Part shown: piece after piece, positions 1 to 64,000 of the stretch | How positions within the stretch are numbered: the stretch's first letter is position 1 | How the letters are laid out: the number at the start of each line of letters is the position of its first letter | Source: Cellulomonas gilvus ATCC 13127 | GTDB taxonomy: Bacteria > Actinomycetota > Actinomycetes > Actinomycetales > Cellulomonadaceae | Assembly (NCBI RefSeq): GCF_000218545.1 | Contig: NC_015671.1 | Location: 62,001 to 126,000, forward strand | Reading direction: 5' to 3' | DNA: 64,000 bases | Notes under the pieces: model-generated | What the model was told of the DNA's origin: nothing | Database searches by the model: none | The model's input: only the letters and a program-made list of their open reading frames with translations | Program-made: the position numbers and the translations under genes

Positions 1-687
1 CCCGTTGATCGTGAACCCGACCGCGCCCCCGGTGCTGCTCCAGATCCGGGGTGCCGCGGTGCCCGTGAGCGTCGCGTTGCCTCCGGTCTTCGTCGCGTAC
101 ACGAACGGCAGGCCGTGCCCGAACGTGGTGCGCAGGCTGCTCGAGCCGTTGCTCCACAACTCGCTCACGGTCCAGTCGGAGTAGCCGTCCACCTTGCCGT
201 CGGCGGACAGGCCCGCGATGCCGAGCCGGAAGTCCTCGGCGTACGAGTAGTGGTACTCGCCCACCCCCGTGGACGTGCCGGAGATGCTGGGCGTCGTGGG
301 GTAGCTGACGCCGAGTCCGTTGGTGAACGCGTGGAACGTCAGCGGGTGCGCCACCAGGTTCTCGGAGATCGAGGCGCAGTCGAACTTGCGCCACAGCAGT
401 GACGTCCACCAGTCGTTGGTGGGGATCGCACCGGCCGGGAAGTTCGTGGTCACGTGCGCCCGCGGGTTGCTGACGGGGGTGTTGTTGCACTCCGTGGGCA
501 CCGCACCGCCGGTGGGCGTGCCCTCGGCGTAGCTGCCGGCACCGACCGTGACGGCCGCTGCGCGTGGAGCGGGCAGCAGGACCGCCTGCACCAGGGAGGC
601 GAGCAGCGCGCCCGCGGCGATCATGGCGACGAGCGCGCGGCGGTCCAGGCGTTGCTGCGCGGGTCTCGGCTCTGCGTGGGCAGACAT
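1..687 (-). CDS. GH81 family endo-beta-1,3-glucanase, N-terminal part (cut by window edge)
   Basis: Only the first 229 codons are present; the gene runs off the left end. Residues 1-45 form a secretion signal: basic start (RRAL), a hydrophobic stretch rich in Ala/Leu/Val, then a PAPRAAA cleavage-type region. The mature part carries the signature of the GH81 N-terminal beta-sandwich: PTNDWWTSLLW followed by NLVAHPLTFHAF and NGLGVSYPTTP. GH81 enzymes cleave beta-1,3-glucans such as laminarin, curdlan and fungal walls, and act outside the cell. The ATG at 687 is the natural start because it opens directly into the signal peptide. The promoter should lie in the region shared with the divergent cupin gene. 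The catalytic residues lie beyond the window and could not be checked. Confidence 0.9.
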   Translation of the reverse strand, partial: MSAHAEPRPAQQRLDRRALVAMIAAGALLASLVQAVLLPAPRAAAVTVGAGSYAEGTPTGGAVPTECNNTPVSNPRAHVTTNFPAGAIPTNDWWTSLLWRKFDCASISENLVAHPLTFHAFTNGLGVSYPTTPSISGTSTGVGEYHYSYAEDFRLGIAGLSADGKVDGYSDWTVSELWSNGSSSLRTTFGHGLPFVYATKTGGNATLTGTAAPRIWSSTGGAVGFTING

Positions 688-929
688 CCGGTCATCTCCG
701 TTCTCAGGGCGCGCAGGAGCGTCGTCCGACGTCCGCGCGCGGCGGGGGGACTGCCGACCCGCGGCGCCGTGCGCCCACCGGGGGCCGGGCCCTCCGGGAG
801 GCAGCGGTGCCTCGTGATCGGTCGTGCGGTCAGCCCCCGTGGCCGGCCTCGTCCTTGAGGCCTATGTCCGTTGACTCGTGTCACTGGGACTGAGGGGTTC
901 AGGTTCACCGCGGACCGGGTGAAAGTCAA
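688..929. other. Divergent intergenic region between GH81 gene and cupin gene
   Basis: No gene seen. Two short dyad symmetries could be operator sites: TGACTCGTGTCA at 872-883, and TTCACC/GGTGAA arms at 904-923 just before the cupin gene. A TTGACT hexamer at 871-876 resembles a -35 box for plus-strand transcription. Neither dyad is long enough to assign a regulator; I do not see the CebR-type palindrome typical of cellulase promoters. Confidence 0.3.
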
Positions 930-953
930 GTGGAGCGGGGCCAGACTGGTCCG

Positions 954-1322
954 ATGGCTCCCGAGACCCCGACCAGCACCCCGACGGATCTGCCCGCGGT
1001 GGCGCGCGCGCTGCTCGACGACGCGCGCTCGTCGGCGCACGGCCGCAGCGCGCAGCTGCTGCTGCACGACGGCGTGCTGCGGCAGACCGCGATCGCGCTG
1101 ACCGCCGGCACCGAGCTCGCCGAGCACAACTCGCCGCACGCCGCGAGCCTGCTGGTCCTCGCGGGCCGGGTGCGCGTCACGGGTCAGGAGGAGGCGACGG
1201 TCGACGAGGGTGTGCTCACGGTGCTCACGCACCAGCGGCACGCCGTCCGCGCGCTCGAGGACGCGGTGTTCCTGCTGACCACCGTCACCGGGCTCGCCGA
1301 CGAGCAGGTCGCCGCCGGCTGA
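954..1322 (+). CDS. Small single-domain cupin protein
   Basis: About 122 residues, nearly all one cupin beta-barrel (HDGVLRQTAIALTAGTELAEHNSPHAASLLVLAGRV region, then GVLTVLTHQRHAVRALEDAVFLLTTV). Metal-binding His/Glu positions of the two cupin motifs are partly visible (ELAEHNSPH; QRHAV). Such proteins are often described as cupin-2 or anti-sigma-like sensor cupins; the ligand here is unknown. ATG 954 is preferred over an upstream GTG at 930, which would add eight residues; neither has a clear Shine-Dalgarno, so the mRNA may be leaderless. The gene ends 4 bp from the convergent RHH gene. Confidence 0.75.
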   Translation: MAPETPTSTPTDLPAVARALLDDARSSAHGRSAQLLLHDGVLRQTAIALTAGTELAEHNSPHAASLLVLAGRVRVTGQEEATVDEGVLTVLTHQRHAVRALEDAVFLLTTVTGLADEQVAAG

Positions 1323-1326
1323 CGGG

Positions 1327-1569
1327 TCACCCGCGTGCGGGCCGTCCGGGCCGCCGGGGTGCCGCCGCGTCGCGCGGCATGCGGCCCGCGTCGCTCAGCG
1401 CGCGGCGCAGCAGCAGGTCGACCTGCGCGTTGAGCGAGCGCAGGTCGTCGGCGGCCCACCGCGCGAGCGCGTCGTGCACCGCGGGGTCGAGCCGCAGCAG
1501 CACGGGCTTGCGCTCGCGACGGGTGGGGGCGTCCCCACCCGCCGCGGCGTCCTGCGGGCGGTCGGTCAC
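1327..1569 (-). CDS. Ribbon-helix-helix (Arc/MetJ-type) DNA-binding protein
   Basis: 80 residues. The core KPVLLRLDPAVHDALARWA then DDLRSLNAQVDLLLRRAL is the beta-strand, helix, Asn/Ser turn and helix of the RHH fold, the same arrangement as in ParD/HicB-type antitoxins. Its ATG overlaps the stop of the SPFH gene by 4 bp (ATGA), so the two are translationally coupled. No toxin gene follows, so I do not call a toxin-antitoxin pair. RHH dimers usually bind tandem short palindromes spaced by about one helical turn, and just such a pair sits in the promoter of this operon (2559-2575), so autoregulation is a fair inference. Confidence 0.75.
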   Translation of the reverse strand: MTDRPQDAAAGGDAPTRRERKPVLLRLDPAVHDALARWAADDLRSLNAQVDLLLRRALSDAGRMPRDAAAPRRPGRPARG

Positions 1570-2519
1570 GCGTACAGGCTGCCGGTGTTGACCACCGGTG
1601 TCGCGCGGCTCTCACCGCACAGCACGACGAGCAGGTTCGAGACCATGGCGGCCCGGCGCTCGTCGTCGAGCGTCACGACGCCGTCCCGCTCGAGGCGCGC
1701 CAGCGCGTCCTCGACCATGGACACCGCACCCTCGACGATCCGCTCGCGTGCCGCGATGATCGCGCCCGCCTGCTGGCGCTGCAGCATCGCCTGGGCGATC
1801 TCGGGCGCGTACGCGAGGTTGGAGATGCGCGCCTCGATGACCTCGATGCCCGCGATGACCACGCGTGCGGCCACCTCGTCGGCGATCTCGCCCGAGACCA
1901 CGTCGGTCGCTCCGCGCAGCGACTGCTCGCCGTCGTCGGCGTGGTCGTACGGGTGCGCCATGGCGACGTGCCGCAGCGCGGACTCGGACTGCACCCGGAC
2001 GAAGTCCGCGTAGTCCTCGACCGCGAACGTGGCCTTGGCCGTGTCCGTGACCTGCCAGACGACGATCGCCGCGATGTTGATCGGGTTGCCGTCGGCGTCG
2101 TTGACCTTGAGCTCGTTGGTCTCGAAGTTGCGGACCCGCACCGAGACGCGCTTGCGCGAGGACAGCGGCGTGGTGAGCGCGAAGCCCGTGCGCCGGATCG
2201 TGCCCAGGTAGCGGCCGAACAGCTGGACCACCTTGGTCTGGCCGGGGTTCACGATCGTCAGGCTGGTCAGGGCGAGCAGCCCGACGAGCATGAGCACACC
2301 GCCGAGCACCCCGAGCGCGGGCGTGTCCTCCGCCGCGACGAACAGCGGGATCGCGCCCCCGATCAGTGCGAGCGACGCGAGCAGGGCCAGCACGGCGGCA
2401 CCGGCGCCGAGCGACCAGGCCGTCTTCTCCTCGATCTCCACCCGGACGCCGCCGTGCCCCACGGGACGGCCGGCGGGCTCGCCACCCTCGGACTCCTGCG
2501 GCACGACGGACTCGGTCAT
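1566..2519 (-). CDS. SPFH/Band 7 (prohibitin-like) membrane protein
   Basis: 317 residues. Two hydrophobic segments (about 35-60 and 66-88) are followed by the SPFH signature IVNPGQTKVVQLFGRYLGTIRRTGF and the typical region with RVSVRVRNFET. A helical, Gln/Ala-rich stretch (MLQRQQAGAIIAARERIVEGA) follows, as in slipin/stomatin-like proteins that form large membrane-bound oligomers. Family members organise membrane microdomains and are often induced by membrane stress. First gene of a two-gene operon with the RHH protein; the start is well placed after GGAGGC-type purines. Close homologues in actinobacteria are commonly paired with a small RHH-type protein (from memory, not searched). Confidence 0.88.
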   Translation of the reverse strand: MTESVVPQESEGGEPAGRPVGHGGVRVEIEEKTAWSLGAGAAVLALLASLALIGGAIPLFVAAEDTPALGVLGGVLMLVGLLALTSLTIVNPGQTKVVQLFGRYLGTIRRTGFALTTPLSSRKRVSVRVRNFETNELKVNDADGNPINIAAIVVWQVTDTAKATFAVEDYADFVRVQSESALRHVAMAHPYDHADDGEQSLRGATDVVSGEIADEVAARVVIAGIEVIEARISNLAYAPEIAQAMLQRQQAGAIIAARERIVEGAVSMVEDALARLERDGVVTLDDERRAAMVSNLLVVLCGESRATPVVNTGSLYA

Positions 2520-2558
2520 GGTGGCCTCCTGGGCATCCGGTGCCCGGCGCGCCCGGGC

Positions 2559-2575
2559 GATATCAAAGTGATATC
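2559..2575. promoter_or_regulatory. Two GATATC palindromes 11 bp apart, putative operator of the SPFH-RHH operon
   Basis: GATATC occurs at 2559-2564 and again at 2570-2575, centre-to-centre 11 bp, that is one helical turn, in a region otherwise nearly all G/C. The sites lie 40-56 bp upstream of the SPFH start. This geometry fits cooperative binding by RHH dimers, the class of protein encoded by the second gene of the operon. Identity of the binder is inference. Confidence 0.5.
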
Positions 2576-2619
2576 ACATTCCAAGGCGCGCCGGGGCGAC
2601 GAGGCCTGGACGGCGCGTG

Positions 2620-2997
2620 TCAGGCGGCGGGGTCGGAGCCGGGCTCGTCGGTCGGCTCCGCGGGGCACGCCGCCAGCGCCGCGGGCAGCGCGGCCGTCAC
2701 CGTGAGGCCCGCGGCGGGCAGCCCCACGAGGACCGCGGAGACCACCTCGGCCCGGGTCGCGCCGTGCCGGACCGCCTGGTCCACGTGGAACGGGATGCCG
2801 CTGTGGTTGCCGACCGCGGCCAGCACCGCGACGTACGCGAGGGCCTGGGTCCGCGCGTCGAGCGCGCTCGCCTGCCCCAGGCCGTCGACGGCCTGCGCCC
2901 AGGCGCGGTGGTGGTCGGGTGCCTGCGTGACGAACGCCTGAACGGCCCCAACGTCCCGCCCGTCCGGCGGCGCCCCGCGTCCTAGACGACCCGGGCG
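2620..2997 (-). CDS. Carboxymuconolactone decarboxylase-like frame without a standard start codon
   Basis: The reading frame from 2997 down to the TGA at 2620-2622 gives protein typical of the AhpD/CMD fold: ALDARTQALAYVAVLAAVG, IPFHVDQAVRHGATRAEV, VVSAVLVGLPAAGLTV. The redox CxxC of AhpD is absent; NHSGIPFH stands at that position. No ATG, GTG or TTG occurs in frame between the upstream stop at 2998-3000 and a GTG at 2826, and starting at 2826 would remove the first half of the domain. The frame begins right at the stop of the upstream DUF202 gene (2982-2984), so it may be read by re-initiation at a rare codon, or it may be a decayed gene. The bounds given are those of the open frame. Confidence 0.55.
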   Translation of the reverse strand, partial: RPGRLGRGAPPDGRDVGAVQAFVTQAPDHHRAWAQAVDGLGQASALDARTQALAYVAVLAAVGNHSGIPFHVDQAVRHGATRAEVVSAVLVGLPAAGLTVTAALPAALAACPAEPTDEPGSDPAA

Positions 2998-3308
2998 TCA
3001 CCCGTCCACAGCACCACCAGCGCGAGCCCGCCCAGCGTCGCGACGATCGCGGTGACGGCCGTGACCAGCCGGCCGGGTGCGGTACTGACGAGCACGTGGT
3101 GACGGGTGGCGCGGGCGACCACGACGACGGTCGCCGTCAGCCCCGCCCCGGCCACGACCCACGACCAGGGGCCGAGCTGCGACCCCAGCAGCCGACCCGC
3201 CGCGAGCGAGCCGGCCGCGGCGCCCAGGCCCGTGCGGCGCCAGGCGAGGCGGGTGCGCTCCCGGGCGAGCCCCGCCGCGGTGGCCCGGGCCGCGTGCCGG
3301 TCGCTCAT
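2982..3308 (-). CDS. DUF202 family small membrane protein (second of a pair)
   Basis: 108 residues. The N-terminal LARERTRLAWRRTGLGAAAGSL is the characteristic charged DUF202 entry motif, followed by two more hydrophobic segments (VVAGAGLTATVVVVA; AVTAIVATLGGLALVVLWT). Function unknown; the yeast relative Vtc1 is a three-helix membrane subunit. Overlaps the preceding DUF202 gene by 4 bp (ATGA), so the pair is co-translated. Both face away from the persulfide operon across a shared intergenic region. Confidence 0.8.
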   Translation of the reverse strand: MSDRHAARATAAGLARERTRLAWRRTGLGAAAGSLAAGRLLGSQLGPWSWVVAGAGLTATVVVVARATRHHVLVSTAPGRLVTAVTAIVATLGGLALVVLWTGDARVV

Positions 3309-3676
3309 GCGACGACCAGCCCGACGAGGACCAGGAGCCCGGCGACCGCGACGCCCACGACCAGGACCGCGAAGCCGCGCGGCCCGGGCAGCCGACGGTG
3401 CTCGCGCATCGCCTTCTCGGTGCGGCCCCACTCCCACCACGCCAGGACGGGCAGCGCGGTGCCGAGCGCGACCAGCAGCGTGGCCGCGGCCAGCCGGAGG
3501 TCGCCGCGTACGGGCAGGTCGAGGGCCTCGAGCGCGACGCCCGCGGCCAGGAGAGCGAGGGCCGTGCGCACCCAGGCGAGGAACGTGCGCTCGTTGGCCA
3601 GCGAGAACCGCGGGTCGGGGTCCTCGCCCGTGGCGTACACGTGCGCGGGGAACCGCCGGTCGGGCGCATCGGTCAT
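3305..3676 (-). CDS. YidH-type DUF202 membrane protein (first of a pair)
   Basis: About 123 residues: MTDAPDRRFPAHVYATGEDPDPRFSL, then the DUF202 core NERTFLAWVRTALALLAAGVALEAL and two further membrane helices. The DPRFSLANERTFLAW block is the YidH hallmark. ATG 3676 is preferred over starts further upstream because the family begins here. The intergenic region to the divergent rhodanese gene contains the CsoR/CstR-type palindrome at 3765-3782, so this pair may be regulated from the same site; that is inference. Confidence 0.82.
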   Translation of the reverse strand: MTDAPDRRFPAHVYATGEDPDPRFSLANERTFLAWVRTALALLAAGVALEALDLPVRGDLRLAAATLLVALGTALPVLAWWEWGRTEKAMREHRRLPGPRGFAVLVVGVAVAGLLVLVGLVVA

Positions 3677-3764
3677 GCCACCCATCGTGGCCGACGGGAC
3701 GGCGGACGTGCGCGGGTCGCACACGCCCAGCGGTGGGCGGCGACGCGCGTCGGGGTTGCCCATT

Positions 3765-3782
3765 GATACCCCGGGGGGTATC
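3765..3782. promoter_or_regulatory. CsoR/CstR-type operator, copy 1
   Basis: Palindrome GATACCCCGGGGGGTATC, 8-bp arms around a 2-bp centre, 25 bp before the rhodanese start. It matches the known CsoR/CstR operator style (AT-flanked C-tract opposing a G-tract). A near-identical site precedes the repressor gene itself (6105-6122). Two copies flanking one repressor and its likely target genes make a self-contained regulon the simplest reading. Confidence 0.75.
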
Positions 3783-3807
3783 GTCATTCCAGACGAGAGG
3801 AGCCGTC

Positions 3808-4212
3808 GTGACCACGACCCCCACGGGCACACCGCCCGCCCGCCCTGCCCGCTCCGTGCGGGACCGCCTGCGAGGACTGCTCCGCGGCACGCCCGCGGAC
3901 GGTTCCCTCACGCACTCCGTCAAGGCCGCGGTCGCGATCGAGCTCGTGGCGCAGGGCGCGACGCTCGTCGACGTGCGGGAGGCCGGCGAGTGGCGCACGG
4001 GGCACGCCCCGCGTGCGGTGCACGTGCCGCTCGGGAAGCTCGGCCAGGGCGCCCGGCGGCTGACCAAGGGGCGGCCCGTCGTCGTCGTGTGCGCGTCCGG
4101 GATGCGGTCGCGCGCCGGTGCCCAGCAGCTGCGCGACCTGGGCTTCCAGGCCACGAGCGTGTCGGGTGGCATGGCCGCGTGGCAGCGCGCCGGCGGGGAG
4201 GTCACGCGATGA
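3808..4212 (+). CDS. Single-domain rhodanese (sulfurtransferase)
   Basis: 134 residues. Rhodanese core LVDVREAGEWRTGHAPRAVHVPL is followed by active-site loop VVVCASGMRSRAG with catalytic Cys95 and by the C-terminal SVSGGMAAWQRAGG. Such enzymes move sulfane sulfur between thiols and carry it as a Cys persulfide in the cytoplasm. The GTG start is chosen for the GAGAGG ribosome site at 3795-3800. The stop overlaps the next gene by 4 bp (ATGA). First gene of the proposed persulfide operon, directly behind operator copy 1. Confidence 0.9.
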   Translation: MTTTPTGTPPARPARSVRDRLRGLLRGTPADGSLTHSVKAAVAIELVAQGATLVDVREAGEWRTGHAPRAVHVPLGKLGQGARRLTKGRPVVVVCASGMRSRAGAQQLRDLGFQATSVSGGMAAWQRAGGEVTR

Positions 4213-5942
4213 CGAGCCCGACGAGCCCGACCAGCCTGACCAGCACCGCCGGCACGCCCCGGCGTGTCGTCGTCGTCGGTGGCGTCGCGGGCGGCATGTC
4301 CGCGGCAGCACGCCTGCGACGCCTCGACGAGACCGCGCACGTCGTCGTCCTCGAGCAGGGCGAGCACGTGTCCTTCGCGAACTGCGGTCTGCCGTACCAC
4401 CTGTCGGGCGAGATCGAGCGCCGCGAGGCGCTCCTCCTGCACACGCCCGAGACGCTCCGTGCGTCGCTCGACCTCGACGTGCGGACCGGGCACCGCGTGA
4501 CCGCGGTGGACCCCGCGTCGCGTGAGGTGGTGGTCGAGTCCGCTGCGGGCACCGCACGGATCGGCTACGACGCGCTGATCCTCGCGCCGGGCGCGGTCGC
4601 GGTGCGGCCCCCCGTGGACGGGCTGGACCACCCGAGCGTGCACACGCTGCGGACGGTCCCCGACGTGGACGCGCTGCGGGCCGTCGTCGACCGGCTGGCG
4701 GCGCAGCGCACCGCGGGCGACGAGCGGGCCCGGGCCGTCGTCGTCGGCGCGGGCTTCATCGGGCTCGAGGCCGTCGAGGCGCTCGTCGCGCGTGGCCTGC
4801 AGGTGCACCTGGTCGAGCTCGCGGACCACGTGCTGCCTCCGCTGGACGCCGAGCTCGCACCGTTGCTGTCCGACGAGCTCGCGGCGCACGGCGTCGACCT
4901 GCACCTGGGCGTGTCCGCGACGTCGGTCGGCGACGACGGCGTGGGCGCGGTGGTGACGCTGTCCGACGGCACGCGCCTGCCCGCCGACCTCGTCGTGGTG
5001 AACGTCGGCGTCCGGCCCGCGACGCAGCTCGCGCGCGACGCGGGGCTCGACCTCGGCCCCACCGGGGCGATCCGCGTGGACGCCGACCAGCGCACGTCCG
5101 ACCCGCACATCTGGGCGGTCGGCGACGCGGTCGAGGTGCAGCACGCGGTCACGGGGCTGGCCGGTCCCGTGCCGCTCGCCGGACCCGCCAACCGGCAGGG
5201 TCGGCGCGCCGCGGACGCGATCTGCGGGCACCGCACCACGCCTCAGGCCCCCGTCCTGGGCACCGCGATCGTGCGCGTGTTCGGGCTGACCGCCGCGACC
5301 ACCGGCGCCAACCAGGCGACGCTGCGCCGCGAGGGCGTGCCGCACGAGGTGGTGCACCTGCACGCGGGCCACCACGCGGGGTACTTCCCCGGCGCCGAGA
5401 CGCTGCACCTGGTGGCGAGCTTCGCGCCCGACGGGCGGCTCCTGGGCGCGCAGGGTGTGGGCCGCGCGGGTGTGGACAAGCGGATCGACGTGCTCGCGAC
5501 CGCACTGCGCGCGGGCTTCACGGCCGACGACCTCGCCGAGCTCGAGCTCGCGTACGCGCCGCCCTACGGATCCGCCAAGGACCCGGTCAACATGCTCGGG
5601 TTCGTCGCGCAGAACGCGCTGGACGGGACCATGCCGCAGTGGCAGGCCGCCGACCTGGACGAGGCGCTGGCGCACACGCTGGTGCTGGACGTCCGCTCCG
5701 CCAAGGAGTTCGCCGACGGCCACGTGCCGGGTGCGCTGAACGTCCCCCACACCGAGCTGCGTACCCGCTTCGCGGAGGTGCGCGACGCGGCCGGCGGCCG
5801 GCCGATCAGCGTGCACTGCGCCAGCGGGATGCGGTCCTACCTGGCCACGCGCATCCTGCGAGGGGGCGGGCTCGACGCGCGCAACCTCTCCGGCGGGTGG
5901 TTCACGCTGCGCGCCGTCCATCCCCACCTGACCACCGCCTGA
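4209..5942 (+). CDS. CoA-disulfide reductase-rhodanese fusion (persulfide reductase type)
   Basis: 577 residues. Residues 19-35 (RRVVVVGGVAGGMSAAA) form the FAD-binding GxGxxG-like fold; SFANCGLPYHLSG holds the single redox Cys59 typical of CoA-disulfide reductases. A second nucleotide-binding fold (VVVGAGFIGLEAVEAL) binds NAD(P)H, and IWAVGDAVEV is the FAD-contacting motif. The last ~110 residues form a rhodanese domain with catalytic Cys537 in HCASGMR. Fusions of this layout reduce CoA-persulfide and polysulfide (Npsr/CdrB type) and occur in sulfide-handling operons. Coupled to the upstream rhodanese by ATGA overlap, consistent with sulfur hand-off between the two. Confidence 0.92.
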   Translation: MTSPTSPTSLTSTAGTPRRVVVVGGVAGGMSAAARLRRLDETAHVVVLEQGEHVSFANCGLPYHLSGEIERREALLLHTPETLRASLDLDVRTGHRVTAVDPASREVVVESAAGTARIGYDALILAPGAVAVRPPVDGLDHPSVHTLRTVPDVDALRAVVDRLAAQRTAGDERARAVVVGAGFIGLEAVEALVARGLQVHLVELADHVLPPLDAELAPLLSDELAAHGVDLHLGVSATSVGDDGVGAVVTLSDGTRLPADLVVVNVGVRPATQLARDAGLDLGPTGAIRVDADQRTSDPHIWAVGDAVEVQHAVTGLAGPVPLAGPANRQGRRAADAICGHRTTPQAPVLGTAIVRVFGLTAATTGANQATLRREGVPHEVVHLHAGHHAGYFPGAETLHLVASFAPDGRLLGAQGVGRAGVDKRIDVLATALRAGFTADDLAELELAYAPPYGSAKDPVNMLGFVAQNALDGTMPQWQAADLDEALAHTLVLDVRSAKEFADGHVPGALNVPHTELRTRFAEVRDAAGGRPISVHCASGMRSYLATRILRGGGLDARNLSGGWFTLRAVHPHLTTA

Positions 5943-5980
5943 CCACCGCCTGACCCGCACGAGAACCCGAGGAGAACCCC

Positions 5981-6097
5981 ATGTGCAGCCCTGCCCGATG
6001 CGCCCGCTGCGGCAAGACGACCTGGACCGGCTGCGGACAGCACGCCGACGAGGTGATGGCGGGTGTCGCGCCCGCCGAGCGGTGCACCTGCCGCTGA
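5981..6097 (+). CDS. 38-residue Cys-rich protein of the persulfide operon
   Basis: ATG at 5981 follows a clear CGAGGAGAA ribosome site with good spacing and opens a 38-codon frame. Six Cys (2, 7, 10, 18, 35, 37) and one His (21) fill it: MCSPARCARCGKTTWTGCGQ, then HADEVMAG and a CTC end. The pattern CxxC-GKTTW-x-GCGxH followed by a C-terminal CxC resembles a small conserved family I recall from actinobacteria and fungi whose function is not known to me; it could bind zinc or act as a thiol/persulfide carrier. It lies 38 bp after the reductase and just before the repressor operator, so likely shares the first transcript. Very short, but codon use and ribosome site support it. Confidence 0.75.
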   Translation: MCSPARCARCGKTTWTGCGQHADEVMAGVAPAERCTCR

Positions 6098-6104
6098 CCC
6101 ACCC

Positions 6105-6122
6105 GGTACCCCACGGGGTACC
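6105..6122. promoter_or_regulatory. CsoR/CstR-type operator, copy 2
   Basis: Palindrome GGTACCCCACGGGGTACC, 8-bp arms around AC, 34 bp before the repressor start. It differs from copy 1 (3765-3782) by a symmetric pair of changes in the arms and in the 2-bp centre, so both fit GRTACCCC-NN-GGGGTAYC. Its place implies autoregulation and a separate promoter for the repressor. Confidence 0.78.
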
Positions 6123-6156
6123 GTCACGCGACGCGACGACGACACGAGGAGACGCG

Positions 6157-6426
6157 ATGCAGCTCGACCCGGCCGAGATGGGCCACGTGACCAACCGCCT
6201 CAAGCGCGCCCACGGCCAGCTCGCGGGCGTGATCCGGATGATCGACGAGGGCCGCGACTGCGAGGACCTGGTCACGCAGCTGTCCGCGGTCTCGCGCGCG
6301 CTGGACCGCGCGGGCTTCGCGATCATCGCGTCGGGCATGAAGCAGTGCATGACGCCGGGCGACGACGGGCAGGAGAGCACGCTCGACGTCGCGAAGCTCG
6401 AGAAGCTGTTCCTCTCGCTCGCGTAG
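6157..6426 (+). CDS. CsoR/CstR/RcnR-family transcriptional repressor (DUF156), probably persulfide-sensing
   Basis: 89 residues, all-helical DUF156 fold: [19 protein letters not shown], then [20 protein letters not shown]. Cys35 and Cys64 match the two thiols shared by the family. The copper ligand His, which in CsoR lies four residues before the second Cys (HLETC), is replaced here by Gly60 (GMKQC). The two Cys without that His are the CstR pattern, which senses persulfides through di- or trisulfide links, not copper. Neighbouring rhodanese and CoA-disulfide reductase genes agree. Start fixed by GAGGA at 6146-6150. NhaA follows 65 bp later on the same strand. Confidence 0.85.
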
Positions 6427-6490
6427 GGTGGGCGCCGGTGCGCCGGGAAGTCTGGTCGGCAACGTTGCTGCCGACCCCGGAAGGCCCCCC

Positions 6491-7780
6491 GTGAACCAGC
6501 CTCGCCAGCCGCTGCTGCCCCGCCCGTCGTGGGCGGAGAACACACGCGTCGCCGACGTCCTGCGCAAGGAGACCGTCGGCGGTGCCCTGCTCCTGGTCGC
6601 CTCGGTCGCCGCCCTGGTGTGGGCGAACTCGCCGGCCGCGGGCTCGTACGAGTCGCTGCGGGACCTGCGGATCGGCCCCGAGGCGCTGCACCTGCACCTG
6701 AGCCTCGGGACGTGGGCCGCCGACGGGCTGCTCGCGATCTTCTTCTTCGTCGTCGGACTCGAGCTCAAGCGTGAGTTCGTGGTCGGGGACCTGCGCGACC
6801 CTCGTCGGGCCGCGCTGCCGATCCTCGCGGCCGTCGGCGGGATGGTCGCCCCCGCGCTCGTCTACGTGGCGGTGGTCGCGTCCGCCGGCCGCGACGGGCT
6901 CGCCGGGTGGGCGATCCCCACCGCGACCGACATCGCGTTCGCGCTCGCGGTCCTCGCGGTCGTCGGGACGCACCTGCCCGCCGCGCTGCGCACGTTCCTG
7001 CTGACGCTCGCGGTGGTCGACGACCTGCTCGCCGTGACCGTGATCGCGGTGTTCTACACCGACCACGTGCAGGTGTGGCCGCTGCTCGGCGCCGCTGCCG
7101 GGCTCGTGGTGTTCACCGGGGCGGTGCGACGCGGCGTGCGTGCGTGGTGGGTGCTGCTGCCGGTCGCTGTGGTGACCTGGGCGCTCATGCACGCGTCCGG
7201 CATCCACGCGACCGTCGCGGGCGTGCTGCTCGGCTTCGCGATCCCCGTGGCGCGCGCCGCGGACGGCTCACCGGGCCGCCCTGGCCTCGCGGAGCACCTC
7301 GAGCACCGCCTGCGTCCGATCTCGGCCGGCGTGGCCGTGCCGGTGTTCGCGTTCTTCGCCGCGGGCGTCGCCGTCGGCGGCGGCGACGGTCTGCGCGACT
7401 CCCTGACCGACCCGGTCGCGCTCGGCATCGTCGGCGGCCTCGTCGTCGGGAAGGCCGTCGGGATCTTCGGCACCACGTGGCTGGTGGCCCGCTTCACGCG
7501 TGCCGACCTGGACGAGAACCTGCGCTGGCTCGACGTGCTCGCGCTGGCGGTGCTCGGGGGGATCGGCTTCACGGTGTCGCTGCTGATCGGGGAGCTCGCG
7601 TTCGACTCCGAGACGCTCGCCGCGCACGTCAAGGTCGGCGTGCTGACGGGCTCGCTCACTGCCGCGATCCTGGCGGCCGTCCTGCTGCGCGCGCGCAACC
7701 GGGCGTACCGCCGGATCGCGAAGATCGAGTCCGAGGACTCCGACGAGGACGGCGTCCCGGACGTGTACCAGCAGCGGTGA
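6491..7780 (+). CDS. nhaA: Na+/H+ antiporter NhaA
   Basis: 429 residues with about 12 membrane segments. [25 protein letters not shown] is the signature helix II-III region. The ion-binding aspartates appear in [10 protein letters not shown] (Asp147) and [10 protein letters not shown] (Asp177-Asp178), equivalent to Asp133, Asp163 and Asp164 of E. coli NhaA. It exchanges external H+ for internal Na+ and sets pH and sodium balance. GTG 6491 is chosen over a GTG at 6428 because a GGAAGG ribosome site lies just upstream. The C-terminal tail is strongly acidic ([12 protein letters not shown]). Same strand and close to the repressor gene, so partial co-transcription is possible. Confidence 0.95.
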
Positions 7781-7844
7781 CCCCACGCCGACGCGGCGTC
7801 CCGCGCTGAGGAGCGCCGCGAACGGGTGGCTCGTGTCAGCCTTT

Positions 7845-7856
7845 CGTGTCGACACG
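7845..7856. promoter_or_regulatory. 12-bp perfect palindrome before the AraC-type regulator
   Basis: CGTGTCGACACG lies 37 bp upstream of the regulator start, with a TAGCGT -10-like hexamer between them. It could be an operator for that regulator or for another protein; AraC proteins more often bind direct repeats, so assignment is weak. Confidence 0.3.
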
Positions 7857-7893
7857 GCAGAAACAGGACTGCGTCCGGTTTAGCGTGTGGGCG

Positions 7894-8904
7894 ATGCTCT
7901 CCGCACCTCCCCGCGTGAAGCGGCCACCCGACCTGTCCATCGGCTCCGTCTTCGCGTGGATCGCGCACACGCTCGGCACCGGGCGCGGGGAGATCGGTGC
8001 GGCGGAGATCGCGGCTCTGCTGGGCCCGATGGGCTGCGAGACGACGTTCCCGCACGGCCCCGCCTCACGCGCGAGCGTGCACGTGGTCAGCGTCGAGAAG
8101 ATGCTGCTGATCCGCTACCGCGGGTCACCGTTCTCCGCCCGCTTCCGGCGGGAGGCCGTCGGCGCGGTGGACGGACCGCGCATCTCGGTCGTCGAGCTCG
8201 TGCACGCCGGGCGGGGTCGGTTCGTCCAGGACGACCGCGCGCGTGACGTGGTCGCGGGGGACGCGATCCTGCACCCGCCGATCGGCGAGTACCTCGTCGA
8301 GTGGCTGGACGACGAGTGCGAGCGGACCTACGCCGTGATGAGCACCCGGCTGTTCGGGCGGCGAGCCGATCCGGTGCTGCACGACGACGACCTGGTCCAG
8401 CGCGCCGCCCCGCTGCTCCCCGCCGCGGTCGAGCTGCTCGACGTGCTCGTGGACGAGCCCGAGCCGCTCGTCGCGACGGTGGCGTCGCAGACGCTGTACG
8501 CGCTGCTCGCCACGACCGTCGCGGGGGCGATCGGGCCCGCCGAGCCGTCCGACGGCGGCGTGCTCCGCGACCGCGCGCGCGACGTGCTGCAGCGGCGCTA
8601 CGCGGAGCCCGAGCTCGACGCGGACGCGGTGGCCCGTGAGCTGCGCGTGAGCAGACGGCACCTGTTCGCGCAGTTCGACGGCGAGAACGACAGCCTCGCC
8701 TCGACGTTGCGGGACATCCGGCTCGAGCACGCCGCCGAGCTGCTCGCGAGCGGCGACCGCGCGCTGACGGTGCGGCGCATCGCGCGTGCGTCGGGGTTCG
8801 GCGGCGCGACGCAGCTGGCGCGTGCGTTCCGCGCCCGGTTCGGCCTCACGCCGACGCAGTTCCGGTCCGCCGCCCTGCGCGCGAACGGCCTCGCCGAGCT
8901 CTGA
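7894..8904 (+). CDS. AraC-family transcriptional regulator
   Basis: 336 residues. The C-terminal ~100 residues hold two helix-turn-helix units: ELDADAVARELRVSRRHLFAQF and LTVRRIARASGFGGATQLARAFRARFGLTPTQFR, the classic AraC signature. The N-terminal ~200 residues look like the AraC ligand-binding-like domain (ISVVELVHAGRGRFVQDDRARDVVAGDAIL, VEWLDDECERTYAVMSTRLF), as in proteins that recognise hydrophobic or aromatic inducers. ATG 7894 is preferred over a start at 7846. No adjacent catabolic gene shows what it controls; the next gene is the giant surface protein 134 bp downstream. Confidence 0.88.
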   Translation: MLSAPPRVKRPPDLSIGSVFAWIAHTLGTGRGEIGAAEIAALLGPMGCETTFPHGPASRASVHVVSVEKMLLIRYRGSPFSARFRREAVGAVDGPRISVVELVHAGRGRFVQDDRARDVVAGDAILHPPIGEYLVEWLDDECERTYAVMSTRLFGRRADPVLHDDDLVQRAAPLLPAAVELLDVLVDEPEPLVATVASQTLYALLATTVAGAIGPAEPSDGGVLRDRARDVLQRRYAEPELDADAVARELRVSRRHLFAQFDGENDSLASTLRDIRLEHAAELLASGDRALTVRRIARASGFGGATQLARAFRARFGLTPTQFRSAALRANGLAEL

Positions 8905-8925
8905 CCTGGGCCATTGCGGCAAATC

Positions 8926-8949
8926 GTGCACCCGCGACAGCGCGTGCAC
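8926..8949. promoter_or_regulatory. Inverted repeat upstream of the giant surface protein gene
   Basis: GTGCAC at 8926-8931 and again at 8944-8949, each self-complementary, 18 bp apart, about 90 bp before the surface protein start. It could be an operator or a stem after the AraC gene. No regulator can be named. Confidence 0.25.
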
Positions 8950-9038
8950 GGCGGTGCGACAGATCGAGCGACGTCACCCGCTCCCCGGGCGTGCGGCGCG
9001 TGAGGGTCGGGCCATCCATGTCCTGACGGGGGTCTGCC

Positions 9039-12000
9039 TTGCCATCTCTGCCTGCGCGCGTCCGTGCGCGTCGCCGCGTCGCCGCTGTGGTCGCGCTGCT
9101 CGTCGCACTCGTGACGGTGCCGATGACCACCGTGCCCGCTGCCGCTGCCGACCCCCAGTACCTCGCGCTGACGAAGACCGTCAGCCAGGCCGAGCTGGCG
9201 CCGGGTGACTCCTACACCTATCGGGTGCAGGTGACGTGTTCTGAGGCGTCCTGCCTCGATGCCGTGCTGGTCGACACGATGGGCGACCTCGCGGGTCACA
9301 CGCTCACCGGGGTCACGTTCAAGGCCTCGCAGCCGGCGCTGACCTACGCGGCGACGTGGACGTCGGCGGGTGTCACCAGCGCCACCGCGCCGACGACCAT
9401 CGCGGCCGACACCCAGCTGCGGGTCGCGTTCACGCAGCCGACGGTCAGCCCGACCGGTACCGGCATCCAGGCCGGCCTGACGTTCACCGTCGACATGACC
9501 GTCAAGGTGCCCACCGACCTGGCCCCCGGCACCGACGTGACGCTCGACAACGACGCGACCGTCACCGCGAGCAACTCCGCGCCGGCGGACGACTCGGCGA
9601 CCGTGCACGTCGTCGTCCCGATCGTGGTCGACGTCGCGACGACGAAGACGTGGTCGCCCGCCTCGCAGGCGTTCGACGAGGGTGGCGCGTCGGCGATCGC
9701 GATCTCGACGACGAACGCGTCGAACGCCCGCGTCGACCGTCTGGTGCTGCAGGAGCCCGCGGCCGCACCGGACGGTGCGTCCGCGCTCCCCGCGACCAAC
9801 CCGTTCCGGCTGGTCGACCTCGACGGTCTCGCGTCGTCCGCCGTGCCCGCGCAGTGCTCCACGGTGCGCGTCGATGCGTACGTGCTCGCCGGTGGCGCGT
9901 GGAGGTGGGTCCTGGGTGACCCCGACGACGGTGTCGCGCTGCCCGCGGGCGTCGCGGCGGCCGACGTCGCGGGCGTGCGGATCACGTGCGAGGGCGACCT
10001 GCCGGTCGGTGCACGGCTCGCGCTCGACCTGGACGTCACGCAGCGCGCCACCGACCGCGTGTCGGGCACGGACCTGTCGACGGCGACCCACTCCGTCACC
10101 AACGTGGTGTCCGGGACCGCCGCGCTCGCGGGCCACGCGCCCGTGACGCGGTCCGCGCAGGCGCCGTATCAGGTGGTCCCGGCGAGGCTCGGCACGCAGA
10201 TCACCAAGGACTTCTCCCCGCAGCGCGTCTCCGCGGGCCAGTCGAGCACGCTGTCGCTCGTCGCGGCGCAGACGTCCGACGTCGCGGTCGCGGAGCTCCG
10301 CGTGGCCGACCTGGGCTTCTTCGGGGTCGACCCGTCGTTCGGCGGGTTCGCCACCGCGCCGCAGTGGCCCACGGGCGCCACGGCCGCGAGCGTCGTGTAC
10401 CACCTGTCCGACGGGGGGACGCAGGAGGTCGGCCTCGCGCGGGGTGAGGTGCCGGCCGGTCCCAGCACGCCCGGCGCCGTGCACGTGACCGGGTTCGAGG
10501 TGGTGTTCACCGGGGTCATCGCCCCGAACGCCGATCCAGCGCGCCTCGAGGTGGCGGTCGGCACCGTGGAGCGCACCACCGGCGCCCCGGCGAGCTTCGA
10601 CAACACCGCGACGGTCACCGTCACAGCGCCCAACGGCACCACCGCGACCGGCACCGACACCGCGCGCCTCACCGAGCTCCCCGCCTCGATCGGGGTCGAC
10701 CTCGTCAAGACGGTGCGCCCCGGCACCGCGGTGCGTCCGGGCGACCGCGCGGTCGTCGAGCTCGAGACGGACCTGCGCGTGTCCTCGTCGTACGTCACCG
10801 CCGACGAGCTGACCGTGACCGATGCGTGGGACGGCGCGGCCACCGGCTTCTGGAACGCGTTCGACCTCGAGGCGGTCGCGCCCACCCAGGTGCCGTCGGG
10901 CGTCGCGGTCGAGGTCCAGGTGCAGACCGCGGTCGGCACGTGGGTCACGGTCGCCACCGAGCCGGCTCGCGGCGCCACCTGGCTGCTCGAGCTCGACGCC
11001 GCCGCGCTCACCGGCGCGCTTCCCCCGGGCGTGGACCTGCGGGACGTGACGGGCGTGCGGTTCGCGTTCACCGACGCCGACGGCTTCGAGGAGAACGTCA
11101 CCGTGGTCCCGTACCTGGTGACCACGGCGCGGGGCACGCTGCGCACCGGGGGCCCGCTCGCCACGGGCCAGACGGCGCTGACCAACGCGGCCGCCGCGCA
11201 GGGCTCGGGCGAGACCGACGGCGGCACGCCCGTGACCGGCGGCGCGGATGCGGGGGACGACGGCGTCGTCGAGCCCACACCCCCCGGGGTCGGTGACGTC
11301 TCGGTGGACAAGCGGTGGTCGAGCGCGACCGTCGCCGCGCAGTCCGGGCAGCAGCGCTCGACGACCCTGACGTGGCGGAGCCGCACGGGCCTGTCCGCGG
11401 TCGCGATCAGCGACCCGGCCGCTCCGGCAGCGGTCGCCGACACGGTGTTCGACGCGTTCGACCTGGTGCGGGTCCGCCCCGTCGCCACCTCGTCGACCCC
11501 GTTCAGCAACGGCTGGTACCTGCGGTACGACCGCGTGACGGCCGTCGAGCTGTTCCTGCCGGACGGTGCGGGCGGGTTCGCGTGGGCGACGGTGGCACCA
11601 CCGGCGGGGGGCTGGACGTCCTCCACCGGGTTCGTCGGGCTCACGCTGAGCGCCCAGCAGCGCGCGGACGCGCGCGGCGTGCGTGTGGTGCTCGAGGAGG
11701 ACACCGCCGCGCGTGAGGCCGCACGTGAGCTGGGTGCCGCGTTCGACCCGTTCGCCCCGGCCCCCGGGACCGGCGTGGCGGCGGCCTCGACCGACCGTGC
11801 ATTCGTCCTCGACTGGCAGGTGCGCCAGGTCCGCCGGTCCGCGCAGGAGTGGGTGACCGGCACCACGGACTTCGGCACCGGTGAGCCCGGCGTGGTCCGG
11901 AACACCGTCGAGGCGCGCGGGACGCGGCTCGCCGGTGGGCCCGACGCGGTCGGGACCGACCACGACGACATCGTCGTGACCGACGCCGTCCCGCTCGTCG

Positions 12001-15000
12001 TGATCGCCAAGTCGGTGACCCCGACCACGCCGCTCTACGTGCCGCGGCCGGACACCGTCGACGCGGGCAGCTGGCCGGTGCGGACGTTCACGATCACGGC
12101 ACGCAACGACTCGGTGGCCAAGGCGTCCTACGTCCGCGTGACGGACCCGGCGTGCTCGGACTTCGACGTCCAGCAGGGCTGCGCGCTCGCGCAGGCCACG
12201 GCCGACCCGTTCGCCGCCACGGTCGACTGGCTCGCGCCGGGCAGCGCGCCCAGCATGTTCGACCGGTTCGACCTGACGCGCGTCCAGCTCGCGGCGTCCG
12301 TCCCGGCCGAGGTCGACCTGACCCGGTCCGTCGCCTGGCTCCTGCGGTACGACGGCACCGGCTACACGAGCGAGTCCACGACCGCGGCCGCCCTCGTCGC
12401 GATGACGCCCGCGCAGCTCGCGGACGTCGTCGGGGTGAGCGTGACGTTCCAGGGCACGGACCCCGCCACGACCGGCGGCACCATCAGCCGGGACGACGTG
12501 CTGACCCTCACGCTGACCACGCGCCTGCGCACGCACCTGCGCAGCTCGGGTGAGGTCCAGCAGCTCGCCGCGGGTCGGTCGGTGGACGTCGAGAACCACG
12601 CGTACGCGCAGTCGTACGACCCGGTGCTCGCCCCGACGGCGCTGGCCGCCGGCACCGACGACGCGCACGTCCCGCTCACGGGCGGCGACATCGACGTGCT
12701 CGCGAACAAGTCCATCAGCCCCGCGACGCTGACGGCGCCGCGCCGTGCCGAGCCCCTCACGGTGACGCTCGGCGCCACGCAGGCGACCAGCACGCTGGCC
12801 CCCGCCGAGGTCCGGCTGCGCGACGACGTCGACGGCTCACCCGACTTCTGGGACCGGTTCGACCTGGTGGGGCTGGGCGCGATCAGCCTGCCCGCCGGGG
12901 CCGACCGCGTCCGCGTCGACGTGCTCGGACCGTTCGGCGCGGACGGCGTGCGCACCTGGGTCAGCGGCACCGCCGCCACGCCCGGGACCGTGCAGCTGCC
13001 CGTGTCCGGGGCCGACCTCGCACGCGTGCAGGGGATCCGCTTCACGTTCCTGCGCGCCGACGGCGGGTTCTTCTCCCGCGCGATCCCGGCACCGGGCTGG
13101 ACGGCGAGCGCCGCGTTCACGGTGCGGTTGAGGGACGAGACGCGCGAGGACGGCACGGCCATCGCGATCGACACGCCCGCGGCGCCCGTGCAGAACACGG
13201 TCGTCGTGCAGAGCGACCGGCTCACGGGCGAGGTGTCCGAGGAGCGGTCGAGGTCCGCGGTCGTCACGCTCTCCGAGGGGACGCACCGGCTGGCGGTGTC
13301 CAAGCTCGCGAACGAGGGTGACCGGACGGTCGACGTGGGCACCGCCGTGCCCTGGGACCTGCGGTTCACCAACACCGGCACGGGCTACCTCACGGTCACC
13401 GAGCTGCGCGACCAGCTGCCGCCGTCGCTCGTCTGGACCGGGGAGGCGGCACCCGTGGTGACCACCGACGACGACGGGCAGATGTCCGACGACGTGACGG
13501 TCGACCGCGACGGCTCCGACCTGGTGCTGACCTGGCCGCAGGACGGCCGCACGCTCGATCCCGGCGAGTCCGTCACGGTGCGGCTCATGCTCGAGCTGCA
13601 GCCGGGCCTCGCCGAGTCCGACCGCGCCACCAACACCATGACGGTCACGACGGCGCAGCCGCTCGACGCGTGCACACCGCTCGACCCGACCCGGCCGGTC
13701 ACGGGTGCGTGGGCGCAGGACCCGACGACCTGCGGCGCGACGGACCACGTCTCGCCGCGTGGCGGCCCGAACCTGTTCACGGTCAAGGGTGTGCGCGGGT
13801 CCGTCCCGGGCGCAGCGACCGCGGCGGGCCAGGAGTGCGCGCCGCTCGTGCACGCGACCGGCGGTGACTACTACCGGACCCCGTGCATCGCGCGCTCGCA
13901 GGTGGGCGGCACGGACGACTGGGTGCTGCGCGTGGTCAACGGCGGCACCACGAGCGTCGAGGACCTCACGGTGTTCGACCCGCTGGCCGCGCCCGACGAC
14001 GCGATGATCATCTCCGGCGCGTCCCGCGGCTCGGCGTTCCGGCCGCAGCTGGTCGCGGAGTCGCTGCACGTGACCGCGCCCGCGGGCGCGACCGTGGTGA
14101 CCGAGGTGACCACGACCGCCGCGTCCTGCCGGGGCACCTGGACGGGCCTGCCGACGAGCCCGGTGTGCGAGCAGAACGGCGAGCAGTGGGCGGCCGTAGG
14201 CCCGACCACGCCGTGGGACTCGGTCACCGGCCTGCGCGTGCGCGTCGACCTGCGGACCACACCGGCCGGGGCGCTCCTGTCCGGTCAGTTCGTCGACGTC
14301 ACGTTCTCCTCCACGAACGTGCTCGCGGACGCGGACGCGGACGCGGACTCGCTCGACGGCGTGCCGGCCGGCCCGGCCGCCGACGACGTGGTCGCCTGGA
14401 ACCAGTTCGGCGTGAAGTACCGCGACCTCGGTGCCACGGGCTGGAAGACCATCGCGCCCGCCAAGATGGGCGTCGAGGTGCTCACCGGGCCGCTCGAGGT
14501 GCGCAAGGCCGTCACCGGCCCGGCCGCCGCGTTCGCGCCGACGTCCTTCACCGCGAACGTGGTCTGCACGCTCGACGGCACCCGGCTGGACCTGGGCGCG
14601 GACGCGGAGCTCACGCTCGACGACGCGACCGGCTACCTGGCCCGCATCGACGGGCTCCCGGTCGGCACGGAGTGCGACGTCACCGAGTCCGGTGCGCCGG
14701 GCGACGCGGGAGAGGCCGAGCGGACCGGACCGGTGCACGTCGTGATCGCCGCACCCGCGGCGGCCCAGGACGACGTCCCGACCGACCAGGTGGCGACCCT
14801 GACCAACACCTACCTCTACAGCGGCTTGTCCGTGACGAAGCGGCTCGACACGGCCGCGACGGCCGGCGTGGACGGCCCGTTCTCGTTCACGCTGTCCTGC
14901 ACGGTCGCGGTCACCGGCGAGACGGTGCTGTTCGACGGCGCTCCCGAGCTGCGGTTCGACGTGCGGGCCGGCCAGACCTTCACGACGCCCCCGGGCACCA

Positions 15001-16022
15001 TCCCCGCCCGGGCGACGTGCGGCCTGCGGGAGACCGAGCGGGGCGGCGCCGAGCGCGTCGTCGTCGTGGGCGACGGGGTCGTGGAGACCACCGACGGCCA
15101 GGCGACCGTCGTCGTCGGCGTGGTGCCCGGCGAGGTCACGGTGACCAACGGGTTCGACGCGGGCGTCCTCGAGGTCCGCAAGGTCGTCGACGGCGACGGG
15201 GCGGCCCAGCTGGGTGCCGGACCGTTCGGGTTCTCGGCCGTGTGCACGTCCCGGGGCGTCACGGTGCTCGACGAGGAGTTCACGCTCCGCGCAGGCGAGT
15301 CCCGCACGTTCGGCACCTACCCCGTGGGCACCGCGTGCACCGTGCAGGAGACGTCCGACGGCGGTGCGACGCGCGTGACGACGAGCCCCGCGGACGGCCT
15401 GGTGCGCATCGACGCCCCGGCGTCCGGAGAGGCCGTGTCCACCGCGGTGGTGACCGTGACCAACACGTTCGACGTCACGTCGCTCGACGTCGTCAAGGAG
15501 ATCGCGGGCGACCCGACCGCGGACGGTGCGGCCGGGCCGTTCGTCGTCGAGCTCGCGTGCACGTGGCGCGACGCCGAGCTCGCCGTCCCGGGCGGTGCCG
15601 AGCGCGTGCTGCGGGCCCCGACGCTGCGTGCGCGCTACACCGGGCTCCCCGTGGGCGCGTCGTGCGTGCTCACGGAGACCGAGACCGGCGGCGCCGAGCG
15701 CACCACCTGGACGGTGACCGTGGACGGCACCGGCGAGATCACGGGCGCGGGGGTGCGCGTCTCGGTGGACGGCCTCGCGACGACGACGGCCCCGGGGCAG
15801 GCCGTGGTGCGGCTCGTCAACCACTTCGCCGGCAATCCGCCCGTGGACCCGCCGGTGGACCCGCCCGTCGGCCCGCCGGCCGATCCCGACGGCCCCTCCG
15901 GTGAGCTCCCCCTCACCGGTCTGGAGCTGGCCGGCGCGCTGGGCGCCCTGGTGGCGCTGCTCGTGGCCGGCGTCGGGCTGGTGCTGATCTCCCGCACGCG
16001 CCGGCGGCCCGGCCGCCGCTGA
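9039..16022 (+). CDS. Giant LPxTG-anchored multidomain surface protein (DUF11-like and DUF5979 repeats)
   Basis: 2327 residues. Signal peptide 1-38 (basic RARRRVAA, hydrophobic core, PAAAADP). From about 200 to 1420 five or six modules of roughly 165-230 residues repeat; each opens with a 'K-x-(W/F/V/I)-SP' strand (TKTWSPAS, ITKDFSPQ, IAKSVTPT, ANKSISPA) and several hold an FDxFDL motif (FDAFDLVRV, FDRFDLTRV, WDRFDLVGL). A DUF11-like domain follows at ~1419. Four DUF5979-type prealbumin-like domains with paired Cys start near 1818, 1928, 2043 and 2147. The end is a Pro-rich wall spanner (VDPPVDPPVGPP), LPLTG at 2290-2294, a membrane helix and RRRPGRR: a sortase substrate. Likely a stalk or adhesin. 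A TTG start opens directly on the signal peptide. Confidence 0.9.
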   Translation: MPSLPARVRARRRVAAVVALLVALVTVPMTTVPAAAADPQYLALTKTVSQAELAPGDSYTYRVQVTCSEASCLDAVLVDTMGDLAGHTLTGVTFKASQPALTYAATWTSAGVTSATAPTTIAADTQLRVAFTQPTVSPTGTGIQAGLTFTVDMTVKVPTDLAPGTDVTLDNDATVTASNSAPADDSATVHVVVPIVVDVATTKTWSPASQAFDEGGASAIAISTTNASNARVDRLVLQEPAAAPDGASALPATNPFRLVDLDGLASSAVPAQCSTVRVDAYVLAGGAWRWVLGDPDDGVALPAGVAAADVAGVRITCEGDLPVGARLALDLDVTQRATDRVSGTDLSTATHSVTNVVSGTAALAGHAPVTRSAQAPYQVVPARLGTQITKDFSPQRVSAGQSSTLSLVAAQTSDVAVAELRVADLGFFGVDPSFGGFATAPQWPTGATAASVVYHLSDGGTQEVGLARGEVPAGPSTPGAVHVTGFEVVFTGVIAPNADPARLEVAVGTVERTTGAPASFDNTATVTVTAPNGTTATGTDTARLTELPASIGVDLVKTVRPGTAVRPGDRAVVELETDLRVSSSYVTADELTVTDAWDGAATGFWNAFDLEAVAPTQVPSGVAVEVQVQTAVGTWVTVATEPARGATWLLELDAAALTGALPPGVDLRDVTGVRFAFTDADGFEENVTVVPYLVTTARGTLRTGGPLATGQTALTNAAAAQGSGETDGGTPVTGGADAGDDGVVEPTPPGVGDVSVDKRWSSATVAAQSGQQRSTTLTWRSRTGLSAVAISDPAAPAAVADTVFDAFDLVRVRPVATSSTPFSNGWYLRYDRVTAVELFLPDGAGGFAWATVAPPAGGWTSSTGFVGLTLSAQQRADARGVRVVLEEDTAAREAARELGAAFDPFAPAPGTGVAAASTDRAFVLDWQVRQVRRSAQEWVTGTTDFGTGEPGVVRNTVEARGTRLAGGPDAVGTDHDDIVVTDAVPLVVIAKSVTPTTPLYVPRPDTVDAGSWPVRTFTITARNDSVAKASYVRVTDPACSDFDVQQGCALAQATADPFAATVDWLAPGSAPSMFDRFDLTRVQLAASVPAEVDLTRSVAWLLRYDGTGYTSESTTAAALVAMTPAQLADVVGVSVTFQGTDPATTGGTISRDDVLTLTLTTRLRTHLRSSGEVQQLAAGRSVDVENHAYAQSYDPVLAPTALAAGTDDAHVPLTGGDIDVLANKSISPATLTAPRRAEPLTVTLGATQATSTLAPAEVRLRDDVDGSPDFWDRFDLVGLGAISLPAGADRVRVDVLGPFGADGVRTWVSGTAATPGTVQLPVSGADLARVQGIRFTFLRADGGFFSRAIPAPGWTASAAFTVRLRDETREDGTAIAIDTPAAPVQNTVVVQSDRLTGEVSEERSRSAVVTLSEGTHRLAVSKLANEGDRTVDVGTAVPWDLRFTNTGTGYLTVTELRDQLPPSLVWTGEAAPVVTTDDDGQMSDDVTVDRDGSDLVLTWPQDGRTLDPGESVTVRLMLELQPGLAESDRATNTMTVTTAQPLDACTPLDPTRPVTGAWAQDPTTCGATDHVSPRGGPNLFTVKGVRGSVPGAATAAGQECAPLVHATGGDYYRTPCIARSQVGGTDDWVLRVVNGGTTSVEDLTVFDPLAAPDDAMIISGASRGSAFRPQLVAESLHVTAPAGATVVTEVTTTAASCRGTWTGLPTSPVCEQNGEQWAAVGPTTPWDSVTGLRVRVDLRTTPAGALLSGQFVDVTFSSTNVLADADADADSLDGVPAGPAADDVVAWNQFGVKYRDLGATGWKTIAPAKMGVEVLTGPLEVRKAVTGPAAAFAPTSFTANVVCTLDGTRLDLGADAELTLDDATGYLARIDGLPVGTECDVTESGAPGDAGEAERTGPVHVVIAAPAAAQDDVPTDQVATLTNTYLYSGLSVTKRLDTAATAGVDGPFSFTLSCTVAVTGETVLFDGAPELRFDVRAGQTFTTPPGTIPARATCGLRETERGGAERVVVVGDGVVETTDGQATVVVGVVPGEVTVTNGFDAGVLEVRKVVDGDGAAQLGAGPFGFSAVCTSRGVTVLDEEFTLRAGESRTFGTYPVGTACTVQETSDGGATRVTTSPADGLVRIDAPASGEAVSTAVVTVTNTFDVTSLDVVKEIAGDPTADGAAGPFVVELACTWRDAELAVPGGAERVLRAPTLRARYTGLPVGASCVLTETETGGAERTTWTVTVDGTGEITGAGVRVSVDGLATTTAPGQAVVRLVNHFAGNPPVDPPVDPPVGPPADPDGPSGELPLTGLELAGALGALVALLVAGVGLVLISRTRRRPGRR

Positions 16023-16028
16023 GGTCAC

Positions 16029-16079
16029 GCACCGCCCGACGACGGGTCACGAGCCCCCGCGCTCGTCGTCGGGCGGTGC
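16029..16079. terminator. Bidirectional hairpin terminator
   Basis: A perfect 16-bp stem (16029-16044 with 16064-16079, arm GCACCGCCCGACGACG) sits between the convergent surface-protein and YihY genes, overlapping the last codons of the latter. No T-tract on either side, as is usual in actinobacteria. Confidence 0.75.
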
Positions 16080-17117
16080 GGCCTGCGTGCGCAGCTCGCG
16101 GCCGCGCCGCACGGCCTCGTCGTGCTTGGCGCGGCGCTTGTCGCTCGCGCGCGTGTCCCGCGGCGGCAGCTGGAGCGTCTCCTCGGCGGCGATGCCGCCC
16201 TGGAGCTCACGTCCGCGCTCGAGCTCGGCGTCCAGCTCGGCACCGAACAGCAGCGCCAGGTTGCTCAGCCACAGCCACAGCAGCAGCACGACCACGCCGG
16301 CGAGCGAGCCGTACGTCGTGTCGTAGCTGCCGAACGCGCTCACGTACAGCGCGAACCCGGCGGAGGCCAGCGCCCACACGACGATCGCGACCGCCGCGCC
16401 GACGCTGATCCAGCGGAACCGCGGCTGCCGCACGTTGGGCGTCCAGTGGTACAGCACCGCGACCGCCACGACCACGAGCGCCAGCACCAGCGGCCACTTC
16501 ACCACCTGCCACACCGTGACCACCACGCCGCTCAGCCCGAGCGTGTCGCCGACGGACTGCGCGACCGGCCCGGACAGCACCAGCATGGCCGCGACCAGCA
16601 CCGCGATCAGCACCAGCACGAGCGTGACCAGCAGCAGCGCGGGCCGCAGCTTCCACACGGGGCGGCCCTCGTCGACCTCGTAGATGCGGTTCATGCCGCG
16701 TCCGAACGCGGCCACGAACCCCGACGCCGACCACAGCGCGAGCGCGAGGCCGACGACGAACGCGAGCCCCGCGGCGGGCGCCTCGGTGAGGCGCTCGAGC
16801 ACGGGGCGCACGCTGTCCACCGCGGAGTCCGGGCCGACGTCCTCGACCACGCCCAGCACGTCCTCGACCATGGAGCGCGGGTCGGAGACCAGGCCGAACA
16901 CCGAGAGCACCGCGATCGCGGCGGGCGCGAGCGCGAGCACCGCGTAGTAGGTCAGCGCGGCGGCCAGGTCCGTGCACTGGTCCTCGCTGAACTCGCGCAC
17001 GGTGGACCTCAGCACGTACCGCCAGGAGCGGCGCGTCAGGTGCGTGGGTGACTCGGGCTTGCGTGCGTCGTCGGGCGCGGGCGCGCCCGCCTTGGCGACG
17101 CTGGACTCGTCGGTCAC
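16047..17117 (-). CDS. YihY/BrkB-family inner membrane protein
   Basis: 356 residues. Begins with a soluble segment, then the family hallmark DLAAALTYYAVLALAPAAIAVLSV, WSASGFVAAFGRGMNRIY, and Y.WTPN in VLYHWTPNVR. Six membrane helices are visible, ending in YGSLAGVVVLLLWLWLSNLALLFGAELDAELER. Once labelled ribonuclease BN; true role probably transport or membrane maintenance. The GTG at 17117 has GGGAGAGACC directly upstream and is preferred over distant starts. The C-terminal tail is long and charged (KRRAKHDEAVRRGRELR). Confidence 0.88.
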   Translation of the reverse strand: MTDESSVAKAGAPAPDDARKPESPTHLTRRSWRYVLRSTVREFSEDQCTDLAAALTYYAVLALAPAAIAVLSVFGLVSDPRSMVEDVLGVVEDVGPDSAVDSVRPVLERLTEAPAAGLAFVVGLALALWSASGFVAAFGRGMNRIYEVDEGRPVWKLRPALLLVTLVLVLIAVLVAAMLVLSGPVAQSVGDTLGLSGVVVTVWQVVKWPLVLALVVVAVAVLYHWTPNVRQPRFRWISVGAAVAIVVWALASAGFALYVSAFGSYDTTYGSLAGVVVLLLWLWLSNLALLFGAELDAELERGRELQGGIAAEETLQLPPRDTRASDKRRAKHDEAVRRGRELRTQAAPPDDERGGS

Positions 17118-17591
17118 GGTCTCTCCCAGGGTGCCGGGACGAGGGCCGCGCGCACGCGGTGCCTCCGGGTGGGTGTCCCCCAGGGTGCGCACCCCCGCCC
17201 CCGCCCCGCATCCGCAACCGGCCCACTGGGTGCGGACGCCGTCCCAACGGACGGGTGCGCGCCGGCCGGACGCGTCCTCGCCGTCGACGTCGTGCGGGGC
17301 ACGCCGCGCGTAGCCTCGAACATGCAGGACGCCTTCAGGCCTCCCGCATCGCCTTGAGCCTCGCACCTCCCGGTGCGGGGCTCTCGTGCTTCTACGGCTC
17401 CCATCAGAGCGAGTTCGTGGACGATCGCTGGCGACCGGCTGCGCGCCGGGTCCGCGTCCCGGCTGGTCCCGGGGGGTCGCGACGAGCACCGGTTCGAGCC
17501 AACCGTCGATCTCGCCAGCAGCGACCGGAACGACAACAGGCCGGACCCTGAGGGTCCGGCCTGTTGCGGATGTCCTGCGACATCACATGTG
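17118..17591. other. Intergenic region with two strong hairpins, no gene seen
   Basis: No frame here has protein-like composition. A 12-bp-arm hairpin at 17356-17383 (GAGCCTCGCACC with GGTGCGGGGCTC, one mismatch) and a 16-bp hairpin at 17534-17566 dominate. The latter probably ends tRNA-Leu transcription; the former may terminate an unseen short transcript or belong to a small RNA between them. Confidence 0.4.
17534..17566 (-). terminator. Terminator hairpin downstream of tRNA-Leu
   Basis: Perfect 16-bp inverted repeat around one central base (arm CAACAGGCCGGACCCT), 25 bp beyond the 3' end of the tRNA on its strand. A second small stem (GATGTC/GACATC, 17570-17585) lies between. Confidence 0.65.
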
Positions 17592-17674
17592 TGCGCGAGG
17601 GGGGATTTGAACCCCCACGCCCTTTCGGACACTGGCACCTGAAGCCAGCGCGTCTGCCGTTCCGCCACTCGCGC
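17592..17674 (-). tRNA. tRNA-Leu (anticodon CAG)
   Basis: Read on the minus strand: acceptor stem GCGCGAG/CTCGCGC, D-arm with GGCGGAACGGCAGACGC, anticodon stem CTGGC/GCCAG with loop TTCAGGT giving CAG, a long variable arm (TGTCCGAAAGGGCGT) as class II tRNAs need, T-arm GGGGG-TTCAAAT-CCCCC and discriminator A. CCA is not encoded. CAG reads CTG, a dominant Leu codon in this genome. Confidence 0.95.
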
Positions 17675-17755
17675 GCGCTGCAGAAGGCTAGCACGATCCG
17701 AGGGGCGCCCTGAACGCGCGGATGCGACAGTGCGACGGGCTGCCAGGATGGCCTG

Positions 17756-18547
17756 ATGGTGGACGATCCCGCATGGTCCGACGACGCTCCGGTGCTGGTC
17801 ACGGGCGGGACCGGGATGCTGGGGCGGCGGGTGGTCGCGGAGCTGCGGCGGCGCGGGTACGCGGTGCGGGTGCTCAGCCGGCACCCGGCGACGGATGACG
17901 CTCCGGGCGTCGAGCGCGTGGTCGGCGACCTCACCACGGGCGCGGGGCTGACCGCCGCGGTGGACGGCGTGCGGACGGTGGTGCACTGCGCGAGCGAGCC
18001 GAACCGGCCCGCGCACGACGTCGAGGCGGCGGGCCGGCTGCTGGCCGCGGCACGGGGGGCGGGCACGGCGCACCTGATCGACATCTCGATCGTCGGCGTG
18101 GACGCCGTCCCGTACGGCTACTACAGGGCCAAGCGGGACGTCGAGGAGCTGGTGGAGACCGGCGGCGTGCCGTGGACGATCCTGCGGACCACGCAGTTCC
18201 ACCAGTTCGTCGCGCAGCTGCTGGACCGGCTGGGCGCGGGACCGGTCGCACTGGTGCCGCGCGGGCTGCGCGTGCAGCCGATCGACGTCGGCGAGGTGGC
18301 GACGCGCCTGGTCGACCTGGTGGAGGCAGGGCCGTCGGGGCGCGTCGAGGACATGGGCGGACCCCAGATGCTGGCGGTCGCGGAGGCGGTGCGGATCCTC
18401 GCGGCGGCGCGTGGCCGACGCTCGCTGACGCTCGCGGTGCCCATCCCGGGGCGCACGATGCGTGCGTTCCGGGCGGGCCGGCACCTGACGCCGGACCGTG
18501 CGGTGGGCAGGCGCACGTTCGCGGAGGCCGTCGCCGACGCGCCGTGA
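17756..18547 (+). CDS. NmrA-like NAD(P)-binding SDR protein
   Basis: 263 residues. VLVTGGTGMLGRRVVAELRRRG is the atypical-SDR dinucleotide fold (TGGTGxLG), with RVLSRHPA following as in NADPH-preferring members. HLIDISIVGVDAVPYGYYRAKRDVEELV holds the YxxxK-like pair, and VPWTILRTTQFHQFV is the typical NmrA/NDUFA9-like segment. Such proteins serve as sugar or quinone oxidoreductases or redox sensors; substrate unknown. Convergent with arr, with stops 18 bp apart and a small TGACCG/CGGTCA stem over both ends. Confidence 0.85.
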   Translation: MVDDPAWSDDAPVLVTGGTGMLGRRVVAELRRRGYAVRVLSRHPATDDAPGVERVVGDLTTGAGLTAAVDGVRTVVHCASEPNRPAHDVEAAGRLLAAARGAGTAHLIDISIVGVDAVPYGYYRAKRDVEELVETGGVPWTILRTTQFHQFVAQLLDRLGAGPVALVPRGLRVQPIDVGEVATRLVDLVEAGPSGRVEDMGGPQMLAVAEAVRILAAARGRRSLTLAVPIPGRTMRAFRAGRHLTPDRAVGRRTFAEAVADAP

Positions 18548-18565
18548 CCGTCCGACGAAGGGCGG

Positions 18566-19045
18566 TCAGTCCTCGATGACGTCCAGGCCCTGCGCACGCA
18601 GCCGCGCGAGGCTGTCGAGCATGCCCTGCAGCACGTCGGGCGCGTGGCCCTCCCACTCCTCGAGCTCCGCGACGATCCGCAGCGGGTGCCGCGTCCGGTA
18701 GGACTGCGTGGGGTTGCCGGGGAAGCGCTTGTCGGTGACGTTCGGGTCGTCCTCGAACGGGCCCAGGGGCTCGACGACGTAGACGTAGCCGCGACCCTCG
18801 CCGTAGCGCAGCGCGGCCGCGAGCTCGGCGCCCCACGCCGCGGTCTCGACGAGCGCGCTGAAGTAGATGTTCCGCGAGACGCGCCCGTCCTGGTAGTTCG
18901 AGCCGTGGCCGGGGACCAGCTCGGTCCCGGCGGGCAGCGCGTTGCGGGTGCCGTGGAAGAACGGTCCGACGACGTCCGCGCAGGTCGCGTACGTGACCGG
19001 GATCCGCCGCGTGGCGGAGTCCGGGTGCGGGCTGTCGTCTGCCAC
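18566..19045 (-). CDS. arr: NAD+-rifampin ADP-ribosyltransferase
   Basis: 159 residues. Core motifs of Arr are clear: FFHGTRNALPAGTELVPGHGSNY, YFSALVETAAWGAELAAAL, YVYVVEPLGPFEDDPNVTDK and the strongly conserved KRFPGNPTQSYRTRHPLRIV. Arr transfers ADP-ribose from NAD+ to the C23 hydroxyl of rifamycins and blocks their binding to RNA polymerase. The GTG start is fixed by an AGGAGG ribosome site seven bases upstream (19051-19056). An extra ~20 residues precede the usual start. No integron or transposase nearby; base composition equals the neighbours, so it looks like a resident chromosomal arr. Confidence 0.93.
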   Translation of the reverse strand: MADDSPHPDSATRRIPVTYATCADVVGPFFHGTRNALPAGTELVPGHGSNYQDGRVSRNIYFSALVETAAWGAELAAALRYGEGRGYVYVVEPLGPFEDDPNVTDKRFPGNPTQSYRTRHPLRIVAELEEWEGHAPDVLQGMLDSLARLRAQGLDVIED

Positions 19046-19158
19046 GGCGGCCTCCTGGGACGTGGGTCGGGAGCGGGCGTCGGGTGCACCGGCGCTCGTC
19101 GTCGCGCCACGCCGCGCGCAGGCGCCCGCGACGGCGCAGGACGTGGTGCGATCGTGGC

Positions 19159-19764
19159 ATGACCGCCACGCCGCCGCGCCTCGTCGAGCACACCGGGGTC
19201 CCGGGCCCCACGCTGGCGCTGACGTTCGACGACGGACCGCACCCGGACAGCACGCCCGCGCTGCTCGACGTGCTGGCGCGGCACGGCGTGCGCGCGGTGT
19301 TCTGCCTGTGGGGTGAGCACGTGCGGCAGCACCCGGAGGTGGTGCGCCGGACGGTCGCGGACGGTCACGTGCTGGGCAACCACTCGCTGCACCACGACGA
19401 CCTGAGCACCTGGGACGACGAACGCGTCGAGGCGGACCTGCGCGCGACGGCGGCCGCGATCGACGCAGCGGTCCCGGGCGTGGCGGTCCCGTGGTTCCGG
19501 GCGCCGTTCGGCGCATGGGGCGGGACGCCGCAGGTCGCGGCCCGGCTGGGGATGCGGCCGCTCGCGTGGAGCCTCGCGGTGGCGGACTGGGACCCGCCGC
19601 CCGCGGCCGACGAGCTGCTCGAGCGCCTCGAGCGGGGCGTCACGCCGGGCGGCGTGGTGCTGCTGCACGACGGCGGCGGGGACCGCAGCGCGACGGTCGA
19701 GGCGGTCGACCGGCTGATCCCGCGGCTGCTCGCGGCCGGCTGGACGTTCACCGTCCCGGCCTGA
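19159..19764 (+). CDS. Polysaccharide deacetylase (NodB/CE4 domain)
   Basis: 201 residues. LALTFDDGPHPDSTPALLDVL is CE4 motif 1 with the catalytic Asp pair; LGNHSLHHDDLS is motif 2 with the metal His residues; WFRAPFGAWG is motif 3; GGVVLLHDGGGDRSATVEAV is motif 5. No signal peptide or membrane helix, so it is cytosolic or leaves by another route. Family members remove acetyl groups from peptidoglycan, chitin oligomers or xylan. Convergent with the DUF2510 gene. Confidence 0.9.
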   Translation: MTATPPRLVEHTGVPGPTLALTFDDGPHPDSTPALLDVLARHGVRAVFCLWGEHVRQHPEVVRRTVADGHVLGNHSLHHDDLSTWDDERVEADLRATAAAIDAAVPGVAVPWFRAPFGAWGGTPQVAARLGMRPLAWSLAVADWDPPPAADELLERLERGVTPGGVVLLHDGGGDRSATVEAVDRLIPRLLAAGWTFTVPA

Positions 19765-19769
19765 CGGCG

Positions 19770-20213
19770 TCAGGCGCGGTGGCCCGTCCAGCCGCGGCCG
19801 TCCCAGTACGCCAGGCCCCCGTCACGTTGCGGGTACCACCCGGGTGCGAGCACGGGGTGCGCGACGAGCGGCCGGTGCGGCATGACGCTCCAGATCAGGG
19901 CGATCACCCAGCCGATCCCGGTCCAGCCCAGCAGCAGCGTGAGCCAGAAGACGCCCCACCGGTCCGCCTTGCCGCGCGTCGCGGCGATCGCCCACGGCAG
20001 CAGGTAGAACCCGGTGAGAAGGACCAGCACCCACGCGACCACGACGGTCGCGTCGCTGGGCGGCACGCGGTCGGTCGCGGGCGGCGCCCACGCGGTGGCC
20101 TGCCACGGCGCGGCCGGTCCGATGGCGCCGTGGGCCGGCGGTGAGCCCCACGCCGGGCCCGCGGGCTCGTCGTACGGGCGGGCGCCGGAGTCGTACCGGT
20201 CGTTGCCGCTCAT
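19770..20213 (-). CDS. Superinfection-immunity-type membrane domain plus DUF2510 protein
   Basis: 147 residues. An N-terminal Pro/Ala/Gly-rich stretch leads to two membrane helices (VVVAWVLVLLTGFYLLPWAIAAT; WGVFWLTLLLGWTGIGWVIALIWSV) of the Imm_superinfect/T4 Imm-like family, then a C-terminal DUF2510 module (APGWYPQRDGGLAYWDGRGWT). This layout is common in actinobacteria and does not by itself imply phage defence. The start overlaps the stop of map by one base (TGATG), so the two are read together. Confidence 0.78.
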   Translation of the reverse strand: MSGNDRYDSGARPYDEPAGPAWGSPPAHGAIGPAAPWQATAWAPPATDRVPPSDATVVVAWVLVLLTGFYLLPWAIAATRGKADRWGVFWLTLLLGWTGIGWVIALIWSVMPHRPLVAHPVLAPGWYPQRDGGLAYWDGRGWTGHRA

Positions 20214-20974
20214 CAGCCGCGTGCCGTCAGGACCACGGGACCGTCCGCGGTGAGCGCGACGGTGTGCTCGAAGTGTGCGGCGAGCGAGCCGTCGGCGGAC
20301 CGGATCGTCCAGCCGTCGGGGTCGATCACGTAGTCGTCGCCGCCCGCCATGAACCACGGCTCGATCGCGATCACCAGACCGGCCTGGAGCTTCATGCCGC
20401 TGCGCCGGCGCCCGTCGTTGGGGACGTGCGGGTCCTCGTGCATCGTCCGGCCCACGCCGTGCCCGCCGAAGTCCGTGTTGATGCCGTACCCCGCGCGGTG
20501 CCCCACGTCGCCGATCGCCGCGGAGATGTCCCCCATGCGCCCGCCGACCTTGGCCTGCGCGATGCCGGCGAGCAGCGCACGCTCGGTGGTCTCGATCAGG
20601 CGCTGGGCCTCGGGCGTCGTCGTGCCCAGCTGGAACGTGATCGCCGAGTCCGCGACCCACCCCTGCACCTGCGCCGCGAAGTCGATGGACAGCACGTCAC
20701 CGTCCTGCAGCACGTACGACGAGGGCAGCCCGTGCAACGCGGCGTCGTTGACCGACGTGCACAGCACGCCCGGGTAAGGGATCGCCCCGAACGACGGGTG
20801 GTAGCCGAGGTACACGGAGTGCGCGCCCGCGGCGTCGATCATCCGGTGTGCGTGGTCGTCGAGCTGCTGCAGCGTCATGCCGACGCGGGCGACCTCCTGC
20901 AACGACGAGAGGACGCCGCCGACGAACTTCCCGGCCGGCCGCATGGCGGCCACGTCGGCCGTGCTCTTGAGCAT
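20213..20974 (-). CDS. map: Methionine aminopeptidase, type I
   Basis: 253 residues. Removes the N-terminal Met from nascent proteins. Metal-binding residues are present: SIDFAAQVQGWVADSAITF (first Asp and second Asp positions), FGGHGVGRTMHEDPHVPN (His), LVIAIEPWF (Glu) and FEHTVALT (final Glu). FLGY-like HPSFGAIPYPGVLCTSVNDAALHG is the substrate loop. ATG 20974 is preceded by a GTG one codon earlier; either is possible. No secY or adk neighbour, so this is a stand-alone map paralogue. Confidence 0.95.
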   Translation of the reverse strand: MLKSTADVAAMRPAGKFVGGVLSSLQEVARVGMTLQQLDDHAHRMIDAAGAHSVYLGYHPSFGAIPYPGVLCTSVNDAALHGLPSSYVLQDGDVLSIDFAAQVQGWVADSAITFQLGTTTPEAQRLIETTERALLAGIAQAKVGGRMGDISAAIGDVGHRAGYGINTDFGGHGVGRTMHEDPHVPNDGRRRSGMKLQAGLVIAIEPWFMAGGDDYVIDPDGWTIRSADGSLAAHFEHTVALTADGPVVLTARG

Positions 20975-21093
20975 CACGCGGCCAACTCTGCCACCTGGCG
21001 CCGGGCCTGCGGCCTGGTGTCGAAGCCGGTGGGCGTCGGGCGTCACCCCCGTGACGGCGGGACCGACCCGTCGCGCCCCTCGAGGAGGAACCC

Positions 21094-21450
21094 ATGTCCC
21101 AGGCGACCCACCTGCTCCTGCTGCACGGCGACGAGACCGCGTGGGCGGCCCGCACGGACGACGAGCGTGCGGCCAACGAGGCCGCGCACGGACGCTTCCG
21201 GGCGCTCGCGGCCGGCCGCGGCCACACGATCGTCGGCGGCGAGGAGCTGCAGTCGGCGAGCACGGGCCGTGTGGTGCGGCGCCGCGCGGGCACCGCGCCG
21301 GGTGTCACCGACGGCCCGTTCGGCGAGATCACCGAGGTCGTCGGCGGCTTCTACCTGGTGGCCACGGAGGACCCGGAGGACCTGCTGGCGCTGGTGGTCG
21401 AGACGCTCTCGGAGGACGTGGAGCTGCGCGCGACCGTGCCGCACCCGTAG
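21094..21450 (+). CDS. YciI-like (YCII-related) protein
   Basis: 118 residues, ferredoxin-like fold of the YCII/DGPF family: HLLLLHGDETAWAARTDDERAANEAAHGRF, LQSASTGRVVRR, and the hallmark VTDGPFGEITEVVGGFYLVATEDPEDLLALV. The DGPF motif is diagnostic; members often accompany ECF sigma factors of the SigJ/ECF41 type, but none is present here. A strong GAGGAGGAA ribosome site precedes the ATG. Function unknown. Confidence 0.88.
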   Translation: MSQATHLLLLHGDETAWAARTDDERAANEAAHGRFRALAAGRGHTIVGGEELQSASTGRVVRRRAGTAPGVTDGPFGEITEVVGGFYLVATEDPEDLLALVVETLSEDVELRATVPHP

Positions 21451-21527
21451 GCCCCGGATATTCGCTGGGCGGCCCCCCGGCCCCGGCGTAGCGTCGTCGG
21501 CACACACGGAAGGAGGTGGTCCGAGAG

Positions 21528-21566
21528 ATGAAGCTCTACCGGACGCGAGAGGTGACTGCCCGCTAG
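21528..21566 (+). CDS. 12-codon leader ORF (MKLYRTREVTAR) behind an extended Shine-Dalgarno
   Basis: ATG...TAG encodes MKLYRTREVTAR. AAGGAGGTGGTCC at 21510-21522 can pair with 13 consecutive bases of the 16S rRNA 3' end, twelve Watson-Crick plus one G-U, far more than any other gene in the window. That, with the paired structure around it, is the case for translation. The peptide lacks a run of one amino acid, so classical amino-acid attenuation is unlikely. Not recognised. Confidence 0.5.
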   Translation: MKLYRTREVTAR

Positions 21567-21655
21567 TCGCCCGAGGAACTCGGACGGACTGCACCCGCCG
21601 CGCCTCACCGGTCAGGACACCGGCGGGGCGGTGAGCGGACCACCGGCAGTCACCG

Positions 21656-21722
21656 CAGCCCGTGGGAGCCGCGACCTCGTCCCTCGCGGCGGGGCCCCGT
21701 CAGGGGCCCGGCCCACGGGCTG
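21656..21722 (+). ncRNA. Predicted three-way-junction RNA element in the desaturase leader
   Basis: A perfect 11-bp closing stem (CAGCCCGTGGG 21656-21666 with CCCACGGGCTG 21712-21722) encloses two hairpins: GCCGCGA/TCGCGGC (21668-21690) and GGGCCCC/GGGGCCC (21692-21709, loop GTCA). The nesting of three perfect stems is unlikely to be chance even at this G+C content. Could be a regulator of the desaturase or part of a separate small RNA. Confidence 0.45.
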
Positions 21723-21800
21723 TCCCGCGCCCGCGGCAGATCCGCACAGTCCGTTCACCGGACCGTCCGGCGCGATCCGGACACCCCGGGTTACTGTGGC

Positions 21801-22982
21801 ATGGCGATAGGCACACGCCTTTGGCAACGACGCCCGCCGCGCGGGCCACACACCCGGCAGGTGCTCATCGCCACTTCTACCCCCCTCCCCGCGACCGCGC
21901 TGCGTGACGGATTCCGCCCGACGGTCGCCCGGGACACCTCGTTCCCGCACCTGACGCATGCGTACACGCAGGTCGCGCAGATGGTCCGCGACCGTGGCCT
22001 GCTGCGCCGCGCGTACGCGTTCTACGGCGGCGTGGGTGCCGCGCTCGTCGTCGGCTTCGCCGCCGCGCTCGCCGGCTTCCTGCTGCTGGGCGACAGCTGG
22101 TTCCAGCTCCTCATCGCCGCGGGGCTCGGCATCCTGTTCACGCAGACGGCGTTCGTCACGCACGAGGCCGCGCACAAGCAGGTCCTGGCCGGCGGCCCCG
22201 CCAACGACCGCCTGGCCCAGATCCTCGCGTGCGGCGTGGTCGGCGTGAGCTCGTCGTGGTGGAACACCAAGCACAACCGTCACCACGCGAACCCCAACCG
22301 CGTCGGCAAGGACCCGGACATCGAGGTCGACACGATCTCGTTCATCGAGGAGGACGCCGCCAAGGCGTCCGGCCTGCTCGGCTTCATCACGCGTCGGCAG
22401 GGCTGGCTGTTCTTCCCGCTGCTGACGCTCGAGGGCCTGAACCTGCACCGCCTGGGCCTGCAGCACCTGCTGGCGCGCGGCGAGGTCAAGGGCCGCGCGA
22501 CCGAGCTCAGCCTGATCGCCGTGCGGTTCGTGCTGTTCTGGGCGCCGGTGTTCTGGCTGCTGCCGCTCGGCATGGCCTTCGCGTTCCTGGGCGTGCAGCT
22601 CGCGGTGTTCGGTGTCTACATGGGGGCGTCGTTCGCGCCCAACCACAAGGGCATGCCCATCGTCGCGCGGGACGCCAAGCTGGACTTCTTCACCAAGCAG
22701 GTGCGCACCTCCCGCAACGTCGCGGGTGGCTGGTGGGCCACGTGGCTCATGGGGGGCCTGAACTACCAGGTGGAGCACCACCTGTTCCCGAGCATGCCGC
22801 GGCCGCACCTGGCCCAGGCGCGCCGGCTGGTGCGCGAGCACTGCCGCGTGCTCGACGTGCCGTACACCGAGACGAGCCTGTTCCGCTCGTACGCGATCGT
22901 CGTGCGGTACCTCAACGAGGTCGGCCTCGCGGCACGTGACCCGTTCGAGTGCCACGTGGTCGCGCGCTTCCGCAAGGTCTGA
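21801..22982 (+). CDS. Membrane fatty acid desaturase (acyl-lipid/acyl-CoA type)
   Basis: 393 residues from the ATG used here. All three His boxes of the di-iron desaturases are present: HEAAHKQ (121-125), HNRHHANP (158-162) and QVEHHLFPSMPRPHL (323-327). Two pairs of membrane helices flank the middle box. The enzyme introduces a double bond into acyl chains at the membrane, the usual way to restore fluidity in the cold. A GTG at 21861 gives a more family-like N terminus, since the first 20 residues from 21801 are an Arg/Pro-rich tail; start uncertain. The structured leader lies directly upstream, and the cold-shock gene is convergent next door. Confidence 0.92.
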   Translation: MAIGTRLWQRRPPRGPHTRQVLIATSTPLPATALRDGFRPTVARDTSFPHLTHAYTQVAQMVRDRGLLRRAYAFYGGVGAALVVGFAAALAGFLLLGDSWFQLLIAAGLGILFTQTAFVTHEAAHKQVLAGGPANDRLAQILACGVVGVSSSWWNTKHNRHHANPNRVGKDPDIEVDTISFIEEDAAKASGLLGFITRRQGWLFFPLLTLEGLNLHRLGLQHLLARGEVKGRATELSLIAVRFVLFWAPVFWLLPLGMAFAFLGVQLAVFGVYMGASFAPNHKGMPIVARDAKLDFFTKQVRTSRNVAGGWWATWLMGGLNYQVEHHLFPSMPRPHLAQARRLVREHCRVLDVPYTETSLFRSYAIVVRYLNEVGLAARDPFECHVVARFRKV

Positions 22983-22999
22983 GCGAGCGCACCGCCCGC

Positions 23000-23043
23000 A
23001 CGACGAAGCCCCGGACCCTCGGCGGGTACCGGGGCTTCGTCGT
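23000..23043. terminator. Bidirectional terminator between desaturase and cspA
   Basis: 15-bp perfect stem (ACGACGAAGCCCCGG with CCGGGGCTTCGTCGT) around a 14-nt loop, immediately after the desaturase stop. It serves both convergent genes. Confidence 0.8.
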
Positions 23044-23120
23044 CCCACGGCGCGGGTACGGGGTGCAGCGCGCCGGGGACGACGAAGGGGGCCGCGCTCG
23101 CGCGCAGCCCCCGAGGATCG

Positions 23121-23157
23121 CCACCGGTCGCCGGCCTCACGGCGAGGCGACCGGTGG
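23121..23157 (-). terminator. Terminator hairpin of cspA
   Basis: 12-bp perfect stem (CCACCGGTCGCC with GGCGACCGGTGG) directly after the cspA stop on the minus strand. A GGGGGC/GCCCCC stem at 23087-23112 follows as a possible second stop. Confidence 0.75.
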
Positions 23158-23165
23158 GGAGCTCG

Positions 23166-23369
23166 TCACAGCGGGCGGATGTTCTCCGCCTGCGGGCCCT
23201 TGGGGCCGCTCGCGACGTCGAACTCGACCTGCTGGTTCTCCTCGAGGGTACGGAAACCGCTCGTCGCGATCGCGCTGTAGTGCGCGAACACGTCGGCGGA
23301 GCCGTCGGAGGGGGCGATGAAGCCGTAGCCCTTCTCCGCGTTGAACCACTTCACAGTTCCGGTGGCCAT
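23166..23369 (-). CDS. cspA: Cold-shock protein (CspA family)
   Basis: 67 residues, a complete cold-shock domain: [15 protein letters not shown] carries RNP1 (KGYGFI) and DVFAHYSAI carries RNP2-like residues. Binds single-stranded nucleic acid and prevents RNA secondary structure. The ATG is preceded by a GAGAGAAG purine run. The same frame stays open upstream for a further ~110 codons without a stop (see 23370-23702), so a longer form cannot be ruled out, but the short form matches the family exactly. Confidence 0.96.
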
Positions 23370-24042
23370 GATGTCTTCTCTCGTTCGAGGGGCGCGGTCG
23401 CGGGCGCGACCTCGCTCGCCGCGACCCTCAGGGCGCGGACGGTTGTGGGCGCGGGCTCGGCGTGAGCTCGCGGTGTGGTGGGCAGCCGCGCGGCCGGGGG
23501 CCGTGCACGGCAGGGGCCGCGGCGCTGCGGCGGGGTGCAGGAGCGCGGAGGCCTCGGGCCAGGTCGCGACGACGCCGACGGGCCGCGAGTAGCGGTCGCT
23601 GACGTGGAGACCGTCGGAGGCGCGCTGGGCGAGGCCCGCGTACTCGTCGTCGACGGTGGCGACCCAGAGGTCCATGTCGGCCTGGCGCCAGCGGGGCGTC
23701 ACAGACCGGGGACCTGTCGGGGACAGGTGATCAAGAAAGGTGAAGATGATGATGACTGCTCTCGCTCCGCACGACCAGCGCGGAGGTGGATCGGGTGACG
23801 ACGGGCGCCGTCCTGGCTCGCGGTCCTGCTTCGATGCGGAACCGAAGAGCGCAGCGGACAGTGCCCGCGACATGAACGCAGGTGCCAGCGTACACGGCGA
23901 AGCCCTTCCGGGGGAGCCCCCGGGACCATCGGCCTGCGCAGCGCCCTGGTCAGGCAGCCGCCGCGGACCGTTCACCACGGGTTCGGGCACCGGACACCGG
24001 CGGGCACGACGCTGCCCCCGACCACGTCCTCGAGGAGACCCG
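23370..24042. other. Region upstream of cspA with an in-frame open extension
   Basis: On the minus strand the frame of cspA remains open back to a GTG at 23702 and an ATG at 23675. The first ~46 codons from 23675 look like real protein ([27 protein letters not shown]), but the stretch next to cspA is Arg/Pro/Ala-rich and noise-like. Either an N-terminally extended cold-shock protein or a small upstream gene whose frame continues by chance. An ACCTGTC/GACAGGT palindrome (23712-23728) lies just before it. From 23729 to 24042 I see nothing beyond the ribosome site of the next gene. Confidence 0.35.
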
Positions 24043-27000
24043 ATGCTGCCTGCACGCCCCCGCCGTGCGCCCGTCCGCGCACCGCGCCGCGCCGCCGCAC
24101 CCGCCGTCGCCGTCACGGTGGCGCTCACCGCCACTGGCCTGACCTGCGCACCCGCGGTCGCCGCCGCGCCGCCCGCACCCGGCTGGTCCGACGCGGGCTG
24201 GACCGCGCCGGCGGCCGACGCCGCGTTCCACCGGCTGGCCACCTACCCGGTCTACCTCAACCGCCCTGCGGGCACGGACGCCGCCGACCCGACGGTCGCG
24301 GAGATCTCCGCGGTCAGCGAGGACGGCACCACGTTCGTCCACACCGACGCGCTCGCGCGCCGGATCGGGTTCGTGGACATCACCGACCCCGCGCACCCGG
24401 TCGGGGCCGGGACGCTCGACCTGGCCGCGGACCTCGGCGTGGGCGCGCACGCCGAGCCCACGTCGGTGGCCGTCGTCGGCGGCTACGTGCTCGTCGTCGT
24501 GGACACGTCCGCGTCGTTCATCGAGCCGTCGGGCGCGCTCGTCGTCGTGGACCTCGCGACGCACCGGGTGGTCCGCACGCTGGACCTGCCGGGCCAGCCC
24601 GACTCGATCGCGCTCACGCCGGACAAGGGGCACGCGGCGATCGCGATCGAGAACCAGCGCGACGAGGACGCGACCCCCGCCGGGGCCGCGAAGGGCGACC
24701 TGCCGCAGCTGCCGGGCGGCTCGCTCGTGCTCGTGGACCTGCCCGACGTGGCCGCACCCGCCGACTGGTCGCTGCGCACCGTGCCGTTCACCGCGGGCGA
24801 CGAGGCGCTGCCGTCCTTCGTCGCCGCGGGGCTCGACACCCCGCAGGACCCCGAGCCCGAGTACGTCGCGGTGGATCCGACGGGCAGCACGGTGGCCGTG
24901 ACGCTGCAGGAGAACAACGGGATCGTGCTGGTGGACGTCGCCAGCGGCGCCATCACGGACGTGTTCTCCGCGGGCACGCAGGCCGTCGCGGGGATCGACA
25001 CGGTCAAGGACGGCGTCATCTCGCAGACGGGCGCCATCCCCGCGGTGCCGCGTGAGCCCGACGCGATCGGGTGGCTGGACGCCACGCACGTCGCGATCGC
25101 GAACGAGGGCGACTGGAAGGGTGGGACGCGCGGCTGGTCCGTGCTGGACACCACCACGGGCGCCGTGGTGTGGGACGCGGGCGCCGAGCTCGAGCGCCTC
25201 GCCGTGCGCGTGGGTCTGCACACCGAGGACCGGGCCGCCAAGAAGGGCGTCGAGATCGAGGGCCTCGCGGTCGCGACCCTGGGCGGGACGCCGTACGCGT
25301 TCGTCGGCTCGGAGCGGTCCAACTTCGTGGCGGTGTACGACGTGAGCGACCCGGTGCACCCCGTGTTCACCCAGGTCCTGGCCACGACCAACGGCCCCGA
25401 GGGCATCCTGCCCGTGCCCGGCCGCGACCTGCTTCTGGTGTCCTCGGAGACCGACGCGGCGTCGGCGGGCGTGCGCTCCGCCGTGACCGTGTTCGGCCGC
25501 GGTGCCGCCCACGCGGGTGGCGCGGACTTCCCGTCGGTCGTCTCCGCGGACGCCGCGGGCGCACCCATCGGCTGGGGCGCACTCGGCGCGCTCGCGGCCG
25601 ACCGCCGCGACGACGAGCGGCTGTGGTCCGCCACCGACGCCGCCTACAAGGACACGCGCCTGCTCTCGATCGACGTGAGCAGCTCACCCGCCGTGATCGA
25701 CCGCCAGCTGCGCGTGACCGAGGGCGGCGCGGGCGTGACGCTCGACGTCGAGGGCGTGGCCACGCGTGCGGGCGGTGGGTTCTGGCTGGGCGTCGAGGGC
25801 GCGACCGGTGGGGCCAACCAGATCGTGCGGACCAACGCGTACGGTGCGGTCGTCGAGCGCGTCTCGCTCCCGGCCGACGTCGCGGCGGGCCTGACCAAGT
25901 GGGGGATCGAGGGCGTGACCACGCTCGACGACGCCGCGGGCGAGCACGTGTGGGTCGCGCTGCAGCGTGGCCTGACCACGGACCCCGGCGGGCTGGGCGG
26001 CGCGGCACGGCTGGGCCGCTACGACGTCGCGACGGGGGCGTGGGCGTGGTTCGCGTACCCGCTCGAGACCACGGCCACGGCCGGCGACTGGATCGGCCTG
26101 TCCGAGGTGGTCGCGGTCGACGCGGACACGCTCGCCGTGATCGAACGCGACAAGCTCAACGGCCCGAACGCGGCCGTCAAGCGCGTCTACACCGTGGACG
26201 TCCCCGCGAGCGACCCCGCCCCGGGGACGGTGGGCACGCTCACCAAGACGCTCGCGCGCGACGTCCTGCCGGACCTGCGGGCGACCGCGGGCTGGACCCA
26301 GGAGAAGCTCGAGGGTCTGACGATCGCGGGAGACGGCACGGTCTGGGCCATCACCGACAACGACGCGCTCGCGGACGCCACGGGTGAGACCGTGCTGCTC
26401 GACCTCGGGACGCGCAGCGCGGTGTTCGGCGCGAGCACGACGAGCACCGAGCTCACCGTCACGGGGAGCCTGCGGTACGGCGAGCGCCAGACGCTCACCG
26501 CGACCGTCACCCCCGCCACCGCGGGCACGGTGACGTTCCGCGACGGCGAGCGGACGCTCGCGACGGCACCTGTTGCGGCCGGCTCGTCGGCCGGAGCTGC
26601 GTCCGCCGAGGTCACGCTCGGCGCCGGTACTCACCGGCTCACCGCCGAGCTCACGCCGTCGGGCACGGACGTCGCGGGCTCGTCGTCGTCGACCGTCACC
26701 GTCACGGTGACGCGCGCGGCGACGCGCACGACGACCACGCTGGTCGCCCCGCGGGTCGCGTACGGCACGGCCGCGAAGGTCAAGGTCGCGGTCACGGGCA
26801 CCGCCGCCGCACCGTCCGGACGGGTCGAGGTGCGCGAGGGCACGCGCGTGCTCGGCACCGCGACCCTGCTGGTCAGCGGCACACGCGGCACCGCGACCGT
26901 GACGCTCCCGGCACGCCTGGCCGTCGGCTCGCACCGGCTCACCGCGGTCTGGGCGGGCACCACGCATGTCGCGGGCTCGTCGTCGTCCGCGACGCTGCAG

Positions 27001-27285
27001 GTCACGAAGGCGACGCCGCGCATGAGCCTCGCCGCCGCGTCGTGGACCGTGGCCAAGGGCAGCCGCCCGGCTGTCGTGGTCCGCGTGAGCGGCGCGGGTG
27101 CCACGCCCACCGGCACGGTCGTCGTGCGGGTGGGGGCCACCACGGTCGCGAAGCGCGTGCTGCGGGACGGGACCGTCGTCGTGACGCTCCCGGCCGCGCA
27201 GCGCACGGCCCGCGTGACGGCCACCTACCTCGGGGGTCCGTCGTACCGCTCGGCCACGACCGCACGCACCCTCACGGTCCGTTGA
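24043..27285 (+). CDS. Secreted phytase-like beta-propeller protein with C-terminal Ig-like repeats
   Basis: 1080 residues. Signal peptide 1-40 (Arg-rich start, hydrophobic core, APAVAAA). Residues ~50-790 form propeller-type repeats ending in the esterase-like-phytase region ([42 protein letters not shown]). Three Ig-like modules of ~95 residues close the protein (about 800-890, 891-990, 991-1080) with repeated [12 protein letters not shown] and VAGSSSSAT-type strands, as in bacterial Ig-like Big_3_5 domains. No LPxTG or anchor, so released or loosely bound. Probably a phosphatase or sugar-phosphate esterase; substrate unknown. CGAGGAGA precedes the ATG. Confidence 0.85.
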
Positions 27286-27347
27286 CCGCGCGTGCGGGCG
27301 GGGGCGACGGGTCCCCGCCCGCACGCGCCGTGGGCCAGGATGTGCGC

Positions 27348-27872
27348 GTGACGTATCGCGTGATGACGGTGTGCACCGGCAACATCTGCCGGTCGCCGAT
27401 GGCGGAGATCGTGCTGCGGGACCGGTTCGCCCGGGCCGGGCTGGGTGACCGCGTGGTGGTGGACTCCTCGGGCGTGTCCGACGAGGAGCACGGCAACCCG
27501 ATCGACCCGCGCGCCGAGGCGGTGCTGCAGGCGCACGGGTACCTGGTGGACGACGGGCACCGCGCGCACCGGATCACGCCCAGCGAGCTCGCGTCGCGCG
27601 ACCTGGTGCTGCCGATGACGGCCCAGCACGCGCGTGCGCTGCGGCGGCTCGCCGCGGGTGCGCCCGACGCGAGCGTGGACCACGTGGTGCTGTACCGGCG
27701 GTTCGACCCGGCCGCGCCGGACGTGGCGCCGGGTGAGCCCGAGCACGTGCTCGACATCGACGACCCCTGGTACGGCGGCATCCGCGACTTCGAGGTGTGC
27801 CTTGCGCAGCTCGAGGCCGGTGCGGACCACGTGGTCGAGCACGTGCGGGAGCAGCTGGCCGCGCGCGCCTGA
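27348..27872 (+). CDS. Low-molecular-weight protein-tyrosine phosphatase
   Basis: 174 residues. The P-loop VCTGNICRSP has catalytic Cys9 and Arg15 in the C-x5-R form, and the general-acid Asp lies in DIDDPWYG. Dephosphorylates Tyr-phosphorylated proteins; relatives such as PtpA and Wzb act on kinases or capsule machinery. The GTG at 27348 puts the P-loop at its usual place. Followed after 28 bp by the aminotransferase on the same strand. Confidence 0.93.
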   Translation: MTYRVMTVCTGNICRSPMAEIVLRDRFARAGLGDRVVVDSSGVSDEEHGNPIDPRAEAVLQAHGYLVDDGHRAHRITPSELASRDLVLPMTAQHARALRRLAAGAPDASVDHVVLYRRFDPAAPDVAPGEPEHVLDIDDPWYGGIRDFEVCLAQLEAGADHVVEHVREQLAARA

Positions 27873-27900
27873 TCCGCCACGCGCGCGGCAGGATGGGGCC

Positions 27901-29067
27901 ATGAAGGTCGCCGCCCGCGCGCACGTGCCGCCGTTCGCCGTCATGGAGATCATCGCGGCGGCCAACGCGCGCCGCGCCGCGGGTGAGCACGTGCTCAACC
28001 TGTGCGCGGGGGAGCCGTCGACCGGTGCCTCGGACGTGGTGCGGCAGCGCGCGGTCGAGCTGCTGACCAGCGGCGACCTGGGGTACACCGAGGCGCTCGG
28101 TGCGCCGGGCCTGCGGGCCGCGATCGCCGCGCACTACGCCGGCTGGTACGGCCTGGACGTGGACCCCGCACGCATCGCGGTCACCACCGGGTCCTCGGGC
28201 GGGTTCATGCTGACGTTCCTCGCCGCGTTCGACGTGGGTGACCGTGTCGCGCTCGCGCGGCCCGGCTACCCCGCCTACACCAACATCCTCGCGGCGCTCG
28301 GGTGCGAGGTCGTCGAGCTGGCGTGCGGGCCGGAGAGCCGGTTCCAGCCGACCGTGGCGATGCTCGAGGCCGCGCACGCCCGCGCCCCGCTGACGGGCCT
28401 GGTCGTCGCGTCGCCCGCGAACCCGACCGGCACCATGATCGACGCCGCCGAGCTCGAGGCGCTCGCGGCGTGGTGCGGCGAGCACGGCGTCCGCCTGGTC
28501 AGCGACGAGATCTACCACGGCATCACGTACACGTCCGCGCAGGTCGCGACGGCCGCGCGCTACCTCGACGCGGGTGCCGTCGTCGTGAACTCGTTCTCCA
28601 AGTACTGGGCCATGACGGGGTGGCGGCTGGGTTGGCTGCTGCTGCCCGACGACCTGGTGGGCCCGGTCGACGCGCTCGCGGGCAACGTCGCGCTGTGCCC
28701 GCCCGCGCTCGCACAGCACGCCGGCGTCGCGGCGTTCTCCGCGGCGGGCATGGCCGCGGCACGCGAGAACGTGGAGCGCTACGCCGAGTCCCGTGCGCTG
28801 CTGCTGGCGCGCCTGCCGGAGCTCGGCTGGACGCACGTCGCACCCGCCGACGGCGCGTTCTACCTGTACGGCGACGTGTCCGCGTCGGGCCTGGACTCCG
28901 TGACGTGGTGCGCGCGCCTGCTCGACGAGGCGGGCGTGGCGCTCACGCCCGGCACCGACTTCGACCCCGTGGACGGGCACCGGTACGTGCGGCTGTCGTT
29001 CGCGTCCTCGCCGGCCGTGGTGGCCGAGGCCGTGGACCGGATCGTGGCGTGGCAGCGCGGGCTGTGA
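27901..29067 (+). CDS. Class I/II PLP-dependent aminotransferase
   Basis: 388 residues, fold type I. PLP lysine is Lys234 in SFSKYWAMTGWRLGW; also VVASPANPTGTM (substrate carboxylate/PLP Asn), SDEIYHGI (Asp binding the pyridine N) and RLSFA near the end (Arg for the alpha-carboxylate). The sequence belongs with aspartate/valine-pyruvate-type transaminases; the precise amino acid is not readable. No pathway neighbour helps. Confidence 0.9.
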   Translation: MKVAARAHVPPFAVMEIIAAANARRAAGEHVLNLCAGEPSTGASDVVRQRAVELLTSGDLGYTEALGAPGLRAAIAAHYAGWYGLDVDPARIAVTTGSSGGFMLTFLAAFDVGDRVALARPGYPAYTNILAALGCEVVELACGPESRFQPTVAMLEAAHARAPLTGLVVASPANPTGTMIDAAELEALAAWCGEHGVRLVSDEIYHGITYTSAQVATAARYLDAGAVVVNSFSKYWAMTGWRLGWLLLPDDLVGPVDALAGNVALCPPALAQHAGVAAFSAAGMAAARENVERYAESRALLLARLPELGWTHVAPADGAFYLYGDVSASGLDSVTWCARLLDEAGVALTPGTDFDPVDGHRYVRLSFASSPAVVAEAVDRIVAWQRGL

Positions 29068-29141
29068 CGCGCACGGGCACCTGCGGGCGGGTCCGGTCGT
29101 TGAACCCCTGACCGTCCGCCGAGACCCTTCAGGAGCTGCGC

Positions 29142-29504
29142 ATGCGGTGCCCCGTCGACCAGGCCGAGCTCGTGATGACCGAGCGGCAGGGTGTGGAGAT
29201 CGACTACTGCCCGACGTGCCGCGGGATCTGGCTGGACCGCGGGGAGCTGGACAAGATCCTCGACCGCGCGGCCGCGCAACCCGCGGCACCTGCGTATGGC
29301 ACGCCCCCCGGGGACACGCGCACCGCGTACCCCGACCCGCGGTACGCCGACCCGCGCCCGGCCGAGCGGTACGACGACCGGCGTGAGGACCGGCGGGACG
29401 ACCGCTACGGAGCGCCGTCGCGCGACCCCCGGTACGACGACCCGCGCTACCGCCGCAAGAAGAAGCGCGAGTCGTGGCTCGAGGACCTGCTCGACTTCGG
29501 CTGA
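29142..29504 (+). CDS. TFIIB-type zinc-ribbon protein with charged tail
   Basis: 120 residues. MRCPVDQAEL and IDYCPTCRGIWLDRGELDKIL give the zf-TFIIB zinc ribbon (a Cys at 3 and CxxC), with the typical GIWLDRGEL helix. After it comes a low-complexity Tyr/Arg/Asp-rich tail (DDRREDRRDDRYGAPSRDPR) and a basic-acidic end (RRKKKRESWLEDLLDF). Usual second CxxC partner is reduced to one Cys (CPVD). Role unknown; common in actinobacteria. Confidence 0.85.
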   Translation: MRCPVDQAELVMTERQGVEIDYCPTCRGIWLDRGELDKILDRAAAQPAAPAYGTPPGDTRTAYPDPRYADPRPAERYDDRREDRRDDRYGAPSRDPRYDDPRYRRKKKRESWLEDLLDFG

Positions 29505-29532
29505 CCCGCGACGGCGCCCGTAGGTTGGGCCC

Positions 29533-30768
29533 GTGAGGATCGACCCGCTCGTCGCACCCGGACCCGCGCTCACGCCCGAGCAGACCGCGCGTGCGGCCCG
29601 GCACCTGCTGCTGCCCGGCGTGGGGCTCGAGGGGCAGCGCCGGCTGCGGGCCGCGCGCGTGGGTGTGATCGGCGCGGGCGGCCTGGGCGCGCCCGTGCTG
29701 CAGTACCTGGCCGCCGCGGGCGTCGGCACGCTCGGGATCGTCGACGACGACGTGGTCGACGTGTCCAACCTGCAGCGCCAGGTCATCCACGCGACCTCCG
29801 ACGTGGGCCGGTCCAAGGTGGACTCGGCCGCGCACACGGTGCGCGCGCTCGACCCCGACGTCGTCGTGGTGCCGCACCGCACGCGGCTCACGCGTGAGAA
29901 CGCGGCCGACGTGCTCGCGGGGTACGACGTGCTGGTGGACGGCACCGACAACTTCCCCACGCGCTACCTGGTCTCGGACACCGCCGCGGCCCTGGGCGTG
30001 CCGGTGGTGTGGGGCTCGGTCCTGCGGTTCGACGCGCAGGTGTCCGTGTTCTGGTCCGCGGCACCCGGCGGCGGCGTCACGCTGCGGGACCTGTTCCCCG
30101 TCGAGCCCGGGCCCGACGAGGTGCCCTCGTGCGCCGAGGCCGGCGTGCTGGGCGCGCTGTGCGGGCAGGTGGGCTCGCTCATGGCCACCGAGGTGGTCAA
30201 GCTCGTGTGCGGGCTGGGTGAGCCGCTCGTGGGCCGCGTGCTGGTGCTCGACGCGTGGCGGTCGCGGTGGTCGGAGCTGCCGCTGCGGCCCGCGGGGGCG
30301 GCGACGCCCGCCCCGCTCCGCACCGCCGAGCCGCCCGCCGGGGCACCTCGCACGGTCGAGGCACCGGCCACCGCGCCGCGCCCCGCCGAGGTGCCGCGCA
30401 CCGCGTTCTCGGCCGCGCCGGACTCGCGTCCGGCGGGTGCGCCCGCGTCCGTCGTCGCCGGCGTGCCGCAGGTCGGCGCGGACGCGCTCGCGGCTCGGCT
30501 CGCGGACCCGGCGGACCCGCTCGTCGTGATCGACGTGCGCGAGCCCGCGGAGATCGCCGCCGCGGCGCTGCCGGGTGCGGTGCCGGTGCCGCTGCGCACG
30601 GTGCTCGACGGCACCGCGCTGCGCGACTGGCCGCACCCCGCCGACGTCGTGGTCCTGTGCCACTCGGGCGCACGAGCTCAGGCCGCGGCCGAGGTGCTGC
30701 GGGCCGCGGGCGTGGACGCCGCGAACCTCGCGGGCGGCATCGTCGCGTGGCAGGCGCGCACGCGCTGA
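29533..30768 (+). CDS. moeB: Molybdopterin-synthase adenylyltransferase with C-terminal rhodanese (MoeB/MoeZ type)
   Basis: 411 residues. ATP-binding GAGGLG at 47-52, the SNLQRQVIH and DGTDNFPTRYLVSD motifs of E1-like enzymes, and VPSCAEAGVLGALCG. The paired CxxC zinc sites of E. coli MoeB are not present, as in mycobacterial MoeZ. A Pro/Ala-rich linker (about 255-315) leads to a rhodanese domain with Cys376 in LCHSGAR. It adenylates the C-terminal Gly-Gly of MoaD/ThiS-type proteins and passes sulfur from the rhodanese Cys. First gene of the plus-strand cofactor arm, whose last gene is the MoaD substrate. Confidence 0.92.
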   Translation: MRIDPLVAPGPALTPEQTARAARHLLLPGVGLEGQRRLRAARVGVIGAGGLGAPVLQYLAAAGVGTLGIVDDDVVDVSNLQRQVIHATSDVGRSKVDSAAHTVRALDPDVVVVPHRTRLTRENAADVLAGYDVLVDGTDNFPTRYLVSDTAAALGVPVVWGSVLRFDAQVSVFWSAAPGGGVTLRDLFPVEPGPDEVPSCAEAGVLGALCGQVGSLMATEVVKLVCGLGEPLVGRVLVLDAWRSRWSELPLRPAGAATPAPLRTAEPPAGAPRTVEAPATAPRPAEVPRTAFSAAPDSRPAGAPASVVAGVPQVGADALAARLADPADPLVVIDVREPAEIAAAALPGAVPVPLRTVLDGTALRDWPHPADVVVLCHSGARAQAAAEVLRAAGVDAANLAGGIVAWQARTR

Positions 30769-30839
30769 GGACGGCGAGCGCCGCGCATCCGGCGCTCGAC
30801 CTCATGGGACGATCGCCCGGGCGACGAGAGGGGTCACAC

Positions 30840-32198
30840 GTGCGAGGGCTGGACGAGCACCGGGCGGCGGCGCGTGCGCTCGGCGCACCCCTGCCCGCGG
30901 TCGAGGTGGACCTGCTGGACGCGCAGGGCCTGGTGCTCGCGGCCGACGTGGTCACCGACTCGGCGCTGCCCCGCTGGGACAACTCCGCGATGGACGGCTA
31001 CGCGGTGCGTGCCGCGGACGTCGCCGCGGCCCGTCCCGACGAGCCCGTGGCGCTGCGTGTGGTGGCCGACCTCGCCGCCGGGTCCTCCGCGACGCCGCAG
31101 GTGCTGCCCGGGACCGCCGCGCGCATCATGACGGGCGCCCCGCTGCCCCCGGGGGCCGATGCCGTGGTGCCGGTGGAGCTCACGGGTGCGGGCGCCGCGT
31201 CGCACGCGGACGACGTGTGCGCGCGTGACGAGCCCGCACCCGCGTGGGCCGACGACGCGCCGGTGCTGGTGCGGCAGGCCGTCGCGCCGGGTGCGCACGT
31301 GCGCCGGGCGGGTGAGGACGCCGCCGCGGGCGACGTCGTGCTGCGCGCGGGCACGCTGACCGGGTCCGCCGTGGTGGGCGCCGCGGCCTCGCTCGGCCGC
31401 GCGACGCTCGTCGTGCACCGCCGTCCGCGGATCGCGGTCGTGGCCACGGGAGACGAGCTGGTGCCGCCCGGGACGCCGCTGCGGCACGGCCAGATCCCCG
31501 ACTCCAACTCCTGGCTGCTGGCCGCCGCGGTGAGCGACGCGGGTGCGGACGTGCTGCGCCTGGGGCCGACGTCCGACGACCCCGTGGCGCTGCGTCTGCT
31601 CCTGGCGGCGCTCGACGCGGGTGAGCACGGCCAGGTGGACGGCATCGTCACGTCGGGCGGTGTGAGCGTGGGCGCGTACGACGTGGTCAAGGCCGCGCTC
31701 GCCGACGAGCCGGGCGTCGAGTTCGTGCGCGTCGCGGTCCAGCCCGGCAAGCCGCAGGGGCTGGGCCGGCTGCCCGGCGGCACGCCGGTGTGGACGCTGC
31801 CCGGCAACCCGGTGAGCGTCGCGGCGTCCTTCGAGGTCTTCGTCCGGCCCGCGCTGCTGCGCATGCGCGGGCTCACCGACGTCGAGCGTCCGCGCGTGCG
31901 TGCCGTCGCGGCCGGCGCGTGGCGCACGCCGCCCGGGCGCGCCCAGGTCATGCCCGCCCGCCGTGCCGCGCCGTCCGCGCTCGCGGAGCCGGCCGCCCAC
32001 GCGGGTCCGGCCGCGCTGTCCGCGCTGACCGGCCTGGCCGCGTCCTACGACCCGCGCGTGCCCGTGCAGCCCGCGTCCGCGCGCGGCTCGGGCTCGCACC
32101 TGGTCGCCCGCCTCGCGGCCGCGCACGGCTTCGCGATCATCCCCGCCGACGTCGACGAGGTGCGCGTCGGCGACACCCTGGAGGTCTTCTGGACATGA
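30840..32198 (+). CDS. moeA: Molybdopterin molybdotransferase MoeA
   Basis: 452 residues. Inserts molybdate into adenylated molybdopterin. Domain 1 opens with [19 protein letters not shown], then [20 protein letters not shown]; the MoCF-binding domain shows [23 protein letters not shown] and [32 protein letters not shown] closes it; domain 4 ends at LEVFW. GTG 30840 is taken for the GAGAGGGG ribosome site. Coupled to moaC by ATGA overlap. Confidence 0.95.
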
Positions 32199-32671
32199 GC
32201 GAGCTCACCCACCTCGACGCACGCGGCCACGCGCGCATGGTCGACGTCACGCTCAAGCAGCCGACCGTGCGCTCCGCGACCGCGACCGGGCTGGTCCGGT
32301 GCGGACCCGCGGTGGTCGCCGTGCTGCGGGACGGCACGGCCCCCAAAGGTGACGTGCTGGCCGTCGCGCGCATCGCGGGCATCGCCGCGGCCAAGCGGAC
32401 CCCCGAGCTGCTGCCGCTCGCACACGTGATCGGGGTGCATGGCGCGGTCGTCGACCTGGACGTGATCGACGAGGGTGTGCGCATCACCGCGACCGTGCGC
32501 ACCGCCGACCGGACGGGGGTCGAGATGGAGGCGCTCACGGCCGTGAGCGTCGCGGCGCTCGCGGTGGTGGACATGGTCAAGGGCCTCGACAAGTCCGTGC
32601 GCATCACCGACGTGCAGCTCGAGGCCAAGACGGGCGGCAAGTCGGGCGACTGGCGCCGCACCGACGGATGA
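32195..32671 (+). CDS. moaC: Cyclic pyranopterin monophosphate synthase MoaC
   Basis: 158 residues, usual length. [16 protein letters not shown] at the start, [27 protein letters not shown] with the catalytic His/Lys area, [22 protein letters not shown] and the final [11 protein letters not shown] are MoaC signatures. It converts the MoaA product to cyclic pyranopterin monophosphate. Start and stop overlap moeA and the mobA-like gene by ATGA, so expression is tightly linked. Confidence 0.96.
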
Positions 32672-33459
32672 CCACGCCCGACGAGCAGGCAGCCGGCTGG
32701 CCGGCGGCCGACGCCGGGGCCGGGCCGACGCCCATGTTCGACGCGATCGTGCTCGCCGGCGGCGCCGGGCGCCGGCTCGAGGGCGCGGTCAAGCCCGAGC
32801 TCGTGCTCGGCGGGCGCGCGCTCGTCGACCACGCGCTCGACGCGGTGTCCCGCGCGCGCCGCTGCGTGCTCGTCGCGCCGCCCGCGCTGACCCGCCCAGG
32901 CGTCCCGACCACGCTCGAGGACCCGCCGCTCGGCGGGCCGGTCGCCGGCCTCGCCGCCGGGCTCGCGCTGCTCGTCGCGCCGCCCGCGGACCTGGCGGGC
33001 GTGCCGGGTCCGGCGGGCGCTGCGCGCGCCGCCGAGGTGGTCGTCGTGCTCGCGTGCGACGTGCCGCGCGCCGGTTCCGTGGTCCCCGCGCTCGTGGCCG
33101 CGGCGAGCGCGCCGGGGACCGACGGTGCGCGCCTGGTCGATGCCGAGGGTGCACCGCAGCACCTGGTCGCCGCGTACCGGACGGACGCGCTGCGGACCGC
33201 GCTCGCGTCGCTCGCGGAGGTGCGCGGCGCTTCGGTCCGCCGGCTCGTCGCGGGGCTGCACCTGCGCGACGTGCCCGACCCGGGCGGCGCGGGTGAGGAC
33301 GTGGACACGTGGGCGGATGCGCGCCGCGTGGGCGCCGCGCTGTCCGGGGCCGGCGCACCTGGCCGCGAGGCGGCGCCGGGCCCGTCCGCGCCCACGGCCG
33401 ACGCGGTGCGTGACACGATCGGACCCGAACGTCCGCGCCAGCCAGGGAGCAAGTCATGA
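32668..33459 (+). CDS. mobA: MobA-like molybdenum cofactor nucleotidyltransferase
   Basis: 263 residues. After ~24 extra residues, [22 protein letters not shown] is the nucleotidyltransferase signature (LAGGxGxRxG...K), and [13 protein letters not shown] gives the metal-binding Asp. It would add GMP or CMP to molybdopterin. The rest of the family motifs are loose and the C terminus carries an Ala/Pro-rich tail, so MobA versus a related transferase is not certain; the operon supports MobA. Confidence 0.8.
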
Positions 33460-33722
33460 CCGACCCGCGTACCGCCCCGGGAGCCGACCTGCCGCAGTGG
33501 GTCGCGCACGTGACCGCGCTGCTGGGCGTCGATCCCGGTGCCGTGGACGTGGACCGGCTGCTGGGGCTGTCGAGCGACGTCGCGCACGCGGTCGCACGGC
33601 CCGCGGTGCCCGTGACCATGTTCGTCGCAGGGCTGGCGGCGGCGGGCCGGACGCCCGACGAGGTCGCCGCGCTGCTGGCCGACGTCGAGGCCGCCGCGCG
33701 CGCGTGGCCGGAGCCCGCATGA
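33456..33722 (+). CDS. DUF6457 protein in the molybdenum cofactor operon
   Basis: 88 residues, all helical: LPQWVAHVTALLGVDPGAVDVDRLLGLSSDVAHAVARPAVPVTMFVAGLAAAG. The DVAHxVxRPAxPxxxFxxG pattern is the hallmark of DUF6457, a small actinobacterial family often found beside mobA or moaA genes. Function unknown. ATGA coupling to the mobA-like gene and to moaD argues for a role in cofactor synthesis, perhaps as a MobA partner. Confidence 0.82.
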   Translation: MTDPRTAPGADLPQWVAHVTALLGVDPGAVDVDRLLGLSSDVAHAVARPAVPVTMFVAGLAAAGRTPDEVAALLADVEAAARAWPEPA

Positions 33723-33952
33723 TCACGGTCCGGTACTTCGCCGCGGCGGCGGAGGCCGCGGGCCTCGACCGGGAGAACGCGGCGGCCGGCCCCGGCGCGG
33801 ACGTGCGCGCGGGGCTCCTGGAGCGGCACCCCGCGCTCGCGCCGATCCTCGACCGGTGCGCGCTGCTCGCCGACGGCCGTCGCCTGGCGGACGACGACGA
33901 CGTGCCCGCCGGTGCCACGCTCGACGTGCTGCCGCCCTTTGCGGGCGGCTGA
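33719..33952 (+). CDS. moaD: Molybdopterin synthase small subunit MoaD (ThiS-like)
   Basis: 77 residues, beta-grasp fold, ending in the required Gly-Gly (LPPFAGG) that is adenylated by MoeB and thiocarboxylated. MITVRYFAAAAEAAGLD is the typical start and DDDVPAGATLDVLPPFAGG the typical end. Coupled to DUF6457 by ATGA; its stop is 6 bp from the end of the convergent moaA gene. Confidence 0.92.
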   Translation: MITVRYFAAAAEAAGLDRENAAAGPGADVRAGLLERHPALAPILDRCALLADGRRLADDDDVPAGATLDVLPPFAGG

Positions 33953-33958
33953 CGCGGC

Positions 33959-35008
33959 TCAGCCGCCGATCGCGCTCATCGGGCGCCGGGGCTGCAGGAA
34001 CGTGGGGTCGTCGATGCCGTGCCCGGCCTTCTTGCCGGCCAGGCAGCGCCGGTACGCCTCGGCGAGGCCCTCCGCGACCTCGCCGTCCGGCGCCGTCCGC
34101 AGGATCTCGCGCGTGTCCACCTCGGCCTGCGAGAACAGGCATGCGCGCAGCTGGCCGTCGGCCGTGAGGCGCAGCCGGTCGCATGCGCCGCAGAACGGCG
34201 CGCTCACCGACGCGATGACGCCCACGGTCGCGGGCCCGCCGTCGACGTACCAGAGCTCGGCCGGTGCGGCACCGCGCCCCGGCACCTCGGTCAACGTGAA
34301 CGCCGCGGTCAGCCGCTCGAGGATCTCGGCCTGCGTCACCATGGCCGTGCGGTCCCACGTGTGCCCGCCGTCCAGCGGCATCTGCTCGATGAACCGCATC
34401 TGGTAGCCGCGCTCCACCGCGAACCGCGTGAGCGCCACCACCTCGTCGTCGTTGACGCCGCGCATCGCCACCGCGTTGATCTTGACCGGGTGCAGCCCCG
34501 CGGCGTCCGCGGCGGCGATGCCCGCGAGCGTCTCCACCAGGCGGTCGCGCCGGGTCAGCTCGGCGAAGCGCGCGCGGTCGAGCGTGTCCAGACTGACGTT
34601 GACGCGCTGCAGCCCCGCGTCGCGCAGCGGCGCCGCGAGCGCGGGCAGGCGCAGGGCGTTGGTGGTCAGCGAGACCTCGACCGGGGCGCCGTCGGGCGTG
34701 GTCAGCGCGGTCAGGCGGCGCACCACGTCCACCACGTCCACGCGCAGCAGCGGCTCGCCGCCCGTGAGCCGGATCTCGCGGATGCCCAGGTCCACGCCCA
34801 CCGCCGCGACGCGCACGATCTCGTCGGTGCTGAGCATGGTCGAGCGTGCGAGCCAGGGGACGCCCTCGGCGGGCATGCAGTACGTGCAGCGCAGCGAGCA
34901 GCGGTCCGTCAGGGAGATGCGCAGGTCGTGGTGCGCGCGCCCGAACCGGTCGACGAGCGTGCCGCGCGGTGTCGCGGCCGATCCGTCGCTGACCCCGGGG
35001 CCCGTCAC
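33959..35008 (-). CDS. moaA: GTP 3',8-cyclase MoaA
   Basis: 349 residues. The radical-SAM cluster motif is Cys37-x3-Cys41-x2-Cys44 (RCSLRCTYCMP); the second 4Fe-4S cluster uses Cys273, Cys276 and Cys290 (FCGACDRLRLT...LRACLF). TGGEPLLR binds SAM, and the protein ends in Gly-Gly as active MoaA must. It starts cofactor synthesis from GTP. The GTG start overlaps the moaE stop by 4 bp (GTGA), so moaE and moaA are coupled. Confidence 0.96.
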   Translation of the reverse strand: MTGPGVSDGSAATPRGTLVDRFGRAHHDLRISLTDRCSLRCTYCMPAEGVPWLARSTMLSTDEIVRVAAVGVDLGIREIRLTGGEPLLRVDVVDVVRRLTALTTPDGAPVEVSLTTNALRLPALAAPLRDAGLQRVNVSLDTLDRARFAELTRRDRLVETLAGIAAADAAGLHPVKINAVAMRGVNDDEVVALTRFAVERGYQMRFIEQMPLDGGHTWDRTAMVTQAEILERLTAAFTLTEVPGRGAAPAELWYVDGGPATVGVIASVSAPFCGACDRLRLTADGQLRACLFSQAEVDTREILRTAPDGEVAEGLAEAYRRCLAGKKAGHGIDDPTFLQPRRPMSAIGG

Positions 35009-35418
35009 AGGCCCACCCAGTGGTGCGTGCCGCCCGCCAGGAGCTCGCGCTTCCACACCGGCAGCTCGGCCTTGACCGTCTCCACCAGGGCGCGGCACGC
35101 GTCGAACGCCTGCGCGCGGTGCGCGGCGGCGACCGCGACCACGATCGCCGCCTCACCGACGCGCAGGTGACCCGTGCGGTGGCTGACCGCGACACCGAGC
35201 ACGTCGGGCTCGTCGGCCACGCGTCTGGCCAGGTCCGTCAGCACCGCACCCGCGTCCGGGTGCGCGCTGTAGTCGAGGCCCACCACCTCGCCCGTCACCG
35301 ACGGGTCGTGGTCCCGGACCAGCCCGACGAACGTCGCGACCGCCCCCGTGCGCGGCCCGCTCACGTGTTCCACGTGAAACAGCAGGTCAAGCGGCTGGTC
35401 GGTGACGGCCGCGATCAT
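35005..35418 (-). CDS. moaE: Molybdopterin synthase large subunit MoaE
   Basis: 137 residues. [34 protein letters not shown] is the substrate-binding hallmark; [32 protein letters not shown] and the end VWKRE with its conserved Lys complete the active site shared with MoaD. Start overlaps the mog-like gene by ATGA. Confidence 0.95.
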
Positions 35419-35894
35419 GCGTGATCACCGCCCCGGACCTGGCTCAGCAGATGCGGCAGCAGCGGGAGCAGCACGCCCAGGCCCTCCGCGACGCCGCGCG
35501 GCGAACCGGGCAGGTTGACGAGCACGGCGCCCGACGCGGTGACCCCGACCAGACCGCGGCTCAGCACCGCGGTGGGCACGTCCGACGAGCGCCGCAGCAG
35601 ATCCGCGACACCCGGCAGCTCCTTGACCAGCAGCGGGCGCGTGCCCTCGGGCGTCTCGTCGCGCGGGCCGACGCCCGTCCCGCCCGAGGTCAGGACCAGG
35701 TGCGCACCGGCCGCCACCGCGGCCTCGAGCGCGCCGCGCACGCTCGTCGCGCCGTCGGGCACCACCACGGGCGCGTCCACCGCGAAGCCCGCGGCGCGCA
35801 GCCGCTCGGCGGCGGCAGGGCCCGAGAGGTCCTCACGCGTGCCGGCGGCGCTGCGGTCGGACACGACCACGACGACCGCCCGGGGGGTGCTCAC
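35415..35894 (-). CDS. mog: Molybdopterin adenylyltransferase (MogA/MoaB family)
   Basis: 159 residues, one MoCF-binding domain: [19 protein letters not shown] at the start, [31 protein letters not shown] with the TSGGTG and DxTPE motifs, and [16 protein letters not shown] near the end. It adenylates molybdopterin before MoeA adds molybdate. First gene of the minus-strand cofactor arm (mog-moaE-moaA). Confidence 0.92.
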
Positions 35895-36063
35895 CCGGTC
35901 AGGCTAACCACGACCCGGTGCGGGGTGCGCGGCCGCCCACCGTGCAATCTCGGGCGCACGCCCACGGTCGGCCCTGGGACACCGCGACCGTGGCGCGAGG
36001 GAGCGGGTAGCCTGCTCGTGTGCGGCCGAGCCGCGCGCCCAACTGAACACGCTGCTCGAACCG

Positions 36064-36262
36064 AGGCGGGAGAGACCCGCGTGCGGGCGCCGAAGGAGCA
36101 ACCCTCCCCGGGAATCTCTCAGGCACCAGTACCGCCACGGCGAGGCAACTCTGGAAAGCGGCCGGAACGCACGGCCCACCGACGGTGCAAGCCGGCGCGC
36201 CCCGTAGGCGGACCGGCAAAACTCTCAGGTCGTCGCGCTGCGACGGATGACAGAGCGGGGAG
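36064..36262 (+). promoter_or_regulatory. Tandem glycine riboswitch
   Basis: Two glycine aptamers lie in series ahead of gcvP. The first shows GGGAGAGACC, GCGCCGAAGGAGCAA, GGAATCTCTCAGGCACC and AACTCTGGAAAGCGG; the second shows CCACCGACGGTGCAAG, CAAAACTCTCAGGT and GACAGAGCGGGG. These are the conserved cores of the gcvT-type element. In this family glycine binding turns on the cleavage system. The GGAG ribosome site of gcvP lies ~35 bp after the second aptamer. Confidence 0.93.
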
Positions 36263-36308
36263 TCCCAGCCCGTTCCGGCGACCCACCGGACGACCCCCGG
36301 AGCAGCCC

Positions 36309-39287
36309 GTGTCGATCGCCCCCACCTCAGGTCCCGCCTCCGCACCCGCGGCGCGGGAGTTCGCCGACCGGCACATCGGGCCGCGCGGCGACGAGACCGC
36401 GCGCATGCTCGCCACGGTCGGCTACCCGACGCTCGACGCGCTCGTCGACGCCGCGGTGCCCGCCTCGATCCGCAGCGCGCGTCCCCTGGACCTGCCCGAC
36501 GCGCGGGACGAGCACGAGGTGCAGGCCGCGCTGCGCGCGATCGCGGACCGCAACACGGTCCTGCGCCCGCTGATCGGCCAGGGCTACTACGGCACGCACA
36601 CGCCGCCGGTGATCCGCCGCAACGTGCTCGAGTCGCCCGCCTGGTACACCGCGTACACGCCCTACCAGCCCGAGATCAGCCAGGGCCGGCTCGAGGCGCT
36701 GCTCAACTTCCAGACGATGGTCGAGGACCTCACGGGCCTCGCGATCGCGAACGCGAGCCTGCTCGACGAGGCGACCGCGGTCGCGGAGGCGGCCGCGCTC
36801 ATGTGGCGCGCGCAGCGCGGCAAGGCGGGCACGGTCGTGCTCGACGACCAGCTGTTCCGGCAGTCGCTCGCGGTCACGGTCGGGCGTGCGCAGGCGATCG
36901 GCCTGACCGTGGTGGTGGCCGACCTCAGCCAGGGGCTGCCCGCGGTCGAGGGTGACCTGATCGGCCTCGTCGTGCAGCAGGTCGCGGCCTCCGGACAGGT
37001 GCGGGACCTCACCGACGTGATCGCGGCGGCCAAGGAGCGCGGCGGGCTCGTCACGGTCGCCGCGGACCTGCTGGCGCTCACGCTGTTGACCTCGCCCGGC
37101 ACGCTCGGCGCCGACGTCGCGGTCGGCTCGGCGCAGCGGTTCGGCGTCCCGCTGTTCGGCGGCGGCCCGCACGCGGCGTTCATGGCCGTGCGTGAGGGGC
37201 TCGAGCGCATGCTGCCGGGGCGGCTGGTCGGCGTCTCGGTGGACGCCGACGGCGCGCCCGCGTACCGGCTCGCGCTGCAGACGCGTGAGCAGCACATCCG
37301 GCGTGAGAAGGCCACGAGCAACATCTGCACCGCGCAGGCGCTGCTCGCGATCGTCGCGTCGATGTACGCGGTCTACCACGGGCCCGACGGCCTGCGTGCG
37401 ATCGCTGAGCGGACGCACCGGCACGCGGTGACCCTCGCCGCGCGGCTGCGCGACCTGGGCGTCGAGGTGGAGCACGACGTCGTGTTCGACACGGTGCGCG
37501 CGGTCGTCCCGGGCCGCGCGGCGGACGTCGTCGCGGCGGGGGTGCGCCAGGGCGTGAACCTGTGGGCGCCGGACGCGGACCACGTCCAGGCGAGCGTCGA
37601 CGAGACGACGGACGACGACGACGTCATGTCCGTGGTCCTGGCGTTCTTCGCGGCGGGTGCGACCGACGCCCCGTTCGGGACGGACGACGAGCAGTGGACC
37701 TCGCCCCGCGAGTCGTTCACGGTCCGCGGCGGCGCGTTCGCCTACAGCCCGATCGCGGTCTCGGCCGCGCTGCCGGACTGGGCGACGCGCACCGACGAGT
37801 ACCTCACGCACCCGGTGTTCCACGTGCACCGCTCCGAGACGGCGATGCTGCGGTACCTGCGTCGGCTGTCCGACCAGGACCTGGCGCTCGACCGCACGAT
37901 GATCCCGCTGGGCTCGTGCACCATGAAGCTCAACGCCACCGCGGAGATGGAGCCCATCTCCTGGCCGCAGTTCGCGGACGTGCACCCGTACGCCCCGGCC
38001 GAGCAGACGGCGGGCTACGCCCAGCTGGTCACGCAGCTGCAGGACTGGCTCGCGGAGATCACCGGGTACGCGGCGGTCTCGGTGCAGCCCAACGGCGGTT
38101 CGCAGGGCGAGTTCGCGGGGCTGCTGGCCATCAAGGCCTACCACCACGCACGCGGTCAGGCGCAGCGCGACGTGTGCCTCATCCCCGCCTCGGCGCACGG
38201 CACCAACGCCGCGTCGGCCGCGCTCGCGGGCCTGCGCGTCGTCGTCGTCGCGACGGCCGACGACGGCGAGATCCTGCTGGACGACCTGCGCGCGAAGCTC
38301 GAGCAGCACGGCCCGCAGGTCGCGGCGATCATGATCACGTACCCCTCGACGCACGGCGTGTTCGAGGCGCACGTGCGGGAGGTCTGCGACCTGGTGCACG
38401 AGGCCGGCGGCCAGGTCTACATCGACGGCGCCAACCTCAACGCGCTCGTCGGGCTCGCGCGGCCGGGAGAGCTGGGTGGCGACGTGAGCCACCTCAACCT
38501 GCACAAGACGTTCTGCATCCCGCACGGCGGGGGCGGGCCGGGCGTGGGCCCCGTCGCGGTCGCGGCGCACCTCGCGCCGTACCTGCCGGGCGACCCGACG
38601 ACGAGCCCCACGGCGCCGACGAGCGACGCCGACCCGGCGCTGCACGTCCCGCCGGTCTCGGCCGCGCCGTGGGGATCGGCCGGGATCCTGCCGATCTCCT
38701 GGGCGTACGTCGCGCTCATGGGCCCCGACGGCCTGCTGCGCGCCACCCAGGTGGCGGTGCTGGCCGCGAACTACCTGGCCACGCGCCTGCGCGAGCACTT
38801 CCCGGTGCTCTACACGGGTCCGAACGGCCTGGTCGCGCACGAGTGCATCCTCGACCTGCGCGGGCTGACCAAGGACACGGGCGTCACGGCCGAGGACGTC
38901 GCCAAGCGGCTCATGGACTACGGCTTCCACGCGCCCACGCTGAGCTTCCCGGTCGCCGGCACGCTCATGGTCGAGCCCACCGAGAGCGAGGACCTGGCCG
39001 AGCTCGACCGGTTCGTCGACGCGATGATCGCCATCCGCGCGGAGATCGACGAGGTCGCCGCGGGCACGTGGCCGCTCGAGGACTCGCCGCTGCGCCAGTC
39101 GCCGCACACCGCCGCATCGGTCACGGCCGACGAGTGGACGCACCCGTACGGCCGTGAGCGTGCGGCCTACCCGCTGCCCGGCCTGCGCCGCGGCAAGTAC
39201 TGGCCGCCCGTGCGGCGCATCGACGGCGCGCGCGGCGACCGCAACCTGGTCTGCTCGTGCCCGCCCGTCGAGGCGTTCGAGCAGTGA
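36309..39287 (+). CDS. gcvP: Glycine dehydrogenase (decarboxylating), P-protein
   Basis: 992 residues in one chain, as in enteric and actinobacterial P-proteins, slightly longer than average. PLP lysine is Lys733 in [19 protein letters not shown]. Start region [34 protein letters not shown] and [14 protein letters not shown] are characteristic. It decarboxylates glycine and loads aminomethyl onto GcvH. An insertion of ~20 residues ([17 protein letters not shown]) follows the PLP region. GTG start with CCCGGAGC upstream; directly behind the glycine riboswitch. Confidence 0.97.
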
Positions 39288-39321
39288 GCGTCCCGTCGAC
39301 CGTCCGACCCGAGGAGCGCAT

Positions 39322-40455
39322 GTGACCCGGCTGTCCCCCCTGCACGACGAGCACGTCGCCCTGGGCGCCGCGCTGACCGACTTCGCGGGCTGGCAGATGC
39401 CCCTGCGCTACGGCTCGGACGTCGCGGAGCACACCGCGGTGCGCACGGCCGCGGGTCTGTTCGACCTGTCCCACATGGGTGAGCTCGAGCTGTCCGGGCC
39501 GGGTGCGGGCGATGCGCTCGACCGCGCGCTCGTCGGGAACCTGTCCGCGCTCGCGGTGGGCCGCGCGCGTTACACGATGATCTGCGCACCCGACGGCGGC
39601 GTGCTCGACGACCTCGTGGTCTACCGCCTCGAGGACGAGCGCTACCTCGTCGTCGCGAACGCCTCGAACGTCGCGGTGGTGCGTGACGCGCTGACCGAGC
39701 GACTCGCGGGCCGGCCCGACGCCACGCTCGAGGACCGGTCCGAGCAGACCGCGCTGATCGCGGTGCAGGGCCCGCTCGCCGAGCAGGTGGTGGGGGGCCT
39801 GGTGCCCGAAGCGACCGAGGCCCAGGCGGTGCGGGAGCTGCGGTACTACGCCGCGGTCCGCGCGACCGTGCAGGGGATCGACGCGCTCGTGGCCCGTACG
39901 GGCTACACGGGCGAGGACGGGTTCGAGCTGTTCGTGCCCGCCGACGAGGCCCCCGCGCTGTGGCGTGCGGTGCTCGCCGCGGGCGCGCCGCTGGGACTGG
40001 TGCCCGCGGGCCTGTCCGCGCGCGACTCGCTCCGGCTCGAGGCCGGCATGCCCCTGTACGGCAACGAGCTGGACCGGACCACCACCCCGCACGACGCGGG
40101 GCTCGGCCGGGTCGTCAGGCTCGACAAGGTCGACCGCGACGGGATGCCGCTGCCGTTCGTCGGCCGCGACGCGCTCGAGGCGCGTGCGCATGCGACGCCC
40201 GCGCGCACGCTCGTGGGCCTGCAGGGCCTGACGCGCCGTGCCGCGCGCCACGGCTACGACGTCGTCACCACCGGGGGCACGGTCGTCGGGACGGTCACGT
40301 CCGGCGCCCCGTCACCCACGCTCGGGCACCCCGTGGCGATGGCGTACGTGACGCCCGAGGTCGCCGCCGAGGGCACCGACCTGGCCGTTGACGTGCGCGG
40401 TCGGCACGAGGCCGTCCGGGTGGTCCCACTTCCCTTCTACCGCCGCGCGCGGTAG
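39322..40455 (+). CDS. gcvT: Glycine cleavage T-protein (aminomethyltransferase)
   Basis: 377 residues. SPLHDEHVALGAALTDFAGWQMPLRYGS at the start, FDLSHMGELELSGPGA, RTGYTGEDGFELFVPA and RDSLRLEAGMPLYGNELD are the folate-binding T-protein motifs. It transfers the one-carbon unit from GcvH to tetrahydrofolate. GTG 39322 is used, with GAGGAG upstream; an ATG at 39320 is in another frame. 34 bp after gcvP. Confidence 0.96.
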   Translation: MTRLSPLHDEHVALGAALTDFAGWQMPLRYGSDVAEHTAVRTAAGLFDLSHMGELELSGPGAGDALDRALVGNLSALAVGRARYTMICAPDGGVLDDLVVYRLEDERYLVVANASNVAVVRDALTERLAGRPDATLEDRSEQTALIAVQGPLAEQVVGGLVPEATEAQAVRELRYYAAVRATVQGIDALVARTGYTGEDGFELFVPADEAPALWRAVLAAGAPLGLVPAGLSARDSLRLEAGMPLYGNELDRTTTPHDAGLGRVVRLDKVDRDGMPLPFVGRDALEARAHATPARTLVGLQGLTRRAARHGYDVVTTGGTVVGTVTSGAPSPTLGHPVAMAYVTPEVAAEGTDLAVDVRGRHEAVRVVPLPFYRRAR

Positions 40456-40490
40456 ACCTCCCCTAGAGACACCGAGAGACGGAGCACCTC

Positions 40491-40862
40491 ATGGCTGATC
40501 TGCCGCCCGACCTGCAGTACACGCTCGAGCACGAGTGGCTCGCGCAGGGCACCCCGTCGACCGTCGGCATCACGTCGGTCGCGGCCGAGGCGCTCGGCGA
40601 CATCGTCTACCTCGAGCTGCCCGCGGTGGGCGAGACGATCACCGCCGGGGCCGTCGTCGGCGAGATCGAGTCGACCAAGTCGGTCTCCGAGCTGTACTCC
40701 CCGGTCACCGGCACGGTGGTCGAGGTCAACACCGCCGCGGTCGACGACCCGTCGGTGGTCAACACCGATCCGTACGGCGCCGGCTGGCTCCTCAAGGTCG
40801 AGGTGACCGAGGCCGGGCCGCTGATGTCAGCCGAGGAGTACGCCGCGCACGCGGCGGGCTGA
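40491..40862 (+). CDS. gcvH: Glycine cleavage H-protein
   Basis: 123 residues. Lipoyl attachment Lys63 lies in GEIESTKSVSELYSPVTG; YTLEHEWL and GDIVYLELPAVG are standard. The lipoyl arm shuttles between P-, T- and L-proteins. No lpd gene for the L-protein is present in the window, so the dehydrogenase is encoded elsewhere. No lipoate synthesis gene adjacent. Confidence 0.97.
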   Translation: MADLPPDLQYTLEHEWLAQGTPSTVGITSVAAEALGDIVYLELPAVGETITAGAVVGEIESTKSVSELYSPVTGTVVEVNTAAVDDPSVVNTDPYGAGWLLKVEVTEAGPLMSAEEYAAHAAG

Positions 40863-41176
40863 GGGGCCGCCGGGCGGGGTGGAACCCGTCGGGCGGGCAG
40901 GGGCACGGCAGTTCGGAGTGTGGTGCGGCGTGCGCGAGCACGCCCGTCCGGTCGACCGGGTGAAACGGTCGACCCCCGAGGGTCCGGGGTATCAGGCCGG
41001 ACCCGAACCGCTCATTGAGGGGCGCAGCTGGTGCCGCGCACCGTCCGAGAGAGACCCGGGAAAAGAAGTTCGGAAACCCGCGTCATGGGTCGTCACCCGG
41101 TCCCTCTCATCCGACGAAGCGCGCACCACTGGCACCTGGCCAGGTCGCCCGGTGCGCCGCCCGAACGGAGGACATC
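40863..41176 (+). other. Leader region of the small LuxR-type gene, with extended pairings
   Basis: No gene seen. GTCGACCG/CGGTCGAC arms (40951-40973) form an 8-bp stem. Further on GAGAGAGACC (41047-41056) pairs with GGTCCCTCTC (41099-41108), nine of ten bases, enclosing a rare A-rich loop (AAAAGAAGTTCGGAAAC). This reads like a structured 5' leader ending at the CGGAGGA ribosome site of the next gene. No known riboswitch recognised. Confidence 0.4.
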
Positions 41177-41407
41177 ATGAGCATGCTGGACAGCCACGGG
41201 ACCGTGACGGTCACCGAGAGCCTCACCCGTCGCGAGCGCGTGGTGCTCGCGGAGCTGGCGGAGGACGTCACCCTCGAGGAGATCGCGACGCGTCTGTTCG
41301 TCACCCGCAACACCGTCAAGTCGCAGGTCCGCAGCGTCTACCGCAAGATCGGCGCGTCGACCCGCGCGGAGGCGGTCGCCTGGGCCGTCGCGCACGGGAT
41401 CCGCTGA
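41177..41407 (+). CDS. Minimal LuxR-type HTH protein
   Basis: 76 residues: a short N-terminal tail followed by a complete GerE/LuxR helix-turn-helix: LTRRERVVLAELAEDVTLEEIATRLFVTRNTVKSQVRSVYRKIG and the dimer helix STRAEAVAWAVAHGIR. No receiver, PAS or ligand domain, so activity must be set by its own level or by a partner. CGGAGGA precedes the ATG. Stand-alone effectors of this size (GerE-like) control development or stress genes elsewhere; targets unknown here. The long leader suggests post-transcriptional control. Confidence 0.9.
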   Translation: MSMLDSHGTVTVTESLTRRERVVLAELAEDVTLEEIATRLFVTRNTVKSQVRSVYRKIGASTRAEAVAWAVAHGIR

Positions 41408-41562
41408 GGCCGACGCTGCACCCGACGCCCCACCCGCGCCGCACGGACCTCGCCCCCCCACGCGAACCGCCCGGCACGCACCCGCGGGACCTGCACCCGC
41501 GCACCCGCCCCCACCTGACCAGCCGCGCCGCCCACGACGACGAAGCCGCGCACGGCACGACG

Positions 41563-41594
41563 AACGGCCCGCCCCATCGCCGGGGCGGGCCGTT
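41563..41594. terminator. Terminator hairpin after the LuxR-type gene
   Basis: 13-bp perfect stem (AACGGCCCGCCCC with GGGGCGGGCCGTT), 6-nt loop, between the HTH gene and the Nudix gene. An outer ACGACGAA/TTCGTCGT pairing can extend it. Confidence 0.75.
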
Positions 41595-41643
41595 CCGCCG
41601 TTCGTCGTCGGCGGGGGTGGTGCGGGCCTGGCACACTCGCGCC

Positions 41644-42051
41644 ATGTCACCTGTGCTCGTCGTCGCGGCCGCGATCGTGGACGACCTCGACCGGCCCGAC
41701 GAGCTGCTCGCGGCGCGGCGGGCGACCCCCGCGAGCCTTGCCGGGAGGTGGGAGTTCCCCGGCGGGAAGGTGGACGGCGACGAGACGCCCGAGGCCGCGC
41801 TGCACCGCGAGATCCGCGAGGAGCTGGGCGTGCGCATCGCGCTGGGTGCCGAGGTCGTCGGGCCCGACGAGGGGATGTGGCGGCTCTCGGAGAAGTACGT
41901 CATGCGGCTGTGGTGGGCCGAGCTGGTCGCGGGAGTGCCCGAGCCGCTCGTGGAGCATGACGCGCTGCGCTGGTTGCCGCGCTCCCGCTGGCTGGACGTG
42001 CCGTGGCTCGACGCCGACGTGCGCATCGTGGAGCACCTCGACGGCCTCTGA
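41644..42051 (+). CDS. Nudix hydrolase (MutT-like, 8-oxo-dGTP type)
   Basis: 135 residues. The Nudix box is complete: GGKVDGDETPEAALHREIREELGV, with G-x5-E-x7-REIREELGV. VLVVAAAIVDDLDRPDELLAARR and LAGRWEFPGGKV match MutT proteins that sanitise oxidised nucleotides. The WEFPGGK entry favours an 8-oxo-dGTP or related NTP pyrophosphohydrolase. Convergent with the aminotransferase/beta-lyase gene, 29 bp between stops. Confidence 0.92.
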   Translation: MSPVLVVAAAIVDDLDRPDELLAARRATPASLAGRWEFPGGKVDGDETPEAALHREIREELGVRIALGAEVVGPDEGMWRLSEKYVMRLWWAELVAGVPEPLVEHDALRWLPRSRWLDVPWLDADVRIVEHLDGL

Positions 42052-42080
42052 CCTGGTGGTTCAGCCGTGGGCGAACGGCA

Positions 42081-43214
42081 TCACGGCGCGATCGCCGCGA
42101 TGCGGCGCACCGCCTCGGTGAGGATCGCGGGGGACGTGGCGATGTTGAGCCGGACGTGTCCGGCCCCCGGCGCCCCGAACGTCGGACCGGGGTTCACCGC
42201 CACGCGCGCCTCGCGCAGCAGCACGCGGGCCGGGTCCTCGACGCCCGGCAGCACCGCGCGCAGGTCCAGCCACGCGAAGTAGGTGCCCGCGCCGGGCGTC
42301 CACCGAGCGCCCGGCAGGTGTTCGTCGAGCAGCGCGCGCAGGTGCACCCGATTGCCGCGCAGCTCGGTCAGCACCTGGTCCAGCCACGGCCCGCCCTCGC
42401 GCAGCGCCGCGCAGTGTGCGACCACCGGCACGTGCCCCACGCCGTGCTCCACCAGCTCGTCGATGCGTGCCAGGTCCGCCACCGCATCCGACCCCGGCAC
42501 GGCCACGGCCGCCTTGAGGCCCGCCAGGTGGAACGCCTTCGAGGCCGAGTGCAGCGCGATCGCGTGCGGGATCACCGTGGTCGCGGGCGTGAACGAGCCG
42601 TCGAGCGTGAGCGGTGCGTGCACCTCGTCGACCACCACGCGGACCCCGTGCCGGACGGCGAGCTCGCCGACCGCGCGCAGCTCGTCGGACGTGTGGACCG
42701 TGCCGGTCGGGTTCTGCGGGTGGCACAGCAGGAACGCCGCGGGTCGGCCGCCCGCCGTCGCCGTGCCGAACGCCGCCTCGAGCGCGGCCAGGTCCAGCCG
42801 GTGGTCCGCACCGAGCGGTGCCTCGATCACGTGCCGGCCCGCGCGGCGCAGGTACGCCCAGAACGGCGGGTACACGGGTGGGTTCACGACGACCGCGTCG
42901 CCCGGGCCGGTCAGCAGGCCGACCATCTCGACGACGCCCGCCATGATCTCCGGCACCAGCCGCATGGCCGACGGCTGGGTGGTCCAGCCCCAGCGACGCT
43001 GCGCGAACCCCGCGAACGCCTCCTGGTAGGCCGTGCCCACCGGGTAGCCGGTGTCGCCGCGGCGGACGGCGTCGCTGACCGCCCGGACCACGGGCTCGCA
43101 CACCTCGACGTCCATCTCGGCGACCCACAGCGGGAGCACGTCCTCGGGGTACTGCCGCCACTTGGCGCTGGTCCGGGTGCGGAGCTCCGTCACCGGCACG
43201 TCGAAGATCGCCAC
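42081..43214 (-). CDS. MalY/PatB-type PLP-dependent C-S beta-lyase
   Basis: 377 residues. LPLWVAEMDVEVCEPVVRAV, the conserved MalY/PatB block, distinguishes it from ordinary transaminases. PLP lysine is Lys226 in SASKAFHLAGLKAA; also CHPQNPTGTV and VVVDEVHAPLT. Such enzymes cleave cystathionine to homocysteine, pyruvate and ammonia. The place downstream of metF-metE on the same strand fits a role in methionine supply. GTG start. The repeats at 43245-43399 occupy the gap to metE. Confidence 0.9.
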   Translation of the reverse strand: MAIFDVPVTELRTRTSAKWRQYPEDVLPLWVAEMDVEVCEPVVRAVSDAVRRGDTGYPVGTAYQEAFAGFAQRRWGWTTQPSAMRLVPEIMAGVVEMVGLLTGPGDAVVVNPPVYPPFWAYLRRAGRHVIEAPLGADHRLDLAALEAAFGTATAGGRPAAFLLCHPQNPTGTVHTSDELRAVGELAVRHGVRVVVDEVHAPLTLDGSFTPATTVIPHAIALHSASKAFHLAGLKAAVAVPGSDAVADLARIDELVEHGVGHVPVVAHCAALREGGPWLDQVLTELRGNRVHLRALLDEHLPGARWTPGAGTYFAWLDLRAVLPGVEDPARVLLREARVAVNPGPTFGAPGAGHVRLNIATSPAILTEAVRRIAAIAP

Positions 43215-43244
43215 CCCCCGACGCTACCCGCCCCATCCCACCCC

Positions 43245-43399
43245 CCGACCTGGCGGTCATCTACCAGTTCGGCGACGGGAACGGCGCGGGCCCCCCACCC
43301 CACCCCGCCGACCTGGCGGATAACTACCAGTTCGGCGAGGGGGAAGGGTCGGGTTCGCCCACCCCGCGCCGCCGACCTGGCGGATAACTGCCAGGTCGG
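43245..43399. repeat. Three palindromic repeats, 63-64 bp period, between metE and the beta-lyase
   Basis: A 28-bp unit occurs at 43245-43272, 43308-43335 and 43372-43399. All share CCGACCTGGCGG at the left and a CCAG-TCGG right arm; copy 3 is a perfect dyad (CCGACCTGGC with GCCAGGTCGG, 8-nt loop GGATAACT), copies 1 and 2 carry AACTGG-type arms with G-U pairs or mismatches. G-rich linkers (GCGAGGGGGA) repeat as well. They may act as terminator, mRNA-end stabiliser or REP-like element. Confidence 0.7.
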
Positions 43400-43418
43400 C
43401 GAGGGGGAGGGTGGGGCG

Positions 43419-45749
43419 TCAGAGGGTGGTGCGGACAGCCTGGGTGGCCGCGAGCATGTGCTCGAGGCTCGCCGTGGTCTCCTCGTAGCGGCGGGTCTTG
43501 AGGCCGCAGTCGGGGTTGACCCACAGCTGGTCGACCGCGATGGCCTTGACCGCACCGCTGAGAAGGTCGGTGATCTCCTCGACCGACGGGACGCGCGGGG
43601 AGTGGATGTCGTACACGCCCGGGCCGACCGCGCGCGGGTAGCCCGCGGCCGCGATGTCCTCGACGATCTCCATCTTCGAGCGGGCCGCCTCGATGGACGT
43701 CACGTCGGCGTCGAGGCCGTCGATCGCGCCCATGATCTGGCCGAACTCGGAGTAGCACAGGTGCGTGTGGATCTGGGTGTCCGGACGCACGCCGGCCGTC
43801 GAGAGCCGGAACGAGCGCACCGACCAGTCGAGGTAGTCCGCGTGGTCGGCCGCGCGCAGCGGGAGCAGCTCGCGCAGCGCGGGCTCGTCGACCTGGATGA
43901 TCGCGATGCCCGCGGCCTCGAGGTCGGCGATCTCGTCGCGCAGCGCGAGGCCCACCTGGTTGGCGGTCTCACGCAGCGGCTGGTCGTCGCGCACGAAGCT
44001 CCACGCCAGGATCGTGACCGGGCCCGTGAGCATGCCCTTGACGGGCTTGCTGGTCAGCGACTGCGTGTACGTGGTCCAGTCGACCGTGATCGGCCTGGGC
44101 CGCGACACGTCGCCCCACAGGATCGACGGGCGCGTGCACCGCGAGCCGTAGGACTGCACCCAGCCGTTCTCGGTGACCGCGAAGCCGTCCAGGTTCTCGG
44201 CGAAGTACTGCACCATGTCGTTGCGCTCGGGCTCGCCGTGCACCAGCACGTCCAGGCCGATGCGCTCCTGCAGCTCGACGACGCGGCGGATCTCCGCCTT
44301 CATCTCGTCGGTGTACTGCTCGTCCGTGAGCTCGCCCTTGCCGTGCGCGGCGCGCGCCTTGCGGATCTCGGGCGTCTGGGGGAACGAGCCGATCGTCGTG
44401 GTCGGCAGCGGCGGCAGGTTCAGGCGGGCGGCCTGCGCCTCCTTGCGGCCCTCGAACGCGCCGCGGTTGAACGCGTCCTCGGTCAGCGCGGCCGTGCGCT
44501 CGCGCACCTCGGGCCGGACGACGCCGGGTGCGCCGCGGCGGGAGGCGACCGCGTCGGCGGCCTCGAGCAGCTGCTCGTGGATCGCCTCACGGCCCTCGGT
44601 CAGGCCCTCGGCGAGCGTGACGACCTCGACCACCTTCTGGTCCGCGAACGCGAGCCACGTGGTGAGCGACGCGTCGAGGTTCGGCTCGTCGGCCGTGTCG
44701 TGCGGCACGTGGAACAGCGACGTGGACGTGCCGACCGTGACGGCGGCCGCGCCCAGCACCTCGAGCTGCTCCAGGATCTGGAGCTTGGCGTCCAGGTCCG
44801 CGCGCCAGATGTTGTGGCCGTCGATCACGCCCGCGACGAGCGTCTTGGTCTCGAGGCCCGGCACGGCCTGCGTGGGCACCGCACCCTTGACCAGGTCCAG
44901 GCCGATCGCCTCGACGTCCGTGGCCGCGAGCACCGGAAGCGCCGCGTCCAGGTCGCCGTAGGGAGCGGCGACGAAGATCGCGGGGCGCTGCGGGCGCGTG
45001 AGCTCGGTCGCGAGTGCGCGGTACGCCTCGACGGTCGCCGCGAGCAGGCGCTCGACCGGCACGTCGATGCTCTCCGAGACGAGCGCGGGCTCCTCGAGCT
45101 GCACCCACGTGGCACCCGCGGCCGCGAGGTCGCGCAGCAGGTCCGCGTAGACCGGCAGCAGGTCGGGCAGGCGGTCGATGGGCAGGAAGCCCTCGGGCGC
45201 GCCCTCGGTCGCCTTGGCCAGTGCGAGGTACGTGACGGGGCCGACGAGCACGGGCCGCGTCAGCACGCCGTCGGCGAGCGCCTCGACGAACTCCGCGACC
45301 GGACGCGTGCCGGCGTAGCGGAACTCCGTCTCGGGGCCGATCTCGGGGACCAGGTAGTGGTAGTTGGTGTCGAACCACTTGGTCATCTCGAGCGGGAGGT
45401 CGTCGCCGCGGCCGCGCGCCACGGTCGAGTAGCCGGCCAGGTCCAGGCCGCCGTCCTCGTCGAGCAGGTCCGCGAACCGCGCGGGGATCGCGCCGACGAC
45501 CGCGCTCGCGTCGAGCACGTGGTCGTAGAACGAGAACGCGCTGGGGATGGCCGGCACGTCGGTCGGCAGGCCCAGCTCGGCCAAGCGGTTCCGGGTACGA
45601 CGACGCAGCTGCGCGGCCGTCGCCTCGACCTCCTCGGCCGTGGACCGGCCGGCCCAGAAGGCCTCGATGGCCTTCTTGAGCTCGCGGCGCGGCCCGATGC
45701 GCGGGTAGCCGAGCACGGAGCCGGTCGGGAACTGCGGGGTCTCGCTCAT
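43419..45749 (-). CDS. metE: Cobalamin-independent methionine synthase MetE
   Basis: 776 residues. Starts [23 protein letters not shown]; the C-terminal domain holds the zinc ligands in [11 protein letters not shown] (His and Cys), the Glu near there, and [14 protein letters not shown] (Cys). It moves the methyl group from 5-methyltetrahydropteroyl-triglutamate to homocysteine. Second gene of the metF-metE operon; the 56-bp gap holds no riboswitch of its own, so the SAM element before metF probably controls both. Confidence 0.97.
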
Positions 45750-45805
45750 CAGGGTCCAGCCTTCGCGTGTCGTGGTGGTGCGGTGGTCGGTGCTGCGGCG
45801 GTCGC

Positions 45806-46816
45806 TCAGCGGCGGGTCGCGCCGTCCAGGTGCGCGCCCTCGAGCAGGTCGAGCGCGGCCTCGTGCGTGTTGTACGTGTAGACGTGGACGCCGGGGGCCC
45901 CGCCGTCCAGGATCCCGTTGATCAGGTCCACGCCCGCGCGGATCCCGCGGCGGTGCCGCTCGAGCTCGTCGTCGGCCGCGCCCAGGTGGTCCAGCAGGTC
46001 CCGCGGTACCGGCACGCCCGTGAGCTCCTGCACGCGCAGCAGCCGGGCGGGGTCCGTGGTCGGGATGATGCCGGGGATGATCGGGATCACCACGCCGGCC
46101 GCGCGCGCCTCGGCCACCAGGCCCAGGTACGCCTCGGCGTCGTAGAACACCTGCGTGATCGCGAAGTCGGCGCCGGCCTCCTGCTTCGCCAGGAGCGACG
46201 CGACGTCCTGCGCACGCGTCCCGCCGGTCGCGGCGTTGCCGCGCGGGAAGGCCGCGACGGACACCGACAGCGGACGCACGCGCGCACGCACCGCCTGGGA
46301 CGGGCTCGCGACGCAGCGGCGCGCCTCGATCTCACGCAGCAGCTCCACCAGCGCGCTCGCGGTCTCCACGCCCTCCGGGTGCGGCCGCCAGTCCGGCTCG
46401 CCCGCGGGCGGGTCGCCCCGCAACGCCAGGAACGAGCGCACGCCCTCGTCGAGGAACTCCTCGACGATCGCGGTGATCTCCGCGCGGCTGGTGCCGACGC
46501 ACGTCAGGTGCGCGATCGGGGACAGCGACGTCTCCTGCAGCAGCCGGGACACGAAGGCGCGCGAGGTCGCGCGCGTCTTGCCGGCCGCGCCGTACGTCAC
46601 CGAGACGAAGTCGGGGTGCACCGACTCCAGCTGGCGCACGGTGGCCCACAGGCGAGGTGCCGCCTGGGGGTTGCGGGGCGGGAACAGCTCGAACGAGATG
46701 GTCGGGCGGTCCACCGAGCCGAGCGGTCGCGGCGCGGGTGCGACGTGCTCACCGGTGGTGCCGCGCGGCTGGGCTGCTGGCGTGGTGACAGGGGGTTCCA
46801 CGGTCGGGGCGCTCAT
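45806..46816 (-). CDS. metF: Methylenetetrahydrofolate reductase MetF
   Basis: 336 residues; the first ~35 (Pro/Ala-rich) precede the catalytic barrel. TISFELFPPRNPQAAPRLWATV has the proton-relay Glu; FVSVTYGAAGKTR, HLTCVGTSRAEI, FLALRGDPP and FAITQVFYDAEAYL are MetF signatures. It makes 5-methyl-THF for MetE. ATG 46816 overlaps the stop of an 11-codon leader ORF (ATGA); GAGG lies eight bases upstream. Confidence 0.96.
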   Translation of the reverse strand: MSAPTVEPPVTTPAAQPRGTTGEHVAPAPRPLGSVDRPTISFELFPPRNPQAAPRLWATVRQLESVHPDFVSVTYGAAGKTRATSRAFVSRLLQETSLSPIAHLTCVGTSRAEITAIVEEFLDEGVRSFLALRGDPPAGEPDWRPHPEGVETASALVELLREIEARRCVASPSQAVRARVRPLSVSVAAFPRGNAATGGTRAQDVASLLAKQEAGADFAITQVFYDAEAYLGLVAEARAAGVVIPIIPGIIPTTDPARLLRVQELTGVPVPRDLLDHLGAADDELERHRRGIRAGVDLINGILDGGAPGVHVYTYNTHEAALDLLEGAHLDGATRR

Positions 46817-46848
46817 GCGCGCGACCTCAGACACAGGGTCTGCGACAT
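46813..46848 (-). CDS. 11-residue leader peptide (MSQTLCLRSRA) coupled to metF
   Basis: ATG...TGA encodes MSQTLCLRSRA; its stop overlaps the metF ATG in the sequence ATGA. A GGAGAG ribosome site (46852-46857) lies three bases before the ATG and its first two bases belong to the 3' strand of the riboswitch closing stem. Ligand-bound RNA should hide that site, so the peptide would couple the SAM signal to metF translation. Expression is inferred from geometry only. Confidence 0.5.
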   Translation of the reverse strand: MSQTLCLRSRA

Positions 46849-46855
46849 CGTCTCT

Positions 46856-46946
46856 CCATCGACCCTGGCGGAAGCACCCACACCCTCGTCGCGGAGGGGG
46901 GTTGCTGCGGCGTCAACGAGCCAGGTCTCTCGGCCGCTCTGGATGG
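46856..46946 (-). promoter_or_regulatory. SAM-binding riboswitch (S-box like) upstream of metF-metE
   Basis: On the minus strand GAGAGACCTGGCTCGTTGA, CCGCAGCAACC, GGTGTGGGTGCTTCC and GCCAGGGTCGATGG follow in the order of the SAM-I/SAM-IV core (CTGGC-GATGA-GCAACC-GGTGC). P1 is CCATC (46942-46946) with GATGG (46856-46860). Binding of S-adenosylmethionine would repress the methionine operon. Sub-class (SAM-I versus SAM-IV) is not certain by eye. Confidence 0.82.
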
Positions 46947-47034
46947 TAGGCCGCGATCGTACGAGACAGACCACATGCTGAGCAAGGGTGCCCAACAGGC
47001 GAGACGATGCAGGTCGCCGGGGAGAGACGTCCTG

Positions 47035-47220
47035 TCAGCGGTGCTGCTGGCGCAAGGGCTGCGCCAGCTCGGTGACCGGGCTGCCGGCGCCCGGCACCGA
47101 GAGCAGCCCGGCCTCCACGGCACGCAGCACCTGGGTGTCGAGCGGCTTGACGCCGCCCAGCGCCTCCTGGGCGCCGCGGACGGCCTCGAGCCGGCCGTCG
47201 GGGTCGGGCAGATCGGTCAT
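47035..47220 (-). CDS. Small hypothetical protein, 61 residues
   Basis: Frame MTDLPDPDGRLEAVRGAQEA then LGGVKPLDTQVLRAVEAGLL and a VTELAQPLRQ end: soluble, balanced composition, Leu/Val periodicity of a helix, unlike the Arg/Pro-rich noise of shadow frames. No Shine-Dalgarno, but TACAGT, a good -10 box, ends about 8 bases before the ATG, so the mRNA may be leaderless. Lies between the methionine riboswitch region and tag. Not recognised. Confidence 0.45.
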   Translation of the reverse strand: MTDLPDPDGRLEAVRGAQEALGGVKPLDTQVLRAVEAGLLSVPGAGSPVTELAQPLRQQHR

Positions 47221-47317
47221 GCGCGGAACTGTAACGTCCCGTCAGGGCGCCTGCCGAGCCCATGTCCACCAGATCACCCGGCGGGAGCACAGCCCGCGGC
47301 TGAGTCACCGCGGGGAC

Positions 47318-47899
47318 TCAACCGACCACCGACGGGCAGGTCGCCAGGTGGTCGTCGACGAGCCCGCACGCCTGCATCGCCGCGTAGGCCGTGGTGGGCC
47401 CCACGAACCGGAACCCGAGCGACTTGAGCTCTTTGGCGAGCGCACGCGACTCGGGCGTCGTGGCCGGGACGTCCGCCCAGGTCGCGGGGCGCACGTGCTG
47501 CGTGCGGTCGGGTGCGAAGGACCAGAACAGCGCGTCGAGCGTGCGGCCGGCCGCGTGCAGCGCGAGCAGCGCGTGGGCGTTGGCGATGGTCGCCTCGATC
47601 TTCTGCCGGTTGCGCACGATCCCGGTGTCGCCCAGCAGCCGCGTCACGTCCTGCTCGTCGAACTCCGCGACCACCGCCGGGTCGAAGCCCGCGAACGCCG
47701 CCCGAAACGTCTCCCGTTTGCGCAGCACGGTGATCCAGGACAGGCCCGACTGGAACCCCTCCAGCGCGATGCGCTCGAACAGCGCCTCCTCGCCGTGCAC
47801 CGGGACGCCCCACTCTTCGTCGTGGTAGCGCTCGTACAGCGGGTCGCCGTCACCGAAGCACCGGCCGGTGACGGGATGCGGGGCGGGAACGTCGGTCAT
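47318..47899 (-). CDS. tag: DNA-3-methyladenine glycosylase I
   Basis: 193 residues. RCFGDGDPLYERYHDEEWGVPVHGEEALFERIALEGFQSGLSW is the diagnostic start, with the catalytic/recognition Glu in ALFE; the HhH-GPD superfamily fold continues through LGDTGIVRNRQKIEATIANA, and FVGPTTAYAAMQACGLVDDHL closes it. The zinc-binding Cys/His cluster of Tag is partly visible (Cys in the start block; VDDHLATC at the end). Removes 3-methyladenine from alkylated DNA. Confidence 0.95.
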   Translation of the reverse strand: MTDVPAPHPVTGRCFGDGDPLYERYHDEEWGVPVHGEEALFERIALEGFQSGLSWITVLRKRETFRAAFAGFDPAVVAEFDEQDVTRLLGDTGIVRNRQKIEATIANAHALLALHAAGRTLDALFWSFAPDRTQHVRPATWADVPATTPESRALAKELKSLGFRFVGPTTAYAAMQACGLVDDHLATCPSVVG

Positions 47900-47966
47900 G
47901 GCCCGCAGTCTGCCGCGCGCCGCCGACACCGTGGTGCGCACCTGTGGACGGGCGGGCCGCCGCGGG

Positions 47967-50900
47967 TCACGTGAGCGCCGTGAGCGCCTTGCGCACGCGC
48001 TGCACCGAGACGGGCACGGGGGTGCCGAGCTGCTGCGCGAACAGCGAGACCCGCAGCTCCTCGATGAGCCACCGCACGTCTGCGACGCGCTCGGGCGCCG
48101 CACCCGCGGCCGCGGCGAGCGCGTCCTGCAGGTCGCGCACCTGCCACGCCAGGTCCGCATCCCGCTGCGGACCCTGCGCCGCCTTGTCCAGGCGGTGCCG
48201 GGCCGCGCGCAGGTAGCGCGTGAGGTGGACCAGACGCGCTGCGCCGGCCTCGACCACGAAGCCCGCGTGCACCAGCCGCTCGGACTGCTCCCGCACGTCG
48301 GCGGCCGTGGCCAGCAACGCCAGGCTCGTCGTCCCCCGGAGCGCGACGTCGAGCTCGCGCCACGCCGTGAGCACGTCCACGAGCGTCCCGACGAGCGCGT
48401 GCACGCGGTCCTCGAGCCGGTCCCGCACGTACGCCCGCACGGCCGCGTAGTCCGCGGGCGTGCGGACGTCGTGCGGCGCGCGCGACCCCAGGTGCTCCGC
48501 GACGAGCGCATCGATCGCGGCCAGCTGCACGTCCTCGACCAGCGCCTCCCGGCTCGGGTACGGGTTGGCCGCGAGCGCGAGCGCCTGTGCACCCGACCAG
48601 CGGGACGTCACGCGGCCGGGCGTCAGGCCCACGTCGAGCAGCAGCAGCCGGCGCAGGCCCGCGCGTGCGGCCGCCGGGCGATGCGCCTCGTCGGCGAGCG
48701 TGCGGACGGCCACGGTTCCGCCGTCCTCCACCAGCGACGGGAACGCGCGCACCACGGTGGCGCCCGAGCTGCCCTCGACCACGTCGGGCAGCGTGAGGTC
48801 GTCGGGCCACGTCGTCAGGCCCGTGCGCGTGACGGACTCCGCGAGCCCGGCCGGCGACGAGCCCGCATCTGCGCGCCGCGCGGGGACAGACCGGGGCGTG
48901 GCGGGACCGGCCCCCGCCGCGGCGCCGGGGCGACGCGCGCCGGCCGACCCGTCGGCGGCGGGCTGCGCGTCCAGGCCCGCCTCCCGCATCGCCTGCCGCA
49001 TGGCCTGGCGCACCGCGGTGTCCACCGCGTCCTGCGCCTGCCCCGCGAGCCGGTGCTGCAGCACGGCCAGGTCCCGACCCTCGTCGACGATCCCGCCGCG
49101 GTCCCCCACCACGCGGAACGTGAGGCGCAGGTGCGCGGGCAGCCGCTCGTCGTCGAACGCGTCCGCGGGCACCTCGACGTCCCGTACGGCCCGGACCGCG
49201 CGCGCGAACGACTCGTGGAAGGACGGTGCGGCGTCGCCCGCGCGCACGGTGTCCTCCCAGGACGCGGTGTGCTCGCGCAGCCACGACGCGACGGCCCGGC
49301 CGACGTCGGGTGCGGGGACCAGCTGCACGCGCACGGGTTTGGGCAGCGAGCGGATGGTCGCGACGACGAGCTCGTCGAGCAGGCCGGGCACCATCCAGCC
49401 GAATCCGTCGGGCGTGACGCGCGGCAGCTGCGCGAGCGGGATGTGCACGGTGACGCCGTCGGCCTCGGTGCCGGGCTCGAACTGGTACGTGAGCGGGAAG
49501 GACACGTCACCCTGCGGCCAGCGGGACGGGAAGGACGCCTCGTCGATCGCGTGCGCGTCGTCCGCGACCAGGAGCGCACGGTCGAACGTCAGCAGGTCGG
49601 GTGCGGACCGCTGCGCCTTCTTCCACCACTGGTCGAAGTGCCGTGCGGAGACCACGTCGTCGGGGACGCGCTCGTCGTAGAACGCGAAGAGCGCGTCCTC
49701 GTCGGCCAGGAGGTCCGCGCGACGGGCGCGCGCCGCGAGCTCGGCGGCCTCGGCCAGCAGCCGGCGGTTCTCGTGGAAGAACCGGTGGTGCGTGGTCCAC
49801 TCGCCCTGCACCAGCGCGTGCCGCAGGAACAGCTCACGCGCGTGCGCGGGGTCCACGGCCGAGAACAGCACGCGCCGCCCCGCGACCACCGGCATGCCGT
49901 ACAGCAGGACGCGCTCGGTGCACATCGCGGCACCCTGCTTGGTGGACCACGCGGGCTCGGAGTAGGAGCGCTTGACCAGGTGCGCGCCCAGCTCCTCGGC
50001 CCACGCGGGGTCGATGCGGGCGGCGTCCCGGGCCCACAGGCGCGACGTCTCGACGAGCTCGGCCGCCATGACCCACGCGGGCGGCTTCTTGGCGAGCCCC
50101 GAGCCGGGGAAGATCGCGAACCGGGCGCCGCGCGCGCCCAGGAACTCGTTGCGGCCCTTGCGGTCCGGCCTCCCGGCGGGTCTCCGGTCACCGCGGCGCG
50201 GCGCGGCCACCTCGGTCGCCTCCTGCATGCCTACGTGCGAGAGCAGGCCCGCGAGCACCGACCGGTGCACGGCGTCCGCGTCCCACTCGCGCCGCAGCTC
50301 GCCGCGGCGCGGCCCGGTCTGCTCGGCCTCGTCGGGCGGCGCGGGCTCGCTCGTCGGGCGCGGCTCGCGGTCCTGCACCGGGCCCGTGCGGGCGGGTGCC
50401 GCCTGGCCGGGCAGCTGCTTGGCCAGGTCGCGCAGCTGCGTGACCACGTCCTGCCACTCGCGCACGCGCAGGTAGTTGAGGTGCTCGGCGCGGCACATCC
50501 GCCGGAACGCCGAGCCGGACAGCTCGCGCTGCTGCTCGCGCAGGTAGGTCCACAGGTTGAGGTAGGCCAGCAGGTCCGAGGTCGGGTCCGCGAACCGCGC
50601 ATGCAGCGCATCGGCCTTCTCGCGCTCGTCGACGGGACGTTCGCGCGGGTCCTGGATGGACAGCGCGGCGGCCACGACGACGACCTCGCGCAGCACGCCC
50701 CGACGCGCGGCCTCGACGACCATGCGCGCCAGGCGCGGGTCGACGGGCAGCAGCGCGAGCGCACGTCCGGTCTCGGTGAGGCGCGTGCCCGAGGGCCCGG
50801 TCTCGAGCGCGCCCAGCTCGGTGAGCAGCTGCACGCCGTCGCGCACCGCGCGCACGTCGGGCGGGTCGACGAACGGGAAGTCGACGACGTCCTGCGGCGT

Positions 50901-52496
50901 CCCGGCGACACCCACGGCGATCATCTGCAGGATCACCGACGCGAGCGACGTGCGCAGGATCTCCGGCTCGGTGAAGCGCTCGCGCGACTCGAAGTCCTCC
51001 TGCGAGTACAGGCGGATCGCGATGCCGTCCGCGACGCGTCCGCAGCGCCCCGAACGCTGGTTCGCCGACGCCTGGCTGATGGGCTCGATCGGGAGCCGCT
51101 GCACCTTGGTCGCCTTGGACCAGCGGGAGATGCGCGCGGTGCCCGGATCCACGACGTACCGGATGCCCGGCACGGTCAGCGACGTCTCCGCGACGTTGGT
51201 GGCGAGCACCACGCGACGCCCGGGGTGCGCCGAGAACACGCGGTGCTGCTCGGCCGCCGAGAGCCGGCTGTACAGCGGCAGAAGCTCGACTGCCTGCGGG
51301 TGCCGCGGGTCGGTGACGCGCGTCCCCAGCGACGTGCGCAGCGCATCCGCGGCGTCCCGGATCTCGCGCTCGCCCGAGAGGAACACCAGCACGTCGCCCG
51401 GGCCCTGCGCGCACAGCTCGTCGACCGCCTCGGTGATGCCGGTCATCAGGTCGCGCTCGCGCACCGGCTGACGGGGTCCCGCGGTTCCTCGTCGGCCGGG
51501 TCCCGACGAGGGTGCGCGCGGCTCGTCGGCGAGGTCCGCGTCCTCGTCGGACGTGCCCAGCGCGTCGGGGGACAGCGGCCGGTAGCGGATCTCGACCGGG
51601 TACGTGCGACCCGTGACCTCGACCACGGGGGCCGGTACGCCGTCCGGGTGCTCGGGCGTGGGCGGACCCGCGAAGTGGCGTGCGAACCGCGCGGAGTCGA
51701 TGGTCGCCGACGTGATGACGACCTTGAGGTCCGGGCGGCGCGGGAGCAGACGCGTGAGGTAGCCCAGCAGGAAGTCGATGTTGAGCGAGCGCTCGTGCGC
51801 CTCGTCGATGATCAGCGTGTCGTACGCGAGCAGCAGCGGGTCGCGCTGGATCGCCGCCAGCAGGATGCCGTCCGTCATGACCTTGACCAGCGTCGTGTCG
51901 CTGGACGTGTCCGTGAACCGCACCTGGTAGCCCACCAGCTCACCCAGCGGCGTGCCGATCTCCTGCGCGATGCGCTCCGCGACGCTCCTTGCCGCGATCC
52001 GGCGCGGCTGCGTGTGGCCGATCTGCCCTGCACGGCCGCGACCCAGCTCGAGCGCGATCTTGGGCAGCTGCGTCGTCTTGCCCGAGCCCGTCTCACCCGC
52101 GACGACGACCACCTGGTGGTCGCGGATCGCCGCGGCGATGTCCTCGCGGCGTGCGCTCACCGGCAGCTCGGGCGGGAACGTGAGGGGCGGGAGCACCGCC
52201 GCGGTGCGCGCCGCGGCGGCGCGGGCGCGGCGTGCGGCGCCGCCCCCCCGTGACGAGCCGCGCTCGGCGGTGCGCTGCGCGGTGCGGCCGGCGGGCCGGT
52301 CGGTGGGGTGGCCGGTGGCGCGGTCCGTCGCACGGTCGGCGCGTGCGTCGTCGCGTGGTGCTCGGCCGTCCGGGGTGTCGGACGCGCGCGCGTCGGGGGT
52401 GACCTGCTCGTCGCGCGCCGGGCGCCCGCGGCCACGGCCGGAACGGCGCCGCGGGCGCGGCTCACGCCCGGTCGGCTGCGGCTGGTCGGTGGTCAC
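47967..52496 (-). CDS. hrpA: ATP-dependent helicase HrpA (DEAH box)
   Basis: 1509 residues. A ~100-residue Arg/Pro/Gly-rich N-terminal extension precedes the helicase core: VVVVAGETGSGKTTQLPK (Walker A, 134-141), QPRRIAARSVAERIA, IIDEAHERS (DEAH, 231-234), VVITSATID, and the family VI motif ASANQRSGRCGRVADG. An HA2/OB region and the long HrpA-specific C-terminal domain follow. In other bacteria HrpA resolves stalled ribosomes or acts on structured mRNA. Length is somewhat above the ~1300 of E. coli because of the extension. A separate transcription unit, divergent from ybaK. Confidence 0.96.
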   Translation of the reverse strand: MTTDQPQPTGREPRPRRRSGRGRGRPARDEQVTPDARASDTPDGRAPRDDARADRATDRATGHPTDRPAGRTAQRTAERGSSRGGGAARRARAAAARTAAVLPPLTFPPELPVSARREDIAAAIRDHQVVVVAGETGSGKTTQLPKIALELGRGRAGQIGHTQPRRIAARSVAERIAQEIGTPLGELVGYQVRFTDTSSDTTLVKVMTDGILLAAIQRDPLLLAYDTLIIDEAHERSLNIDFLLGYLTRLLPRRPDLKVVITSATIDSARFARHFAGPPTPEHPDGVPAPVVEVTGRTYPVEIRYRPLSPDALGTSDEDADLADEPRAPSSGPGRRGTAGPRQPVRERDLMTGITEAVDELCAQGPGDVLVFLSGEREIRDAADALRTSLGTRVTDPRHPQAVELLPLYSRLSAAEQHRVFSAHPGRRVVLATNVAETSLTVPGIRYVVDPGTARISRWSKATKVQRLPIEPISQASANQRSGRCGRVADGIAIRLYSQEDFESRERFTEPEILRTSLASVILQMIAVGVAGTPQDVVDFPFVDPPDVRAVRDGVQLLTELGALETGPSGTRLTETGRALALLPVDPRLARMVVEAARRGVLREVVVVAAALSIQDPRERPVDEREKADALHARFADPTSDLLAYLNLWTYLREQQRELSGSAFRRMCRAEHLNYLRVREWQDVVTQLRDLAKQLPGQAAPARTGPVQDREPRPTSEPAPPDEAEQTGPRRGELRREWDADAVHRSVLAGLLSHVGMQEATEVAAPRRGDRRPAGRPDRKGRNEFLGARGARFAIFPGSGLAKKPPAWVMAAELVETSRLWARDAARIDPAWAEELGAHLVKRSYSEPAWSTKQGAAMCTERVLLYGMPVVAGRRVLFSAVDPAHARELFLRHALVQGEWTTHHRFFHENRRLLAEAAELAARARRADLLADEDALFAFYDERVPDDVVSARHFDQWWKKAQRSAPDLLTFDRALLVADDAHAIDEASFPSRWPQGDVSFPLTYQFEPGTEADGVTVHIPLAQLPRVTPDGFGWMVPGLLDELVVATIRSLPKPVRVQLVPAPDVGRAVASWLREHTASWEDTVRAGDAAPSFHESFARAVRAVRDVEVPADAFDDERLPAHLRLTFRVVGDRGGIVDEGRDLAVLQHRLAGQAQDAVDTAVRQAMRQAMREAGLDAQPAADGSAGARRPGAAAGAGPATPRSVPARRADAGSSPAGLAESVTRTGLTTWPDDLTLPDVVEGSSGATVVRAFPSLVEDGGTVAVRTLADEAHRPAAARAGLRRLLLLDVGLTPGRVTSRWSGAQALALAANPYPSREALVEDVQLAAIDALVAEHLGSRAPHDVRTPADYAAVRAYVRDRLEDRVHALVGTLVDVLTAWRELDVALRGTTSLALLATAADVREQSERLVHAGFVVEAGAARLVHLTRYLRAARHRLDKAAQGPQRDADLAWQVRDLQDALAAAAGAAPERVADVRWLIEELRVSLFAQQLGTPVPVSVQRVRKALTALT

Positions 52497-52589
52497 GACT
52501 TCCCATCATCCCAGGTCCTCCCGCCCGACCGCCTGGGGATTCCCGCCGGCGCCGCGCGCACCCCGCGGGGCGTGTGGTGGGCTGAGCCC

Positions 52590-53081
52590 ATGAGCGAGCA
52601 CGAGAGCGCGGCGGAGAAGCGCGCGCGGGCAGGGCTGGAGGCGTCGGGGATCGCGTTCGAGGTGACGCGGCACGGGCGGGTCGGGTCGCTCGCGGAGGCG
52701 GCGGCTGCGCGCGGCGTCGAGCCCGCGGACATCGTGAAGTCGCTCGTGGTCCGGCGGGGTGACGACGACTTCCTGTTCGTGCTGGTGACCGGCGACCGCG
52801 CGATCTCCTGGCCCAAGCTGCGCGCTCTGCTCGGCGTCTCGCGGATGTCGCTGCCGGACGCGCAGACCGCGCTGGACGTCACGGGCTACGAGCGCGGCAC
52901 GATCACGCCGTTCGGCTCGCTGACCGCGTGGCCCGTGGTCGCCGACGAGCGCGTGCGCGGACGGCGCGTCTCGATCGGCGCGGGCGGGCACGGGGTGGCG
53001 GCCACGGTCGACGGCGACGAGCTGGTGCGCGCGCTGGGCGCGACCGTCGCGGACGTCACGCAGGACGCACCCGCCCCCTGA
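52590..53081 (+). CDS. ybaK: Cys-tRNA(Pro)/Cys-tRNA(Cys) deacylase YbaK
   Basis: 163 residues. RHGRVGSLAEAAAARGVEPADIVKSLVVR carries the conserved Lys of the YbaK editing site; FVLVTGDRAISWPKLRALLG, SLPDAQTALDVTGYERGTITPFG and RRVSIGAGGHGVAATVD are family signatures. It hydrolyses mischarged Cys-tRNA(Pro). Ends at a strong terminator hairpin. Confidence 0.94.
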   Translation: MSEHESAAEKRARAGLEASGIAFEVTRHGRVGSLAEAAAARGVEPADIVKSLVVRRGDDDFLFVLVTGDRAISWPKLRALLGVSRMSLPDAQTALDVTGYERGTITPFGSLTAWPVVADERVRGRRVSIGAGGHGVAATVDGDELVRALGATVADVTQDAPAP

Positions 53082-53085
53082 CGCG

Positions 53086-53122
53086 GCACGGGGGCCGCGA
53101 CCCGTGGTCGCGACCCCCGTGC
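53086..53122. terminator. Bidirectional terminator after ybaK
   Basis: Stem GCACGGGGG with CCCCCGTGC (9 bp, extendable by inner GCGACC/GGTCGC pairing) between the convergent ybaK and hydrolase genes. Confidence 0.8.
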
Positions 53123-53135
53123 GTGCTCGTCGGCG

Positions 53136-54935
53136 TCAGAGCGTCGGCGCCCGGCCGGGCAGCGGCGTGACGATGTGCGACTCGCCCACCGGCGGCACCG
53201 CGGAGATCCGCATCTGCGCCCCGTCGATCGGGTAGCGGAACGGCTGCGACCGGCCGACGCAGACCTTGCCCTCCGCGGGGACCTTGGTGGTCACCAGGTA
53301 GGTGGTGATCGCCTTGTCCACGCAGCTGGACGTCAGGAACGCGGTGTGGCCCCAGCTGTTGCTGGACAGCAGACGGCTGTTCGGCAGCAGGTCGGCGGCC
53401 GCGACCGCACCCGCGTAGTTCGTCGCCGGGTCCCAGTAGTTGCCGACGACGAGCACAGGGTTGGCCGTGACGTGGTCGAACGTGCCGCGGTAGGCGTCCT
53501 CGTCGACCGCGGTCCAGGTGCTCGACGCGCACGGGGCCGAGGCCCACGTCCACAGCGGGCCGAAGCCCGGGGCCTTCTTGTCCGCGGCGGCCGCCGCCGA
53601 CGGCCAGCTCGAGGCGAACCGCGGGTTCAGGCCGTCGGTGCACAGCACCGACTGGAACGCCTCGGGCGAGCTGTCGTACGGGAAGTCGAACGCGCGCGCC
53701 AGGCGCTCGGTGCGGGCCTGCGTCGCGGCCTCACGTGCCTCGAACTGCTTGAGGCGCTCGCGGAGCTGCCGCGCGGGGCCGAAGGCCTTCTCGCTCTTCG
53801 AGGGCGGGTCGAGCTGCATCGAGCGCAGCGCCCAGATGTCCATGTCGAGCATGTCGGGGCCGTAGTCGGCGTACATCTCGCTGAGGAACATCGAGATGAC
53901 CAGCGGGTAGTCGATGCGGTAGCCGTCGCCCAGGTCGATCGGCTTCTTCTTGAGCGACGTCGTCATGTCCTTCCAGACCTGCGCCGGCTTGCCGAGGCGG
54001 GCGGTGTAGCAGTACTTCTTGCCCGCCGCCGCACACCGCTTGAGCGTCTCCTTGACGGCCTTGGACGCACCCTCACCCGACTTGATGCGCGCCGTCTGCG
54101 GGACGTCGGCGGTCGCCGGGCTGCCCTGCCAGCCGTTCGGGTCGAGCACGCCGTCGATCACGATCGCGCGCACGCGGTCGGGGAACATGTTGGCGTAGAC
54201 GTTGCCCAGGTATGTGCCGTAGGAGAAGCCCAGGTAGGACAGCTGTGCGTCGCCCAGCGTGCGACGCAGCACGTCCATGTCCCGCGCGACGTTCGCGGTC
54301 GACATCGACGCCGAGAGCGGCTGGCCGGTGGTCGAGCACTTCTGCCCGAACTTCTTGGCCGACGCGACGAAGTCGGCCTTCTCGATCGTGGTGTCCGGGA
54401 ACGCCGTCTCGAACGTCGGCAGCAGGTCGTTCGCCTGCTCCCCGAGGTTGTTCCAGCACTTCACGTTGGTGCTGAAGTTCGTGCCGCGCGGGTCGAAGCC
54501 GACGACGTCGAACCGCGCCAGGACGGCGGCGGGCAGGAAGTCGGCCGCGTTCGAGGCGATCGAGACGCCCGAGCCGCCGGGTCCGCCGGGGTTGAGGAAC
54601 AGCGTCCCCACCTTGCGCGACGGGTCGACGACGCGCTGCCGCAGGACCGCGACGCTCGTCGTGGGGCCCGTCGGGTCGTCGTAGTCCAGCGGGAGGTCGA
54701 CCATGCCGCAGTCGACGCGCGGGCCGACGACGTTCGTACAGTCGAACCAGTCGATCTCCGCGGCTACGGAGTCGACGCGCGCAGCCTCCTCGGGCGACGT
54801 CACGTCACCCGCCGTCGCCGCGGGTGCCGCACCGGGTGCGGCGGTGGCCGTGGTCGTGGTCGCGGCCCATGAGACCGCGAGGGCGAGCGCGGTCAGGACC
54901 GCTGTCGTGCGTCGTGCGTGCGTGCGTGGTTGCAT
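53136..54935 (-). CDS. Secreted alpha/beta hydrolase, TAP-like (tripeptidyl aminopeptidase family)
   Basis: 599 residues. Signal peptide 1-33 (RTHARRTTAVLTALALAVSWAATTT). LFLNPGGPGGSGVSIAS is the oxyanion region, FDVVGFDPRGTNFS follows, and the nucleophile is Ser238 in LGFSYGTYLGN. The TAP-like C-terminal domain includes VLVVGNYWDPATNYAGA (acid Asp) and SWGHTAFLTSSCVD with the catalytic His. Streptomyces relatives (SlpD/E, Tap) clip N-terminal tripeptides from secreted proteins; others are esterases. Confidence 0.92.
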   Translation of the reverse strand: MQPRTHARRTTAVLTALALAVSWAATTTTATAAPGAAPAATAGDVTSPEEAARVDSVAAEIDWFDCTNVVGPRVDCGMVDLPLDYDDPTGPTTSVAVLRQRVVDPSRKVGTLFLNPGGPGGSGVSIASNAADFLPAAVLARFDVVGFDPRGTNFSTNVKCWNNLGEQANDLLPTFETAFPDTTIEKADFVASAKKFGQKCSTTGQPLSASMSTANVARDMDVLRRTLGDAQLSYLGFSYGTYLGNVYANMFPDRVRAIVIDGVLDPNGWQGSPATADVPQTARIKSGEGASKAVKETLKRCAAAGKKYCYTARLGKPAQVWKDMTTSLKKKPIDLGDGYRIDYPLVISMFLSEMYADYGPDMLDMDIWALRSMQLDPPSKSEKAFGPARQLRERLKQFEAREAATQARTERLARAFDFPYDSSPEAFQSVLCTDGLNPRFASSWPSAAAAADKKAPGFGPLWTWASAPCASSTWTAVDEDAYRGTFDHVTANPVLVVGNYWDPATNYAGAVAAADLLPNSRLLSSNSWGHTAFLTSSCVDKAITTYLVTTKVPAEGKVCVGRSQPFRYPIDGAQMRISAVPPVGESHIVTPLPGRAPTL

Positions 54936-55141
54936 CCGACACCCCCTGGGTGTGCGCAGCCGTCCGGGCCCCCTGGCCCGACGTCGCCGGTGCGCTGACG
55001 CTCACCCTGGCGCGCCGGGCGGCTCGGGCGCAGCAGAACGGCCGGCTGAAGTCGTGAAGATCTGGTGCATCCTGCCGACGCCGGACGCAATGACGGCCTG
55101 TCGGCGAGGGCGTGTGGGAGGCGGGCGTTAGCGTCCGGGCC

Positions 55142-56311
55142 ATGCGGTTGCTGCACACCTCCGACTGGCACCTGGGCCGGTCGCTGCACGGGGTCGACCT
55201 GCTCGACCACCAGGCGGCGTACCTGGACCACGTGCTCGACGTGGTGCGTGCGGAGCGCGTGGACGCGGTCGTGGTCGCCGGCGACGTGTACGACCGCGCG
55301 ATCCCGCCCGTCGAGGCCGTCACGCTGCTCTCGGACACGCTCGCGCGGCTCGCGGAGATCACGACCGTCGTGCTCACGTCGGGCAACCACGACTCCGCGA
55401 CCCGGCTGGGTTTCGGCGCCGGGCTCATGCGGGAGCGCGTGCAGCTGCGCACGCACCTCGCGGGGATCGCCTCGCCCGTGGAGATCCGCGGGGAGGACGA
55501 CGAGCGGGCGCTCGTGTACGGGCTGCCGTACCTGGACCCGGACACGGTGCGCGGACCGCTCGCGGAGCCCGGTGGCGAGCCCCTCGCACGCTCGCACGAG
55601 GCCGTGACGTCCGTGGCGATGGCGCGCGTCCGGGCGGACCTGGCGACGCGCTCGGGTGCCGGTCCCGTGCGGTCGGTGGTCGCGGCGCACGCGTTCGTCG
55701 TCGGCGGGCTGACGAGCGAGTCGGAGCGGGACATCCGGGTGGGCGGCGTGGACCACGTGCCCTCCGCAGTGTTCACGGGTGTCGACTACGTCGCGCTCGG
55801 CCACCTGCACGGCCCGCAGCGCGTCGCCGGACCGGACGGCACGACGCTGCGCTACTCGGGGTCGCCGCTCGCATACTCGTTCTCCGAGCAGCACCACACC
55901 AAGTCGAGCGTCCTGGTGGACCTGGACGCGCGCGGTGTCCGGACCGAGCTGGTCGCTGCGCCCGTGCCGCGCCGGCTCACGGACCTCACCGGACCGCTCG
56001 AGGACGTGCTGGGCGCGCTGGGCGAGGCGCACCTGGAGGACTGGGTGCGCGTGGTGGTCACGGACGCGCACCGCCCTGCTGACCTGTACGCGCGCGTCCG
56101 CGCGCGGTTCGCGCACGCCCTCGTGGTCCAGCACCGGGCACCCGAGGCCGCAGGCGAGCGCGCGCTGCGCGCGGTGACGTCCGCGCAGGACCCGGTCGAG
56201 GTCGCGGGCGACTTCGTCGCGCACGTGACCGGCGCCCGGCCGGACGCGGCCGAGCTCGCGGTGCTGCGTGCCGCGTACGAGCACGTCGCCGATGCCGAGC
56301 GGAGCGCCTGA
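55142..56311 (+). CDS. sbcD: SbcCD nuclease subunit SbcD
   Basis: 389 residues. Metallophosphoesterase motifs in order: HTSDWHLGRSLHG, VVVAGDVYDRAIPP, VVLTSGNHDSATRL, VVAAHAFVVGG and YVALGHLHGPQRV. With SbcC it cleaves DNA hairpins and processes ends. ATG 55142 is preferred to upstream codons, as the motif HTSDWH normally starts within ten residues. Stop and sbcC start share one base (TGATG). Confidence 0.96.
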   Translation: MRLLHTSDWHLGRSLHGVDLLDHQAAYLDHVLDVVRAERVDAVVVAGDVYDRAIPPVEAVTLLSDTLARLAEITTVVLTSGNHDSATRLGFGAGLMRERVQLRTHLAGIASPVEIRGEDDERALVYGLPYLDPDTVRGPLAEPGGEPLARSHEAVTSVAMARVRADLATRSGAGPVRSVVAAHAFVVGGLTSESERDIRVGGVDHVPSAVFTGVDYVALGHLHGPQRVAGPDGTTLRYSGSPLAYSFSEQHHTKSSVLVDLDARGVRTELVAAPVPRRLTDLTGPLEDVLGALGEAHLEDWVRVVVTDAHRPADLYARVRARFAHALVVQHRAPEAAGERALRAVTSAQDPVEVAGDFVAHVTGARPDAAELAVLRAAYEHVADAERSA

Positions 56312-59300
56312 TGCAGCTGCACAGCCTCACGCTCCAGGCGATCGGGCCGTTCGCGGCCCGCCACACCGTGGACTTCGCGGCACTCGCCGCGTCGGGCCTG
56401 TTCCTGCTCGAGGGGCCCACCGGAGCGGGCAAGTCCACCGTGATCGACGCCGTGGTGTTCGCGCTGTACGGCAAGGTCGCCTCGGCCGACGCGAGCGAGG
56501 ACCGGCTGCGATCGGCGTACGCAGACCCGGACACCGAGTCGTTCGTGGACCTCACGTTCGAGGTCGGCTCGGGCCGCTACCGCATCCGCCGGGCCCCCGC
56601 GTACGACCGGCCCAAGCGGCGTGGTGCGGGCACCGTGAAGCAGCAGGCCTCCGTGCGGCTGTGGCGCCTGGCCGCCGACGACGACGCCGCCGACCCGACC
56701 GCGGGTGAGGTGCTCTCGACCCGGCTGGACGAGGTGGGCGCGGAGGTCCAGCGCATCGTGGGCCTGGACCGCAGCCAGTTCGTGCAGACCATCGTGCTGC
56801 CGCAGGGCGAGTTCGCGCGGTTCCTGCGCGCCAACCCCGAGGACCGCCGCGGGCTGCTGCAGAAGATCTTCGGCACCGAGGTGTACGAGCGTCTGCAGGC
56901 GCGGCTCGCCGAGCTGCGCCGCGAGGCCGAGCGCGCGGGCGGGCAGTCCCGTGCGCTGCTCGACGAGCGCGTGGCGCACCTGGTCGGAGCGGCCGCGCTC
57001 ACGCCGGACGAGCACGAGACGCTGCGGGCGGCCGTCGCGGCGGTCGCCGGCGGGCCGCGCACGGGTGCGGACGCCCGTGGGCTTGAGCCGGTCGAGCGCG
57101 CGGTCGAGGTGCCCCTGGCCGCGCTGGACGCGGCCGCGGGGGTCGCCGAGCAGGCGGCGGCGTCGGCCGCGCAGCGGCACCGGGCGGCCGACGCGCTGCT
57201 CGCGCACGAACGCGAAGTCGCCCGGCTCCTGGCGCTGCGGGTCCGGTGGCGCGCCGAGCGCGACGTGCTGGCCCAGGGCGCGGCCGCGCACGCCGAGGGC
57301 GTGCAGCGGCTCGAGCTCGCACGCGCGGCGCAGGCCGTGGCACCGCAGCTGCGCGCCGTGGACGCCGCCGTGGTCGCGTCCGACGCCGCGCACAAGGCGC
57401 TGACGGCCGCACGCGACCTCGCGCCGACGGACCTGGCGGACCTCGTGCATGAGGACGAGCCCGGACCAGCCCTCGGCGCCCCCGGCGCCATTGCCGACCC
57501 GGCGGGTCCTGTCGCCGAGAGCGCCGGACCGGACCTCGCCGCCCTTGCCGGCCCGACGGGTCCGGTCGCGGGGAGCGCCGGACGGGAGCTCGGCGCCCTT
57601 GCCGGCCCGGCGGGGCCGGTTGCCGGGGGTGAGTCGGGCACGGCCCGGCGGTACCCGGCCGACGACGCAGGCGGAGTACCCGCGGTGCGGGAGCGGCTCA
57701 CGTCGGCGCACACGCAGGCCGTGCGGGACGCGGCCGCGCTCGAGCGCACGGTCGAGCTCGAGGCCGGGCTCGGCGCGCTGAGGCTCTCGGTGCGTGAGGC
57801 GCGCGGCACGGTCGAGGACCACACCACGGAGATCGCGGCGCACGACGCGTGGCTCGCGGCGCGGCCGGCGCAGGCGACGCTCCTGACCGAACAGCTCGCC
57901 ACCGCGCGGCAGCTCAGCACGCGGGTCGCGGAGCAGACCCTCGCGGTCCAGGCGGCGCAGCAGCTGGTCGACGCGCACGCCCGGGTGACGGCGCTCGAAC
58001 CGCGGTGCGCCGACGCGACCGCGCGCGTCGGCGAGCTCACGCGGGCCGCGCGGGATGCGGTGACGCACGAGGCGGCGCTGCGCACCGCGCGCATCGACGG
58101 GCTCGCGGGTGAGCTCGCGGGCGGGCTCGTCGCGGGCGACGCGTGCCCCGTGTGCGGGTCGTGCGAGCACCCGGCGCCCGCACGCGTCGCCGCCGACCAC
58201 GTGACGCCTGAGCAGGTGGACGCCGCCGAGCAGCAGCGCAGGTCCGCCGAGCAGGCGCTGGCCCATGCTCGGGAGGCCCTCGCATCCGTCGAGGCGGACC
58301 TGCGCACCGCGCGCGGCCTGACGGACGGCAGCACGCGCGCAGCCGCGGACGACGCGCTCGCGGACGCGCGGACCGCGCTCGACCTGGCGCAGCGCGCTGC
58401 GTCCGACGTGGACCGGCTGACCGCCGACCTCGACGCGCACGTCGGGGCCACGCACGCCCGCGAGAGCGCCCGGATCCTCGCGGTGGCCGCACGTGAGGCA
58501 GCCGAGCTCGTGGTCGACGCCCGCCAGGCCGAGCTGGTGCGCGCCGAGGCGGAGGTCGAGGCCGCTCGGGCCGGGTACCCGACGGTCGCTGCCCGGCACT
58601 CGGCGCTCGTCGAACGTGCCGCGGTCGTCGCCGACCTGCTGGGCGCGTGGGACGCCGTGCGCGAGTCCGGGCGCGATCTGGCACGACGCCGCGCCGAGCT
58701 CGGCGCCGCACTCGAGCGCCACGGCTTCGGGGACGACGAGGCCGCACGCGCCGCGACGTTGCCCGACGCGGACGTCGCGGCGCTCGACCGGGCGGTCCGG
58801 GAGTACGCCGAGGCGGTGGCGAGGGTGACCGCTGCGCTCGAGGACCCCGACGTGGCCGGTCTGCCCGAGGACGCGACCGCGGACGTCCCGGCCGCGCAGG
58901 ACCAGGCCGCGCGGGCTGCCGAGGAGGCGCGTCGCCTCTCGGCCGAGGCCGGCGTCGCGCGGTCCCGCGCGACAGCGGCGCTCACCGCGGCCCGGGACGT
59001 GCTCGACGCGGCAGCGGCGCACCTGCGTCGCATCGAGGAGGCCGGGCCGGTGCTCCGGCTCGCGGAGCTCACGGGCGGCACGGGCCCGGACAACGAGGCC
59101 CGGCTGTCGCTGGCGACCTATGTGCTGGTGCGCCGGTTCGAGGATGTCGTCGCGGCGGCCAACGCGCGCCTGGTCGGGATGTCGGACGGCCGGTACGAGC
59201 TGGTGCGCAGCGACCGCAAGGAGGACGTCTCCGCGCGGCGCACGGGCCTGGCGATGCGCGTGGTCGACCACCACACCGAGCAGCAGCGCGACCCGCGCAC

Positions 59301-59598
59301 GCTGTCCGGCGGGGAGACGTTCTACGTCTCGCTGTGCCTGGCGCTGGGGATGGCCGACGTCGTGACGGCGGAGGCGGGCGGGATCGACCTCGGCACGCTG
59401 TTCGTCGACGAGGGGTTCGGCTCGCTCGACCCCCACACGCTCGACCAGGTGCTCGGTGAGCTCGACCGACTGCGCGCGGGGGGTCGCGTGGTGGGCGTCG
59501 TGTCCCACGTCGAGGCGCTCAAGCAGACGATCGCCGACCGGATCGAGATCCGCCGCACGGCCGCCGGGCCGAGCACGTTGACGGTGCGCGCGGGCTGA
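56311..59598 (+). CDS. sbcC: SbcCD nuclease subunit SbcC
   Basis: 1095 residues. Walker A GPTGAGKST at 35-43; Q-loop QFVQTIVLPQGEFARFL; the zinc hook CPVCGSC at 612-618 in the middle of two long Ala/Arg-rich coiled coils; ABC signature TLSGGETFYVSL; Walker B LFVDEGFGSLD (Asp1033, Glu1034). The arm before the hook is interrupted at about 389-447 by a Gly/Pro/Ala repeat (see 57475-57650) that cannot form coiled coil. Adenine-poor, same codon use as neighbours. Confidence 0.95.
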   Translation: MQLHSLTLQAIGPFAARHTVDFAALAASGLFLLEGPTGAGKSTVIDAVVFALYGKVASADASEDRLRSAYADPDTESFVDLTFEVGSGRYRIRRAPAYDRPKRRGAGTVKQQASVRLWRLAADDDAADPTAGEVLSTRLDEVGAEVQRIVGLDRSQFVQTIVLPQGEFARFLRANPEDRRGLLQKIFGTEVYERLQARLAELRREAERAGGQSRALLDERVAHLVGAAALTPDEHETLRAAVAAVAGGPRTGADARGLEPVERAVEVPLAALDAAAGVAEQAAASAAQRHRAADALLAHEREVARLLALRVRWRAERDVLAQGAAAHAEGVQRLELARAAQAVAPQLRAVDAAVVASDAAHKALTAARDLAPTDLADLVHEDEPGPALGAPGAIADPAGPVAESAGPDLAALAGPTGPVAGSAGRELGALAGPAGPVAGGESGTARRYPADDAGGVPAVRERLTSAHTQAVRDAAALERTVELEAGLGALRLSVREARGTVEDHTTEIAAHDAWLAARPAQATLLTEQLATARQLSTRVAEQTLAVQAAQQLVDAHARVTALEPRCADATARVGELTRAARDAVTHEAALRTARIDGLAGELAGGLVAGDACPVCGSCEHPAPARVAADHVTPEQVDAAEQQRRSAEQALAHAREALASVEADLRTARGLTDGSTRAAADDALADARTALDLAQRAASDVDRLTADLDAHVGATHARESARILAVAAREAAELVVDARQAELVRAEAEVEAARAGYPTVAARHSALVERAAVVADLLGAWDAVRESGRDLARRRAELGAALERHGFGDDEAARAATLPDADVAALDRAVREYAEAVARVTAALEDPDVAGLPEDATADVPAAQDQAARAAEEARRLSAEAGVARSRATAALTAARDVLDAAAAHLRRIEEAGPVLRLAELTGGTGPDNEARLSLATYVLVRRFEDVVAAANARLVGMSDGRYELVRSDRKEDVSARRTGLAMRVVDHHTEQQRDPRTLSGGETFYVSLCLALGMADVVTAEAGGIDLGTLFVDEGFGSLDPHTLDQVLGELDRLRAGGRVVGVVSHVEALKQTIADRIEIRRTAAGPSTLTVRAG
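57475..57650 (+). repeat. In-frame ~60-bp repeats inside sbcC
   Basis: Three units encode (A)GP-(A/T)GPVA-(E/G)SAG variants: DPAGPVAESAGPDLAALAGP, TGPVAGSAGRELGALAGP, AGPVAGGESG. DNA units are alike (CTTGCCGGCCCG-CGGGTCCGGTCGC), pointing to expansion by slippage. Frame is kept throughout. Confidence 0.75.
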
Positions 59599-59651
59599 CC
59601 GCGGACACCGACGCGGTCGCGCGCGGTTCGGCCGGGCGTGTGCCGGGTGGG

Positions 59652-60068
59652 CTACCAGGACCAGCCGCGGGCCGCGAGCTCGACCTCCTGGCGGAAGCGC
59701 TCGGCGGGGTCCCCGGGTGCCCAGTGCTCGACCTCGACGCCGGCCAGCAGGCACGCCTCGACCAGCAGCTGGTCGTACGCGCGCTGCGAGGCGATGATCT
59801 TCTCCGCCCGCGCGTAGCAGTGCGCGTCGAGCTCGAGGCTGCGCACGTGGTCGGCCACCTTGCCGAGCCGCTCCTGCACCCGCAGCGTGGTGAACGGGTC
59901 GTAGGGCGGGTCCTCGTGCCGCCGCAGCCGGTCCGCCCACGTCTCCAACCGGTGGGCCAGGGCCGCACGCCACCGTGGCGCGTCGTCCTCACCCGGGAAC
60001 AGCGACCACACGAACCCGAACACGAGCGCCGGCGCGACCATGGTGCCGATCATCAGAACCCACGTCAT
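59652..60068 (-). CDS. Hypothetical protein with one N-terminal membrane helix
   Basis: 138 residues. MTWVLMIGTMVAPALVFGFVWSLF is a membrane anchor, followed by a charged helical region (PRWRAALAHRLETWADRLRRHEDPPYDPFTTLRVQERLGKVADHVRSLE) and a conserved-looking end (YARAEKIIASQRAYDQLLVEACLLAGVE). ATG 60068 is preferred over GTG 60086 because GAGGGA lies at proper spacing before it. No family recognised. Confidence 0.75.
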   Translation of the reverse strand: MTWVLMIGTMVAPALVFGFVWSLFPGEDDAPRWRAALAHRLETWADRLRRHEDPPYDPFTTLRVQERLGKVADHVRSLELDAHCYARAEKIIASQRAYDQLLVEACLLAGVEVEHWAPGDPAERFRQEVELAARGWSW

Positions 60069-60191
60069 CGGGGTGTCCCTCGTCACGAACCGTTGCCGTC
60101 CAGGCTAGGACCGCACCCGGGTCCTGACCAGGTGAATCGGGCGGCGTCCGGCCGCCGGGCGGAAGGCGTCGGTGCCACCTACCGTGAGCGC

Positions 60192-60887
60192 GTGAGTGCG
60201 CGTGGGTGGATGGCCGGGTTCGTGACCGTCGCGGTGCTGGGTGCCGGGGCGGTGGTCGCGGACCGCGTCGCCGCGGACCGCGCCGAGCAGGAGGTGTCCG
60301 ACGCGATCGTCGCCAACCTCGAGGACGTGCAGGGCGAACCGCAGGTCGACGTCCCCGGCTTCCCGTTCCTGCCGCAGCTGCTGCGCGGCTCGATCGAGGA
60401 CCTCGACGCCCGGGTGGACGGGGCGACGGTGGGCGGCATCGCGATGACCGACGTCCGCGTCGCCGCACGCGAGACCTCGACGAGCGCGCCGCACGCCATG
60501 GGCGAGGCGGTCCTGACGGCCACGGTCCCGACCGCGTCGCTCGAGAAGGCCATCGCCGAGCGCGCGGGCGCCGCGGTCACCGTGACGGTCGACGGGAACC
60601 GGCTCGCGATGGCGGGCGACGTGTTCGGGCTCGCGCTCGCGGCCGGGCTGGTGCCCCGCGTCGAGGAGGGCCGGCTGCTCGTGGACGTGGACCGGCTCAC
60701 GCTCGATGGCGTCCAGGTGGACGTCTCCGCGCTGCCCGAGCAGACCGGAGACCGGCTCACCGACCTCGAGGTGCCGATCGAGGGCCTGCCCGAGGGTCTG
60801 ACGCTGACCGGTGCAGAGGTGGTCGCGGACGGGCTGCGGGTCACCGCCGCGGGGACCGACGTCGTGCTCCCTGCCAACGCCCCGTGA
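60192..60887 (+). CDS. DUF2993 (LmeA-like) lipid-binding exported protein
   Basis: 231 residues. One N-terminal hydrophobic helix (WMAGFVTVAVLGAGAVVADRVA) acts as signal or anchor; then PQVDVPGFPFLPQLLRGSIEDLDARVDG, the DUF2993 hallmark 'PGFPFL.Q...G....V'. The fold is TULIP-like; the mycobacterial member LmeA takes part in lipomannan elongation. Function here inferred by family only. GTG start; other GTGs nearby are possible. Confidence 0.88.
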   Translation: MSARGWMAGFVTVAVLGAGAVVADRVAADRAEQEVSDAIVANLEDVQGEPQVDVPGFPFLPQLLRGSIEDLDARVDGATVGGIAMTDVRVAARETSTSAPHAMGEAVLTATVPTASLEKAIAERAGAAVTVTVDGNRLAMAGDVFGLALAAGLVPRVEEGRLLVDVDRLTLDGVQVDVSALPEQTGDRLTDLEVPIEGLPEGLTLTGAEVVADGLRVTAAGTDVVLPANAP

Positions 60888-61019
60888 CCACACCCGCATC
60901 CCGACCAACCCCGTGCACCCTCGCGGCGGCGCGATCGGACCGCTCCTGCGCGTCCCGACCGCCTGCCGCGTCCTCACCGCGGCGTCAGCGGGCGATCGGT
61001 GCTGCGCGGGCCGCTGCGG

Positions 61020-61694
61020 TCAGACGGTGACGCACGTGTCCAGCGCTGTCTCGAGCGCACTGCGCTCGTCGGGCGTGACGCGCAGCGCGTAGGCGGCCTT
61101 CACGCGGATCTGCTGCAACGCGTACCGGCATGCGAAGCCGCTGTTCGGCGGGAGCCACGCGGCGGCGTCCGACGCACCCTTGTCCTGGTTGGTCGGGCCG
61201 TCGACGGCCAGCAGGTTCGCCGGGTCGTTGGCGAACTCCAGCCGCAGCGCAGGCGACCAGTCCCGCGCGCCGCTGATCCACGCGTTCTGCAGCGCGACGA
61301 CGTGGTCGATCTGCACCGCCGCGGAGTCCGCACCGCGGCGGAACGGGGTCCGCGCGCCCGTGTACGGGTCGTCGAGCGTCCCGGACAGGACCGTGCACGC
61401 GTCGACGTCCACCACGAGCAGCACGAGGTCGCGCCGCAGCACGTCCTCGCGCGTGCTGCAGCCGTTGCCGTCGACGTCCGCCCACGCCGTGCCGAACCGG
61501 TCGCGCTCGTAGTCGTCGGCCGGTGCGGCGGGACCGACCACGAGCGCGCCGAGTGCGGCGCGTCCCGAGGCGAGGTCCACCGCGCGCACGGGGTGGCGCG
61601 CGGCGGCGCGCTCGCGCAGCAGCACCGGACCGCCGAGCCCGACCACGAGGGTGAGGACCAGCACCACCCACCAGATCCGCGCACCACCCCGCAC
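61020..61694 (-). CDS. Secreted or membrane-anchored HNH-family nuclease (DUF1524-like)
   Basis: 224 residues. Hydrophobic start (IWWVVLVLTLVVGLGGPVLL) then a globular domain with YTGARTPFRRG, AVQIDHVVALQNAW and ANDPANLLAVDGPTNQDKGASDAAAWLPP: the D-H pair, Asn and K...D residues of the GmrSD/DUF1524 HNH fold, and paired Cys (NGCSTREDVLRRD, DACTVL). Actinobacterial relatives are exported DNases. Faces the aquaporin gene head to head. Confidence 0.9.
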   Translation of the reverse strand: MRGGARIWWVVLVLTLVVGLGGPVLLRERAAARHPVRAVDLASGRAALGALVVGPAAPADDYERDRFGTAWADVDGNGCSTREDVLRRDLVLLVVDVDACTVLSGTLDDPYTGARTPFRRGADSAAVQIDHVVALQNAWISGARDWSPALRLEFANDPANLLAVDGPTNQDKGASDAAAWLPPNSGFACRYALQQIRVKAAYALRVTPDERSALETALDTCVTV

Positions 61695-61823
61695 CGGGAC
61701 AGGGTCGTCGTCGGGGCACGGGTGCGGCCGCGCACGTCAGCGCGTTCGCGAGGGTTCGCCCGCCACGCCGGGCTGGGGTCGGATGGGCGTGACCTGAGCG
61801 CGTCGGCCTGCCAAGGTGTGCGC

Positions 61824-62561
61824 ATGGATCCGTCGTACGACCTCTGGACCCGCGTCGCGTGCGAGTTCATCGGCACCGCCATCCTCATCATCCTGGGCAA
61901 CGGCACCGTCGCGAACGTGCACCTCAAGGGCTCCAAGGGGTACCGCGGGGGGTGGTCGCTCATCGCGATGGGCTACGGCTTCGGCGTGATGATCCCGGCG
62001 CTCATGTTCGGCGGGATCAGCGGCAACCACATCAACCCGGCGTTCACGGTCGGGCTCGCCGCCTGGGGCCTGTTCCCGTGGGCGGAGGTCGCGCCGTACG
62101 TCGTCGCACAGCTGCTGGGCGCCATGGCGGGCCAGCTCGCGATCGTCGCGACGCACAAGCCGTACTACGACCAGACCGACGACCCCGACGACATCCTCGC
62201 GACGTTCTCGACCGTCAACGCTGCCCGGTCCCGCCTCAACGGGTTCGCGAACGAGCTGCTCGGCTCGGTGGTGCTGTTCTCCTGCGCGCTCGCGATCGTG
62301 CACTCACCGCTCACCGCGAACGAGCCCGGAACCGCGCACCTCGCGCTCGGGTTCCTGGTGTGGGGTCTGGTCGCCGGCCTCGGCGGACCCACCGGGCCCG
62401 CGCTCAACCCCGCGCGTGACCTGGGACCGCGCCTGGTGCACGCGATGCTGCCGCTGCGCCACAAGGGCGGCTCGGACTGGGGCTACGCGTGGGTCCCGGT
62501 CGCGGCGCCGCTGCTCGCGGGCCTGATCGGCGTCGGCGGCTGGAAGCTGCTCCTAGGCTGA
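61824..62561 (+). CDS. MIP family channel (aquaglyceroporin, GlpF-like)
   Basis: 245 residues, six membrane helices and both half-helices with NPA boxes: GNHINPAFTV and GPALNPARDLGPRL. The Asp after the second box (NPARD) and nearby Gly residues mark glycerol facilitators over water-only channels. It opens with a helix E-F-I-G-T (CEFIGTAILIILGNGTVAN). No glycerol kinase adjacent. Start ATG fits the family. Confidence 0.94.
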   Translation: MDPSYDLWTRVACEFIGTAILIILGNGTVANVHLKGSKGYRGGWSLIAMGYGFGVMIPALMFGGISGNHINPAFTVGLAAWGLFPWAEVAPYVVAQLLGAMAGQLAIVATHKPYYDQTDDPDDILATFSTVNAARSRLNGFANELLGSVVLFSCALAIVHSPLTANEPGTAHLALGFLVWGLVAGLGGPTGPALNPARDLGPRLVHAMLPLRHKGGSDWGYAWVPVAAPLLAGLIGVGGWKLLLG

Positions 62562-62582
62562 GCGCCCGCGCGGCCAGGCGCG

Positions 62583-63020
62583 TCAGTCCTGCGGGACCAG
62601 CACGAACACCGGGATCACACGGTCGGTCCGCTGCGTGTACGACTCGTAGTCGGGCCACGTCTCGAGCGCCCGCGCCCACCACTCGTCGCGCTCGGCACCC
62701 GTCGCCTCGTGCGCCACGTAGTCCTTCTTCGTCGGGCCGTCCTGCAGCTCGACGTGGGGATGCGCGACGAGGTTGTGGTACCAGGCCGGGTGCTCGGGTG
62801 CGCCGCCCTTGGACGCGACGACGGCGTACCGGCCCTCGTGCTCGACGCGCATGAGCGCGGTCTTGCGGAGCTTGCCCGAGCGCGCGCCCACGGTGGTCAG
62901 GACGATGACGGGCCGCCCGTTGAGCAGCGTGGCCTCGAGGCCGCCCGACTCCTCGTACGTCTCGGCCTGCGTGCGGGCCCAGGCCGACGTGCTCGGTGCG
63001 TACTCCCCGGAAAGTGGCAT
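62583..63020 (-). CDS. Deazaflavin (F420)-dependent nitroreductase family protein
   Basis: 145 residues, DDN-like. [77 protein letters not shown] is the diagnostic core, where GxRSGKxRxxPL and KGGAPxxPxWxxNL bind F420. It implies that the organism makes F420. ATG 63020 gives the normal MPL start; an upstream ATG at 63053 adds 11 residues. Confidence 0.9.
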
Positions 63021-63470
63021 GACCGCGTCAACGACCGGGGCCGCCTCGGGCATTCCCGTGGAGCGGTGAGGCACAATCGTCGGGACCCCGGCGCATCGAG
63101 CGCCGGTCGAGTACACGGACGAGGAGCACGCGGATGCACGGCACCGCAGGTTGCGGGGTGGCCACCATGGCCTGCTCAGGCGCACCCGCTGACCGCCGTG
63201 CCGACTGACCGTCGTATCTGCTGACCGCCGTACCTGCTGACTGCCGTACCCGCTCACCAGTCCGACGGCCCGGCGCGGCACCACCCGTCCCCGCCCTCGC
63301 CGAGCCCCGTGCTCGTGCCTCGTCACCTCCGGCGCGCCCGCGCGCCGCACGCCGCAGACCCGCCCGGGTCCACGGGCGACGGCCGTGTCCCACGACCCGA
63401 CGTGCCGCCGCGACGTGCCCCGACGAGCCGCGCCCGGCCGGCCCGGCACCCCACCCGGAAGCCCGGAGCC
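63021..63470. other. Intergenic region before the FBP-type gene
   Basis: No gene seen. It contains the short tandem repeat at 63188-63251 and a Pro/Arg-coding-like G/C-rich stretch with no convincing frame. CCCGGAGCC before 63471 is the ribosome site of the next gene. Confidence 0.35.
63188..63251. repeat. 16-bp tandem repeat, four diverged copies
   Basis: Units GCTGACCGCCGTGCC, GACTGACCGTCGTATCT, GCTGACCGCCGTACCT and GCTGACTGCCGTACCC follow head to tail, a period of 15-17 bp. Probably slippage product; no function assigned. Confidence 0.7.
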
Positions 63471-63995
63471 ATGGAACCCCTGACCGAGAAGCAGATCCGC
63501 GCGTCGTTCGTGAACGCGTCGCGCCGCGAGGCCGCGCAGGCCACCCTCCCCGACCTGACCGCGCTCGGCTGGTCCCGCCTCGACTACGTCGGCTGGCGTG
63601 ACCGACGCGCACCCCTGCTCGCCTACGCGGTGGTCCCGCTGGACGGCACGCCCACGGGCCTGCTGCTGCGCTCGACCGACGCCAAGCACCGCGTGCGGCG
63701 GCGTGCGGTGTGCGCGTGGTGCGAGGACGTCGTCGTGACCGAGGACGTGAGCCTGTACGTCGCGCGCCGCGCGGGAGCCGCCGGGCGGCGCGGGGACACG
63801 ATCGGGACGCTCATCTGCACCGACTTCATCTGCTCGCGCAACGTGCGCCGGCCACCCACCCGGACCGAGGCGGGCAGCGACCTGGAGCAGGTGCGCGACC
63901 AGATGATCGCCCGCCGCATCGAGGGCCTGCGGGAGCGGTCGGCGCGGTTCGTCGCCGAGGTGCTGCGCGACACGGGCGTGGCGCCGACCCCCTGA
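63471..63995 (+). CDS. FBP-domain treble-clef zinc-finger protein (EF-G-binding type)
   Basis: 174 residues. N-terminal helical part ([29 protein letters not shown] then [23 protein letters not shown]) and a zinc finger with CAWC and a later [14 protein letters not shown], four Cys in the FusB/EF-G-binding C-terminal arrangement. FusB-type proteins free EF-G from fusidic acid-stalled ribosomes; the actinobacterial FBP homologues are mostly uncharacterised. The stop lies five bases before the window end. Confidence 0.88.
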
Positions 63996-64000
63996 CGTGA

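Follow-up and report, generated by a model that had tools for sequence, protein, structure and literature searches.

An RNA gene of the Ms_IGR-5 family (Rfam RF02471) was identified with near certainty in the 64,000-nucleotide stretch of the Cellulomonas gilvus ATCC 13127 genome analysed here (the window). Three features are new for Ms_IGR-5: an open reading frame (ORF) whose start and stop are preserved without a conserved peptide, a Shine-Dalgarno (SD) sequence of 15-16 nt, and helices built on a core strand inside the ORF. The best explanation, which we regard as reasonably probable, is an autonomous RNA of about 220 nt that is either translated and open or folded, the two states being mutually exclusive, and that is unrelated to the fatty acid desaturase gene located downstream. 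The features discussed below are as follows.

21464-21494, + strand: candidate promoter of the element, with a −35 region (CTGG; TTG in relatives) and the −10 box TAGCGT at 21489-21494; recurs in relatives
21501-21735, + strand: whole RNA gene, Ms_IGR-5 family; Rfam match at 21502-21663, extended here through the terminator
21508-21522, + strand: extended SD, complementary to the 3′ end of 16S rRNA; from the sequence and family comparison
21519-21544, + strand: start-codon hairpin H1, GTCCGAGAG with CTCT..CGGAC, loop ATGAAG; predicted probability about 0.9-0.99
21528-21566, + strand: conserved short ORF of 12 codons, MKLYRTREVTAR and stop; length kept across the class, with in-frame length changes further out
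21541-21545, + strand: ORF strand of the pseudoknot PK, GGACG, codons 5-6; 96% of cells paired, compensatory changes
21546-21549, + strand: 3′ strand of P1, codon 7 plus one base, CGAG in the window; pairs with the 5′ end in relatives
21551-21560, + strand: 5′ strand of P2, GGTGACTGCC, codons 8-11; covariation, 97.3% paired, predicted in the window
21571-21583, + strand: CCGAG-GAA-CTCGG hairpin inside the P2 loop; similar within much of the genus, without conservation beyond it
21633-21644, + strand: site of the conserved family motif GCGAAUYCC, which in the window has diverged to GAGCGGACCACC
21645-21654, + strand: 3′ strand of P2, GGCAGTCACC; covariation, predicted in the window
21656-21666/21712-21722, + strand: P3, closing a terminator-like three-way domain; seven pairs at E 0.00
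21668-21674/21684-21690, + strand: P4, inner hairpin of the 21656-21722 domain; predicted structure and covariation
21678-21682, + strand: P4 hairpin loop CGTCC, PK partner of 21541-21545; compensatory changes
21692-21698/21703-21709, + strand: P5, inner hairpin of the 21656-21722 domain; predicted structure
21792-21797, + strand: separate −10 box of the desaturase, TACTGT, outside the RNA; TAnnnT and downstream DNA conserved before orthologues (L168, L169, L172)
21801-22982, + strand: fatty acid desaturase ORF (PF00487), a neighbour only; domain match

Family identity and distribution

A cmscan search of Rfam aligned positions 21502-21663 with the full length (1-184) of RF02471 at 49.6 bits, the gathering score being 45. 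The next-best match to the family model in the same genome reached 14.5 bits (E 0.78), which leaves a single copy. Our own 5′ model R1 found the window copy at E 1.8e-17, the copy itself being among the sequences of the model. As a copy of RF02471 the element belongs to a described class, where the earlier note had known of none with this layout. The family, first described in M. smegmatis, is annotated in Rfam as 'sRNA', and no function was assigned to Ms_IGR-5 in the literature found. Ms_IGR-5 transcripts are known from Streptomyces lividans and S. avermitilis (PMC8079986, PMC8780764), and the homologue in M. smegmatis is IGR-5/ncMSMEG15794c (PMC10454040). Ribosome-protected reads were reported on the homologues of M. 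abscessus and M. smegmatis, with the reservation of the authors themselves that the footprints may stem from protection by other RNPs (PMC4974804). Literature searches directed at the peptide, at aliases of Ms_IGR-5 and at any account of a dual function added nothing.

The element was present in 35 of 36 genomes of its own genus (the desaturase in 40 of 41), in 122 of 297 genomes of the order sample and in 193 of 297 genomes of the class sample, here in one copy each except for one double occurrence. In the phylum sample the Rfam model detected it in 57 of 296 genomes at E 0.001, with the best scores in mycobacteria, whereas our own model, covering 72 positions of the 5′ part, detected it in 139 of 296 at E 0.01, and 112 of these were at E 1e-5 or better. 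The Rfam model thus misses about half of the copies in the phylum. None of the called genes overlapped the element in 194 loci, i.e. it is intergenic.

A reading frame behind an extended Shine-Dalgarno sequence

The sequence AAGGAGGTGGTCC is located exactly at 21510-21522, as first noticed, and since the genome's own 16S genes end in GGCTGGATCACCTCCTTTCT, all 13 of its bases pair with the 16S rRNA 3′ end (one of them as G.U). The pairing grows to 15 nt if further G.U pairs are counted. The exact string occurs once in the 3.5-Mb genome; a pattern search allowing G.U gave 10 genomic 13-nt matches, at least two of which are antisense of 16S genes. The SD of the relatives pairs with 15-16 nt of 16S rRNA, and 15 or more contiguous pairs (G.U allowed) were found in 179 of 180 family members. 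The SD comes close to the longest complement that the 16S tail allows.

The 12-codon ORF proposed earlier, from ATG at 21528 to TAG ending at 21566 and encoding MKLYRTREVTAR, was confirmed. Exactly 12 codons were found in 187 of 188 class members, in which the start codon was ATG (n = 90), GTG (n = 56), TTG (n = 40), ATT (n = 1) or AGT (n = 1). Codons 8-9 (GAG GTG) were invariant at each base in 158 of 158 class members, a figure that is slightly circular because GAGGTG also served as the search anchor. All 20 phylum-distant loci had a stop at the same codon after GAG; their starts were TTG, CTG, ATG, GTG, ATT or ATC, and L234 offered only ACG. ORF lengths of 10, 14, 15, 18 and 19 codons were found in still more distant loci, among which the L389-L392 group and L402 had the ORF in another frame relative to GAGGTG, although it still ended at the equivalent place. 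Changes in the length from start to stop stayed in frame, unlike the spacer between SD and start, which varied freely from 8 to 10 nt. Codons 2-4 are AT-rich, with a GC content of 33% compared to 73% for the loci. In L393-L399, the most distant groups, AUA or late starts were the only options, which leaves the ORF doubtful there.

These observations could be read as a gene for a functional micropeptide with a TREV core, in which RNA structure is secondary. Within the class T6 was found in 154 of 158 sequences and E8 and V9 in all 158, and the mycobacterial homologues carry ribosome footprints (PMC4974804). However, residues 2-4 vary freely, E-V is fixed at synonymous sites too (always GAG GTG), and codon 7 changes track the pairing partner of that codon, the 5′ end of the RNA. 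Distant clades encode an unrelated peptide or use another frame (MKPGTQRATVEVMSR, LQQDCGGGSS). A conserved peptide was rejected because the codon choices follow the pairing and distant clades change frame, and we find the micropeptide reading improbable. From these comparisons we conclude that selection has probably acted on being translated and not on the peptide. The ORF is probably translated in vivo, which is supported by the footprints on the mycobacterial homologues (PMC4974804).

The reading frame as core strand of the fold

The region folded better than 199 of 200 shuffled sequences (z −3.65). Covariation was tested on 160 sequences against a null of alignments simulated on the tree, and pairs were counted in a separate MAFFT alignment of 40 loci with 500 shuffles. 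Pairs in P1, P2, P3 and P4 were obtained at E 0.00-0.23 under the tree-simulated null. In the 40 loci, standard pairs made up 95.5% of P1, 96.0% of PK and 97.3% of P2, and none of the 500 shuffles reached the covariation score. Together, PK, P1 and P2 pair ORF nucleotides 14-22 and 24-33, nearly all of its second half, and compensatory changes support each of the three across the phylum. ORF codons 5-11 are, as judged from this comparative evidence, the central strand of three long-range helices.

The dominant long helix in the window is P2 (GGTGACTGCC with GGCAGTCACC, predicted probability 0.98-1.0), which was absent from the earlier note. Its covarying pairs were U30-B15 (E 0.00), U33-B12 (E 0.017), U29-B16 (E 0.15) and U32-B13 (E 0.22). 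When the footprint of a ribosome at the stop codon was blocked in the prediction for the window copy, P2 was abolished and the SD paired downstream. An ungapped search for the P2 partner failed in several distant lineages, where the 3′ strand by eye seems to be bulged. Immediately ahead of the P2 3′ strand, the GCGAAUYCC motif is conserved across the phylum, its window copy having diverged. In L228 (genome G575) and L078-L083 the region from the stop to the P2 3′ strand is deleted, and P2 is reduced to a simple hairpin whose loop contains the stop codon.

P1 was paired in 94% of cases in the relatives compared to 74.5% in shuffled sequences. With the distant loci included its covariation was 0.448 against 0.111 shuffled, and two of its pairs were at E 0.017 in the 160 sequences; CACG/CGUG, CACA/UGUG, CCAG/CUGG and CCGA/UCGG are among its variants. 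The window copy has no perfect 4-bp P1 partner, P1 being imperfect there with the 5′ end CACACACGG. PK is nearly invariant in the class (GGAC/GUCC), the P4 loop being GTCC in 158 of 160 class members and otherwise ATCC or GTTC. The exceptions compensate: GGAU/AUCC in L130 and CGAC/GUCG in L232, L243 and L246. Further out, PK was recognised by eye as GUGACC/GGUCAC in L386, L400 and L401, as GUGACG/CGUCAC in L385 and as GCGACC/GGUCGC in L384.

Two local helices were also considered. The H1 core TCC:GGA forms in 40 of 40 aligned sequences with zero double changes. As a conserved helix H1 was rejected, given that its core always pairs in the class, never covaries and is broken in the CGAC clades, and the conservation of GGAC is consequently better explained by PK. 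H2 (GGTGACT/AGTCGCC) formed with six or more pairs in 105 of 160 sequences compared to 92.5 after shuffling and had one covarying pair; it was rejected as the main switch partner of P2, a role for which it retains a weak possibility.

The earlier note had described two mutually exclusive folds, a CCGAG (21571-21575)/CTCGG (21579-21583) stem and a helix of GTCCGAG (21519-21525) with CTCGGAC (21579-21585). The stem is present as a hairpin in the predicted fold. The helix had a predicted probability of 0.0, and all seven of its pairs are possible in only 5 of 17 loci of the genus. The start-codon hairpin actually predicted is H1, which lies inside the ORF. Conservation in relatives, on which that note had made its proposal depend, was found for the ORF, the SD and the long-range pairings, all of which are kept across the phylum.

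An autonomous gene next to a desaturase

Upstream of the SD, the relatives share an A-rich stretch, TTG and a TAnnnT box at fixed distance, and transcription of the element probably starts at about 21500-21502. The element thus appears to be an autonomous gene, both promoter and terminator being its own. By a simple codon-usage gene caller the next downstream gene was co-directional with the element in 94 loci and lay on the opposite strand in 91, i.e. its orientation is random, and no widely common neighbour family or downstream gene was found among the loci of the relatives. In the window a methionine aminopeptidase gene (PF00557, 20213-21046) adjoins the element divergently. In several relatives within the genus map lies directly downstream of the element, possibly just as a stable synteny.

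The first interpretation of the region was a leader RNA by which translation of the tiny ORF governs the desaturase downstream. This gene is indeed the next same-strand gene in the window, about 80 nt past the terminator stem, and a comparable adjacency was found in one of the four closest relatives (G575). In the other three (G588, G589 and G596), however, about 1.1-1.3 kb with an opposite-strand frame separates the element from the desaturase, and the other family members searched have no desaturase within 1.5 kb. The element therefore does not keep a position upstream of desaturase orthologues. Moreover, the terminator is among the best-supported parts of the RNA, the downstream orientation is random (94 versus 91), and the desaturase has an apparent promoter of its own followed by a conserved 5′ stretch. 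On synteny, orientation and the separate promoter the leader reading was rejected, and we hardly give it any credence. Because of the conserved TAnnnT before the desaturase, a transcription start downstream of 21600, which the leader reading had excluded, is probable for that gene, but not for the RNA. The suggested control of cold response or membrane fluidity found no support either: the cold-shock study in M. smegmatis detected IGR-5, which is absent from the cold-induced sRNAs in its text (PMC10454040).

Some observations concern the desaturase itself. The ORF called from 21801 probably starts later (21792-21860). The sequence GGCGAT.GGCAC.CGCC..TGGCAACG after TACTGT is conserved as DNA before orthologues and suggests a short conserved 5′ UTR of the desaturase's own. 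Other desaturases of the genus (upstream regions L173, L174, L178, L180 and L185) have a common leader with a GGCTGGGAAGTCGAC-like sequence, for which no Rfam family was found at gathering score.

Proposed mechanism and alternatives

The core strand (codons 5-11) pairs with the P4 hairpin loop (PK), with the 5′ end (P1) and with the GGCAGUCACC strand (P2). In this folded state the strong SD and the start codon are located in a loop, where 30S subunits would have access to them. An initiating ribosome would have to unzip PK, P1 and P2, and a ribosome at the fixed stop codon, located a few nucleotides beyond the P2 strand, would cover that strand and keep P2 open. Since codons 5-11 are the strand shared by the ORF and the helices, translation and folding should be exclusive; with initiation dismantling the core and the stop-codon ribosome holding P2 open, the RNA would be either translated or folded. 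H2 (against P2) and H1 (against PK) would as local competitors sharpen the switch. Its state may be set by ribosome availability: as the SD is a near-maximal complement of 16S rRNA, the availability of 30S subunits or ribosomes would be the likeliest input. The folded or the open state may then act in trans on a putative partner, and the element would be a small RNA gated by ribosomes. The initial idea of a switch driven by a tiny ORF is hence retained as far as the ORF, the extraordinary SD and folds competing with translation are concerned, and given up for the specific pair of exclusive stems. Only tentatively do we extend this to Ms_IGR-5 as the prototype of a class of ribosome-gated RNAs that spans the phylum, pseudoknotted, with an obligatory and peptide-indifferent ORF and an SD complementary to the 16S 3′ end over its full length, which might report free initiation capacity through a trans-active switch between translated and folded states.

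The element may instead be an ordinary trans-acting sRNA, in which the P4 loop (CUCGUCC) pairs with target mRNAs and the ORF has no role beyond the stability or the turnover of the RNA. An autonomous gene with a terminator and an almost invariant GUCC in the P4 loop are what such an sRNA would have, and the study from which the IGR sRNAs of M. smegmatis originate is by its title based on heterologous Hfq (reference 13 of PMC10454040). The conservation of the loop is, however, already explained by PK with the ORF, compensatory changes included, and we consider this alternative unlikely. An attenuator, in which ORF translation would determine whether transcription terminates at P3 or continues into whatever lies downstream, would account for the attenuator-like arrangement of ORF, competing helices and terminator, and map, the methionine aminopeptidase gene, is often found directly after the element in this genus. 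Yet there is no shared downstream gene, its strand being distributed 94 to 91, and the ORF is without a run of regulatory codons, codons 2-4 being variable, which makes attenuation slightly more improbable still than the micropeptide. The switch between a translated and a folded state is thus the reading that we prefer.

The RNA is found once per genome in a large share of the Actinomycetota, mycobacteria and Streptomyces included, and has so far been catalogued as an unexplained sRNA. Its conserved core is at once a reading frame, preceded by a 15-16-nt complement to 16S rRNA, and the peptide is seemingly irrelevant, so that one can test on this RNA whether translation itself serves as a regulatory input. 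The published consensus structure of Ms_IGR-5 is corrected here. A warning also follows, in that such RNAs may be mistaken for leaders of whichever gene comes next.

Comparison with known systems

The likeness to Ms_IGR-5 of Rfam is one of homology: the element scores above the gathering score, is intergenic and present in one copy per genome, and relatives transcribe it. The Rfam consensus, as displayed with the window match, differs in consisting of two simple hairpins, without the ORF, P1, P2 and the pseudoknot. Ms1 and 6C RNA are likewise stand-alone structured RNAs widespread in Actinobacteria, but they are different families by name and differ from Ms_IGR-5 in structure. Neither Ms1 nor 6C had an Rfam match in the window, where two other RNAs were found, a glycine riboswitch (RF00504, 36057-36144, + strand, 71.7 bits) and a SAM riboswitch (RF00162, 46853-46949, − strand, 52.5 bits). 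6C RNA, too, shows ribosome-protected reads (PMC4974804). With the attenuators and leader peptides trpL and leuL of Actinobacteria the element shares a short ORF, competing helices and a terminator, whereas it is autonomous and lacks a conserved downstream operon and regulatory codons. The dual-function sRNAs SgrS, RNAIII and Spot 42 are also RNAs of regulatory type that bear a short ORF with an SD. Their ORF is largely separate from the regulatory region; in Ms_IGR-5, by contrast, the ORF provides the core strand of the fold, and its peptide is not conserved.
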